Source: Pezizomycotina sp. ARF18 (Eukaryota; Ascomycota). Taken from it: a stretch of DNA of 64,000 bases. The notes under the pieces are model-generated. The model did no database searches, was not told where the DNA came from, and saw nothing but the letters and a program-made list of their open reading frames with translations. Shown here piece after piece: positions 1-64,000 of the stretch. Numbering within the stretch: position 1 is the stretch's first letter; every line of letters starts with the position of its first letter. The stretch is from NCBI GenBank assembly GCA_002224055.1, contig AZLU01000079.1, positions 105,249 through 169,248 of the forward strand, written 5' to 3'. The position numbers were made by a program, and so were the translations under genes.

Positions 1-741
1 TGAGTTTAAGAGCCTGCTGACCTGAATTTTTGCGTGTTAGAGGCTATCTGTTACGCACCTGATCCATCTCTTGAACGTAGAAAATCTTCCTTGATGAAGC
101 TCCTAGTTAGTGCAAGTGGTCTCCAGCGTTCAGGTATTGAAAATTTATCGTGAAAACAGTACCGTTCAGATAGTGCCCGGCGTAGATTAAAGATAAAGAA
201 GGAAACGGCCTCTCCATTTCCAGCATATAGACCATAGCCTGTGTCCCAAAAAAAACTGCCGCGGATTGTCCTTCCTACATTTCATAAATCTTGAAGAGTG
301 GAGAAAAAGGGTCGAATCGGACGGTTTAACTGTTGTTAAGAAAGGACAAAAGCTGACCAATATAAGTGAAAAAAAAAAAAGAGCCGAAGATGGCTTCTTT
401 CTTGAATTCTATCCCAAGGCGCGTACACAGTCGCCTCGTAGTCCCAGGTAAGAGGACCCTTTGCTGCGGGTATGCAACACAAATACTTTGGTTGGATACT
501 GACAAAAGGAGCATTTGCAGTTTTCGTATGCCTCTCTGACCCAAGACCGCCGGTATGCACCTTAGGATTTTGAAACTCCGCTTCCCCAATTTCCAAAAGG
601 TATTTTCTAGGAGTGAATGCATCATCCTTGCTGACTTTATCAGGTCCGGGTATTTTTGTTTTACTCTGCTCATCACGGCGTTAATCGCGTTCCTGATTCA
701 CGGCCGCCACGAATTAGAAAATGTTTGGATAATAAGAAGGC
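1..741. other. Non-coding or unassigned left flank
   Basis: I see no convincing gene here. Open frames exist on both strands but show no recognisable domain, no compatible splice sites and no continuity with neighbours. The stretch may be the 5' region of the small gene that starts at 742. Confidence 0.4.
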
Positions 742-1255
742 ATGCGTTGGAAAGGAGCTGGTCGTGGAGGTGGGTTGTTTGTTGCAGGCCTAATCCTCCT
801 AATTGCTCTCGCCCTCCGCGAGCAGTTAGAGCATGGAGGCGCAACCACCCCGCCCAGCAGTCAGCGCCTCCAGCCTCTCCTCCTCCTCCTCTCCTCCACA
901 GGCCCCTCCACCTCCTTCTCCACAACATGAGCATCAAGGTCCTCCACCCTCTCCACCCCCTTCGCCTCCTCCGCAACAGCAGCAGCAAGGCCCTCCACCC
1001 TCTCCACCCTCTTTACACCTCCGCCCCCTCCAGTACCTCCGCAGCAGCAGTCCAAACCAGTACCAAGCAGACCGCTGAGCAAGGGTCCGCCATACCCATC
1101 AGTCAGACCGTTGTTGCCAGTGGCGGGGCCACCAGTTCGGCCGGCCATGGTATCGACGGACTTCTGATGAGGGCAGCGACGCCGGCACCGGCATAAACGG
1201 GAGTCTGGCTCTTGACGCTGCGGAAGCTGAAGCCGACGCGGCAATGAAGGCGTGA
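742..1255 (+). CDS. Small proline-rich protein with one N-terminal membrane segment
   Basis: Unrecognised protein of roughly 170 residues, assembled across about four apparent single-base frameshifts. It opens with a basic, glycine-rich stretch (MRWKGAGRGGG), then one hydrophobic helix (LFVAGLILLIALAL). A long Pro/Ser/Gln-rich tail follows, with PPPSPPP and QQQQQ runs, continuing as a Pro-rich segment (SKPVPSRPLSKGPPYPSVRP) near 1050-1150. It ends in an acidic alanine-rich tail (DAAEAEADAAMKA, stop 1253-1255). Three frames alternate but the composition stays constant, which is why I join them. The layout suggests a single-pass membrane protein with a disordered proline-rich tail, possibly a ligand for SH3 or WW domains; that role is inference. 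A low-complexity non-gene is the alternative. Confidence 0.45.
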
Positions 1256-2936
1256 GGTGGTGCCGTTTAATCATATATGAGGAGAGGGAAGAAGGAGAAG
1301 AAGTAAAGGGAACAATTTTTATCAGCCAAGGCTAACCGATGAAAATGTTATTTGGCTTTTTTCCCCCTTTTTTCCTTCTTCGTTTGTTTTCGTCATCAAA
1401 TCGATAAAGGTTTTCCTATTAAGTACCGCTTTCTTCATACTAATATTCATTATAGGATATATCGTATTTTGAGGGCCATCAAGTCGTCATGGTTCGGGGG
1501 CGATTCGATTCAGTCAAATGATATTCTACTATGTAAGTTCTCCCCTTCTTATAGAATTTAAAAAGTTAATAGAGTTAGTAGTATATGCAGTTTCTCTGTG
1601 TTTATGACTATTTTTTGAAGAAAAGTAAAACCCTTGGTGAAGAACCTCGGTAAGTTTCTCTAATAGTGTCATCTTGCAGCTTTGCACTGTAGTTTCCCAC
1701 GAGGCCTAGGGTATCTTATTATCTTGGACTGTTGACCTTATTAGCATGTGAATTTTCATTATATTCTATGAGAATCAGGAACCCGATCTAATGGCTAATA
1801 TATATCGAATTTTGATATTTCAGAGTCTGATGTTTTCATTGATAGGTTTGGTATAAAAAAATATGAATATACTAGTACAAGCAGAGCATTTGCTGCAATT
1901 ATAAGTCAACCCGTGAGAAAGGGTAATGTATAAAGGAAAAAAAAAAAAAAAAATTTGGCTACTTAATAGAGGTGGAAAGAAAGTAAAAAGGCATATATGG
2001 GCATATACCAAGGAAGGGCTCCAGGACTATTAGACATTTTTATCAGGCTTTCGTATATTTTCGTCGCTGTTTTAAATCATATTCGAGTTCGCAATATGTT
2101 TTCTTTTACTTTCTCTTTTTTTGGGTTGGATAACGAAGAGATTATTTTAATGGATAATGTACTTGTAAGAAAATGAAAAAAGAGGCGTTTGTATAATAAA
2201 ACTACAAAAGAGAGAAAGGAAATACTAGTGAGTGGATGCGAAGGGATATGAAAAGACGAGACAAAAAAATGGAGTAGTAGGTGCGTGCGCCGTTGAGATG
2301 AATATGTAATACTATATTTGTGTAACAAGAACAAATAATAGATTGAAGACAGAATGATAGAGAAAGGGAGTAGATAATGTATATAGCACAGCAAAGGGAA
2401 GAGGGAAGTATTTTTGAATCGCTAATATTATGAGAATGGCTTTGCGAAGGGAAAAGAAAAGAAAAAGGATGAACAATCGTGACAACCGGGTTAATGGCTA
2501 AAGCAAATGGGATATGCAAAAGAACCGTGGATTATAATAAATAAAGTATTATCGAAACGTGAACAAAGAGAAATATTGTTTATTACGCTTTCTTTTCCTT
2601 TTCGTAAGAACAAAAGGGATAGACAAATGAAACGAAAACTAACAAGAACACGAAAGGGCAAAGGACGAGGAAAGGAAGTAAAGTATATACCAAAAAAAAA
2701 GGGAGGGGGGAGAGAAATAAAAAAAAACTTTCAAAAGAATCCAGAGAAAAAAAAAAGCGTTGCCCCTCCGTCTTGTTTGGCAATTAGGAGTTTCGCTAGT
2801 ATACTCTCTAACGGAACCACACCAAATGACATTAAATATTGCCTACTATACGAGCCAAGAATGATAGCGTTGTTGTGCGTTATCGGTTGGGAATTGAAAC
2901 CTCGCACATTCGGAAGAATCCCATCGATAAGATGCG
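1256..2936. other. AT-rich intergenic region
   Basis: AT-rich spacer between the proline-rich gene and the 3' end of the ADF-H/PH gene. It holds purine-rich stretches and short poly(A) runs. The lysine-rich and phenylalanine-rich open frames look like compositional artefacts. I see no gene. Confidence 0.5.
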
Positions 2937-3845
2937 TTATCTAGACTTTGAGACAGCTTTGTGCGACTTCAAGACTATGTCAGTATCGAAATGATGAAGC
3001 GAAAACAAAGATATATATATATATATATTGGTAGATAAGTGCATTATTGCTCTTACTCTTGAAAACCTCGCCTTGCTCCTGGGATCCTGACAGGCACATT
3101 GCAGAATCCTCCTTCTTTTAGCAAAACATGCACGCCTATGAAGTAGACACCGAGACTTTATTAGCACACACACAGTCTTCAATGAACATATTTCACACGG
3201 GGGAGGACATTAGGACGAGCAATGACATACTATGGGGAGTTCTTCCTCATCGGGTCTGGAATAACTATACGGCTAACATCCTGAGGGATACTCCACTTCC
3301 TCGTCTGAGGGGCGTTCTATAGATATACACCGGTTAGGATAGCCTGAAAAGTTTTCAAGACAAACAGAAATAGCCAACTTACCTCGTCCTCGGTTAATGA
3401 GAGGAAGAGCAGCCGTCGGAAACAATCTTTAGGCAACGTCGCTTCCAGATAATAGCATCCGGAAGCTGGACGTTGACCCACCCCATGAGTAGGACAGACT
3501 TTTCCACGACAGCTGGTTGGAAGGTAAAGGCGGATGAGACACTTGAGTAACAGAGTTCTTTCGTGCAGTAGCGGCGGATGATTTGCTGCGAGGTCTTGGC
3601 ACGGTTGGTATAGGTTTCGATTCTTCGGCGGGCATGCCGTTCGACGTGGTGGCGACTTTGGTGTTAACATTTCGCTGATGGAATTCTTTCGGAATGATAC
3701 AGGAGACATCTCAGGAGAAGATAGCTTTCGGATGCGTTCTTCAGGGCCGTGATTCGGTAAGAGGAATTCGGGGCTCTTCTCTGGAGGGTTGAACCCTGCG
3801 GCCAGAAACGGTGATTCGATCTTATGAGGAGTGACTACTTTCGAA

Positions 3846-3877
<32 letters not shown>

Positions 3878-6743
3878 GAAATCGTATAAAATGGCAGACG
3901 TTAGTACGTTTCCACCGTGGCTCCAGGAATGTTCCCGCACGTACCAGTCGAGGAACTCGTCGCGGACACATTCGTCGAGCTCGGAGATTTCATCCCCGCG
4001 GTCCGAAGGGACGGGAGAGCAGCCGCCGGGTTAGGCGACGACGGCCGAGACCTTGGAGGTGTCAGGGCCGGCGCGGGCGCTTGCTGCTTGCTCTTCGAAA
4101 GCATCTCAAGTTGACGAATCCGCTGTGAGACACTGCCAGCCGAAACGTTGACCTTTCTTGGAGACAGGAGGACAGGCTTGGTATCGGAAGGCTTGCCACC
4201 AGAAAAGGGGCAGACACCGACCGAGCAGTCTCGATCACGGGGACTTCAGTGGAGGGAAGACGGGTGTGGTTCGTGCGAGCCTTCTGTGAGAAAGATTTCC
4301 GGGCACCTGGGCTAGTGAGTGGGGAGAAGTGCCAACGCGTCGAAGTTGCTTATTTTCTTTACCTTCCGTTAGATCGGAAGTACTAGCACTCCTCGGCGAC
4401 GATGGCTCCGACTTCATTCTCGCTAGTCCCTCGCACGGCGCAATTGTGTCAAACGTCGAGTTTGTATCTGACTGTGAAAGGCTGGCGTTATCGTCCTCGG
4501 AGATAGAGCTTAAGGGTCGTCTTGGTGCTCAGGGGTACCAAAGGAATTGGCGGGTTCGCCCTCTAACCCAACTTCTATGATCGGGTTCTGCGTGTCAGGG
4601 ACGTCCTGTGCTGATTCTGAGGAACGCGGAGGCGTTGAGGGAATAGGGGTAACGGATTCGTCTTCTGCAAACTCGTCGGCTTTATAGTAGTTACCATCAT
4701 CGCGGTCGTTATTATTATGATTACTACCATTATTATGGGAATTAGGATTACTAAGGTTGATATTACTACTGTTTTTATTACTGGTGTCTTTGTTATCGAT
4801 CGTGCAGTTGAGATTGTCGTGGTCGGTAGTGTTCATCTTTTCGTCTTCAATCGTACTGGTGAAAACTTTATCATTAAATTTTTCGGGGTGAGCTAGTTCA
4901 CCTTGTTTTTTCTCTCCTCTTCCTCCTTTGTTGACCCAAAATTTGTTGTTGTCGGCTAGCCTCTTCGGCCTCGGCCTTCGCTTGAGCCTCCGCTTTAGAA
5001 TCATTGCCTTTTCCTCAATTCCAGAGCCTTCAAGAGTCGAGCTTTCTCGGGTGTTATTGTTGGTTGTTTTGAAGATAATCCAGACGAGGATTTTGTTGAC
5101 CGTACTGAGGCAATAGAAAGTGTTGGAGAAAGGAGGATAGGGAGTAGGTGGAGGGTGTTGTTAGCGTGCCTGCTGCTGCAGGTTGTAAGGGGAGAGGTGG
5201 TGTGGGCGGCACAATAACGACAGGGTTATTGGTTGACGAATCTGCGGCGTGCTTGAATTGCTACTTCGGTGCGAAGACAATTTTCGTGGCGGAATGTGTA
5301 TTGATTTTGGTACAGAGGCCACTGGCCTGGATTCCCCGGATCCGACGAAAACCCTTCGAAGATGCTCCGGAGGTATGAGGCCGACGATCCCAATCTGTGG
5401 AGGGTCGAGGACCCAATTTACCTTCGGTTTGTACAAATAGTCGTAGATCTCATTTGGCGGTGGCCGGGCAGAAGAGGTGGATTTTCGACGAAGCGTTTCA
5501 GGTGTATCCCTTTTTTGTGGCGTGGTCGAGGGGTTCGTTTTTGCGTCGTCTATATCGGCGTACTTTGTAACAATTTCATCTTCGAGTTCTATGGACTCTT
5601 CGATTTTAATCGGCTCTGGTCTTGAAATTTCTACGGCAATAGGTCCTCTCGTTCCATCGCGGCCCACTTCAGATTCATGCGTCGTCACTACAACTTGTAA
5701 ACCTTGACTGTTCACCGTAGTTGTCTCGCCTGATTTCTGTCCCTCTTGCGTCCCCGACTCTTGCCCTTCCTCAGCAGATTCTACAATATCGGTAAGCCGT
5801 CGTTGTCGCAATGAGCTTGAAGAGGAAGATATCGAGGCGGTCGCTGTATGCGTTGAGCAAGCGGTTGTAAGAGCGGCATCTGTCAACTCCCTGGCGGATG
5901 TTAAGGAGACAGTGACATCGCAAGGAGTAAACCGCTCGACGATGTAATTGAAGTGGACTTGGGAGCGAGCTGTAGCGTAAGAAAGAAAGAGATGAGAAGA
6001 AAGAAAAGGAGAGAGCGAGAGAGAGCGAGGATCGTAATTAGTACACAACTGATAAAGTTATATCCCTTTCCCTTTCCTTCTTCCTAGAGCACTTCAATGG
6101 TATACAATAAAATTAAGGCAACTCCAAATAGAAAAAACCCGAAAAGAATTTATGGAAGTAAAATCTCATCTTACCTTTTAAGACCCTAGATGTATTATCT
6201 GGTACTAGTTTGATCAGAATATTCCTCCGTCTGTATCTTATAAATCCATAAAGGGGCGAGTCGTCGGGCTCCTTTTGGACCAGCTCCTTCATCTCCCGTA
6301 CACTGTTGTTTCCTTTCCCTAGCAACTCTAGCTCATCTCGAGACTCATATTTGAGAAAGAACCTTTGGATATTTGTTAGTATAGATTATAGACTAAAAAC
6401 TTATAGAAAGAAAGAAAGAAAGAAAAAAGGTTGTCTACACGCCGGCTATATCTAAAAGACTTGCTCTTCTCGATTTTGTTTTATAGCGCCTGATCCAACT
6501 GCTAGGTTGTACAATTGAATGCTCAGAGAATAGAATTATGCTCTGTTTCAAAACCATCGTACAGGAACAAGCCGCCTCCTCACAAGGAAGTGTAGCGCGC
6601 GATAATAGAAGAATGATAGAGAGAAAGACCAGGGGTGAAACTGAACAACTTCAAAGTAAAGGACCTTCACTTACCACCCAGCTTCCGCACAGCGTACTCG
6701 AAGCCTGCTGCACCTCGGGTTTGTCAAGACCGTTCACAGACAT
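2937..6743 (-). CDS. Fungal ADF-H (cofilin/gelsolin-like) protein with C-terminal PH-like domain
   Basis: Large, mostly disordered fungal protein. The N-terminus is an actin-depolymerising-factor-like fold and the C-terminus a PH-like fold, so a cortical actin or membrane adaptor role is plausible but not shown. Exon 1 starts at 6743 (MSVNGLDKPEVQQ) and ends at a GTAAGT donor at 6674. Exon 2 begins near 6365 with FFLKYESRDELELLGKG and DSPLYGFIRYRRR. After a further intron comes RSQVHFNYIVERFTPCDV, then the acidic Ser-rich middle (LRQRRLTDIVESAEE), a basic Ala/Gln helix near 4950 (AQAKAEAEEASRQQQ), and SVSQRIRQLEML near 4120. The PH-like end carries VLLMGWVNVQLPDAIIWKRR near 3470 and LQCACQDP near 3080. 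A poly(A/T) run at 3847-3876 lies in a probable intron. Many single-base frame breaks occur. The domain order matches a conserved Pezizomycotina family. The stop position is uncertain. Confidence 0.72.
3847..3876. repeat. 30-nt poly(A) run (poly(T) on the gene strand)
   Basis: Uninterrupted run of A on the + strand inside the ADF-H/PH gene. It follows a possible donor (GTACTAAC) on the minus strand, so it probably sits in an intron. Confidence 0.8.
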
Positions 6744-8034
6744 TTAGAATCACTTGTCGTCGGCGCGCCTGCCTTAGACGGCCAAATTCTGAACGATGCC
6801 AACGAGGCAGGGAGATGTACGGTGAACGGTCGAGAATACGAGTGAGGAACGCAAAGTGGAGGGTTGTTCCCACAAAGTCGAGAAAGAATTCCTAGAGGTG
6901 ATTTCGACATGACCAGGAGGGAATCCTTCGAAAATATCTCGTCCCGCGTAACCAAGAAAAAATTAAGGTAAATTGCGAGGACAGTACTCGAGGATCCTTA
7001 AGCAGGATGGCAAATGTATCGTACGAAGCGAGAAGATGAAAGAATGGTTTTCGTGACTGCTAGGATGAGGTCTGCGGGTACCCGTTCACCAGGATATATT
7101 TAAGAAAAATAAAGCTCTCCAAGAAGATGCTTTAGGACGAGAAGGAGGATGGAGTAAGTAAAACCTACGAGGAGGAGCAAAAAAGCAAGATATAAACATG
7201 AAACAGGAAAGGTAATTAGTTTTGGAACAAGAGAGAAAGAGAAAGAGAAAGAAAAAAAAAAAAAAAAAAAAGGGTAAGGAGATAATGCGGCGCCAAATTC
7301 CCAAATACTGGAGTTGTCCAAGATCCGAAGCGTTTAAAAGCGATCCCCTTGCCAAAGTAGTAGTTAATTGATAAAAAAAAAAAAAATAAAAAATAAAAAT
7401 AGTAACACTAAATTAATATATTATATATATATATATCGTATCGTACACGAACAGCAATAAAAAAGATAAATAAAGAGATTTAAAGATACTTATATTGGGA
7501 AAAGGAAGGGGAAGAGGCAAAGAAGCAGTCCTTGGTGCTCAGACAGAAAAGAAATACCAAAAATCCAAATAACAACAACAAAGATTACAAAACGGTGATT
7601 AAAAAAAAAAAAAAAAAAAAAAAGTTATAAGTCCCTTACAGAGTTGGTGGAGAAAGGGTCTGGAATCTTTTTATTTGATCTATTTATTATTTATAGAGGA
7701 AACAAAATTTTTTTTGAAAGGTTTAAAAAAAGCTCTCTTAATTTTAAAAATCTTGGACGCTATAAAAATGTTTCTCTCTTTCTGTACAACAACCTACTAA
7801 CGGCAATACTATAAGAAAGAAAGAGCGAATGTTAACGATTCTCTCATTCATAAACTTCATATATATCGTTTGCGATGACTTCGAAACTTTTGAGGACGAT
7901 GGAGGGATAGGAAAGCAATGAGTAGAGGTTAACTTCACAGGTAAGTAAAAGGATAAAATAAAGGACTAATCCCTCTTTTCTTTCTCTCTCGACTCCCTTT
8001 CCCTTATTGTTCTTTTTGAAAATGCGCTTCCTGT

Positions 8035-8038
<4 letters not shown>

Positions 8039-8064
<26 letters not shown>
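8039..8064. repeat. 26-nt poly(T) run
   Basis: Uninterrupted T run in intergenic DNA, one of many of 20 nt or more in this window. Confidence 0.8.
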
Positions 8065-8065
<1 letters not shown>

Positions 8066-11000
8066 TAACACTTGCCGGGAAACCCCATCTTTGCTTTCCT
8101 AGGACTTGTATCGCTCAAAAGGTCGAAAATAGTAGCCCCTTCCGAACACGTTGTTGGGGAATAGCCCACCAACCACCCCAAGCCCACAGGCGGGGGTCCC
8201 CCTCGCCGCATTTTGACACGGAAAAGACTGACCTGTAGAAAACAATTCGTCTGTGTTTATTTTGCTTCTTTCTTCCTTTGTTTCTTTTTCTTTCCTTTTT
8301 TCGTTTTTCCTTTTTTTTTTTTTTTTTCTTTGTGTAGTCTTTCTTGGTCCTTATTTTTTTAATATATACCTCGAATAGGTAAGTATTTCGTGCGAAGAGC
8401 AGAGGAAAAGAAAATATCGCTTACTCTTTGGAGCACTTTCAACGAAGTGTTCACTGTTCACCGTATCTTCTCGTTAAGCTAACCCAATGTGCTCCTCTTT
8501 GACCTCTGAGGCACCTCTCTCTCTAGTACCAAAGCGAGACCACGGGGTCACGATAGGTTGCAAGGGGCACAGCTTGCATGTTTAAGCTGTACCGTACCAG
8601 AGAATAGCCTTCCATGAGAAGAAACGGAAAAGAAAGAAGGGGCTTTGAAGGGAAAGATTTCGTTTTCGCCCGCGGAATTTGCCCACAGATTTCTCTTACA
8701 GTTTGGTATTCCGTTTACAAGGTACTGAGTAGCTTGGAAGCTATCCCTTGAATAATCGACACAGCAGGGAATATCGTTATTCGCCTCTGGAAGTGGGGTT
8801 TAGCCTAAGCAGACGATATATTGTATATTCATCATCCCGGAAGGTACAATATAAACGAATACTTTATATACTCCGTATCGCCAATATAACTTTGTGTATA
8901 TTATACTTAAAGTTAAGTATTGTTCTTTGCAATATTGATCATACGATATGATGAGGCCTTATCGTTGAAGTCGTTCGTTGCTCGATTTTTTTTTTTTTTT
9001 TTTGAAATCACAAACTCCCGCGTCGCAGGAAACGGTCGCTTTGATATTTAGTTTCCTATATACCGGTGATTGATATTAAAGGTTGCTGGTTATCAAAATG
9101 CAAGGTACGCACCATGGTCCTTGAATCCTTGGTTATTATTTATTATTATTGTTCCTGTTGCATGTTTATTCGGTGTCCGGTTGTCGCAAGATTGGGGAAA
9201 TCCCCCGTGAAAATTTTAACTGCTCGTGATAATCAATCATTTCCTTTCAGGGCGACCTACTAGCAAAAATCTCTATTTAAAATACGGCGCTTCTGTATCT
9301 ATCCAGATTCGCACGGCGCTATAGATCCCGCCAGAAATACGAACCAAACCTCCCACTTCCTTTTCTTCCCGATATTCAGGACGGCTTCGTGAAGAAAAAC
9401 AGACACACGACAAGTACAAATATACGAGTATCTTAATAATCTCTCAATAAGTCAGTTCCCTCGAAGTAATATGCACGGCAAAACACCACGACTTACTCTA
9501 GCGTGGGTCCGGAAGTTTCGTCATTTTGCTCCTGCAAGTATACCCGAAGGCACGTGCACGAAAAGCCGAGTAGGATAGATTTGAAACAGCTTGGAGAATT
9601 CCGTATGAGGTACCGCCATTTTGATAGCTGTTCGAGTTTCTTTATATCGGCACATACTGAAGAGCTTTTGGGCAGCCGGTACCACCGCCTTTCCGATGCT
9701 ACGGGTTTCGGAACCTTCAAAAGCACATTTCAGGGTTTATAAAAAAAGAATGTGAAAAAAAAAGTCCAGGCACGAAAAAGGGGAAAAGCCTGCAGTGTGA
9801 GTCGAAAGTTGATAGGATCGAATGCAAGAAAAAAGAAAGAAGACTGTGACGCTGTCGCCTGTTCCTGCAGGAGCTTGGCTTTCTTCGCATTTCGCTTCCG
9901 AACTGAAAAAGGGGAACGGGGGACGAAAAAAGAAAAGAAAAAGAAAAGTGAAGATCCTGAGAGGAAGATCCTAACCCAATAAACGTTCTCCCTAACGAAA
10001 ACAATCAACGACATCTCAAAAAAAAAAAAAAAACAGAGAAAGAGAGAGAGAAAGGTTGAACGTAAGTATCACTGGAATTATAGAACAGTCATCTATCTAC
10101 AATCGTTATTACGAGCCCTGAACGCCCCGGGCGGTTAGAATTTATCAAAAACTCGAGATATAAACATATTAACACCAAGCCAGTTGATATTGTGATCGCT
10201 ATAAAAGGGGCTTAATATATAGATTACGAAAGGTACATTAAGGAAAGGAACCTACTCCTGTCAAAAAACTTAAAAGCGATCCGATTTCCCATGTGCGCTT
10301 TTGGGTGTGCATATTGATCACTAATAGGACCCGACCCGCAAGACCTGATGATTTGCAGTGATCATATCTGCTCCCAGTTAGCTACTTTATCGACGGATGA
10401 GAGGACCCGAAGATGGCGCGCTGAAGTTTATATATATATTGAGCTCGTGTGTGTCAATGACCCCCACAGATATAACCCTAACCTAACCGAATATCACGAC
10501 ATCAACCCTTTTCGTAAATTCTTCAAGCGTGTCGCACAATTCCACCAGGTTAAGGGGGAAAAAAATAATAGATAAATAAAATAATTAGCCTAAAATTGAA
10601 ACATGCACCTATTATACTTGCGGGGACTTAGGTTCGATGGCAAGGAGAAAAAAAAAAAAAAAAACTGATTATCGTCTAGCTTACTGCTACACCACATGTT
10701 CAAGATCTCCAAACCGCCTAGTAATAAAATACCTCCAGAAAAAAGAAAAGAAAAAAAAATAGACACGAGAAGCAAAAAAGAAAGGTGTTCATTTCTTTTT
10801 CTCGATGTTTGGTCGACCTCAGCCGAGGCTCAAACCCGTAAATTATTTGCACTCTAGAAACCTCGGTGCGCAACGCCCTATGCTGCCGCTAAGCTCGCAC
10901 GGTTAATTGGTTGGAGACTGAGCAGTTAATTGTCTATATAACTGCTCCAGAGCCTGAAGTGTACTCTATATATATCAATAAACCACTATTGTCATTATCG

Positions 11001-11127
11001 GTGAGCGTCTGCAACCAAAGTCCGAAAATATTCTTATAATCGTGCAATATACATTTCATACATTCTACGCCGTTTGGCGGTTAGAAGTCTTACAAGCTGC
11101 CTCACGTTGAATATCAATAATATTACT

Positions 11128-11154
11128 AAAAAAAAAAAAAAAAAAAAAAAAAAA
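11128..11154. repeat. 27-nt poly(A) run
   Basis: Uninterrupted A run about 420 nt upstream of the gene starting at 11573. Confidence 0.8.
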
Positions 11155-11572
11155 TACGCTCCAGAGGAAGCAGGTTATCTTTGTTTTGAGACTATACTAG
11201 ATTGCACTTTAGTTGTCGTGCTCGATATAACAAGTGTTAGTTACACCACTCTACGTTCGTGCACTTACATTATCCCACTTTTCCTACAGTAGGCCTCTTC
11301 TAATAATTACCTCTTAGACTACTAAGAACAAACCTCTCTGAGAATTTTGAAAGGGCACTGCCTGCGATGCAATGTAATACTAAAATCAGCGCTCACTATC
11401 ATATTTTTCTTTAGCATTGTAATAACATTTCTTCTCGCCGCAACTTGTTATATAATAGCATAGAGGTTTAGTGCCTTAATATTGAAATATCCCCTCTCCT
11501 TCGACGCCATTCACCAGCCAGACTGAAATATAGCACTATTTATATGTAAGCAGTCACATGGCACTATAACAA

Positions 11573-13314
11573 ATGGATATTCAGCAAATTCCAAGCCCTT
11601 CTAGCCCTTGTAAGTATGCCGTCTGCAATGCGTAGCAGCAATTATCAGCATATATACTATCCCGCAAATTGAAATGCGTGCAGAGACGGTAAACCTGACT
11701 AACAGCTTCAAAGGCACTTCTACTGCTCGAATGCAACCTCCCGATGTCTCCGTCCGCGGTATCCAAGATTCTCTCTCCTTACTATTGTGTTTTGAAACTG
11801 AAGAGAACCTTTTCAAAGATAACTGACCTCCCTATTACCGAAAAAAAGAATACGTAAATACTCTACGTTCCTCTACTCGGCCTGGCAAGCGCCTTTCAGA
11901 ACCACTACGAAATGAGGAGGACGAAGGAAAGACCAGTTTCCGCCATGTTTGCGGCGCGGACTATTGGATGCAGCGGTTCAACGAACGCGAAGTCAAGCTC
12001 ATGGAGCTGCAAGTGCAATCAGGGAACTCAACGAAGAAAAGCGCCTCTTGTCGCTTCAAGCTGACGCTGCAGTCGGCGCAGCGAATATCGAAAACAAGAA
12101 GAGACATAAGAAGCAGCTCGACCCGCAGGCTATCATTGACCAGGATGAGTTCGCTAGGAAGTGGGAGGCTTGCAAGGCCGTTTACGAGCCGATATCACCT
12201 GGTAGATATATATAATTGCTTTACTTGACGTCGCTTGATTTTTTTTCGATAATTTTTTTTGGGGGGGGGTTGCAGTGATTTGCTAAATAGATATCTCCAC
12301 AGCTTCGAGTCCCCTGCTTGCCAGCTTCGCATCCTTCACTTGGCAAACGGGCATGAGGCTGTATCTCAAGCTTTCAAGAACGTTTGCGAGACGCTTCTGC
12401 TTACCATCGAGGAACTCTGCACCAATCCGCACGCTCCGCTGCTCTGCTCCCCGGATAAGGCCAGCAGTCCGCGTCGGCCTCAAAGTTACCCCTCACCAAA
12501 GCAGATTTCCGAAATGAAAGCATCTGCAAAGCGATCGACCTCGTCTTCCGCCGCCTCCTAATGTCCCTATCGGACTTTAACTCGTCGACCGCAAGGCGGA
12601 ACACAGATTAGCAATTCGCGACGCTTTCGTCCGGTTGCTAGTCGGCACAGTCGATGCTATACACTTGAACTCGAAGTTATTACTTTCCATCAGCAACAGT
12701 TCAGCCGATGTGGTAGAAGCTCAGGAGAAGCTGACGAAGCGGGACCTGCGGGCCGGTTTAACTGCGACGCTGGTATCGTTCGTTTCGAGCCTGCAGTATA
12801 CGTTCGAATCGAACCTCGAGCGTGAAATACTAGAGGCCGCCGCGTACGTCGTCCTCGAAGCCGCAGGAGGTGCTTGTGCAGCAGCAAGCTCGCAAAAGCG
12901 CGGAACCTCTTTCGAAACCCGCCGCGCTGAAGGCAACGTCGGTTTTCATTCTGGACTGGCTCAGGTGCATCCTGGCGAAGTACAAATCGTACGTCAACTG
13001 CTCGGCTTCGGGTGACGGTGGCGTCTCGGTCACGGGGCGCTTGTACGGTTTCACGAAGCTATAATGTTTGGCGTTTTCGCGGGAAACACGAGGTCGAGGT
13101 CGGTAAGCAAGGGGGTGATGATGACCTAGACGACACCACTATTGCTACCGATCACGACGAGGAGAACAGGAATTCGATACTGAAAATGGCGGTCGGTAAA
13201 GGGAAGAAATGGGGAGGGATGAAAGCAGGGGAAGACTTTATCCTGGTCGATGACGCCTTTGCTGATGAAGTATGGAAGTTGGTGGGACTGGAGGCGTTTA
13301 TGATGACTTTATGA
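11573..13314 (+). CDS. Conserved-looking hypothetical protein with N-terminal coiled coil
   Basis: Unrecognised protein of roughly 500 residues. Exon 1 (11573-11609, MDIQQIPSPSSP) ends at GTAAGT; a 104-nt intron with a CTGAC/CTAAC branch site would end at AAG (11713). Exon 2 reads TARMQPPDVSVRGIQDSLSL. An in-frame TGA at 11824 interrupts it, after which the same frame continues with RPGKRLSEPLRNEEDEGKT. A charged coiled coil follows (MQRFNEREVKLMELQ, then IRELNEEKRLLSLQADAAV and KQLDPQAIIDQDEFARKWE). A second intron (about 12204-12274) precedes a helical part (LLNRYLHSFESPACQLRILH, FVRLLVGTVDAIHLNSKLL, SVFILDWLRCILAKYKSYV). The end is acidic, finishing EDFILVDDAFADEVWKLVG. Joining needs several single-base frame corrections. 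Even helix-forming content suggests a structural or scaffold protein; function unknown. Confidence 0.6.
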
Positions 13315-13793
13315 TCTGAATATGGCATCTTATATCGATTTTCTTCATGATTTAAAATTGCTGCATTATCCCTGGTTTTATTTTTGCTAGTTATTTCCTA
13401 TGAGGATTTCATGATTTCTTCACTTTCTTGCTGAAATATTTGCATTTGAGAGCTTGTATATAGTGTGAGCGCGGTTTGTTTTCGAGATATTTCTTGATAT
13501 TTATTGCTAATTTCTTTCGTCTGGTATATAGTGTTTCTAGAGCTGTAGAACCTAGTTCTTCATATTGCCTTTCAAAAAAATCTTCTTCCTTTAGTCCAGT
13601 AGATATCACCAGGGCACACTTGAAAGCCCATTATATCCTACACCCATTAAAACAATGGCTCAGGTTAGATATTATCTCAAGAATAGAAGTTTAGATTTAA
13701 CACTAAAGGGCCACCGTTTCGTTATTATACAAATATTTCAATACCTTCGTTGAAAGAAGTAATTCATTTCACAAATCTTCCTTTCAAGCAGCA
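13315..13793. other. Convergent 3' intergenic spacer
   Basis: AT-rich spacer between the 3' ends of the coiled-coil gene (+) and the 2-oxoglutarate dioxygenase gene (-). It presumably holds both 3' UTRs. No further gene seen. Confidence 0.6.
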
Positions 13794-15162
13794 GCCTTAG
13801 CCTCATTCCCGACATAAGTAGCAGCAAGCCTCCCGAATAGGTACTCCCGCTGTTGATAGCCGGGTACCTCTCCCGCCTTCCTCGGGCGATTTCCCTCGAC
13901 AAACGTCCGGGAAGGGCCTCGATGGTCTTTTCGTAGTTCGGGTTGCAAAAATAAGCAACGGAGTAACGGGGCGGGTACGAGTCGCTACCCTGGTCGAGGC
14001 CCTGGGGTGGCTCGACGACCTGGTGCTCCGTCGACGCGATCGTGTTGTTCGACCAGCGGGCGAGGAGGTCGCCGCTGTTTATGACGATGGTTCCGGGATC
14101 GGGTGGCATCTACGAAGCTTCCTTTAGGGGAGCGGACTTGCAGGCCGCCGCGGTTGTCTTGGAAGAGGAGGGTGATGGAACCTAGAGAAGACGAAAGGAA
14201 GGTATGAGCCTTCTGTTTTTTCTATGAAATGAAAATGGAGGTATGTAACGTCAAAAAAATATAAGCTTACCGTAGTCAGTATGCAGCCGGCTCTGATCTT
14301 CGTCTTGAATTCGTCCTTCTTCGTACTCGGATAATGTAATAGGCGGAGGTTATTATCCCCCTCCGTCCGTATAACTGTCGAAAAAGCCCTCGGGGAGGTT
14401 CATCCCCAGGGCTAAGCTGCTCATGATCTTGTTGTGCAGCTCCTTGCAGGTGAGGAAGAACTGCCTCATCGTTTGGTGAACTCTACGCCGTCGGCGTCGA
14501 AGCGATCCGGGAAGTTGTCGGCATACCCTCAACGCCTTCCTTGCCAATCTCTATAGATTCCTTCATGTCAGGCTCCGAAGCGCTGAGGGCCGCGACTTCC
14601 TTGGCGTCCGTCAGCTTGGTTACCTTTTCGCGACCGTAGGAGACGTAGCCACGGTTGCTCTCGGTGTTGTCCACCGGAGCTGATCTTTCTGCTCTTGAGG
14701 GCGCAAAGAATTTGGCGGACTAATTGCGAATGTTAGCCATTTACATGATTACAGATACCGAAATGATGAGAAAGTATGGGGGAAAAATGAAACAATTTCG
14801 CCTACCTCAGAGAATATCTTATCGACGGTCTCCTGCGGGATTCCATGGTTCTTGATGTACAGGAAACCTGCATTCTTGAAGCCATCGGTCATGGCCTTGG
14901 CGACCGCCAGCTTATCTTGCTCGCTGCCTTTCAGGAACAGAGAGAAGTCGATCAACTAAAGAGGCGGGGTTCAAACGATTGTATTTAGTCTATTGAATGT
15001 TATCTCTTAACTTACAATTGAAGATTTTGTGTCGTGCTCGTATCGACATGAATTCTCATGTGACAGCAAGCAAGGATAAACCAAACGAGTAGATAAGCAA
15101 CAAAACTTACAGGGAGACAAGCCCATCCTTCGAGACGGCAGTTCAACGGCGCTGTTAGTCAT
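13794..15162 (-). CDS. 2-oxoglutarate/Fe(II) dioxygenase, thymine 7-hydroxylase-like
   Basis: Member of the isopenicillin-N-synthase-like 2-oxoglutarate dioxygenases, closest in my reading to fungal thymine dioxygenase (T7H). That enzyme oxidises the thymine methyl group in three steps to isoorotate (uracil-5-carboxylate). The start (15162, MTNSAVELPSRR) is followed by two short introns. The DIOX_N region reads LIDFSLFLKGSEQDKLAVAK and FLYIKNHGIPQETVDKIF; after an intron come SAKFF and NRGYVSYGREKVTKLTD. The catalytic part has the first His and Asp in LHTDYG, an intron at 14182-14270, then SITLLFQDNRGGLQV, the distal His in IASTEHQVVEPP, and the 2-oxoglutarate-binding Arg in PPRYSVAYFCNPNYEKTIEA. 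A few single-base frame breaks occur. It is divergent to the isoorotate decarboxylase-like gene at 16568, which supports a shared pathway. Other dioxygenase substrates remain possible. Confidence 0.82.
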
Positions 15163-16285
15163 GGTGATGTGGAAATACCTCTTTGCAAAGGAGATAGTAT
15201 TAACGGAGATTGAGAGCGCAAATAATATGAGAAGAAGAGGAAGAATCGTCTATCTTTCTACCTCGAAAGTGGACGCCGGTGTTATATATATTCGATGTCT
15301 AGCGACGCTACTACTGTTGCTGATAGGGAGAGAAGCTGCTATAGGTGCGCAGAATTGTTGATAACGTGGGGTATCTCTTGGTTGCAGCGTTATTGGCAGC
15401 TGCCCTTAGTGAAGGACGGATTGACACCGCGGGGTCATGGATACAAAAGGGACCCTATCAAAGCTTTTCAGCCCCCTCGACAAATAATTGAACCAGGTTG
15501 TTCTTTCTTTACCGTTCTTTCGCTGTCCGAGCTGCCTCAAAAGAAAGGTGTGTTATTAGAAAGTAGCAATCAATCAGTTACCTCGCCGGCGGTATTAAGG
15601 AATAGAAAATGTAGTATCGCTTAAGTAGAAGAATATCCGGAGATAAAGTCTTTGGGGTTCTGAATATTGTCCTTATTGAGGAAGGAGTACAAAGGTAGTA
15701 AATCACTCGTCATGGCCTTCGCGAGTATCTCGTTTTTTTTTTTTTTTTAAAGCAAGGGATAAAGTTACACCACTTCACTACATCTAATGAGCGCTGTTGC
15801 CCGTTCAACGAAAACGGCCGACGCGTTTATCCCGGCTATGGCCATCAGAGAACATTCCCGTGAACATTCCACGGAAGTTTCGGACCGTTGGTGGCTGATT
15901 GAGGTCGAGAGGCTGTCGTGACGGCGATGTTCAAAAAAAAGTTATCTCCCAGTGAGGAAGCTCAAAAGGAAAAGCGCCTTGACAGCCATCAAATTACGAC
16001 AGGGCCTCTTTCCACCCGTTCGTCCGTGTTGGGTCAAGAACAAAAAATTCTGACGCTGAATCACCGAAAAATGGCGATTGAATTCGGAATGTGCTTTCCT
16101 CAAGCTGCTTGACTGTCAACAGCGCTTTTGATCGCGGTAACTAGTGGTGGGGCTTGGAGCTTCTTTTCTTTTATCCGGAGGTTTGATCGCGGAGAAGCTA
16201 CGAGATGATGGCGCGAGGATGTCGCAAAACTTTTGCTGCAAGGGTCTCGCAAAACGAGTATCCACATTTGGCAACGGCGTCGACC

Positions 16286-16318
<33 letters not shown>

Positions 16319-16567
16319 ATGTTTGAGGGGTGGATCCGAAGCTTCTTTCGACAACCAACCAACCTTTCTTATCTTCAACTAAAAAGAACTCCATTCCTTT
16401 CTTCCCTCAAGCACTTCTGCCCGTGATTCCTTAGACTAAAAGCATCCGTGAAGAGTCCAATTTGCAATTGCGTCTATTCTCGTTCGAATTTGGTAACCGA
16501 CTCGAGCTGTAGCTTGTTTATCGTTCTCAACAGTTGCTAGTAACGAACTCGCGAAAGGTAAGGAAGA
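15163..16567. promoter_or_regulatory. Shared divergent promoter region with GATA-type sites
   Basis: This 1.4 kb lies between two divergent gene starts that fit one pathway. I count nine matches to the fungal GATA-factor consensus HGATAR on either strand: 15192, 15250, 15321, 15359, 15455, 15641, 15942, 16369 and 16518. About four are expected by chance at even base composition, and the AT bias would raise that. AreA/NIT2-type nitrogen control of thymine salvage would make sense but is inference. A 29-nt poly(A) run lies at 16288-16316. Two open frames on the + strand (15295-15624 and 15918-16112) have no domain signal and I do not call them genes. Confidence 0.4.
16288..16316. repeat. 29-nt poly(A) run
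   Basis: Uninterrupted A run about 250 nt upstream of the amidohydrolase start. It could act as a nucleosome-poor promoter element, which is inference. Confidence 0.8.
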
Positions 16568-17844
16568 ATGACGATCGTAGACGTCCACACCCACGTCTAC
16601 ACTCCGGCGTACATGCAGCTCCTCCGCGAGCGCAGCGCAAACGGTCCCGTACATCCGTACTTTCCCCTCTGACCCGTCCACCGAACGCCTCATCATCCTC
16701 CCGGGCGAAGATGACCCTTCGAATCCCTCGACTGCCACGGTAGACCCGTAACGGCAGACTACAACGACATCTCAAAGAAGATAGCGCTCATGGATACCCA
16801 CGGCATCGACGTGTCCGTCATATCCCTCGCTAATCCGTGGTTGGATTTCATCACCGACCCCGCGGAAGCTTCAAAGGCGTCGGAAAAGCTCAACGACGAG
16901 CTGAACACCATGTGCGAGAATTCCTCGGGAGGTTATTCGCGTTCGGCGCTTTACCGCTGTCTGCGGGCGTGGAGGTAGTCGAGAAGGAAGTCAGGCGGAT
17001 AAGCCAATTGAAGTACATCCGCGGCGTTATAATGGGTACTTCTGGCCTAGGCAACGGATTAGACGATCCCGAGCTGGACGCCGTTTATAAAGCGCTGCAG
17101 GAAAATCAAATGACTGTATTCTTACACCCGCACTATGGTCTCCCCAAGGAGGTATACGGCCCGCGGATGTCGGATTACGGGCACGTACTACCGCTAGCTC
17201 TAGGTTTCCCGCTGGAGACGACGATAGCGGTTGCGAGGATGTACCTGTCGGGCGTGTTCGAGCGGTTCACGAAGCTGACGGTGCTGATTGCACACAGCGG
17301 CGGCACGCTGCCGTTTCTAGCAGGAGGATAGAGAGCTGCATTGCGCACGACGGGCACCTGGCCAGCGAGAAGAAAGGAGGAGGGATATATGGAGGTACTG
17401 AAGACGAATGTGTTGCTGGACGCCGTGATATATTCGGAGCTCGGGGTGAAAGCGGCCGTAGAGGCTTCCGGGGCCGATCGCGTGATGTTCGGTAAAATTG
17501 GCCTTTTCTCCTCTGCAGTCCTTCAAAGTTCAATCTTGAGTTCCTCAAGAGAAGCTAGCTTCAACGACGACAAAAAGTAGTTCACGGGAGCTTCGTGAAG
17601 CTTTCGAGAAAGTTATAATATAAGGTCCTCGCTAACAACAGGAACCTTGTGTAACAACCCTACAGGCACCGATCACCCCTTCTTCCCGCCACTCTCGACA
17701 GAAGATACCGATGCTGCCGGCAAGTGGCTGAGCGTCGAGTCCAACTACAAAGCTATTCGGACCGCTTTCTCGGGCGACAAGTCTGAGACCGTGAACAATA
17801 TCCTTGGCGGTAATGCGGTCAAGCTACTGCGTCTTAACTCATAA
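16568..17844 (+). CDS. Isoorotate (uracil-5-carboxylate) decarboxylase / ACMSD-like amidohydrolase
   Basis: Metal-dependent decarboxylase of the amidohydrolase-2 family. Fungal members include isoorotate decarboxylase (isoorotate to uracil plus CO2); animal and bacterial relatives include ACMSD. The start at 16568 gives MTIVDVHTHVYTPAYMQLL with the HxH metal pair. Then come LIILPGEDDPSNPSTA, the conserved HGIDVSVISLANPWLDF, RGVIMGTSGLGNGLDDPELD, the third His in FLHPHYGLPKEVYGPR, YGHVLPLALGFPLETTIAVA, the fourth in IAHSGGTLPFLAG, and YLDAVIYSE-type sequence. An intron (about 17493-17665) splits GADRVMFG from TDHPFFPP, which holds the metal Asp. The end is LGGNAVKLLRLNS. All five expected metal ligands are visible. 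About four single-base frame breaks occur. The thymine-hydroxylase-like neighbour favours isoorotate over aminocarboxymuconate semialdehyde as substrate; the sequence alone does not settle this. Confidence 0.85.
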
Positions 17845-18470
17845 GGGAATATCATTTCCGCGATTTTCAGTGTCCAGGCAAGTCTATTTTTGTTTTTCAG
17901 CCTGCAGTTGAACGTTATTACAACAACCCCTCTGTAACTATCTCATGTTTTGCTCGATATTTGGAATGTTTTTAGAACGTTTAGAATCAGTCCAGAAGTG
18001 TTCGAAGCTTTGTCCATAACGGCAAGTCCGAAGGAGCTCAGGGAAAATTTTTTCCTCATATTAAATCAATCTAAAAAGCTTTCCGCTTTCCGTTATACTT
18101 TCTTTCTTTCTTTCTTTTTTTTTTTTTTCGGAAAGAAGCGAATACTGCATGAGAAGATTTTTCTTAGGGTTTATTATAAAAATCTAACTTGAGACATAGA
18201 AGAAAAAGAAAAGAACAGAAGTATGTATATTATGAGTTTATATATTCATAGAAAGAAAATAAAGAAAGAAAGAAGCACAATAATATACAAGAGCTAGCTC
18301 GTATTCATGTATTCTACCTAGCATGTATATAAAAGCGATATGTATATAAAAAGCGATCTGCGATCGTATCAGACAATATCCAGGTATTGGTAGGAAAAAA
18401 AATGCAGCAAGGACAGGCATAGATAGAACGAGTTTCCTTGGGGATTAAAGATGAAATTTCGAAGAGTGTC

Positions 18471-18495
18471 AAAAAAAAAAAAAAAAAAAAAAAAA
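18471..18495. repeat. 25-nt poly(A) run
   Basis: Uninterrupted A run in the gene-poor region. Confidence 0.8.
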
Positions 18496-21400
18496 GAGGA
18501 GACGTTTTTCCTTTTCTTCGATCATTTCTTTTCTTCGCAAGCTCGAAATCTGATGCTCGCGATTCCTTAGTATAAACGCTCATAATACGAAAAAACAAGT
18601 GCTCCCAAATCAAGGAATAGCTTCAATACTGAAAAAAAAAAAAAAAAGTTTATTCGAATTTAGAACTACTATTTGGTTCCCGTCAAGCCAGTCGTAATTA
18701 ATACCCGCTCACCGCTGCAAACCGAGATATAAAAAGAAAATGCTGAACGGCAAGACTCACTGGATCAGTATTAGAGAAATATTAACTTCATATAACGTCA
18801 CAGACACATGCTGTATAAATTTTCTTTCTTCTGATGATTAAACAAATAGACCTCTCGATACCTATAATAGATAAAAAAAAAATTAACTTTCCCGATCTTT
18901 GGACCGGTCTTAGAAAAGCGTGCATGCCTATCAAATGCTCTGGATCCAGGGCCAGAAACACAAGCAAGTAAGACTTCTCATGGTAGCGGATAATGTCCCA
19001 ACCTTACCATTAAAGAGAAACATTCGTAAATTATTCCAGAAGTAACGCAATATGATCGGCGGACCTGTCGTTTTTAGAGATACCGAAAAGAACTCAATTG
19101 CAGTAGAATTTTTTGGTCCAAGATATCCAAGATATTCAAGATCCTCAGAGAAAAAAGATTTTATACAGCTGTTCTCTAAATAAAAGATAATTCGCTGGAA
19201 TCTTAGATATGGTTCCTAGCCAACATTATACATCATAATATGAAATTTCGATCGTAACACTTCGAGACTGTATCAAAGTATGATCTGATAAATAAAGTAA
19301 ACGCAGTACAGAAAATTGTGAGTGCTTAGTATAGGGCCCAAACTTTGCGAAACCAGCACCTAGAATCTTTAGACTTGGAGTGGAAATAAGCACCGAGAAG
19401 CGTTGTATTTGCCTCATAAGGCTGACGACCATCGACGTTATTTTGAGTAGTAATGTCAATATACGTACACGGTACCTCGAGGCTCGAGCTGCTCTGACAG
19501 CACGCCATATTGCTGCTGCAACGACAATTCAATGCAATTCTTTTTGTAATTAGAACAACAATTTGCAGGGAAGGGAAAAATAAATTTTTTTTTCTTTGGT
19601 TGTTATGTTATTAGTAGTAAAAATGGGAAACGTCGCGAAGTAGAACATTGTGACTTTCGCTCGCAAAATTCGCGCATATCACACATATTAAAAAGAAAAT
19701 TCCCGGCTTTCGTCCCATGTGTACGGTACGTCCAAACGGTCCAATAATACCCACAAGAAGGGGTCTGATTATTTGTGCATGGGGCGGGTACCACCCGCTG
19801 GTTACCTGGAAAAAAAAAAAAAAAGGGGGGGGGGTTCACCGGTGTATAGTAGGAAACACAAAGATAAAGGCAAGGAAAAACGAATTGATCGCGTGGTTGA
19901 TGTGAACAACTTGGGCTGAAGCCCATGGGGAAAAAAAAAAAGGGTGACTGCAAGGCATCCAATTCTAGCCCCGACAAGTTGGTGGAAATTTGAGGATTTG
20001 GGGTTTCCTGAAGAAAAAGGGTCACGAATCACGATGCAAACCGTTTGAGCCAAGCAGAAGGCTTACACTCTCGGTGGAACGTTGCCGGACAGGCGAAAAC
20101 CGCTCATCAGCTTTAGAAGTTGTTGTGTCAAGATTTTTTTTTCTTTCTCCTCTCCTATCGGCAAATTATTTTTTCTTTCGTTCGCACTTGTCGTATTATT
20201 TTCGCTTGGACTGCCGTTTAACGTATACTGGAGCTCCAGCAAAAGAGGATATTCGAATTAATGGTATTTTCCAATGGCTTCTCTATTGGACTCATCGAGT
20301 TTTGCCTCTCAATTTCGCAACTGACAAATTGCCGATAGAGCTGCATCTGTAGATCACCTCAATGTAGGTAAACATTCTCCCCAGTCGAATTAATAGGAAA
20401 CGTGCCGAAAACGTGCTCTATCACGATATCATGCTATATATATTTTTTTAAAAAAAAAAAGAAGTAAAAAAAGTAGACCTGCATTGAAGCCCCGTGAGCT
20501 CTCAATGAATCGGCTTCCTTTAGTGCTAGTGTTAGAAAATGTGTTTATTATCATTCATTTCCAGTATCCTGCTGGAATTTTCGGAGCGATGCCGGGAAAA
20601 AGGTGACCCCAAGCTCAAGGCGCTCTCACTTTTCGAAACGGCTTCACAAGAAGGCGGACGTTTCTTTCCATCGTACGGAAATTTTGCTTTTTTTCTTCCG
20701 TTGCTTTCGACTCGGGCGGGTGAGGCTTTTACGGGCAAGGATTGCGACTGGAAAAGCAGGTTTAACAAAAAGGAATTGCCCATCAATGGACGGAATTCCT
20801 TCTAGAAAAAGTAGCCTGAGGAAAGAAAGATTTTCCCTCTCCGATCTGATCATCGATAAAAAAAAAAAGCTTGGGATGAGGGCACTCAAAATATTTCGGG
20901 TAACGGTTATAGATGCGTTTTTACCCCGTTTCTTCTTTCTCTTGTTCTTTCGACTGAATAGCGGTTGTATATATAGTATGATTATAGTTATCGATTGTAG
21001 TCGGCCGGGCCGCGAGGAGAAAGTGGCCTGTAGAACGTTGCATCATGTAACTAGGGTGCAGTTTAAAAAAAAGATCTCTTTGGAATCCAGTAGCTATCCA
21101 TGAAATTATCCATGCAAAAAGAGAGTAGTTTTGCACGTACCTGCAGCTTAAAAGATCGAGGAAAGAGCAAGAAAGCCAGTTCTTAATTACAGTGACTCAA
21201 TTGACAGCCAAAATTTCATCACCAAGAATGACCGTGTGGCTTATCTGTAACCGTAAAGCCCGATCCATACGTATTCCTTGTTCAGCGAAAAATTTTCCTG
21301 ATCTGGCGCAGTTATATAATATATATTTAGTTTTTTCCTTTCCAGAAGGAAATTTCTAGACATTTTCCTTATAAGAGGAAAAAAAAACGAGGGGAGGAAA

Positions 21401-23739
21401 AGGAGAAAGAAAAGAAATACCTAAGTGATACTGAAAACGATGGCATACTAGCAAATTTCTATATCCCCCTTGGAATGTTTGTTTTGACCAGCAGCTTTAT
21501 AATTCCCGTATTGTTTCTTTGGTATTTCCTTTTTTTCCCTTTCACCCCTAAAACTAGAAGATCGTCAGTAGTGTGATAACTTTAATTTCTTTACTGATAG
21601 ATCTACTTATCTTTTTTTCCCGCGCCTTTTCGTACTTTAAAATTTGTGGCGCTTTTTGGCACCAACCTGCAGGATGCAATGTGAAAATAATAATGAAATG
21701 GAAAATCAATCGCCCTTCCTATTCGCTGTATATAGCTTTCACACCGTATTCTGTTCAAAAGTTTAATTGCTTCTATCGCTCTTCTAGAAGACGCCAAGAC
21801 GGTGATCGAAACAGCCACATCTTTCGCGTAACCGATTACGATGGAAAAAGATTCACGTATCGGGATGGGCGATCGGTCAAGCCTCAAGAGGTAAAAAAAA
21901 GGGGGTTTGCTTATAATGACTTATACCTGCGCTATAGCTGCAGAATATGAACTATATTTTGCTTTTCAGCCTATTAAAAGTTATAAGCAAACATATTCAA
22001 GTTAGCCAGTCGAGGCCCTAAGGGAGTTTGTTCCTGCTATACAACCAAAAGAGCGCGTCACGTCGAAGGATACTAAATAATTGATGAGGAAGTCAGTGAA
22101 ATAGTAGTAGGAGTGGGGGGAAAAGAAATTATTCACTGAATTGACTTAGAAATTGTGCAGTAAGCGATTTCTCCTCCAGTAAATCCTGACGCGTAAGGAA
22201 ACTTACGTATATACCTGTACCTTCTATAATTCCCTCTGAAGAATATTGCGCCTCCGCGAAAGCCAAATATTGGTCAAGGTTTGTCAGTTTCCTAACTATT
22301 CCTGTGTGGCCGACATCGCCGTCGAAAAAGTCGTCGCGACAGCGGTTTTAGAATCACTTGCTGGATGGTTCAGATCAGCCGGGGAAGACAAAAATCCCCC
22401 CCTCGCTCGTGTAGGTCTCCCCTGATGCTTTGAAGCAAGACTATATCCCTAGACAGATTTCGCACATCTGGGCCGAAAAACGACGGCGCCATGTCCGGGG
22501 TAACTCCCTCTAAGAGACGGGTATATTTCCGCAAGAAGAGCTTAAGTACTGGGCATAGATCGGTGTTCAACCGACGCCGTGCACTGACGAAGTTGTGAGT
22601 TGCTTGGCCAAGCCAAGAGTATCGCTAGATTTCTTCGACGCCGATGTCGGTTGATAATATATACTAACAAACGATTTCTTTCTTCTCTTTCTGCTAATTA
22701 TTAGTGTTTTTTATTGATTTATCTGATCTGGGTTCAAGAATGATGAAAATTCTCCAAATCGCAACAAGCACGAATTTACCAATAATTTGTCTCAATTGAA
22801 AATGATAATCTAAGACTCACATCATACGATAAGCCTTCCTTATTATTAGGTGTGGTTGTCCTGCCGTTTTTCGCTTTTCGTTTGAATCCTGGACACGATT
22901 GATTGAAATCGATATAAAGCTAAACGTGGCCATCCGCTCTAAGTAAAATATCGTTCTCCTTTCGCCGTTTCGAAAATTGTAGTTTTAGATCTTTATGACT
23001 CTGAAAAGGTCGACTTGCCGCTTGAATCAAGATCCTAGGAAGGATTCGTGAGCCGCTTGAGACTATTGAATGGAAGGATCTTGATGGATAAAATTTGCTG
23101 GTTAAAATCGTCATTGTTCTTGCTGGATGAGGAAATGGAATACTTCGTTATTGATAATCAATCGTTTGTCGATATTTTGAACCGGCCTGACTCTGCATGC
23201 TTATTGAACATTATGACTCTTTGATACCATGAGACCCTGAAAAATAAATATCACCAATGATTGGTCCGAAAATAATATAAATTCGCCGTGAATTGGCTAT
23301 GCAATTGGGACAGGAGAGCCAAATCCGGGGTGATTTATCCTGGGGAAATATATGGTCTTTGTGACAAAGCTCATAATTCTTCAGCGTTGTGAGTTTTTAC
23401 CTGTGGTTCTTGTTCACGAGATTGGTGAATACGGAACACCTTTCCTGATTTGATTGAGACGCCTCGTCTTTTCAAAATCCTGTGGCTTTTCCCTCACATG
23501 TTGAGCGACTGCTAGTCGCGGATGTAAAGCCAGAAGCTTTTTTGCTTGTTTTTTCTTTCTTTCTTCTTTTTCTTTTTCTTGAGTTCAATTATTTATCTCG
23601 TAAAGTTTAAACCTTATAAGCCCTCCACGATACTGAAAATAATACTAGGGGGGTTTGAATTGAGAAGTTTATCGAAATAAGCAGTGGTATCGGAATTCGA
23701 GTCCGTATGTAAAATTAAGTCGTAGTGTCATCTCGGATA

Positions 23740-23761
23740 TTTTTTTTTTTTTTTTTTTTTT
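23740..23761. repeat. 22-nt poly(T) run
   Basis: Uninterrupted T run in the gene-poor region. Confidence 0.8.
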
Positions 23762-25040
23762 CTTAGAAAAGGCCCTTTGGTGTATCGATTCTGGGCGCTA
23801 AAACAGGGTGAATTTCCGAAGTGCGAGCTATTAATTAAGGCACTAATTTTTTCGTGCTTTCCTCGTATAGCCAGTCTAAATGGTGAAATTTGCTGCAACA
23901 AGCGCATCGAACACCCTTTAGAGGAAACAGGCCACTGGCACATAATCCAAGGGGACAACGAAATTTGGGGGCCAGATGATGAAGTGGATAAGGACTGAAA
24001 GGGAGAGCTGAATCAAAGCTCCACGGCCATTGCACTACTGCTGGTCAAGTGCCGTCCAAAGTAGAAAATTGAGCTCCCAGAAAAAAAATTTTTCTCTAGT
24101 AAAAAATAAATGAATAAAAAACAAAAAAAATAATAAACGCACACATTAGCAAGAAAAAAGATCCTACCTATAGAAACGAGATCCTTCTACCCTACCACTG
24201 ACACAGCCTTCGCCTACTCGTTTTCGTTATTACCTATCATTTCAGGGCATTTTTTTTTTACCAAGAACTCCTGAGAGAGAGAGAGAGCTGAGTCAACAAA
24301 CGGGTAGCAGGGATAAGGTACAGAATCAGTTAGCAAAGTAAACAATTTTTCTTGACCCTTGAACGGACGAGTCAACAACGCTCAAGATTTTGGAGCCGAA
24401 CATCCGTTTCCACCACAGTGTTTATTAGATTGTAGCAGTAGTAGTAAGACGACTATCTGCACCATGACATCGCTCCCCTCGTGTTTCTCTCGCGAGCTTA
24501 AACAGAATAACAGAATAAAATCCAAACCCCAGGGTTGAAACGGAACTTATTTATTCTAAGGTACGGAGAGGGTCTTAAAAGCGGTATCTTTGAGAAGAAA
24601 AGGATTTGAAATATTCCAGGTAAATCTTTAATAATTATCAGAGGTCCCGGACAATGGCTTGATGACGGGAAAGAAATCCTAATCCTGAAAGACAAAAAAG
24701 TAGTGGTATATTTCAAAGTGCTAGATGTAGATGTGAAGGAAAAAAAAAAAGAGATGGTATTGAAACTCCATGCTTGAATACGGGGGCAGAAGTACTACCA
24801 CTACAATACTAAAATAATAAGAGGGTAGGAAAAATTTTCCCTCAGTAACTAACAAGAGCAAGAACGCAAGACTTATCTTTAGGGGAAAAAAAAAAAAAAG
24901 AAAAAAATCAAATAAAATTTTTTTTTTAAAAAAAGGAAAGAAACAATATCTCTCATTGCTTTTTTCCTCATTTATATTTTTTTTTCGTTCCAATAAATTA
25001 TTTAGCGAAAGACCTCTGTGCCTCTAATTTTTTTATTTTA

Positions 25041-25043
<3 letters not shown>

Positions 25044-25077
<34 letters not shown>
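25044..25077. repeat. (ATT)n microsatellite
   Basis: About eleven tandem ATT units in the upstream region of the arrestin gene. Confidence 0.85.
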
Positions 25078-25178
25078 TGCTGCTATGCTGTTTCTAAGCG
25101 GAGTTCCCTATGAAGGTATTGAGCATGTACCACTACTTTTTGAACCCAACCACACTTAGGAGGGAGACCGCACATCAT

Positions 25179-25181
<3 letters not shown>

Positions 25182-25209
<28 letters not shown>
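25182..25209. repeat. (CT)14 microsatellite
   Basis: Perfect CT dinucleotide repeat about 500 nt upstream of the arrestin start. CT-rich tracts are common in filamentous fungal promoters. Confidence 0.85.
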
Positions 25210-25215
<6 letters not shown>

Positions 25216-25700
25216 TATTCCTTTCTATATAATCCTCCACCTCCCACCATTATCCTTAAACGCTTCCTACTATCCAAGACCATCACAAGAAAAAGAGAAA
25301 AAGATCACCTTCACCAAGCATCATCAAACATCAAATAACAAGCTTACTAAACATATCACAATTCTCTACGTATATATTAATTTACAAACAAGCTTCATTC
25401 CGTACAAACGCTTGGAAACCCAGCATCGCATACCTCCAAGGAAGGAAGATAAAAGAAGAAAGAAACATATATATTTTTGAAGGTGCATTATGTTTTGGAA
25501 GCAAAGGCGTATCGACAGAAGATATCTTAAATTGCAAATAACCGTAACACAGCATACCATACTATAACATCTCCCCTGCGTCCTTACTCTTTCTATCCCC
25601 GATTCTATTCAATTCGCATTCTATAAATCAGACCAGATCCTATAAAACTACCATACCTTCTCAATCAACCGTAATCCATCTAAGAATCCCACGTATCAAA

Positions 25701-27112
25701 ATGCCATCCATCATCCGCGCGATCAAACCCGGTCGTAGGACCCCACCGACCTCCAACGCTCCTCTACTACCTCCCTCGAAATCCCACACGCGTTGTCGGA
25801 AGCCATGAACTTCACCACCCGATCAATGAAGCGCCTCTCCTCCTCGCGCAGCTCTAGCTCCGCCGACGTCCACCACCACAGCAAGCACCACGGTGATTGC
25901 AGACATAGCATGGGTGGCGTCAATTCCGCGGTCAGCACTCCCAAGACTTCTCTCGACCACATCTTGGGCTCGGCGCTGCTCGAGCTCGAGATCGAGACTC
26001 CCCCATGGTGTGCTATGGTCCTCCCGCCGAGTCTACCGGCGCCTCATGTCTGGTATCCTCTACCTAAATGTCATCCTGGACGAGCTCAACGTCGAGAAGC
26101 TGGAAATGACCTTCCGCCAGGTTATCACCTACAAGAAGCCCGTACAGACCGACTGCCCAGACTGCTCTCGCCAAGTTACTAACCTTCAAACCTGGAAATT
26201 CGTCGAGGAGGTCAGCATGGCCAAGCACGGCGAACACTGCTACCCGTTCAGCTACCACTTCCCTGGTAACCTCCCCGCGACCACCAACAACCCCTGACCT
26301 CCGTCAGCTACGAGCTCATTGCTTGCGTGACGACCACCAACGGCGAGAAAATCAAGCTTCGCCGTGACATCCACATTTCTCGTTCGATCCTGGAAGAGGA
26401 TGACAGACATTCCATCCGCATCTTCCCTCCGACATCCCTCACTGCCAACCTTACTTTACCGCAGGTCGTACACCACGGAGGTGACTTCCCAGTCGAGATG
26501 AGGCTGGAAGGTATTACGACCAAGGACAACAAGAACGCCAGGTGGAAGGTCCGAAAGATGTCCTGGAAGATCGACGAGGTCTGTAAGACGGTCTCGCCGC
26601 TTGCAAGCTACACAGCGAGAAGCTCGGTGGTGAAGGCAAAGGTATCCTCCACGAAGACTCCAGGACGATCGCCGGTGCCGAGGTTAAGGGCGGGTGGAAG
26701 ACCGATTTCGACTATCAGGATAAGGGCAAGGTCGAGGCGCTATTCATGGCCGGTATCCCCGCCCATATCCCTGCATCCAACGACGTCCAGTACGCGAGGG
26801 CAACATCCAGGTCTCCCACACACTCGTCATTGAGATGATCGTCGCCGAGGAAACCGTTCAGAAAAGGTTGCTGCTCCGACTGGTGCTGCCCGCGTCCTTC
26901 GCATGAACTTCAGCCTTGTTGTCACCGACCACAGCGGTCTCGGTATCTCGTGGGTCGAAGAGTGCCCGCCGCTCTACAGCGATGTCCCAAAGTCGCCGCC
27001 TTCCTATGCACACGAAGAAGCTCATTACTTCGATCTCCCTCCCTCTTTCGAATCCCTTGAAGAAGCGTCCCAATTTAAGACCCCAGATCGAAAAATTGCT
27101 TCCCCCGGTTAA
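25701..27112 (+). CDS. LDB19: Alpha-arrestin of the LDB19/ART1 family
   Basis: Arrestin-related trafficking adaptor. Family members bring the HECT ubiquitin ligase Rsp5 (NEDD4 type) to plasma-membrane permeases and so trigger their endocytosis. The start at 25701 reads MPSIIRAIKPG and leads into a Ser/His-rich N-terminal region (SMKRLSSSRSSSS). The arrestin fold follows: LMSGILYLNVILDELNVEKL, FRQVITYKKPVQTDCPDCSR, WKFVEEVSMAKHGEHCYPFS, LPATTNNP, HSIRIFPPTSLTANLTLPQV, HHGGDFPVEMRLEGI, GEGKGILHEDSRTIAGAEVK, LVIEMIVAEE and ARVLRMNFSLVVTDHSGLGI. The tail has two PPxY-type WW-domain ligands, CPPLYSDVP and SPPSYAHE, which fits Rsp5 binding. The length of about 465 residues is usual for the filamentous-fungal form. 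Several single-base frame breaks occur; no intron is obvious. Confidence 0.85.
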
Positions 27113-27219
27113 TTTTGCTTCTTCCTTCTTTTAATTGGTAATTTATAACTATATAATAAGTTTTTGCTTAAATCCTTTTCATTTTCTAACGAACCTTAAA
27201 AAAAAAGCATATGTACATA

Positions 27220-27223
<4 letters not shown>

Positions 27224-27253
<30 letters not shown>
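27224..27253. repeat. 30-nt poly(T) run
   Basis: Uninterrupted T run about 110 nt after the arrestin stop codon, probably in or beyond its 3' UTR. Confidence 0.8.
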
Positions 27254-27255
<2 letters not shown>

Positions 27256-28255
27256 TGGGAATCCTGGGTCAAAAGTTTGCATTTATCAAGGCGCTTACAA
27301 GAGCCATTCGATTTAGCGGGAGTTTTTTTTTGGGGACTCATTCTTTTCTTTTCCTTTTTGCTTTGTTCTTTTCACTTTTATAGCTTTTGGTTTCCTTCTT
27401 TTCCTTTGTCCTTTCTTCTTTTTTTTTTTTGTTTCCTTCGGAGATTCACTTCATATACATACTTTCAAGTACTACTCTTTTTGCTTCTAATTTCTTCATG
27501 ATGAAACGCTTTTTTTTTAACTCATGGCTTGCATTCTACCATGTCGTTATACACATATAGACACACCAGATTTTCTTAGCGTCATCGTTTTTATATTGCA
27601 ATGTCTTCTAATCAATAACTCTAATAAAGGAATACTTATCTAAAAGAAAGGATCAAAAAAGTGATCTTTTTTTTAACAACATTAACAAACCATCTTCTCT
27701 CAAAATTTACTTTTGCTTGTGAATGAATGAATCTTTTGGATTTCCACAGCCTGATGCGCTGATACTCGGAAAATTCTCCGTTTTCGTCACCGTCAAAAGT
27801 ATATACCTATAGCACTTGCTATAGCTACCCCTGTACCCTGCCAATCCCGTTTAGCTTTTGAATTCCTGAAAAGAAATATAAAATGTTATAGACCAAAAAA
27901 ATCTATCATGCCATAATGCTTAGGATCAATAATACGATTCCAGCGTATATTTCTACACGTATATGTTGGTCTTTTCTCGATCAACTGATATCATAACTAA
28001 GTAAGTAGTGCGTCGAGTGGCTAGCCTAACTGGCTTTTGTTGGCATCGGAGATACCCTAAGGCTATTGAAACCCGCTAAATCAGTTGTTAGTTGAGGTTT
28101 GATTTTGATTTTGATGGCAACGGCAGTCATCCCTCGAACAATGGGGGCGTGCCCGCAGTGAAACGTGCCCCGTGGAGCTATAGAAATGGGCGGCGCAGAA
28201 AAATAATAGTTATGGCTTTTTGGTAGATGATGTATTGGTAGCCTCGACATTACGC

Positions 28256-28258
<3 letters not shown>

Positions 28259-28293
<35 letters not shown>
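28259..28293. repeat. 35-nt poly(T) run
   Basis: Uninterrupted T run in intergenic DNA. Confidence 0.8.
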
Positions 28294-28295
<2 letters not shown>

Positions 28296-28805
28296 GACTC
28301 GCTACGGCAAGTACGCACTTCTTTCCCCCTTAGCTACCGATCCCATCCGGGCGGAATTCCACAAAACAAAAGCTCGCACAAAGTTTCCCTTCAAAAAATA
28401 CTCAATAAACGAGTAAGAAACAATTATTACTTACTAAGTAGTGTTATTGAGTCATGGTACACCGCAAGAATTTATAAGCGGTAGCTGTAGGAGGTAAAAA
28501 GTGGAGCCCCACACGCGGAGATAAATCGAACGCTACTCAGTCAACCTGCGTAAGGTTTTTTTTTTTTGTTTTTCATTTCAGTTGTTCTGCCCTATCGGAT
28601 GCACGTCGTGCCACAAGCAGCTATCCAACGCATGATCATGCTCCACTTCACGACCCGCCGAAAATCGGAAGCGAGTGTGGTTCTAGTTATATTAATTCTT
28701 GTTTTTTTAAAAAAAAAAAAGCCTGTGTGTGGTTTAAAGGAGCTGCGTCTTTGACAGGGAACGGGAAGGTAAGAGAAAAAACAAAAAGAGGCGTTACGTG
28801 TCGTG

Positions 28806-28832
28806 CGACGACGACGACGACGACGACGACGA
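28806..28832. repeat. (GAC)n trinucleotide repeat
   Basis: About nine tandem GAC/CGA units in otherwise AT-rich intergenic DNA. No coding frame around it is convincing. Confidence 0.8.
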
Positions 28833-29791
28833 AGACATTACCGAAAGAAACTTCGCAATATTGATATTACCCTTGCAAAAAATAAACAAAAGAATAACTT
28901 GTTTTTACGTCCCTTACGGATGATCTCGTAGCTAGCCGATCGTTTACTAAAAAAAGGATCGTGAGTAAACGATATAAGATCACTTGGGCAATCGATTCGA
29001 GGTGAAAAGAAGCGAATGGAAAGCTTATAGCTAATTATAAGCTTAAGCCACAAACAGAAACCTGCTTAACCGAGCTTCTCGAGGCACGGCTCGTGAACAT
29101 GGATTATAATTTTTTTTTTTCAGACGGAGGTGCCGTAAATTAAGAGGTTTCTAAATATGAAAAAAGTAGAGGCTTTTTTAGACTGTAATGTCTTTTTTAT
29201 GTTTAAACGAAGCTAAGTGCTCCTTGGTGTTGGTTTTTTCTACTTCGTGATATATGCTGCTGGTTTAGAAACCCTAAAAGTTAGTAAAAAGTAGAGCTCT
29301 TGCTGTATAGCTACAATACCACTACTGATAAATTAATCCTGAAATAATTACCAAATATAATCTAACGAATGAAGCAGAAGTTAAAACTATCATCTATTCA
29401 CTTTCCTCCGGTCTCGCAGACGGGTCGAAACCGTATAAGGCATGGTCTGATGGCGCAAAAGCTGGGCGATAATAATAATGGTAGTAGAGCTTATAATAAG
29501 AGTTTTTTTTTCCCCGACCCTTCTATTTAAAAGTGACCACTTTTAGAAATTGTAATTTTAAAGAAAAAAAAAAGAAAAAAAGAGGTGAAAACCTAATGTG
29601 GTATTTGACCCTAGAAAAACATTCCTCGTTCAAGTATTTTTTACTTGCCTGGGGTTGGGAGTAAGGTTTGCTTAAGGCCCCACAAAAATAAGGTATAGTA
29701 ACGAGACTGTACAACTATCCTCATCCAAAGATCTTGAATACAACCATTGCGAATCTGGTAATGGACCATCTTCTCTGACTCCTCTTAGGCC

Positions 29792-31152
29792 ATGGCGTCT
29801 TCGTCTAAACGATCTCGCAGCTCTTCACCAGCTGAGGACGGCACCTCAGCGACGACGGAGGAGCATCCATCTCCGAAGCGTGCTCGAGTAGGACGAAACC
29901 CACCCATCCTTTCCTCTCCATCTACTCCCCAAAAAAAGGGACTTCTTTCACCATCCCAAGCCCAGCGAAACCTCCCCTCTGAGCCGCCGAACATACCCTG
30001 CAAGGTACTTCACCAGACCCCTCAAGAACATCGATTACTACCACAACCCCGACGAACCTTTCGACGAACGTCTCACCGCCGAACCTTTTGACAAGCACTC
30101 CGCCAAGTTCTTCAAAGGATACTGGTTCGGGCACCAACCTCTCAAAGTCATCAAACACATCAACCAAAGCTGCAAGCCCGCCGAACCTTTCAACGAACGT
30201 CTCGCCGCCAAACTTCTCGACAAGCACCCCGCCAAGTCCTTCAAGGGATACTGGTTCGGGTACCAGCTTCACAAAATCGTTGAGCTTGTCGTTAAAGAGC
30301 GATCTTGAACGAACCCAACATCCGAGACTAATCGTTCACGTGTCCAAAGACCCCGAGCTACCAAGGCAGTGTGAAGTAGCAGCATTCTTGTTTCCTGAGA
30401 GAACAAGTGGAGCTGCTAGTACTAAGCGTGGATTTACAAATACCCTCCCTTCCGGCATTGAACTCGATCCCTCGAATTTCCACTTTGGTATAGTCATCGG
30501 GCTGGACAAAGTAAATGATACCGATTACGTTGTCCAAAGCTTCCCAATTCTATCTTACAGCCAAGCCCGCAAGAAGCACAATTCTGCGATTGAGTACGTG
30601 CAGGGCTTCGAGAAGACGGCCCTCCGTCGTCATGTACCCTTCCGTTCAAGAATACCGAGGGAAATATCGATCGTGCTCCTACCCCGGCCGCCTTCGGCAA
30701 CGAGCTTAACACCGGGTCCTTTGTTGACATAGTTCCTGCGTGGGTCATTTGCAAGAAACCGAGGTGCTGTTGCGGCCCGGAAAGTCTGCGGTAGATATAA
30801 TCTTGCTCTGATACAAATTTATTAGGCAAGGCTTTTATAACTAATTTGTTATTAGTGGCACAGGTTCTCTCCGGCGGATCTCTATAAAGTGCCGCACGAG
30901 GCCATTATACGCCTTCAAGAATACGCGGATCGACTGGATACGTTATATTTCGCACAAGGTGGTGCGAAGTCTCAGCCATACGATGAATTCGACAACGATG
31001 AGTCCACTGCCCTAAGTAAACTCGACGATGGACAGCGTTATCATCTCCAGGAGCTCCTCCTTGGTGGAGCAAAGGAGAAGGCACGTGAAATACTACAAGA
31101 CGCGATATCTCGAAGGAATTTGCAAATAACAGACTGGATTAGCACGTGTTAG
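29792..31152 (+). CDS. Hypothetical protein, disordered repeat-bearing N-terminus and structured C-terminus
   Basis: Unrecognised protein of about 425 residues. It starts at 29792 with a Ser-rich basic segment holding a likely nuclear localisation signal (SPKRARVGR). After one frame slip near 30000, a Ser/Thr/Pro-rich region carries two imperfect 43-residue repeats (core PPNLSTNVSPPN and SKDTGSGT-like). The structured part reads RLIVHVSKDPELPRQCEVAA, LDPSNFHFGIVIGLDKVNDT and ARKKHNSAIEYVQGFEKTAL. After a second frame slip near 30640 comes NTGSFVDIVPAWVICKKPRC followed by CCGPESLR. A 73-nt intron (30791-30863) leads to exon 2: FSPADLYKVPHEAIIRLQEY, a second charged helical stretch, and stop at 31150-31152. 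The reading frame is restored exactly across the intron, which supports a real spliced gene. I see no known domain; a lineage-specific nuclear protein is possible. Confidence 0.6.
30053..30294 (+). repeat. Two imperfect 129-bp direct repeats within a coding region
   Basis: Copies begin at 30053 and 30182, a period of 129 bp (43 codons). Scattered substitutions, not indels, separate them, so the repeat preserves the frame. The Ser/Thr/Pro-rich frame is the one continuous with the downstream structured domain; a second frame is also open across both copies. Confidence 0.7.
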
Positions 31153-32118
31153 GATGGAAACCTACACCTGTAATTCAGTATGTGTTATTGGGATTTAATC
31201 TGGGGAACTGGAAGCTTCTTGTATCTAAAAATAGCACTACGCAGTATCTATCTTCTCCGTATCAAGAGAGAACAAATAAATGGCTAGTTTTTTATTATAG
31301 GGTTTGGGATTAGGAATATCCGCAATATAACCAAGACTCGAACGTAATCCTTCAACAATACAATATTGGAAAGACAATCTGCCATATTATTGTTCATTTA
31401 AAATCCTTTGCTTTGTTGGAGATTTTCGGACTGCGTAACAATCATGTTATTTCATCAACGTCATGCTAGTGCTATAATATAATGTTTGGGCACGAATATG
31501 ATGGTGCCGGTACCCGATTCAAAAATTCGGAGCGCTACATCACAATGATAATAGATTTACTACTTACTAATTGTTTCCAAATACGACCAGGGACGAAGGA
31601 AAAAGAACAGAAAAGAAATTCTAGATTAGGAAATAGTCCCTAGAGGAATTAGACGACTAGAAGTAGTATTATTTCCCGAACTAATAAAATCGAAGTGTTA
31701 AAAGTTTTTTTTTTTTAAAAAAAAAAAGCTATGAGCTCTTCGCATATGTTTCTGGAAATATTGTCCCCCCTTCCCACAAAGTAGCTCATCAAACGATCTT
31801 TGAAAGAGCACGTTTTTTTAGATGCAAACATCGAAAAACAAGGCATAGTCTCTTAAGGAGCGGTATTCCCTCCGAGAAGAAGGGGACTTTTGTTTAAAGC
31901 AAGGGTTTTTTTTTAAAGCTAAGCAATAATCGGACCATAGGGACTCTTGTCGGAAAATGGTTCCACAATCCCGACTTTGCCGCGGAAGAGGCCGTTCCAT
32001 GCCCGTAGTAAACTTTTTCTTTTTGAATATGGAAGTGCCGACAAAGCGCACCGAAACTCCCGCATTTCCATAACGTAATAGAAACTGGGAGTACCAACTA
32101 TTGACATTTTTTTCAACC

Positions 32119-32160
<42 letters not shown>

Positions 32161-32814
32161 TCGAAGGTATGTTTAAGCAGCTAGACGTTCCAGGACTTTC
32201 GATCAAAAGTCGTCATGAAAACTGCATATTGTGTGAGTGGCTGCAAATCGGAGAATATCGTAACCTCTGAGGGTACAGAGTGATTTTTTGGTGTAACTAT
32301 GGAAAGATTGCCCGATGAGATAGAGCATAGGAAAAAAACGTCACCTGAAGGTAAATGGTACGAGATTATACAAAGTGAAAGGGAAAGTGCTAATGGCTCA
32401 CATGACTTTCGCGACCTAGATTATATAGAAAAGCGCGAAGACGCGTTTGTGAGAGCCCTGTAGGGTTGGAAAACTTGCTAGTGGTATATAAAATTCGGAT
32501 AGGACCAGGAATAACAAAAAAGAATTGAAGTACTTGATGATAACGCTTCTCTACTGAAGTTTATGAAAGACACAAGACCTAAAAAAAAAAAAAAAACGCC
32601 TTCCAAGTCATAAGAACCATCGTCAATGAACCAATGCTTCGCACAAACCAAGAAAAAAGTGAACGGGAAAAAAAAAAAGAGTATTATAGGAAGATCCTAG
32701 ATGACAGATAGCGGAGAGACGACAAAGTTACATGTTTTGGCAGCAAGTAATGCCTTGGAAGAAGCAATATGCAAAGACTTTGAAGGAAAATAGTAAACGT
32801 GAAAGGAACAAGGT
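31153..32814. other. Convergent intergenic region
   Basis: Spacer between the 3' ends of the repeat-bearing gene (+) and the RING gene (-). AT-rich, with the longest homopolymer of the window at 32121-32158. No gene recognised. Confidence 0.5.
32121..32158. repeat. 38-nt poly(A) run
   Basis: Longest uninterrupted homopolymer I found in the window, in intergenic DNA between convergent genes. Confidence 0.85.
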
Positions 32815-33877
32815 TCACGCCCTAGCCTTTCCCTTCCCCTTGGGTGTCCTCTTGAGCTTCAATTCCAATGGAATAATTTCCTTCATGTTGACCTTCTGGC
32901 GGCACACGGGACATTTGCCGGTCTTGACGTTGGCAGGATTCGGTTGATTGTAACGCAGGGTGGTTTTGATGCACTGATTGCAAAAGAGATGACCTATACC
33001 ACATAGACAAGATTGTTAGGAAACCTTTATCTCAATGTTTGAAAATAAATAGAACAAAACATTACTTACCGCACGTGGTAGCACTCAATTCCGTAGGCTC
33101 GTCCAGGCAGATAACACACTTGAAGTCAGCAATCCTGCGTTTGCCCGACCCCCTCTCCTGCGATCTGACCATCTCCTCTTGGAGGTGGCTTTGCATTGTG
33201 GCCTCATCATCGACTTCAACCAGATCAACCTCATCTACGTCGTCCGCGACGGGAATGTTGGGAGCTCTCCTGGATGTCATCGCTCCTGCTGAGGGAGATG
33301 GTCCTGGAGTTAGCGAACCCGACGGGGACAACCTGCGCCTCTTGCTCTCCCTACCTGCGGATACGTCAGCCTGGTTATTCCCCCCACGCGTCCTGACCTG
33401 TCGTGACGACGATGACGATGATGGGAGCGGCGTGGTGACTCTGCTGTAGAATGGCCCTCGACGGCTTCCAAATCGCTTTCAGAACTATTGTTATTGCTCT
33501 GCTCCTGAAGCCTGCTCCTGGCATTCCACCCCTACGTCCAACGCTGCTGCGAGTGCTCATGCCGCGCCCGGAAGATATGCTGACACCGTACTGATCCGTC
33601 GGGGAAGGATCCGAGTCGTTGAAATTTGGGGAGGAGGAAAGTACGGTGGGTCGAAGTGGTAATTATGCTGTGGTTCAAAGTTGAACGAGGCCGAGCTCGG
33701 AACGATTGGCGGCAGCATCTGCTGCTGGCGGGAGGCACGTTGTGATGGCAGCGGCGGGGCTGGTAGATCTGGCCTTGTCGACGAGGTCGGCGACGTGAGG
33801 TCTATGTAGACGTCGTCCTCACGGGGGCCGGACGGGCGTGCACTTGAGCTCCTCGGACGGGTTCGTGATGACGGCAT
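32815..33877 (-). CDS. SLX8: RING-finger E3 ubiquitin ligase, SLX8-like (candidate SUMO-targeted ligase)
   Basis: Protein of about 325 residues. The C-terminal C3HC4 RING reads CVICLDEPTELSATTCG, then HLFCNQCIKTTLRYN, then KCPVCRQKVNMKEIIPLELK. The last Cys-Gly before the zinc-binding His is split by a 76-nt intron (32994-33069), which restores the frame. The long disordered N-terminus begins MPSSRTRPRSSS and carries two hydrophobic-acidic stretches that look like SUMO-interacting motifs: DDVYIDLTS near residue 22 and DEVDLVEVDDE shortly before the RING. A RING at the C-terminus, SIM-like motifs before it and a basic tail (KRTPKGKGKA) match Slx8-type SUMO-targeted ubiquitin ligases, which act with Slx5/Rfp partners in genome maintenance. 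One or two frame breaks occur in the middle. Another small nuclear RING ligase cannot be excluded. Confidence 0.72.
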
Positions 33878-35017
33878 TATTTCTTGGTTTGGCGTAGTAT
33901 CGAGGACTTGCCGGGGAGCGAAATGTGGGAAAAAAATAAGGCCGGATATTGATATTTCCGCGCGCGCTCTCTCCCCGTTAAGACGCTTCGTGATGCGATT
34001 AGGTGAGCAGTGAGTTTCGCCTACTTGTGCTGAGGAATGATACGGGAAGCAAAGCGTGAAACTTGGTTGTGGTTTCTTTTAGGTTACTTGCGCATCTTGG
34101 TTCGGATCTTTAATATCGAAAAAAAAGGTGGGATTTAATAATATGGATCCACCCCCGATAGAAGACAATAAACTCCCTGCCGTAAAAGAAAGAGATGGAA
34201 TATATATATATATATAGAAGAAAGGAGACAAAACAAGAAGAGGATGAGAAGAGGAACGGAGAGAGTGTTAAATTTTCACGCAAGGGATAATACTTAGAGC
34301 TGTTTTGATGGTGGTGGTTGTTTGTTCCACTGGTTTTTGTTCGTAGCTTGTGGGATGATTTAGGAAAAGGAGGGCCAAAAAAAAAAATTTAAAATAAAAA
34401 TAAAAATAAAAATAAAAATAAAAATAAAAATAAAAATAAAAATAAAAATAAAAATAAAAATAAATTAAATAAATTCCTTTTTATGGCCTTTTATCGCTTT
34501 AACGCCGAGTGCCGTTAAAACAATATTATTTCCACAACCCGCGATAAAAGCGTTAATATTATAATAGAATATTGGTCAAGAAATCAATACATCTCTACTT
34601 CAGTAAATAGACATAGTTAATACCTATCTTCGCATTTGCACCTATTGCACTCGTATATATATATATATGTATATTAATATTCTTAGGTATTATCATGGTG
34701 AAAACAAGAATGATTATTAAAATGATACTTTATATTTCTTGCATAGTGATTGATGTCTTTGATGATGGTAAGCGCTATCGATAAGTAGTAGTAGGGGATA
34801 TCCGTCTTGGGTTTAGCCTTTAGATTACTTCCTTTTTTTTTCTCTTTTTTTTTTTTTCCGAAAATATTCTACCCACTAAAGCTTGACAGATCTCAATACA
34901 CTATTCTGTTCGTACCACTCAAATCCCTTGAATATACCAGCCGTTACGATAGGAAGATGCGAGGATAAGGTCAGGTAGGAAAGGGGTAAAACAAAGAGAA
35001 AAAGTCGATCTCTTGCA
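33878..35017. other. Divergent intergenic region upstream of the RING gene and MIP1
   Basis: 1.1 kb between two divergent starts, so it should hold both promoters. It contains a TA microsatellite near 34200, a TAAAAA hexanucleotide array and T-rich tracts near 34830. No gene seen. Confidence 0.55.
34395..34464. repeat. (TAAAAA)n hexanucleotide array
   Basis: About eleven to twelve near-perfect TAAAAA units between the divergent RING and MIP1 starts. Confidence 0.85.
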
Positions 35018-38000
35018 ATGCTTATTCTCCCGCAGAGAGTGCGACCTTCTGTGCTACGAACAAGACTTTCCACGCAGCAATCATGGACTTTACTGCGGTA
35101 CAGAGCCGTACCACTCCAACGAAGGAACCACCTTGCTACGGCGGCAGCAGCAGAAGTGATTACTGACAACTCGAAATTCAGGAACTTGAAAGTAGTACAA
35201 CCACTCTTTTTTCTCGACGTTGTCTTTCTCTGCTCATTCCATATATATTTTGTTCAATTTTTCCGTGGAGGTGGCGACGTGCATATAAAGGAAGAAAGAT
35301 ACACCAATTGAATGAATACATATGATATATATATATATATATACATCTTCTGCTTTTCTTCTTTCTCCTCTCCGGCTTAATTATTGACTCGTTCGTTGTA
35401 CATAGTGGATTGCAAACCTCGCCTTAATGAAATCAACATCCAACAACTCAGCGACCATATCCATAATCAAATTTTTCCTGGTGGATGCAAGGAAGCCCCT
35501 AGAGACCTCGTGGAACTAGCTAAGAAACACCTCAAGGAGCACAGACTAGGTGACAAAACGGAAGAAACGCCCCGATCGGATTTGACCTACCAGCATTGCA
35601 GGGCAAGACGCAAACTCTCGACGAGCACTTCCACTTGCTAGGGACCAAGGCATCCGAACCATACCTTAGCAAGGCGAAGTTGTTTGCAGAAGTCGATTGC
35701 CCCGAGATACCGAAAGAATGGGTGAAACGAAGTGGTTGGACGAAATATGTGGCAGGAAAGGACCCGAGGAAATAGACTGCCCCGACGCCGACGCCTTCGT
35801 TTTCGATGTGGAAGTCTTGTGGAAAATCAGCCCTTTCCGGTCGTTGCCTGCGCCGTCAGCAAAAGCGCATGGTATGCTTGGATTTCGCCTTGGATAATGC
35901 AACAGTCAGATGATCGCCAGTTTGATACCGCTAGGCCCGCCAGACCAGGACAGGGTTATCATTGGACATAACGTGGGCTACGACCGGGCTAGGATCAAGG
36001 AGGAGTATAACAGAGTACAAACAAACAACTGCTTCATCGACACCATGTCTCTTCACGTCGCCGTCAATGGCATGTGTTCACGCCAACGGCCTGTGTGGCT
36101 GAAGCACCGAAAGAATCGTGAGCTCAGGGAAAAGATTGCGAACGAAACCGATTCGGAAGAGCTCGCCAAGTTATTGGAGCACGCTCCGACGAAATAGAGC
36201 AGGAACTATGGGTCGGAAGGAGCTCGGTGAATTCTCTCAGGGACGTTGCTCAATTCCATTGCAATGTATCAATCGACAAGGCTATGCGAGATGATCTAGG
36301 GGAAATGGAGGTGGAAACGCTCGCCACCAGACTTTCAGACACCCTAAACTACTGCGCCGCAGACGTTGCAATCACACACAAAGTTTATCAGAAAGTGTTG
36401 CCGGCTTTCTTAAAAGTTTGCCCTCATCCGGTCAGTTTCGCCGCGCTCCGCCATCTTTCCTCGCTCATCCTCCCCGTCAACGAAACTTGGGAGGAATATA
36501 TCCAAAAGGCGGAAGGAAAATACATTGAACTACTTGACAGCGTGCAGACGCATCTGAAGAAGTTAGCCGATGACGCTGTAAAGTTAAAGGGAGAACCGAA
36601 GAAAATATGAGAAGGACCCGTGGATGCGACAACTGGACTGGTCCGGCCAAGAAGTGAGGGTGACAAAATCCGGACACCCGGTCAAGCGCCAAAAAATGCC
36701 AGGGATGCCTAGATGGTACAAAGACCTTTTCCCCAAAGTAGACGGCGAGATGAAGATTACAGTAAGAACTAGATTGCTCCGCTTCTTCTTCGCCTAACCT
36801 GGAAAGGTTATCCTCTTACATGGACCGACAAGTATGGATGGACATTTAGAGTTCCAGTTGCAGACGTTGAGAAGCTCCAAAACGAGATCTCGTGCAGTGT
36901 ACAGAACTTCTGGAAGAGAAACCTTATATCTCGAAGATTACGGCCACCTTTATTACAAAGTACCACATAAAGACGGGAGCGAGGCTCGTTGTGCGACACC
37001 CCTTGCCAAGACATACCAGCGGTACTTCGAAGACGGTACATTGGATTCGGAGTTGGGTCGGAGCTGAAGTCAATGATTAGAGCACCACCCGGCTATGCTT
37101 TGTCGGCGCGGATGTTGATTCTGAAGAATTGTGGATTGCAAGCTTAGTAGGAGATGCACAGTTTAAACTCATGGCGGAAACGCAATCGGTTTCATGACAC
37201 TCGAAGGGACGAAAAAAGATGGAACAGACATGCACTCTAGAACGGCCTCTATGCTAGGATATCACGAAACGATGCCAAAATCTTCAACTACGGTAGAATT
37301 TATGGTGCAGGGCTGAAGTTTGCGACTAGCTTGCTTCGGCAATTTAACCCTTCTATGGAAGAATCAAAGCGGGCGAGACCACCGCAAGCAATGCAAAAAA
37401 GAAGAGGGTTGGGTCGGAGCTGAAGTCAATGATTAGAGCACCACCCGGCTATGCTTTTGTCGGCGCGGATGTTGATTCTGAAGAATTGTGGATTGCAAGC
37501 TTAGTAGGAGATGCACAGTTTAAACTTCATGGCGGAAACGCAATCGGTTTCATGACACTCGAAGGGACGAAAAAAGATGGAACAGACATGCACTCTAGAA
37601 CGGCCTCTATGCTAGGATATCACGAAACGATGCCAAAATCTTCAACTACGGTAGAATTTATGGTGCAGGGCTGAAGTTTGCGACTAGCTTGCTTCGGCAA
37701 TTTAACCCTTCTATGGAAGAATCAAAGCGGGCGAGACCGCGTCCAGGCTCTACCAAGAAACAAAGGAACGAGTACCTCTAAAAGACCATACAGCAACAAC
37801 CGGAAGTTCTGGAGAGGGGCACGGAGAGCTTTGTCTTCAACAAGCTCGAAGAGTTTGCGGAGCAGGACACTCCCGTACCCCCGTGCTCGGGGCTGGGATC
37901 ACCGAGGCGTTGCAAAGGCGATATATTAACAAAGGGTCTTTCCTAACGTCCCGGATCAATTGGGCGATTCAGAGTTCAGGCGTGGACTACCTACACCTAC

Positions 38001-38578
38001 TTATAATCTCGATGGACTACCTCATCAAATGCTATAAGATCGATGCCAGGCTTATGATCACGGTTCATGACGAGATCAGATATCTTGTCAAGGATAGAGG
38101 ACCGTTATCGGGCGGCCATGGCATTGCAAGTGTCTAATCTCTGGACGAGAGCCATGTTCGCACAACAGATGGCATCAATGACTCCCCCAAGCGTTGCGTT
38201 CTCTCTGCCGTCGATATTGACCATGTTTTACGAAAGGAGGTTGATTTGGATTGTATAACGCCTTCAAATCCACATCCAATCCCTCACGGCGAGTCCATCG
38301 ATATCGTAAATCTGCTGGAGAAGGGAGACGAGGCGGCTCTGGACCCAGAAATATATCACAAAAATGCTCCGGACCTATCAGATATAAAATACGAACGTCG
38401 CCCTACCGTTATGAGCGAGCTGGACAATAAATCCAACCACTACTTCCTCAGGGCTCAAATGGAGAGATCTGAGAAAGAGCTTCTCAAAATTGGCAAGGAG
38501 TACAGAGCCTTCCAATCGAAGAGTATGCCAAAGCCATCTCCCGCCAAGTTGATTGACAACGCAATTACTCCTCCCTGA
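35018..38578 (+). CDS. MIP1: Mitochondrial DNA polymerase gamma catalytic subunit (family A)
   Basis: Replicates mitochondrial DNA. Exon 1 (35018-35191) is an Arg-rich, acid-free mitochondrial targeting sequence ([20 protein letters not shown]). After an intron ending near 35405 comes [20 protein letters not shown]. The exonuclease motifs are visible: Exo I in FVFDVEVLW, Exo II in [18 protein letters not shown] and Exo III in [14 protein letters not shown]. Between them lie [13 protein letters not shown] and [20 protein letters not shown]. The spacer and thumb give [13 protein letters not shown] and [11 protein letters not shown]-like sequence. Polymerase motif A reads [17 protein letters not shown], motif [14 protein letters not shown], motif [11 protein letters not shown]. 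The end is [13 protein letters not shown]. There are at least ten single-base frame breaks. The segment expected between TLDSE (37050) and SNAKKKR (37390) is missing, replaced by an extra copy of motifs A and B. Confidence 0.9.
37052..37738 (+). repeat. Near-identical 329/331-bp tandem duplication inside MIP1
   Basis: Copy 1 is 37052-37380 and copy 2 is 37408-37738, separated by 27 nt. The two are identical except for two missing T residues in copy 1, each in a short homopolymer. Each copy encodes polymerase motifs A and B. Copy 2 has the normal upstream context ([15 protein letters not shown]); copy 1 is joined directly to TLDSE. Confidence 0.9.
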
Positions 38579-39574
38579 TGCCGACCTTGCCGACCTACAA
38601 ACGGGATTCTATTGAACTCACACAGCTCACGAGAATATCTCCTAGACCTAAAGGAAAACTCCACCGAAATCGATTCCGCCTCAAAGACTTTCTCCTCAAT
38701 CTCGGCCACAGTCTGATGCTCCAGGCATATCCCAAACGTTTCTTCTCCATCTACGCATCTTTTGTTCGATACCTAATCCTCCTCTATTTTGAATCTCTTT
38801 CCCTTCACTTTTCTTCTTAAGCCAATATATTTCCTTCTGTTTCTATTCTCCCCATCTGAACATTTGTTTTTTCTCTTGGCGGTATCTTTTTTTGGTACCT
38901 AGTTTCTGTGCTATATATGGCCGGCGTTTGTGGTTCTTTTGTCCCTTGATTGCATCTATGCACCGGAATTACTACTATTTTCTTTCTTCTCGAAAAAGCG
39001 TCGTATATTTCATTGCCGGACATCGAAGGATAAGGTTTGATGCATAATAGGTTCTTCGTGAAGCGCTGTTGATACCTTTCCCCACCGCGTTCATTACATT
39101 TTTTTTTCTTCTGCTCACTATCTTAATAGCAGAGATTTTATGGCTTTTTTTCCCGCATATAAATATGTATTAATAGTTGATGTATTTGATTAGTCCTTTT
39201 TTCTTTCTTAGAATAATGATTTGAGGAAGTGTATACTACTACTATTATACATCATTAAGATATCTATAAATGTTACAATGAAGCTGTCAAACTTCAGAAG
39301 ATAACACTGGCTATATGGTGAGAATGAACGCAGTACGTGAAATTAGTGATGCAGGAATTAATAATAACAAAACTATGCTGCAAAGAAATGTTGGTGAGGA
39401 AGATGATAATGCGATAGATAGATGTATTCATATCCTCGTCTTCTTGATGAACTTCCCTGGTAAATATGCTTTTTTTTGTCTATAAGTATGACATGGGACA
39501 AATATTTTTCTGGTAGGTCAATTCTTATGGCTTCTTTAGTAGTGCAATCTCAATTTTGTGTTTTTTGTAACATC
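38579..39574. other. Convergent spacer between MIP1 and TEL1
   Basis: 1.0 kb AT-rich region between the 3' ends of MIP1 (+) and TEL1 (-). It presumably carries both 3' UTRs. Short open frames follow the MIP1 stop but show no family features. Confidence 0.55.
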
Positions 39575-42500
39575 TCACACATACGCCGCCCAACCTGCGC
39601 GAAATATTAATATCAACTGTGCAACGTGCGACTTAGAAAGGGAATACGCTGTCTAATAAACAGAAAGACTTATCATACCTGAATATAAAACCGCCAAATT
39701 CTTCGTGTCGCTGGCGCTCTGGATTAGTTCGTTCACCGTAGCCTGAACGCTCAGCGTCTTGGAAAGCTTCTTGAGGACAACAGTCAAAGCTCTGTCAGCT
39801 TCGCTCTCGTTTGTCGACGAGTTGGCTTGGTTTGGCCTTAGCTTCGTTGCATCGCCGAGTTCTCGTCTTGGTCCTGGATTTTCTCAGCCGAAGCGGTGAA
39901 ATAGTCCTGTGAACAAGTGGTGAAAAAGTAGATCGTCAGCGATGTGAATCAACACACTAGTTTGGGAGTGAAAGGTGGATTAGGTTTAGCTTACCAGCTG
40001 TACAAAGGATCGTAACGGAGAACGTCCAAGATAGTCATAATATTGGACGCTTCGTTTCGAAGGACCGTAAGCGTAAACTCGCAGCACCGTCTGAAGACAC
40101 CTTCGGTTTTGGTAATGCCCATGCCGTCTATGATATCGCGAGTGAGCCTGAAGGTACCACTTCTGGGACCGGGAAGAACTCGGCCCTACAAAACGATAAG
40201 AAAGTTAGTCACGGTCCAAAAAGAGAGGCAAAACGACAGTTTTTATACGGCGCGCTTTTGGGCGTACAAACTGTTCGAACGCACACCAAGATCAATATGA
40301 ACAACCTCTCCGCTGTTCTGGTCCAGGAGGATGTTGTGACCATGCCTATCACCCAATCCGAGAATGTGACAAGGATCGATATGGCAGCAGTACTCTGCTG
40401 TATGCCAGCCGTTTCGAAAACCAGTCGTCCGGTCCATGGAAGGAATGCAGGAAGAAGTACCTCATTACCCGGCTGGAAGTTCTCCATGACCCTTTCGAAA
40501 ACACGGATGCGATCCTCCTAGATTTCTGTTGGACTTTGGTGATTTCTTCCGGCATACTCCGGCTTCCAATCCTTCGGGTGGTACAGGGCATGCGCGGGTA
40601 TAAGGTAGTCGTGCAGGGGCATGGTGTGCAAGACGAACTCTATGATTCCAGACGTTGTGGATAACGGCAGGACTTTGTACGTTCTGATGCTGAGGTTCCT
40701 CTGCTGGTTGCCCGGCTCTTTTGCAGGAGATCGCTGACTTGTTCGAAGACTTGCTCCATGATAGCGTCTTGCCGTAGATATCATTCCCGCCTTTGACCTA
40801 TTGACATGTATTAGTAGGCATTATCAAGCCTAGAGGGATAGAAATACATATCACGTTTGACATACAAGCTGTTTGAACCTTTGTCCAGCTGAAGATCTAC
40901 AGGTAATGATCTTCGGCATACTGATGCCGGAAGCGAGACAATATCTGGATCGAATCTAAGAATGTGTGGCGTTTTAGAATAGTTGCAATCTGCACGAATC
41001 TCGACTTCATTGTCGGTGGAGGGACTTTCAATTCGGTATCTCCTTGTCGAAGATCCTCCAATATCTGGGGAAGAGCTTCTTGAACGCAACGCTAAAGCTT
41101 TTGTTAATTTGGATTCTCGATATAAGGGAGCCAGGAGCCTGGGAGAAGAACTTCAAACAGCCAAGCCAGACCTCTGGAGTGACCAACATACCTGTGATTG
41201 CCGCTTCTCAACCTTTTTCTTGCGCGAGTTCCATGAAATAACCTGTAGCCTTGAATAGATTGTCGGAAATGGTCCGCGTCTCTTCGTCGCTTCCGAGAGT
41301 TTCAAGTATTTGTTCTGCAGCCTGTTGGCGAGAAATTGCAGCCATGATATCCGTGGTAAGGATGTTCTTTGCAAATACGGTAAATAAGGCCATAGAGGAG
41401 CTCTTGAAACCTGTCGATTCCATCTTGTGGATTTTGGACTGAAAGTCGCGATGAAAGCTGGTTCATCATGGGGACGAATTTCCTTGAAGGTACCTTCTTT
41501 AGGAGCGGGTATGCTGCTACATTCGCGCGCTCGTTGGTCGAATGCTCTAACCATAGGGAGCAAAATTTGAGGGCGTCGCTTTCGAAATCATCGCATGACT
41601 GAAGGCAAAGGAGATAATGCTCAATACTTCGTGCTAAGAATAGCTGCTTGTTTTCCCGTAATCGCTCGAATTCAAACCTGTCTTGTTCAAATAGCACCTT
41701 CGCTTTGTTCCGGTATGAACGATAGCTATTCGCCTTTGCACCAGAAGTTGATCTCACGAGCCTTTCCAACTGCTCGGCCTCCGCTTGTTTCTGGAGCATC
41801 AACTTCTCCGCACGATCCAGATCTTCTTTGTTGCCAGGATTTCTCAGCTGCTGGTCACAGAAAACGGCAAAGTCGTGATGAACTTTGCCAATGACCTTAG
41901 GCGTGAGCTTTTGTTTCTTTAGCTCATTTACAGCGGGTTCTAAGTAAGTTGTAACAATGTATTCTGGCTTCTCCAGCCTTGCTTCTGAAGTCCAGGTTCC
42001 CTGTGGAGGTCTTAGTTTGGTTCATTTACGTTAATGTGATGTAGTTCCTGGTATAATTAGCTTACCACTTTGGCGAAAAGCTCCGCGCGGCTCACTTGGA
42101 TGCTCTGCTTTGCCAACGCTTGCATTTGAGATGAATCCAATAGCGCATGCAAACTACCGATAGACGACACCATCTCACCTTGTTCCCACAAGACATTCGA
42201 AGCCTCAAATTTGGCAGCAACCTCAATTTCGATGCCAACGCTGCGGCAAGGATCGATAGCTTCACTTAGATCGGTTGCCAGCGCGAGGGATTTTTGTAAG
42301 ACATCGTGGACGCGGGACATTTGGCAAGCGCTAATAAGAGCTTCTGCTTCCAACAAACGTGCGTCTGAGACGTCTAGTTGCAGGCGCTCACGAAGATGGG
42401 CGCGTTTTACGAGCGAGCTAAACGTAGCAATCCTGGCTGCGTGCAGCTTTTCGACATCCGCAAAGCTATAAGATAAAGCGGAATTAGCTATTGTCGTAAG

Positions 42501-45500
42501 AAAGAAACCACTCATGAAACATCTAGTTACTTACTTTCCTGTTTCCATCCACCTGTCCCTTTGCCGCTGTCGGTTATCAAACACTTTCTTCAGCGCGTCG
42601 ACATTTGCTGCACCGGTGACCTCTTCGATTTCGAACAAGATGGCGAGAGTGCGCATGCCAGTAGCCAATGATTCTCCTGTTTGTTTCGATGCGATCATTT
42701 GTTCCATAGTTGCCATTACAGACTTGTCCATGTTATGAGTAGTAAGCTGGACGTTAGGGTTGTTGTTCATAAACTGCAATGCTTGATATATAGAGGCGGA
42801 CTGTGAGGTGTTATTCGACGGACACGGTAAGTCCCATTGCTCCAATCTCAGCGCTGATTGAAGCATGCTGTCGAGTACATCGTCGCCGCTGTTTGGCGCG
42901 TTTCGAACCAAGGATAGCGAGAGACCGCTTAAGCCGACGGAGACCAAAGAATCTAGAACACCGTTTATGCTTACGTCCGCGGTATTAGACGTTTCACGTG
43001 TGGCGCTGTCAAGGTGGGCTCCTTCGAAGGAAAGACTCTTCCAGCCGTCTCCTTCGTATTTTAGTCTGGACATAACAGTCCTCAAGCTTGCATTCTGTTT
43101 TACTCCGTAAAAAGAATCCGGTTCATTGACGTTGCGGTAAATCTCTAGGAGGACGTCCGAAGGTTCAAAGTCCTCCTTGTTGCTTCGTGATACGTGCATC
43201 TCAGCAAAGAGTAAGCGGTTTTGTATAGCTTGCATGTTGTTGCAACTTGAGCCAGGTTATGGTAGTCAATATCGAGCCATTCCTCACGAGCCAGGCTGGT
43301 ACTTTCTTTAGGGTAAGCCTTGGTACGAAGATATAGGACGCAATTGATTAGAATGATGGTGTGCTCAGTAGTCGCCTCGCTGCAGTTCGCAAAACATTTC
43401 TTAAAGAATGCAGAGCATTCCTCCCTAAAACGACCATCGCCGTTGGAAGCTCCCCTTAGAAGGAGAAGGTGAAGTAGGTACGGTATGACTTGACGGGCGA
43501 GGCCGTTCACCGAACTTAATATATCTGAAAGAGGCGTAACCACTGCATCATTCTCAACTTGTCCAGACATCCAGTTCGCAACCTTTCTTACCCAGCCCTC
43601 AAACTGCGGGTTCGAGGAAAGTTCCGGGATATCGCCAAAGCTAGTTGTGGGATTCGATTTCTTGGATACTGGAGGGGCCTGCATGGACATCCACCGAAGC
43701 GCATCGTACAGTGGAGCAGGGAAGTTTCCTTGCATATCCGGTCCTTGATCGGCGTGTATGATTTCTCTCAGCGTTCTTTCAGCGAGCCCAACCTCGTGCT
43801 TGTCGGAACCGACAAAAGTCCTTGGATTGCACGAAGGATGAATTTTTGAGAGGTAGCGCCATCTGCTGCTTTCTTGCTGGGCTCCATTCTAAGGGTTCCG
43901 AAAGGACTACCTCCTCGTTCCACTCCTCTTGCACAACGCCGTTTGACGCAAAGGATCTTCCCAAGACGCGCGCCGCCCAGAGCAGGAACTCATCACTTAG
44001 GTCGAATTTTTTGCAAACTTTCAAAAGCACCTTTGAAACGGCTACAGCCTCCCTGTCGGATGCAATGAAACTCGCCATACCATTTCGAGGCGACGGAAAG
44101 ATGAACCAAGTATAGTGAAGGCCAATCTTTTAGACACATCATCAAGAAGCGGCTCATTTGACATTTCGTCACGAATAAGCGCTTTCAGTAACGAGAAATT
44201 TGCCTCGTCGGCGACATTACCAGCCCTTATGTCTACAGCGGAGTTGATGATCGCATGGAAAGATTCCGATTGACGGCTGTTTAGCTGTGTGGATTCATAA
44301 CCTCGCAAATATTCCGCAAGCCATTCCTGGAACTCTTGGGCGGTTGTTTGGCTGTGCTCAAGCTGACTGTGAATGTCTTCGCCGGATGGCTCTTTGGAAA
44401 TGAATGTTTGTAAACCGGTTAAAACGGCTAGAGAGGTACTGACAACAAAACTTGGAACCTTGATGAGATAGGATTTGCCAACACGCAGAAGGTACTGGAT
44501 TACCCCAATTGTATCTTTAGCGCAAACTTCATCGAAAGATACGGAACTAGACCGTGAATAGTCATCTCTAATGGATAGCCTGGGTGGACGTATGACCTGC
44601 TAGGGAAACTAGGACCCTTATCTTCCTTACGATGGCACATACTTGATCGGACCCTAACGAAGGGGTTATAGTCTCGAAGAGATGCCGCATGACCAGAGTA
44701 TATAAAGCTGGGTCCAGATGCGGGCCACCGTGCCCAATCCTCCTCCAATATTGACTCCGAGACCAGTCTTTTGGCAAACGTGGTGAATGCAAGTGAAGAT
44801 ACTACCGGTTTATAAAACGGCCGAAAGGGTCAAGGATCTTCGCCGAAGGATGGCTGATCTCTAAAATCTCGTTCATTATATTCCTAGTATCCGAGAGTTC
44901 ATTGTGCTGAGATAGAAACTTGTTATAGGATCACCTTCTCCATCGTTCTGAGAGCGATCCGATTTTTCAGTCTTGAAAGGCGGTGCAGTGTTTAGTACTT
45001 CAAAAAGAATTGAGATGATCAGTGACAGTTGCTCTGCGAGAAGTTCAAAGAACTCCTCATCTCCCAGATGCTGTCGTAGGTGACGCTCGCCGCTATCTCT
45101 TTCTCCGCTTTTAGTAACAGACGCCTGGGCGAGAGAATATGCGTATATTCTAGCAAAAGTCGAGCGCAAAAGCTCCTTGTAATCGATCTCGAGGATTGCT
45201 GACAGCTCTTCGGCGCTCTTTTCCTTTCGAGATAATATGAGAATCGCGACGAGTTCCTCCCTAACATCCATAAAAAGACCGCGTCGGCTGGAGTAGCCGA
45301 AAGTTGATATGGTATATCGTTCATGTCGCCCTCGTGGTCGAACCAAACATAAAGGAGCTGACTCTTGAATTTTTGCAACAGCTCCTTAGGATCCTAAAGT
45401 TTATGGATTTCGCAATAAGAGGCATGACCCGCTCTGCGTATGGCGATGAGTTTGGAACGAGTGCGGCCGTTTCGAATATGTGGAATATTGCGGACTTCAT

Positions 45501-48500
45501 CAGATGGAACGAAGCGGGCACAAGTTGGGCAAGACTGTACACCCGAAGAGCCATGCCCTCCACGTGGTCAGCATTTTGCTAATGTATTCCATTACGTCGT
45601 TGTATATCTTCGCGTGCCTCTCAATAGGGAAACGATTGAATAGGGTGAGCATGCGGTTTGCGACGAAGTACCGCACTCGAATATCCTCATCATCCTGAAG
45701 TTCAAAGAAATGCGTCCTTACAGACGAACTTCCTCCCGGCGGTAATCAGGCTTGATTGCCAAACCCTACGCAGAAGCTCAGCAACCGATATCCTAACAGA
45801 AGATGACATCACCTTCTTTCCCAGAGCTGCCAAGATTATCCATGTGTAGACCGCCTCGCATCTGTCATATAATTCATCATTTTGTTGCTGATGTACCCAT
45901 TCGTCGACGAGAACCGTCACCAAATCTAAGCATATTACGATTCCAGCTTCGCATCGCTCTACATCGTACTTCCGTAATAGCTCTCCGGCAATTTCTGTTA
46001 CGAGGGTTTCCGCGATATCTCTAGATAAGAATTGGTTGTCTCTGATGACATCGTTGATCACTCGTCGAGACGATATAAGTTGTGATGGCTGCAAGGCGGT
46101 GAGAAACTCAGCGAATTCGCTATAGACTGCTTCTTCTCCTTCTGTGTGCCACAATGACACAAATCGAAGAATCTCCAACGCGAAAATAGTCCTAGATTGT
46201 ACAGAACAGGCCACCTTTTGTGCGGTTCGGGAAACCTCAGAATCAGAGGCCTGATCTTTTTTGCGGCGTTCCTGAAACATGTCATCAAGCTCCATGACAT
46301 CGTCCATCTCATCTTGAGCGGCTTCTCCCATAGGTAAGTGGCGTTGTAATGAACGATCCAAGGAACAAAACATTTGACCACTTAGTCCTTGAAAAAGCTG
46401 CATTTGCACGTCATTATGCAGCAAGTCCCGTATCTGCGGAAGAACATTGAATATGGTAGAAGCGAACGCATCGAGATGTTCCCGCTTATAGTTAACCTTT
46501 CCTAGAATAGGGCCTAAGATCTCGGCAAGCTTCAACACCTTTTCATCAAAGATCTCCGCTCGTTTTGTATTTGTGATCATCGTGCAAGACCGAAAAATGC
46601 TTGCAACTGCGATAAAAATGGTAAATTCATGGATCATATCAGAACTTATAAGCTGAATCTGAGTGTTGGTGATTGACTGCCACCTCTCCGTTAACGCGTC
46701 AGACTGTCGTTCCAGAAAATCCACGATTTGCTTGTCGATGGTAACATGAATATCCTTCCGCAAGGCTGCGCTATCATCTAACATTTCATCAGGATGAATG
46801 ATACTGTGCCTTTCCAGGTCTCCGCAAATCAATCGCTCATCGTCAAGCAATAGATAAGCTACAATGGCTGATGCTTTATTGGCACGTAGAAGCGCCTGGC
46901 CAATCGTCCCACAGCATCCGTCTCGGTGTGGATTTGTTAAGGGATATTTTCTTGCACTGCATAGAAATAGGCAATGGAGGATGTCAGATGGGTCAAGGTT
47001 GTCCGGCTGAGCTAAAGATGTTCGATCAAACATGTCACTAATGGGAAATTGAGAATGGTGTTAGAGGCTAAACGGGGAAATCGAAATACATTGATAGTCG
47101 AAGTAAAATAACTGCAATAAGAAGAGAATCTCAGTCAGGAGAATGAGCAAATCACGTACTTGGCCTCCATTTTGAAAGAATCCACTGCCACAGTCGCTCT
47201 TCCGGCTCTATGACACTTAAATGGACGGTACTTCTGCGTTTTTTGAGGATTGCTGCCAGAATGCGATGTGGAGTCCGTCACGATGGCAGGGCCGTTGAGC
47301 TCGGTCTTCAGAAGTAGTCGTCGATTAGTTGAATATGTTCGGGCTGATTGACGCAGTTCTTATCCATCATTATTTGAAGCAGGTATGTAGAAACTCGGCA
47401 CATCGATGCACTTGGAACCGTTCGAATGGCGAGTTGCCACAGTTGCTGCCATATTGCAGTATGGGGTTGGCTTTCAAATTGCGGGTTGTAGAGGATTCTA
47501 AATTTGTGTGATCGATTTAGCAGGTCTTACCTCTACTCAATACTCTGGGCTACAGTTTTTCAGATGACAAAGTAGAGAACGTTAAGCTCGGGTAATACAT
47601 ACGCTACCATTGATAACATTGCCCAACAGCGATCTCGGCGTTATCCTCCGAACATATCTGAACAAGGTCGAACAAAACGCCGTTACATCTGATGCTGCTC
47701 CTTTCCATTTATCCAAGTAGAACGGCATAACCTGTAAAGCTGCCAGCCTGTGTTTCATTTGGGGAGATTTCAATTCAGAAACCAGATTATCAAAGTGAGA
47801 GGATATCTTTCTCCGTTTCGAGGGCCACCGCTTCGTCAATGTCCATGGGAGAGGGCTCGTCATTTGTAGAATCAAGAGCATGTATGAGGACAGCAATATA
47901 CTGTAAATCGTCCAGTACTGTTCAGCTTTCTGGGAGCTGCTTCGCAAGCTAAATGACTGCAGATTAAAGGGCGTCGCAGGACTGGCGGCGACGGTATAGG
48001 CAGATTTTAGAAAGAGGTGGTCTATTTGTAGTCGATCCCTCTCTAGACGGTCTTGGTACTCGGAGCATAGGATTTCCAGCATTTCCTCCAGCTGATGCCT
48101 TATACTGCTATCACCGCGTTTAAGATCACTCACAAAATGTGCAAAACAGAATATAAGGCAGATGAGCAGTTGGTCTTTTAAGTTTGCGTGCTTCGTGGTC
48201 CACAGTTTGCAAATGAGGGGTAAGACGGTGGATGATATTCTTGAAGCTAGCTTCAAGTTGTTCGCGCTAACGGACTCAAGAGTGACATTTAAAGCAGTGA
48301 AGGCTGGCTGGTGTGCAATTGATTCTGACTGTTGTTTGGAGAGAAGCTAAGCAAGGAGTCGACGAGCAGCTTGGACGTCTTCTCGCCGGCTACATAGGCT
48401 TGTGGAGCTGATACGAGGTACTCGATGCAGTACACCATCTCGGTTGTCTCCAGTTTAGCGTGTATTGGGCTGGGAGGACGAGATGGTCGTCCTGAAGGAG

Positions 48501-49452
48501 TGCATTCCGCTCAGGTGTAGAGACGAGCCATTTGCATTACTGCTGCTATTATTTTCAGGATCGCTTATGGAGCGCATCTGATGTTCCAAGCCACCACAAC
48601 AGAACTTGATAAGGTCCAACCAATCCTCCGGCATCAGGTGTTTCTGCGTGTGGTTCATGGGAGAGGATGATCCGTAAAGATTTGATGTAATCGAGAGCGA
48701 GAGGTTCGCAGAATGAGTCGCCTTGAAGAGGTAACGTTTGCATGATGTGCTGGAAAATGGCTTTGACAGTTTTATACTTCAAGACCTTCACGCTAATCTC
48801 AATTGCCATTCGCAATGTAGATGCGCACTGTTGGAGCCGGTCTTCGAATTTGGGGCGGAATGATGCTCGCGTTTGCTTGAGCATGCCCGATTTGTCTGTA
48901 ATGGCAGCTTGAACAGCGCCTCAAACATCTTGTGGAAGCCTTTGTCGTTGATGTCCTTGCTAATCAACCCCTCGTTAGCTCAGAACGCCCTTATATGAAA
49001 ACCTCCATGGGAGTGTCTTGCTTCCTACTTACACATTTTCGGCGATACTTAGGATGTGTCGAAGGTCTATTCTCCAGAGTGAGCATCACTTGTATGAGGA
49101 AAAAAAACCACACCACCACCACCACCACCAGAAAAAGTCATTGGATATACACACCACGAAGTCCTTCGCTCCTCTGGGTCGGCTTATCGGATTGTACGGA
49201 CTCTAGATATTAGGGCAACTTTAGTTATCAAGCACTTTTAGGATTGGAAATGCGAAGCTAAACCGAACTCCAATCATAATTGAATTGAAAGAGAAGGCAA
49301 AACTTGACAGCGTCCATGAACACTCACCGTACGCCTGAAAGAGGTAATGTCTGTCATTTTGTAAGTTTTTGTCCTCGCAGTATTGGTAACCTTGGTGTAA
49401 TGCCGGAGGTAGTCGTGGATTGCTGCAATCCAGTTATCCAGCTGCTACTCAT
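39575..49452 (-). CDS. TEL1: ATM-type PI3-kinase-like serine/threonine kinase
   Basis: DNA double-strand-break and telomere checkpoint kinase. The C-terminus is clear: the catalytic loop [14 protein letters not shown] and metal site VVHIDLGV near 40300, the activation and PIKK regulatory region ([40 protein letters not shown]), then the FATC domain ([20 protein letters not shown], and after an intron GWAAYV, stop 39575-39577). The glycine-rich start is near 40760 (KGGNDIYG). The FAT and HEAT-repeat body covers about 41.1-48.3 kb, including a long intact frame at 45702-47033. The N-terminal TAN-type region is at 48.5-49.45 kb: [12 protein letters not shown], then after an intron [16 protein letters not shown]. 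The span of about 9.9 kb fits the usual 2,800-2,900 residues plus introns. Many frame breaks occur, plus an in-frame TAG near 49446. The exact start is uncertain. Confidence 0.9.
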
Positions 49453-50017
49453 CGTAATCTTTTTGCCCACCGCGTGAAGTTGAGATGCTACCAATACCAC
49501 CGCTAATATTTCTTTTTGGTGTTTTTTTTCGGGTGTTTTTTAAAAATAAAAAAAGTCGTTTGCTGCGCCGGCCGCGACTTCCCCCAGATAGCTGAAGCTA
49601 ACTCCCCACGTACAAAAAAAAAAAAAGAACAGAGCCTCAACCCGCTACTCACGTGTAGCCAGGGGAATTGCACTATCCAGCTTGTATCCTCATAGCACGG
49701 ACAAGTCGCGTCTGAATCTCGAGGTTTTTTTTTTGTTGTGCACTGCGAAGTTACTTTTATTCTTTTAATCTTTTTTTTTTTTTTTTTTTCCTTATTGTTA
49801 TTCCTTTGCTCTCTCGTTAACCGACTCGTTCATTCTCTCGAACATCTAACTCAAACACGCCAACTCGTACTATTAATTCACGAATTTTAACGTCATAGCA
49901 TCATCTACGTATCTCGATACCTCAAACGTCCATTCCATTTGTTTCTCAGGTTAAGAACGACTTTCGCTGAGCCTGCATTTTCACAAACAACGCTGCCCTA
50001 TTTCGCACCAAAGAGAA
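49453..50017. promoter_or_regulatory. Divergent promoter between TEL1 and NUP192
   Basis: About 565 nt separate the two starts, so the genes probably share a promoter region. It includes A/T-rich tracts near 49510-49560 and a roughly 20-nt poly(T) at about 49770. No specific factor site is claimed. Confidence 0.5.
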
Positions 50018-53000
50018 ATGGCGACCGCCCCTGCGTGGCTCGCTTCCGATTTTCAAGAACTTCACGAATTCCTGATTGCTGTCGCAGAACGCGATATGTC
50101 GCTCCCCCCATATTGGCAGACCTGTTGGTTATTACCGGACGAGTTGAAGAAACTCTTGCAGAGTCGGGGCAAGAGCAATGAGAGTCGGAAGACGATCAGT
50201 CCGCGTCAACATCTGGTAAGGTTTTTTTTTTTTTTTTTTTTTTGGTTGATTTACACATGATCGGAACCTAGCGATACTCTCTTCCTGCTTAAATAGCCAT
50301 TCGATCATTGTATATGTTTTTGCTAATAAGCGATGTCTTGCCATGTTGGCCGACAGGAAAACTTAAGATACAGGATATAGAATACACCGTGAATGGGGAG
50401 TTCATACAAACCGTTATTGAACTCGCGGACGAACTTAAACTGGATGAGCTACTCGCTGCCGAATTATTATTACTGGGCAGGAGGAAGCCGACAAGCTCGA
50501 TAGGAGTGCACCGCAGGCGTCCATTTTCGTATTCCACTCACGGAGACAGACGATCCTGGAATGCCTGCGACTTATTTTCTCGCTCTCAATTGACGATCGA
50601 CTAGAAGATGGGGTTAAGGCGACATTGCTGGACACTGTGAACTATATAACCGAATCTTCGAAGCCGGAAAAGGCGGGGGAGTTTGCAGGGAAATGCATCG
50701 ACACGATGGCCGAGTTACGAAATGACCTGAAGGGTCTAGAGGATAAAGGCAGAAATGCCGCGTTTCACCACCTCAACCTCGTCGATGGCTTCATCGAGGG
50801 CCTCCGGCTACGCGCTACTTTTCTATCGAATCAGCATCAGTCCTTAGGCGGTATCGTTTACAACTTGGTGCAGCATAAGCAATGTGGCGCTAGTGCTTTG
50901 GAAAAAATGAAGTCAAATCTGAGATCTCATAAAGACTACGACGTGCTATTAGTCCACCAAATTCCAGCTTTCATCGCCTTGATCGATTTCCTCACGCTAT
51001 CATCGGCGTCCCTCAAGGGCCCAGAAACCAAGAAAATCCATGACGACTTTCTGAAGAGTTCAAGGAAGAAAAATGGGACCTCCAATACGTACACGCAGCG
51101 ACCCATATGTGGTGGTACGCCGCATTTAACGGCTTCGTGAGAGATGCACCGTCGAACACCGTCTCAGAGCTGAAGATATCGTATATGACGGATATTCACG
51201 AGCCATCGCGTGTGGCACTCACAGATGGTGCCTTGGACTTCATGATGGCTGTCGTAGCAGAAATCAACAAGCCGGAAGAATATGATGCCGCGCGCGAAGA
51301 TTTCCGTCGGTTCTACAAACGAAAACGCCGCTGCAGCCACAGACCCCCATGGACATTACGACGGAATTCAAGCATATCTTCCTGTCACAGATGGAACTTT
51401 TCATGGATAATTTTATTTCGAATATGGCCGACCTTTTGAAGGAGATAAAAAACAATGAAGAGGAAGATCATATGATGCAGAGAGAAGGCAATTACAACTT
51501 AGAAAGGTTCTTTTTCTTGATTTCATCGCTTTTCAGTAATCGTCTGGAAGCAGGTATGACTTTCTGGTCGGATAGGGAGAGCAATCTTTTTGGATTTCTT
51601 GTCTGGGCATCAAATCGACAAACGCCACTGATGGCTGCCGCATACTGCGACGTACTGGCATCACTTTCCCACGGTGTGCAAAGCGCCGAGGCGACCGATG
51701 CATTCCTGTCGGAGGAGACCCCGCCGTCTTCCGCCAAGATAAAGAAAACCACTCAAATCTCATGGACTTTATATTCCAGTCCCTTCAGTACTACGCTAAG
51801 GAGCTGCGTCCCCGCCACCCTGAACAAGCCGCGATCCATCACTACCGAGGCGGACTCCCTCAGCCTCAAGAACCCACCGAACTAAGTGCAGAAAGCGTCC
51901 GAGTAGTGGACAGTTATATGCGATTAATCACCCAAGTCACGAGGGATTGTGAGGCTGCGAAGAAGAGGCTATACGAGAACCCTAACGCCAAGTTACTGCC
52001 AACGTACTTGGAATTCCTGGAGGCAAACATACCGCCTGTGCTTCTCGCTTCAATTTTAAGACACTGACGGCATTCTGCACTGGTAAGTCCGAAGTAGATG
52101 CAACACAGGCTTGGTTAGCATCGATCGGTTCCTTACGGGCTCACCGGCTCCTCTTGGCCCTGCAGCCTCGATGAGTGTTGCGGTGAAAGCGAACAGTGGT
52201 CAAGCTTATGATAAACTGGAAATGATTGGCGCAAGCTTCCCGGCCACCGAAGCATTTTTAGGGTTATTGACGGCGCTTGTTACGCCCGCGATAGATGCTG
52301 GGGACAATAGCCTACCTTTCCCCGAAAACCTCGGCAGCTCTAGTAGATTGCCAGGGATCGACCCTTATGTTGACTTCGCGATGCGCCTTCTTTCACAGTC
52401 CGTTATCGTTGACAAGATTACTGGGTTTAGACGCTGGTCTGATGCCGAGCTTTCAATTTTACAGTTGAGATGCTTACAGTTCATCTACACTAGTCTGGTG
52501 TCGTTCAATGAACAGCTGATTCTTATTGCGAACTCTTCCAATGTCTCCGTGGATAATGCCATGCCGACATCAAACCTCGCAAGTTATGTCAAGCTGCACC
52601 CGTTTGCGCGCATCATGGACCACCTGTTTAGCGAGGCGGTGTTATCAGCGCTGTTCACGATCGTCGCTGGAGGAGTGGAAATTGTACCGTCCGTTTCCGA
52701 TTCTTCGCCGCTCGTGCAGACAGTGTTGATGAGTATCCAAGTAATGAACTTCATCATGGATAAACAGACCACATACTTGGAAGTTGTACGGCCCGAGTTA
52801 TGGCGTGACGAAACAAATACGCGCCAAAGAGTGTCGCCACCGTGGGTCTTTCGTCCTTTGAGGACGCCGTGCTCTACCACCTGAATGTTATAGTTCACCT
52901 CGGCAATTACGCTGGTATGCAGCATGTTGCGCTCTCCTTGGTCTCGCTCGAGTTTCTCACCAAACTATCGACATCACCGAAACTCATTTCGTCACCTTCC

Positions 53001-55358
53001 TCCCTTTTTGACCGGCAAATTCGAAAGAACCGTGTTTTGAGTGTCACAGACATGGAAGGCGAATCTCGGCGAATTGCATTCGGTTTTATCAGTCAGCTCG
53101 ACACCCTTCTGAGGATTGCGATCTTGAAGGACTTCCAGACGGACCACACACCATTAAGTTGGCAATTCTCCGGTTCCTCGAAGCGAGCCTTCTTTCGCAG
53201 CCGAATGAAGCCTCTCTCGCGCATCTAATCTTGGGCTTCGCGACTAATAATGGAAGCGTTGATTTAAGCACGGAACCCAGCGGTATCGGATCCGGAGTGT
53301 CCGTTTTTCACTCTATACTAAATATCGTTAGTGTGTGGGATGAGCGGAACGAATCCGGCAAAGCCTTTAATGTAGCGCTTTGCAGGCTGAAAGCCGCATG
53401 CTTCCGAGTTCTTAGATCCTTGTGGCAGTCTAAACTTACATCGAGCGATACCCTTTATGTGTTACGAGAAAATAAGTTCCTATATGCACAGTTCTCGCAA
53501 GATGTAGCGATCGGAAGGTCGACGTTATGGGACGGAGAGTCGTTCGACTCCGGCAGAATTTTTACTACAAAGGGCGTCGAAGGCTGCATGGAATACCTCT
53601 ATCGGCGAACTGCGACGTTCGACTATATTGCGCTGGAGATTAGGCAGATGTCGATTATAGGGGCTGCCGGTACGATCAGAGACTATTTCCAGACGTTAAC
53701 CGGGTAACAGATGCATTTGGAGATCGGCTGGTTCACGGGAGTATTCTCGATCTCCTCGATTTCTTGGAACTGGATTCCGAAGACGGCCTACCGCAACCGA
53801 ATTTACAATGGTTTAGCGACCTGAACTTCTCATCTTGCCAATCTACCGAAAGTGGGGTTGTCTTATATGACCTCACTGGGGCACATGAACTGCTGAACCT
53901 GAGGAAAGTTGAGCTGAAGAAGCTTGGCCGATTTGGCGCCGACCAAGAGGAAGGCGCTGAGGAGGAAATCGTGAGCATATTGGACTACTTCTTCATCGAA
54001 AACAGCCGCCGCCGCTTCAGAATTTCACGTGTCGAATGTCTGCGGTACTGGTGTAGGTTGATCGTTATCATTCTAGAATGCGCTCGGTTGGATAGTGCCG
54101 CCCAAACGTCTTTTATCTTTCAGACCCTTCAAACCATCCTCCCAAAGCTGGAACAATATAGCGCAAACGACATCCAAAGTGCCGAGGAGCTCAGTTCACT
54201 CGCACAGTCACTCATCACCCACTTGAAATTCGATACGTCAACCCTCGGAAAGGGCCGAGCAAGCGACGTTGCGAACGATAAACTTTACCAGATGTTCCGC
54301 ACAGCGCTTCGATGCATCCAGTCTCCCATCGCTACATCGGCCCTCCGAGAAGACTTTTACTCTGTTGTTCACCGCTACCTCGTGGGTATGCAGGATGTTT
54401 CTTTGTCTGGTTCCATTCTAAGTCGCCACAGCATCCAGACGATAAGAGCGTCAGGAGAACGGCTGTTGGAGGTCCTCTGCAATGATGCCTATGTTGGATC
54501 TGGCAACTGCAAGGTCCTAGCATTGCTGGTTCTCGACGCCCTCGTACATCTTGCACAAGAAGAAGATTCTTCATATATCCTCGACGTTCTTATGAGACAG
54601 AATTTCATTGTCGTTATTGTTCAAACATTGAAACATCTCGATCGCGAGTTTGAACACGTCCGAGATGGTGAGTTGTAACTCTTATCCAATTTTAGCTATT
54701 CTCAAAGTCACTAATATACTTTTTTTCCTCTTACGAATAGGCATAGTTGTCAATGCGGTCAAGGCAACAACTGGTCTATTGCTCCGTATCTCGCGGACGA
54801 AGGATGGTGCCTCCGCGATATTAAACGCAGGTTATTTCCAAGTATTGAACGAGAGCGGCCTCTTTTCCGTAGATCCCGACCTCGGATTTGGTACGTTTGA
54901 GGATTTTAGCAATCCTTCCAATCTAATTGAAAAAAACACTCTCTAACTTTTCACACTGTGCGTTGCTCAGGTTTGCCAGGTGAGAAAGGGCTAGCTCAAT
55001 ATTACGAACTGCTTCAGGCCTTTATCCGTGTCCTGGTCTCCTGTCTGCTTAGTCGAGGCGCACTAGACAAGATAGAAACGGAACAATGCAGACGTTTCCT
55101 CACAAGCAACACGAACCTTATCTCGTCAATCTTGAAGCGGCAAGCTGGAATCGGCAGCGTGATACAAGATGCGGGAAACTTAGGGCCACTAGTTGAGATG
55201 TTTGTGCTCATGTACTGCCTGAGCGATCTACTTGAGGTAAAACCCTTCTTGCCATTTTATTGAGTTTTGAGAGTCATTTCTACAGATATACTAATATTTC
55301 ATTATTTCAGCCTGAGGACAATTCACAACAGGTGTATTCTAGAAGTCGCTTCAACTAG
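50018..55358 (+). CDS. NUP192: Nucleoporin NUP192/NUP205-type inner-ring scaffold
   Basis: Large alpha-helical scaffold of the nuclear pore inner ring, binding partner of Nic96 and Nup53 in the family. The start at 50018 gives MATAPAWLASDFQELHEFLI and SLPPYWQTCWLLPDELKKLL. Intron 1 (50216-50356) contains a poly(T) run. Exon 2 opens KLKIQDIEYTVNGEFIQTVI, ELADELKLDELLAAELL, ITESSKPEKAGEFAGKCIDT. The body is uninterrupted helical solenoid: MWWYAAFNGFVRDAP, YSDRES-like WSDRESNLFGFLVWASNR, LVWASNRQTPLMAAAYCDVL, VVDSYMRLITQVTRDCEAAK. Introns 54668-54740, 54891-54970 and 55237-55310 split the C-terminus (NAVKATTGLLLRISRTKDGA, GPLVEMFVLMYCLSDLLE, then PEDNSQQVYSRSRFN, stop 55356-55358). The estimated 1,670 residues match the family. 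About eight single-base frame breaks occur. Confidence 0.88.
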
Positions 55359-55466
55359 GATACTATTTCATAGACTTGTGGCTTATTAGCTCTCGCGATT
55401 CGAATTACCCTATACCATCTTATCGAAATTATCACCTTTTCATCAAGCGCAGCATTGTATACTTGT

Positions 55467-55504
<38 letters not shown>

Positions 55505-56687
55505 CTGTATTATATGTTCTCATCTACTCAATATATCCCTTCCTTCTTTTTTTCTTCTAGAGATAAATTAATCAATATTATCGAGTTGAACGATTTCCTT
55601 TCTCAGTTAGTATTTACTTTAAAATTTCAATTGATTCCGAAAGACGCTTGCCTTCCTTCTTCTGACGGTTTCAAAGTTGGCCTCCGGTGTCATTTAGTAA
55701 AGACAATGCGGATCGTTATATATATATGTATAAATGATATGTGTATATAGCACATCATGTACAGTATTTTTTTTTTTTGGCAAATTTCAGCTATTAGATT
55801 AAGTATTCTATTCCTGAAATCGTTTAATTACGCGCTTGTATTGACATGATGATGTCTTGAACGTCCTTTACTTTTTGATGGAGCAGAAGTTACCGCAGAT
55901 ATGTCTCCTTCATTTTTCCATGCCAGACAAACCTGCACATTGGTTAGCCTTCCTTCCAGTTGCGCGCCCGCACCCAATTCCTACAACGCCAGAGAGAAGT
56001 CGATATTTGCCCCACAGCTGTGAATGACGTGACGATAGACTCGAACGCTTCTGCAGATTTCCATATCTCGTACGTATCATCATCGTCACCATCATCACTC
56101 ATACCGTTCCTGCAATGTCCAATATCCAGCTCATCACTTCACTGCCTAGTAGAAGTCGCACATCTCGATCCGATACAATTCCGTGAAGTAAAGGGCAAAT
56201 TCGAGGTCGCAAATTGAACAGAATTCTGTTTAAAAAAAAAAAGAAAGAAAGAAAGAAAGAAAGACGAAACAGAAATTCAGTGGAATGCATACATGTCCCT
56301 CTTCTCACCAGACCAGAACAGCCATAGAAGAGGCTAAAGGCCAATATGCCGATATAGAGCAAAGGGAGGTCAAAATAATATCATCTGAATGTCCACACCA
56401 AATACCCTGGGGTCTTGTTATATTATATTAGATATCTGGCTCTAGCAAATTTTCAGATATTCACAAGAGATTCTTGTTTGTTGTTGAAGAAAGAAGAAGA
56501 AAAAGAAAAATTTTGGGTGAAAATTCGAATTTAAATCCCTATTTTGCGCCAAGAAAATATTAATTGACACGCACGTGCTCACCTGTTTTGAAAGATTAAA
56601 AAATGATGTGAACAATCACTCGGTGAAGTCGAATCCTCCTCCGAACATTTTCACGAACCATCTAAGGACCCTTGCCCTGCAAAACAC
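55359..56687. other. Intergenic region with poly(T) and GAAA repeats
   Basis: Spacer between NUP192 and the EF-hand gene. Contains a 35-nt poly(T) at 55468-55502 just past the NUP192 stop and an (AAAG)n stretch near 56243-56264. No gene recognised. Confidence 0.5.
55468..55502. repeat. 35-nt poly(T) run
   Basis: Uninterrupted T run about 110 nt after the NUP192 stop codon. This is the same distance and strand sense as the run after the arrestin gene. Confidence 0.8.
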
Positions 56688-57548
56688 ATGGTAAGCCGCT
56701 ATAACATCGATCGGCTCATATCCTTACAATCAGTCCCTTCGCATACGCTGACAAAAAAATTTTTTTTCTTTTAAAAAAAAAAAAAAATAGCCTCCGAAGA
56801 AACATGCTGGCGCGGTGGCTCGTCGGCGACGCGAAAGAAGAGCCGCGCGAAGCTAGCGCGCGACCTAGATTTATCTCCCGAAGAAGAACAAGAGATTCAA
56901 ACCGTCTTTAAGATATTCGCCGAAGAAGAAGAGCTCGGGCCGGACGTGATCACGACTGACGGTGCTCGTAAAGCGCTGAGGTACGACAAACTTTTATTCG
57001 GGAATCAATATTCTTGGAAGAAATCCTAGAACGTTCTTCTAACGAGAGTCTTTACTAGAATAGAGGTTTAGCGTTCACATTCGAAAGAGATGAGCTGGAT
57101 GAGATTATAGGTGCTATCGATCCGGAAGAAATGGGCATTGTGTCTTACGATACATTCCTAGAAGCATGCTCCTTAAAAATCAAAGGTGTTCCTTCAACAT
57201 TTGCCTTTCCTGTTTCTTTAAAGATCCATCTCCAATGCTAAAAGTATTTTTCGATAGACCGCGATAAACAGGAAGAATTAAACAAAGCGTTCCATCTGTT
57301 TACTGGAGGCGCGGAGGGCCCGATCACGTTGGCACACCTGAAGAAGGCAGCACGGGCTCTCAATGAAAAGGTTTCCGACGAGACCTTAAAGGACATGCTG
57401 CTCGAAGCATCGTCGAGCGGTAACCTGAGGGTGAACAAGTAAGGGTAACAAATACAACGCGCTGGTAGCTGTACGAGTTCTAACATTTTATTTACTTCCA
57501 AACAGGTCTGATTTCGAGGCAGTTATGCGACGCGCTGGCGCATTATGA
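56688..57548 (+). CDS. EF-hand-fold protein (calmodulin/centrin-like), degenerate calcium loops
   Basis: Protein of about 179 residues in five exons: 56688-56690, 56791-56980, 57064-57185, 57258-57438 and 57506-57548. Exon 1 is only the ATG, directly followed by GTAAGC; exon 2 then gives PPKKHAGAVARR. One base appears missing near 56825, after which the frame runs RKKSRAKLARDLDLSPEEEQ, EIQTVFKIFAEEEELGPDVI, FTFERDELDEIIGAIDPEEM, GIVSYDTFLEACSLKIK, KQEELNKAFHLFTGGAEGPI, LKKAARALNEKVSDETLKDM and DFEAVMRRAGAL. The basic N-terminus plus a calmodulin-like fold matches a fungal EF-hand family related to Cdc31. The single recognisable loop (DPEEMGIVSYDT) lacks the Glu expected at position 12, so calcium binding is doubtful. 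Each intron restores frame, supporting the model. Confidence 0.75.
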
Positions 57549-57976
57549 GGGGAGTCATTCTCTATAGGAGCGATTGTTGAAAGCAAGCATAAACCACAAG
57601 CTCCTTTCTGTCATAGAGGACCATTTCTTGATCCAGTGTATTATTTAGCGCTATCGAAGCGTGCCCGAACAGTTTTGCGCTTCTCGGATTTCTGAACGAA
57701 CCGTGGGCTTAAGCACAAGGCGCATGTTCGGAAATATATACGGATGTAACAATGCACAGAGCGCCCTGCCTCACATGCCTCACAATATAAACTGTAATAT
57801 ATTAGCGGGAGTAGACGGTTAATGGCGTATACTCCGCATCACAAGTTCTATTAGTACTACTATAAAATACCTGGGATTGTCCCCTTGCATCCGATCGAAT
57901 GGGCCTAGTTGTTCCTGCGTGAGCTCTTTTTCTCCATATGGTCTTGGTATTATAGGACGGCCGTCTGCCGCTCTTC
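57549..57976. other. Short intergenic spacer
   Basis: About 430 nt between the EF-hand stop and the next likely start. No gene seen; an open frame starting at 57877 runs into the next locus but its first 30 codons look non-coding. Confidence 0.4.
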
Positions 57977-58511
57977 AGATGGAGCTGCTCCATTCGGACA
58001 AGAGCTTGAAAAACATTGCGCAACTCTGGGCCAGTGATCCTCTAGAATTGCAGCAGTAAGAACAACTCTCATCAGGGAGAATTATCTTCTCGCTACTAGT
58101 GTCAGCATGCTTTAGAATTGAATACTAGATTTGTTACAAGTTTTGATTTTAGTTTTCTTTCCTTTCTTTCTCTCTCTCTCGTTTTTATTTTATTTTTATT
58201 TATATATATATATTTTCACCTTAAGATCGATTCCTACCTTTTGCGACAAGCATTAATTGGTGGACTCTTGGAAACTCTCGGGGATCAGTGAGCGGCTTAA
58301 AGACGTTTTCAAAGCTATAGCAACCGATAAAAACTCTCCAAAACATCAACTTTTAATCCCCCTGAGCTTCACGGAAGCGGCGGGCGCCAGACGAGAAACA
58401 GTATCCTTTGGCTTTTTATTGTGAAGAATATTACCATATTACTTGTTCTAAGAATTAGCCGAAGAGAGGGCCGTTTTGAATATTGTGTTTCTAAGCTGCA
58501 TTCGGTCATAG
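57977..58511 (+). CDS. Unrecognised small gene, several short exons
   Basis: Fragments with coding character line up on one strand. From 57977 they read MELLHSDKSLKNIAQLWASD and PLELQQ, ending at a GTAAGA donor at 58057. After a T-rich probable intron ending CTTAAG comes SYLLRQALIGGLLETLGDQ, and with one frame slip ERLKDVFKAIATDKNSPKHQ, LLIPLSFTEAAGARRET. A second probable intron leads to ELAEERAVLNIVFLSCIRS and a stop at 58509. The content is amphipathic helices; no family comes to mind. It lies only 75 nt before the zinc transporter start, so it could be an alternative 5' part of that transcript. Exon borders are tentative. Confidence 0.35.
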
Positions 58512-58586
58512 ATTGGGAGGATAGTTCTCTCAAAAGCTTTACATTCCTTTGGGGGTTTGGTCCCTAAAAATCGACGCTTTCCCACC

Positions 58587-59013
58587 ATGGCTGCATTCAG
58601 CATGCCTATACCGAGACCCCTCGAACCCCCACACCTCCAACACCAATGGACCCTAGCCTCACGAATGACGAAAGGTTCGATGCCGCGTCGCTCGCCCCTA
58701 TTTCAGCTACATGGGCACCGCCGCCAGAACCTTCACCTGGCTTCATGTCCTACAACACACCTCTCTCGTCGCCGACGGGACCTTACCAATTGCCAACGGG
58801 AAACTTTCAGTCGATGAACAGGCCCCCTCCCCTCTTCGAATGATGAACGGTCCGCCGTCTCCGATAAGGGTGAACAGGACCGAATCGCGGTCGAATCCAT
58901 CCCCTTTCAACTTTACGCAGGTGCCAATGGCGATGGGTGAACGCCGGCAATCGACTTCAAAGCCAGTATGTGGTCGCTACCTTCGATTGTTTAGAAGCAT
59001 TTTGAGTTACTTG

Positions 59014-59049
<36 letters not shown>

Positions 59050-60410
59050 TGAATCACAGCTAACACAAGTGTCTCAATGATTGTTCGTAGAACCAGAGAC
59101 GAGGACACAAGTACAAGCATTCAAGCGTATCCGTCCAATTCTTCCAAGAACCTCCGAAGCGACCGGAGCTCACAATCCCGAAATCGCTCCCCATCCCAGA
59201 CTTTAAGGAATACCGCCGGAGCATGACCGCCGAGCAGAAGAAACGTCTGGCGTGGTGCATGTGCCATGTGCTCATTGCGATGTTGACCTGGTGGAGCGCG
59301 GAGGGATCGCTGACAATTGTCGCCCTCTCACACCTCATATTTTACGATGCGCTGAGCGCGACACTATGTGTAGTCGTTGACGTACTTGGAAACTTCGATT
59401 TCTGGAAGAAGAGCAGCATACGTCATCCGTTTGGGTTGGTTTTCATTTTAGTTTCACTCTGGTCTCTTTTGTTGTCTTTGCTCTGGTTTCACTCTCACTA
59501 ACACGATGGGTATCAGCTTGGAGCGCGCAGAAGTCCTCGCCGGCTTTGCCATGTCAGTCCTGCTGCTGTTCATGGGCTTCGACTTGGTCTCCCACGCGGC
59601 ACAGGATGCCGTGGAGGGCTTACAAGGGGAGGAAGAGCACGGACATGCGCACGCCCACAAGCACGACAGGATATCCTCGGGTAGCGTAGATTTCACAGCT
59701 CTTGCTGCAATCGGGTCGACTCTCATATCGGCATTCCTGCTCAAGAACCATACGAGAATCGGTAAAAGTACGGTATCCTTCTTAACTGTTAATAAGAGTT
59801 GCGATCTTATACGGTAATGAGCCACAAAGCTAACTTTTGTTGAAACTAAAGTGATGAGATTTACCTACATCAATTCCCTTCCTTCGATACTAAGCAATCC
59901 CTCTCACTTCCTCACGCTTTCATGTTCTCTTCTACTATTACTCTTACCGTTGCTCTCGATTACGATGTACACCTGGCTTGATAGAGTCATGTCCGTTGGA
60001 ATGGGTATCTTCATGTGCGTCATTGGTACGCGGCTCGTAAAGGTTTTAGGCAGCATTCTCCTGATGAGGTTTTCTGGGGTGGTATTAGTGCCGTAGTCAG
60101 AGAGGTACGTGTGGCTCAATACAATTTTATCGTCTGTTCATCAAGTTGTTTGAAGAATGGAGCTAACTTTCGATCAACACAGCTTGAAGCCGACACGTCC
60201 ATCGTGGCGGTTGATGAAGCCAAGTTCTGGCAGGTCCACTATAACTTGTGCATGGCTAACATCAAGATTCGAACCAAGTCCTCGCCTTCTTCAACTGAGA
60301 AGATTGTCCGGGATCGCATCAACAGGCTAGTTGGTGATCGTCTTGGCGGCGCGTACGGCTCCAACCGTTTGAAATGGGAGGTTACTGTCGATATTACATC
60401 CGTACAGTAA
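58587..60410 (+). CDS. ZRG17: Cation diffusion facilitator, ZRG17/Cis4-like zinc transporter
   Basis: Probable endoplasmic-reticulum or Golgi zinc transporter subunit; in yeasts Zrg17/Cis4 pairs with Msc2-type partners. The start at 58587 (MAAFSMPIPRP) leads a disordered Pro-rich N-terminus of about 130 residues (SLTNDERFDAASLAPI). Intron 58966-59090 carries a 34-nt poly(A). The cation-efflux domain follows: FKEYRRSMTAEQKKRLAWCM, ALSHLIFYDALSATLCVVVD, DFWKKSSIRHPFG, intron 59435-59516, then LERAEVLAGFAMSVLLLFMG and FDLVSHAAQDAVEGLQGEEE. A His-rich loop (HGHAHAHKHD) lies before further membrane helices near 59690-60080. The cytosolic C-terminal domain reads VDEAKFWQVHYNLCMANIKI and LKWEVTVDITSVQ. 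The family-typical HPFG(L)ERAEV signature and the LSHLIFYD helix support the call. A few single-base frame breaks occur. Confidence 0.85.
59014..59047. repeat. 34-nt poly(A) run inside an intron
   Basis: Uninterrupted A run within the first intron of the ZRG17-like gene, shortly upstream of a CTAAC branch-like site (about 59061). Confidence 0.85.
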
Positions 60411-60908
60411 TTGTTTTCTCAAAATTATCTTTTTTTTCTTCCTTCATACATTCCGTGTTGTATATCAGCATTCTACCACGGTTTCCACGTATGTGGGGTG
60501 TCTCCGAGAGGATAAGGGTGTTTATCGTTTGTATTCATTTGCCCATTTTTAACTGCTCTTTATAAGTAGTCGTGAGTTAGGTCTCCTTATCTTCATTTCT
60601 CCTTTCCTATTGCCAAAGGTTACGTCTTACATTGCACTCACTCAAGTATGCTTTCAAAACGTCATGCATATTACGATTCTCAGCGCTTTAGAACAACATG
60701 GTTCAACAAAACACGAACAAACAGATAGCAAGAATACAGATTACTTTCTGCAGAAAACTAAGAAAAGAGGCGTGATATCATTTAACCTATGTTAACTTTC
60801 GTTTACCTCCCAGACAAAGACAATTTTAATGCCGTGGCGTTCCTTAACGTTGTTAGAAAAAAAATGAAAAGAATTTCTTATAGAGCAAGTTGTTCCGATG
60901 TAAATGTT
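60411..60908. other. Convergent intergenic spacer
   Basis: About 500 nt between the 3' ends of the ZRG17-like gene (+) and the glycine-rich gene (-). AT-rich; no gene seen. Confidence 0.55.
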
Positions 60909-61808
60909 TTAAGAACGGTGAAGTTTGTCCTTGATCTTATCCTTGAGACCCTTCTTGTCGGCGTGGTCTTCCGATTCGTCCTGAGCTTGAGCAGCAGCGC
61001 TGGCTTTAACGTGACTGTCGGACCTCGTGCCAGCGGTACCACCGCCGGGGCCGTGCTTGATGCCTGCCTCTTCTAACAGGCGGTCTGCTTCGCGGCCAGC
61101 TCCAGGCGCTGTAGAATGAAAAATGTTTGTTAGAGATCAGAATATTCTCTTCACAAAAAAAAAAAAAAATGCATCCGTGTATATTAGGTTTCGATAGGAA
61201 AGAACAATATGAAGAAAAAGAACTTACCGAAGCATCAAAGTCACCTCCGTCCGCCTTCAAGCCCGTCGACTTTTCGTACTTGGTTCCCGTGCCTTCTCCC
61301 GAGCTCTCGTCCTTGGGAAGTTGAGGCTGTCCTGCGACGCCACCTCCCTCGGTCCCCGCGGAGACGCTGGGCTGGGCACCGCTACCGCTTCCGCTGCCGC
61401 CGCCAAAGCCCGTGTTAGGCTCATCTTTATTGCTCATATCCCTGTTCGTGTCTGCTCCAGTGTATTCCATGCCGGTAACGTTGCACCTGCGGCTTGCTTG
61501 AACCGCCCGGACCCGACGGTCCGCTGGACTTTAACGTCGTCTTTAGCCTGGCTGGAACCGGAGCCGGAACCTGAGCCTTCGTTCTGCTTGTTGGCCTGGG
61601 CGGCGTCGGCTTTGTCCGTGTTCATGGCGTCCTTGGCGGTTTCAACCTTGCCGCTGTAGGTGCCCTTGGTGACAGAGTCGTCTACCATGCTCCTGTGCTC
61701 CTCGGTCTGCCCACCGTAGATGGTGTTCGAGAAGGTGCTGGCAGCGGTGCTGGCGGCGTTCGTGACCGTTTCGGCGGCGGTGTTGAAGGTTTCTCGTACG
61801 GTATCCAT
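60909..61808 (-). CDS. Glycine-rich hydrophilic protein, fungal stress/glucose-repressible type
   Basis: Protein of about 260 residues in two exons (61808-61228 and 61108-60909) split by a 119-nt intron. The start reads MDTVRETFNTAAETVTNAAS and continues with a Grg1/CON-6-like hydrophilic stretch (SVTKGTYSGKVETAKDAMN). One frame slip near 61490 leads to GMEYTGADTNRDMSNKDEP, then a Gly/Ser-rich segment, GTKYEKSTGLKADGGDFD and, after the intron, PGAGREADRLLEEAGIKHGP. It ends in a charged tail (DKKGLKDKIKDKLHRS). It has almost no hydrophobic core, is rich in Gly, Ala, Asp and Lys, and looks like a hydrophilin or LEA-like protein expressed under stress or glucose starvation. That role is inference from composition and from similar fungal proteins. 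Confidence 0.65.
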
Positions 61809-63558
61809 GATGTACAATTTGGTTTATACTTTTGATGACGTGGGGTTTGTCAATTGGTTATGATTGAGTGCTGAAAAATCTTTTTGGTATGTATTAATTT
61901 GGTCGTGATGAGTGGTTTATTTTATTTTTCTACAGATTAGACGGAGGGGAAAGCAAAGCTATTTATTTATTTATCTAAAGTAGGTATATAGAACAGTCCA
62001 AATGACGCCAGAGTCCTCATCCTTTTGCAGCTTCTATAGCCTTCTTCACTCATTGCGTTTAGCTTGCCTCGGGGTACGTCAAATCGTGGAGGGAGTAAAA
62101 GGCGAACCGGTATATGACGACAGCAGTACAGTATCAGTAAAAATGACTTCACCCAGGTGGTACATTGCCATGGCCTCTGTGCCTCTCCCCCAGATTGTAC
62201 AAGCTTTTTTTAGTATATCGATAAGACAAAGCAAGGCCAGATACAGATTTTCGGCGGTAACGGGAAGCTTCTACTGCTGCGAAAGGAGCTGTTTTTGTGG
62301 ATACATGTTCTGTGCAATAATTGTCTTGCAGTCGCAGCTGCAGTTGTAATGGGACGAAGCTATGACGCAAATTCCATGTAATATTCCTTTTTTTTTTTTT
62401 TTTTGGTCTTGGGTCTAGGTAGAGAGACATGGGGCTCCAGTGCCGCTCCACTTGCTATAACTCAAAAATCGTACGAATACTCCAATTGCTTTTTTCTGTA
62501 CATGTAGATATAGCTCTCTCATTTTTAATGGTCCTCGGGGATTGGGGTTAACCATTCCCGCTGTTGCTGTCAAAATCGTGGACGGCGAGAGGTGTAATAA
62601 TAATATATCTCATTAATATACTGGATGACGAACGTGTCCCTTGCATGCAAAGATTGATGGCGCCGCCTATCACGACGGTTATCTCATCTCGATGCATCGT
62701 GGAGAAAAAAATAAAAAAAAATAATAAAAAAATCTAAGATCTCATATGTTTGGGGGGATTTTAACGGCCGTTTCTTCTAATTTGACGCCTTGGCGTATGG
62801 GAAGTCGTTCCGTGAGGAGCTTTCCATCCATCCAGACCTCCGCCAAACATGTGCGAAGTGCACTAGTAAAAAAAAACTACTTTGAATGCCCGGTTTACGG
62901 CCGAACTGCGGGTCTCAAAAACAGAAACAAGAACGAATATACTTTATATACGAACTTTTCCCTCAATTACTACTCGATATCTACAAGTATTGAGCATTGA
63001 TTACGAAACATATCTACGTCAAATTTCATCACTTTGTTCTACCCCAGAAACATTTTCTGCTCACGATGCTTTCAGAAATAATGCAGCACGTGTTATGGCG
63101 TGGGGTTCCAACTTCTAGGCCCTCTTTGTTGTATTATACAAGTCGAAATGTCGTTAATATTGAAGGAGAAGCGTTTGGAGGAAGTGAGCTGGAGAGAAGC
63201 AGCAATTAAAACTTCTCCTCGTAAGTCAATTTACTCTACTCCATTTCCTTCTGTCTCGACCCCGCTCGTTGGACAATAGCGAAGAAGATCTCATATATAA
63301 ATCGTGTGCCAGTGCATCATATACGGGACTCCCTCTCTCCTCTTTCCTTCTTCCTCTATACCGAAACCTTCCATGATCCTTTTGACCGGTCGGGCACCCG
63401 ATGGTGCCTTGAAGTCCTGGCGGCCAGTTGTTTCTGGAGGCACTCTCTCTACTGGTGCTGGAAAACCTAGTCGACAGAAGAAGAACAGAGATAAACGCTA
63501 GATAAAGGAAGGAGGACAAACAGGAGCACGGCGTGGAGCGACCGTCCACCGATTCACC
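61809..63558. other. Divergent intergenic region
   Basis: 1.75 kb upstream of both the glycine-rich gene (-) and the partial gene at 63559 (+). It contains poly(T) near 62389 and A-rich stretches near 62705. Open frames of up to 120 codons occur on both strands without domains. I see no gene, though an upstream exon of the partial gene could lie here. Confidence 0.45.
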
Positions 63559-64000
63559 ATGTCGAGATCGAGGCGAGAGGATCAGCACAATTCCCATTTG
63601 TCGTTACCCCACGACTCGCGCGGTAACGCCGGAGGTTCTCCCTCACACCGCTCTGACGGTAGCTTGGGCTTAAGCAATGATGATAATATCGTTATAGGGG
63701 CCGTGCCTGGGTAGTTGGTGGTATGGTCGATTTATTGGCGGGCGGTCACCTTCCTCTAGACAAGAATTCACCAACCAGACACCAACCAGACGATTTCGAA
63801 ATTCGGGATAATAATTCGAATCCCAGCTGGCAGCAGAATACGAGGACCAGTGGTCGCGGCGGCGGTAATATAATATTAATTATTATTCTTCTGCTGCTAT
63901 TTCCCTAGAAATTCACAATTCCTGCACCCTGAAACGAATCAAAGCAGCAGCAGAAATAGTTTTCAGACACTGCAGCCGCCTGCAGGAGGAAGCGAAGCAA
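63559..64000 (+). CDS. 5' part of a Ser/Asn-rich hypothetical protein, cut by the window end
   Basis: Starts at 63559 with MSRSRREDQHNSHLSLPHDS and continues hydrophilic (GGSPSHRSDGSLGLSNDDN). One frame slip near 63715 leads to VDLLAGGHLPLDKNSPTRHQ, PDDFEIRDNNSNPSWQQNT and SGRGGG. A likely short intron (about 63868-63908, GTAATA to CCCTAG) is followed by sequence open in two frames to the window edge, one of them again Ser/Asn/Gln-rich (ETNQSSSRNSF). It is disordered throughout, with no recognisable domain, and the rest lies outside the window. Confidence 0.45.

Follow-up and report, generated by a model that had tools for sequence, protein, structure and literature searches.

A probable head-to-head pair of thymine-7-hydroxylase and isoorotate decarboxylase genes for thymine-to-uracil conversion in Pezizomycotina sp. 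ARF18

Two adjacent genes in the window, the whole 64,000-bp stretch of DNA that was analysed (contig C79, positions 105249-169248, in an assembly of 408 contigs totalling 46.4 Mb), very probably form a head-to-head pair of fungal genes for thymine-7-hydroxylase (T7H) and isoorotate decarboxylase (IDCase, uracil-5-carboxylate decarboxylase), which would together convert thymine to uracil. We consider it about nine chances in ten that this is the case, that both genes are intact in the organism, and that the frame changes seen in them are assembly errors. The T7H gene was located on the minus strand using a frame-aware alignment to Neurospora crassa T7H and piecewise PDB matches, and extends from an LIDFS motif to the stop codon (13784..14955), with two GT-AG introns placed by the alignment at approximately 14805-14720 and 14270-14182. 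A tentative first exon (15111..15162), with an ATG at 15162 and a GT donor at 15110, was read from the sequence and lies outside all homology matches; counted from this ATG, the T7H-like pieces span approximately 15162 to the stop at 13784. The IDCase gene is on the plus strand (16568..17844), contains one GT-AG intron (17492-17665), and was placed by frame-aware alignment to the IDCase structure 4HJW together with PDB matches of three pieces. The genes are therefore divergent, and approximately 1.4 kb between the two start codons (15163..16567) could serve as a shared regulatory region. A preliminary description of this DNA had reported a divergent dioxygenase/decarboxylase pair, and both members were found on opposite strands close to the positions it gave, with both of the peptides it quoted, SITLLFQDNRGGLQV and PPRYSVAYFCNPNYEKTIEA, lying in the dioxygenase gene.

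The frame-aware alignment of the dioxygenase gene to the N. crassa T7H chain (5C3O/5C3P) covered residues 17-324 at 58% identity (162/278) without stop codons; 23 positions of this reference chain are set to X, and frame changes near them may be miscounted. When the gene was searched against the PDB in six pieces, thymine dioxygenase was the best match for every piece, five of them at an E value of 2.1e-5 or lower and the remaining one (14127-14399) weakly, at 0.055. For one of the pieces the T7H match (4.8e-24) stood well apart from that to the next dioxygenase (6.7e-7). Pfam profiles were also run on 10 pieces of the two genes, giving a 2OG-oxygenase family match in four, two of which were above the cut-off. 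The available text of PMC4787775 names 15 T7H residues that bind iron, 2-oxoglutarate or thymine, and when these were mapped by hand onto the present gene all 15 were retained. The Fe(II) triad His214/Asp216/His271 is represented by an HTDY motif and a later histidine, in frames reached across frame changes, and the 12 residues for 2-oxoglutarate and substrate are Asn87, Glu122, Arg190, Leu192, Tyr194, Tyr217, Leu223, Val273, Arg286, Ser288, Phe292, and Asn294. These comparisons support the assignment of the predicted minus-strand protein as a T7H rather than a secondary-metabolism oxygenase, in agreement with the T7H-like dioxygenase first proposed. It resembles N. crassa T7H (PDB 5C3O-5C3S) in overall identity and in its active site, and differs from it in the frame changes that its gene carries in the present assembly.

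It is very unlikely that the dioxygenase is instead a T7H relative acting on another substrate, such as HxnY of the nicotinate pathway, placed beside the decarboxylase by chance. Excerpts of PMC9304392 do describe T7H as the closest structural homologue of HxnY, which retains the T7H residues that stack on the pyrimidine. However, the identity to N. crassa T7H, the complete set of named T7H residues (Asn87, Glu122, and Asn294 included), and the adjoining IDCase gene, a neighbour reported in N. crassa and Aspergillus nidulans as well, speak indirectly against HxnY.

The decarboxylase gene belongs to the Pfam family Amidohydro_2; four small pieces of it gave no Pfam match when searched separately. 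Its frame-aware alignment to 4HJW, which we take to be the IDCase of Metarhizium anisopliae, covered chain residues 8-374 at 59% identity (206/351), again without stop codons. Membership in Amidohydro_2 is shared with ACMSD, a point in favour of an ACMSD or another aromatic decarboxylase. The largest piece of the gene (16837-17328, 164 amino acids), however, matched IDCase structures in the PDB at approximately 6e-58 and the best ACMSD at 1.1e-15, a difference of more than 130 bits on this one piece, and two further pieces compared with the PDB also had an IDCase as their best match. An ACMSD identity was rejected on these PDB scores, and we regard the chance of such an enzyme as negligible.

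Eleven residues of the Cordyceps militaris IDCase are named in the excerpted text of PMC6305744, and all 11 were found when mapped by hand onto the present gene: the metal ligands His12, His14, His195, and Asp323, and the substrate residues Arg68, Asn98, Phe222, His251, Arg262, Phe326, and Phe327. They are distributed over three frames, and the codon for Arg262 falls exactly on a frame change and was read in the frame that follows. The preliminary description had credited the protein with five metal ligands; all five residues are present, but by the same excerpts the ligands number four, and His251 binds the carboxylate of the substrate. Its proposal of an isoorotate decarboxylase is supported, with the predicted plus-strand protein going to IDCase and not to ACMSD. 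The gene is like the IDCases of M. anisopliae (4HJW) and C. militaris (4HK5 and 4LAK) in its identity to the former and in the named residues, and differs from them by its frame changes and by a shorter stretch ahead of Arg68. Two more Amidohydro_2 matches occur in the genome (C61:170820-171107 and C63:96731-96925, the second just below the family cut-off), neither of which is matched by the IDCase piece used for searching.

If both proteins have the activities that their sequences suggest, T7H, an Fe(II)/2-oxoglutarate dioxygenase, would carry out three successive oxidations leading from thymine to 5-carboxyuracil (isoorotate), and IDCase would release CO2 from isoorotate to give uracil. This is the thymine-to-uracil pathway originally envisaged for the pair, and both enzymes match characterised counterparts in sequence and in active-site residues. 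Uracil could then be converted to UMP by a uracil phosphoribosyltransferase (UPRTase) encoded elsewhere in the genome. UPRTase-family matches were found on contigs C382, C188, and C217, while C23 and C81 carry matches to the purine/pyrimidine permease family; because these lie on other contigs, the genome plausibly encodes the later steps, at sites separate from the pair. A search of the genome with one piece of each gene found no close second copy of either: the IDCase piece had a single match, and the T7H piece had one strong match and one weak match at 33% identity. The 2OG-FeII_Oxy family has four matches in the whole genome. Both genes, like the window as a whole, are probably fungal, judging by their best matches (N. 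crassa T7H and fungal IDCase), their short GT-AG introns, and the Nup192 and LDB19 gene pieces elsewhere in the window.

Neither gene is open in a single reading frame, a point on which the preliminary description was silent. The alignments required seven frame changes in IDCase (six with a stricter penalty) and six in T7H, with no stop codons within the aligned frames, and the sites of these changes in both genes leave no space for introns. The peptides SITLLFQDNRGGLQV and PPRYSVAYFCNPNYEKTIEA, for instance, sit in different frames, and the change between them, placed at 14104, is too tight for an intron. When a distant bacterial reference was aligned to part of the IDCase gene, one frame change and one stop were obtained.

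As a control for the frame changes, conserved genes of the same genome, in which HSP70 pieces and likewise HSP90 pieces abut in changing frames, were aligned using the same aligner, and three loci from six alignments were used. The HSP70 locus on C49 had seven frame changes in 1822 bp (3.8 per kb; 354/599 identity to DnaK), and again seven with the stricter penalty. The HSP70 locus on C70 had 13 in 1697 bp (7.7 per kb; 295/546 identity to DnaK), and the one locus found for HSP90 (C137) had 15 in 1793 bp (8.4 per kb; 249/581 identity to HtpG), in an alignment with three inferred introns, one of merely 40 bp. None of the three contained stops. Left out were an HSP70 alignment on C208 (eight frame changes in 1884 bp, 201/595 identity, one stop) and two poor alignments, one on C208 in the wrong orientation (two in 711 bp) and one on C3 (five in 898 bp, three stops, 83/286 identity). 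The pattern of indels without stops at the HSP70 and HSP90 control loci resembles that of uncorrected long-read data.

The frame-change rate of the pair was 6.4 per kb compared with 6.6 per kb for the three controls, or 13 changes observed where 13.3 were expected. As this rate equals that of the controls and the active-site residues are kept, assembly indel errors are the likeliest cause of the frame changes, and both genes are presumably intact in the organism. The alternative is a genuine pair that has decayed, with several indels making each gene a pseudogene. Besides the number of changes and the want of intron space at them, this draws some support from the kinds of change, since a net loss of one base accounts for 6/13 changes in the pair and 30/35 in the controls (p 0.009 in a Fisher test); counting only plain single missing bases, the figures are 6/13 and 27/35 (p 0.08). 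The differing mix may be due in part to the gaps in the T7H reference. Against decay are the aligned frames free of stops, the retention of every named active-site residue, and an overall rate like that of the HSP70 and HSP90 controls, which makes a pair of pseudogenes improbable, with a small chance left to it. Gene models derived from the present assembly are thus likely to be broken by indels, and genes in it that look like pseudogenes should be accepted as such only with support from the reads.

The two genes may be co-regulated through a shared promoter region, as the preliminary description proposed. Between 15170 and 16567 there are nine GATA-type sites against a mean of 5.1 in shuffled sequence, without clear enrichment, and shared nitrogen regulation through such sites is not claimed because at least nine were reached in 69 of 1000 single-base shuffles. 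One open frame in the gap (15226-15621) was searched against Pfam and had no match.

According to excerpts of PMC6305744 (2018), citing Smiley et al. 2005, the IDCase gene is located downstream of the T7H gene in N. crassa and A. nidulans. The present pair consists of the same two enzymes encoded by adjacent genes, so the pathway reading is not new; pathway and clustering are already in print, and the pair is an ordinary further example. The only wording on layout in those excerpts is "downstream", whereas the genes described here are head to head, an order that might differ from that of the published species. It is conceivable, if rather doubtful, that this lineage has turned T7H-then-IDCase neighbours head to head, so that one bidirectional promoter of approximately 1.4 kb co-induces both salvage steps. 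The adjacency may not be general, since PMC3680317 lists a gene of Ophiostoma piceae, annotated as thymine dioxygenase, within a gene cluster that includes no decarboxylase. The pair adds one genome in which both signature thymine-salvage enzymes occur together, and supports naming both genes in annotation.

Synteny was also sought in prokaryotes. A first scan of genome contigs found no relative among 78 stretches, and a scan with a conserved stretch of 51 residues found one among 253, an IDCase-like gene on a contig (L019) of a bacterial metagenome-assembled genome, where no dioxygenase was found among the four open frames searched with Pfam. On this contig the IDCase-like protein, which matches IDCase 4HJW best in the PDB (2.6e-48), lies beside an Amidohydro_1 protein (3231-4247 and 1761-3188), with two GntR regulators also beside it. 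This protein is possibly a bacterial 5-carboxyuracil decarboxylase belonging to a gene cluster for pyrimidine catabolism.

Elsewhere in the window, a 358-bp unit is present in 1.9 tandem copies with a 99% match (37052-37738), either a real duplication or an assembly artefact. Pieces of an LDB19 gene are also present, and at 52087-54678 two pieces match Nup192 (profile positions 675-885 and 1193-1511), with an open frame between them in another frame.
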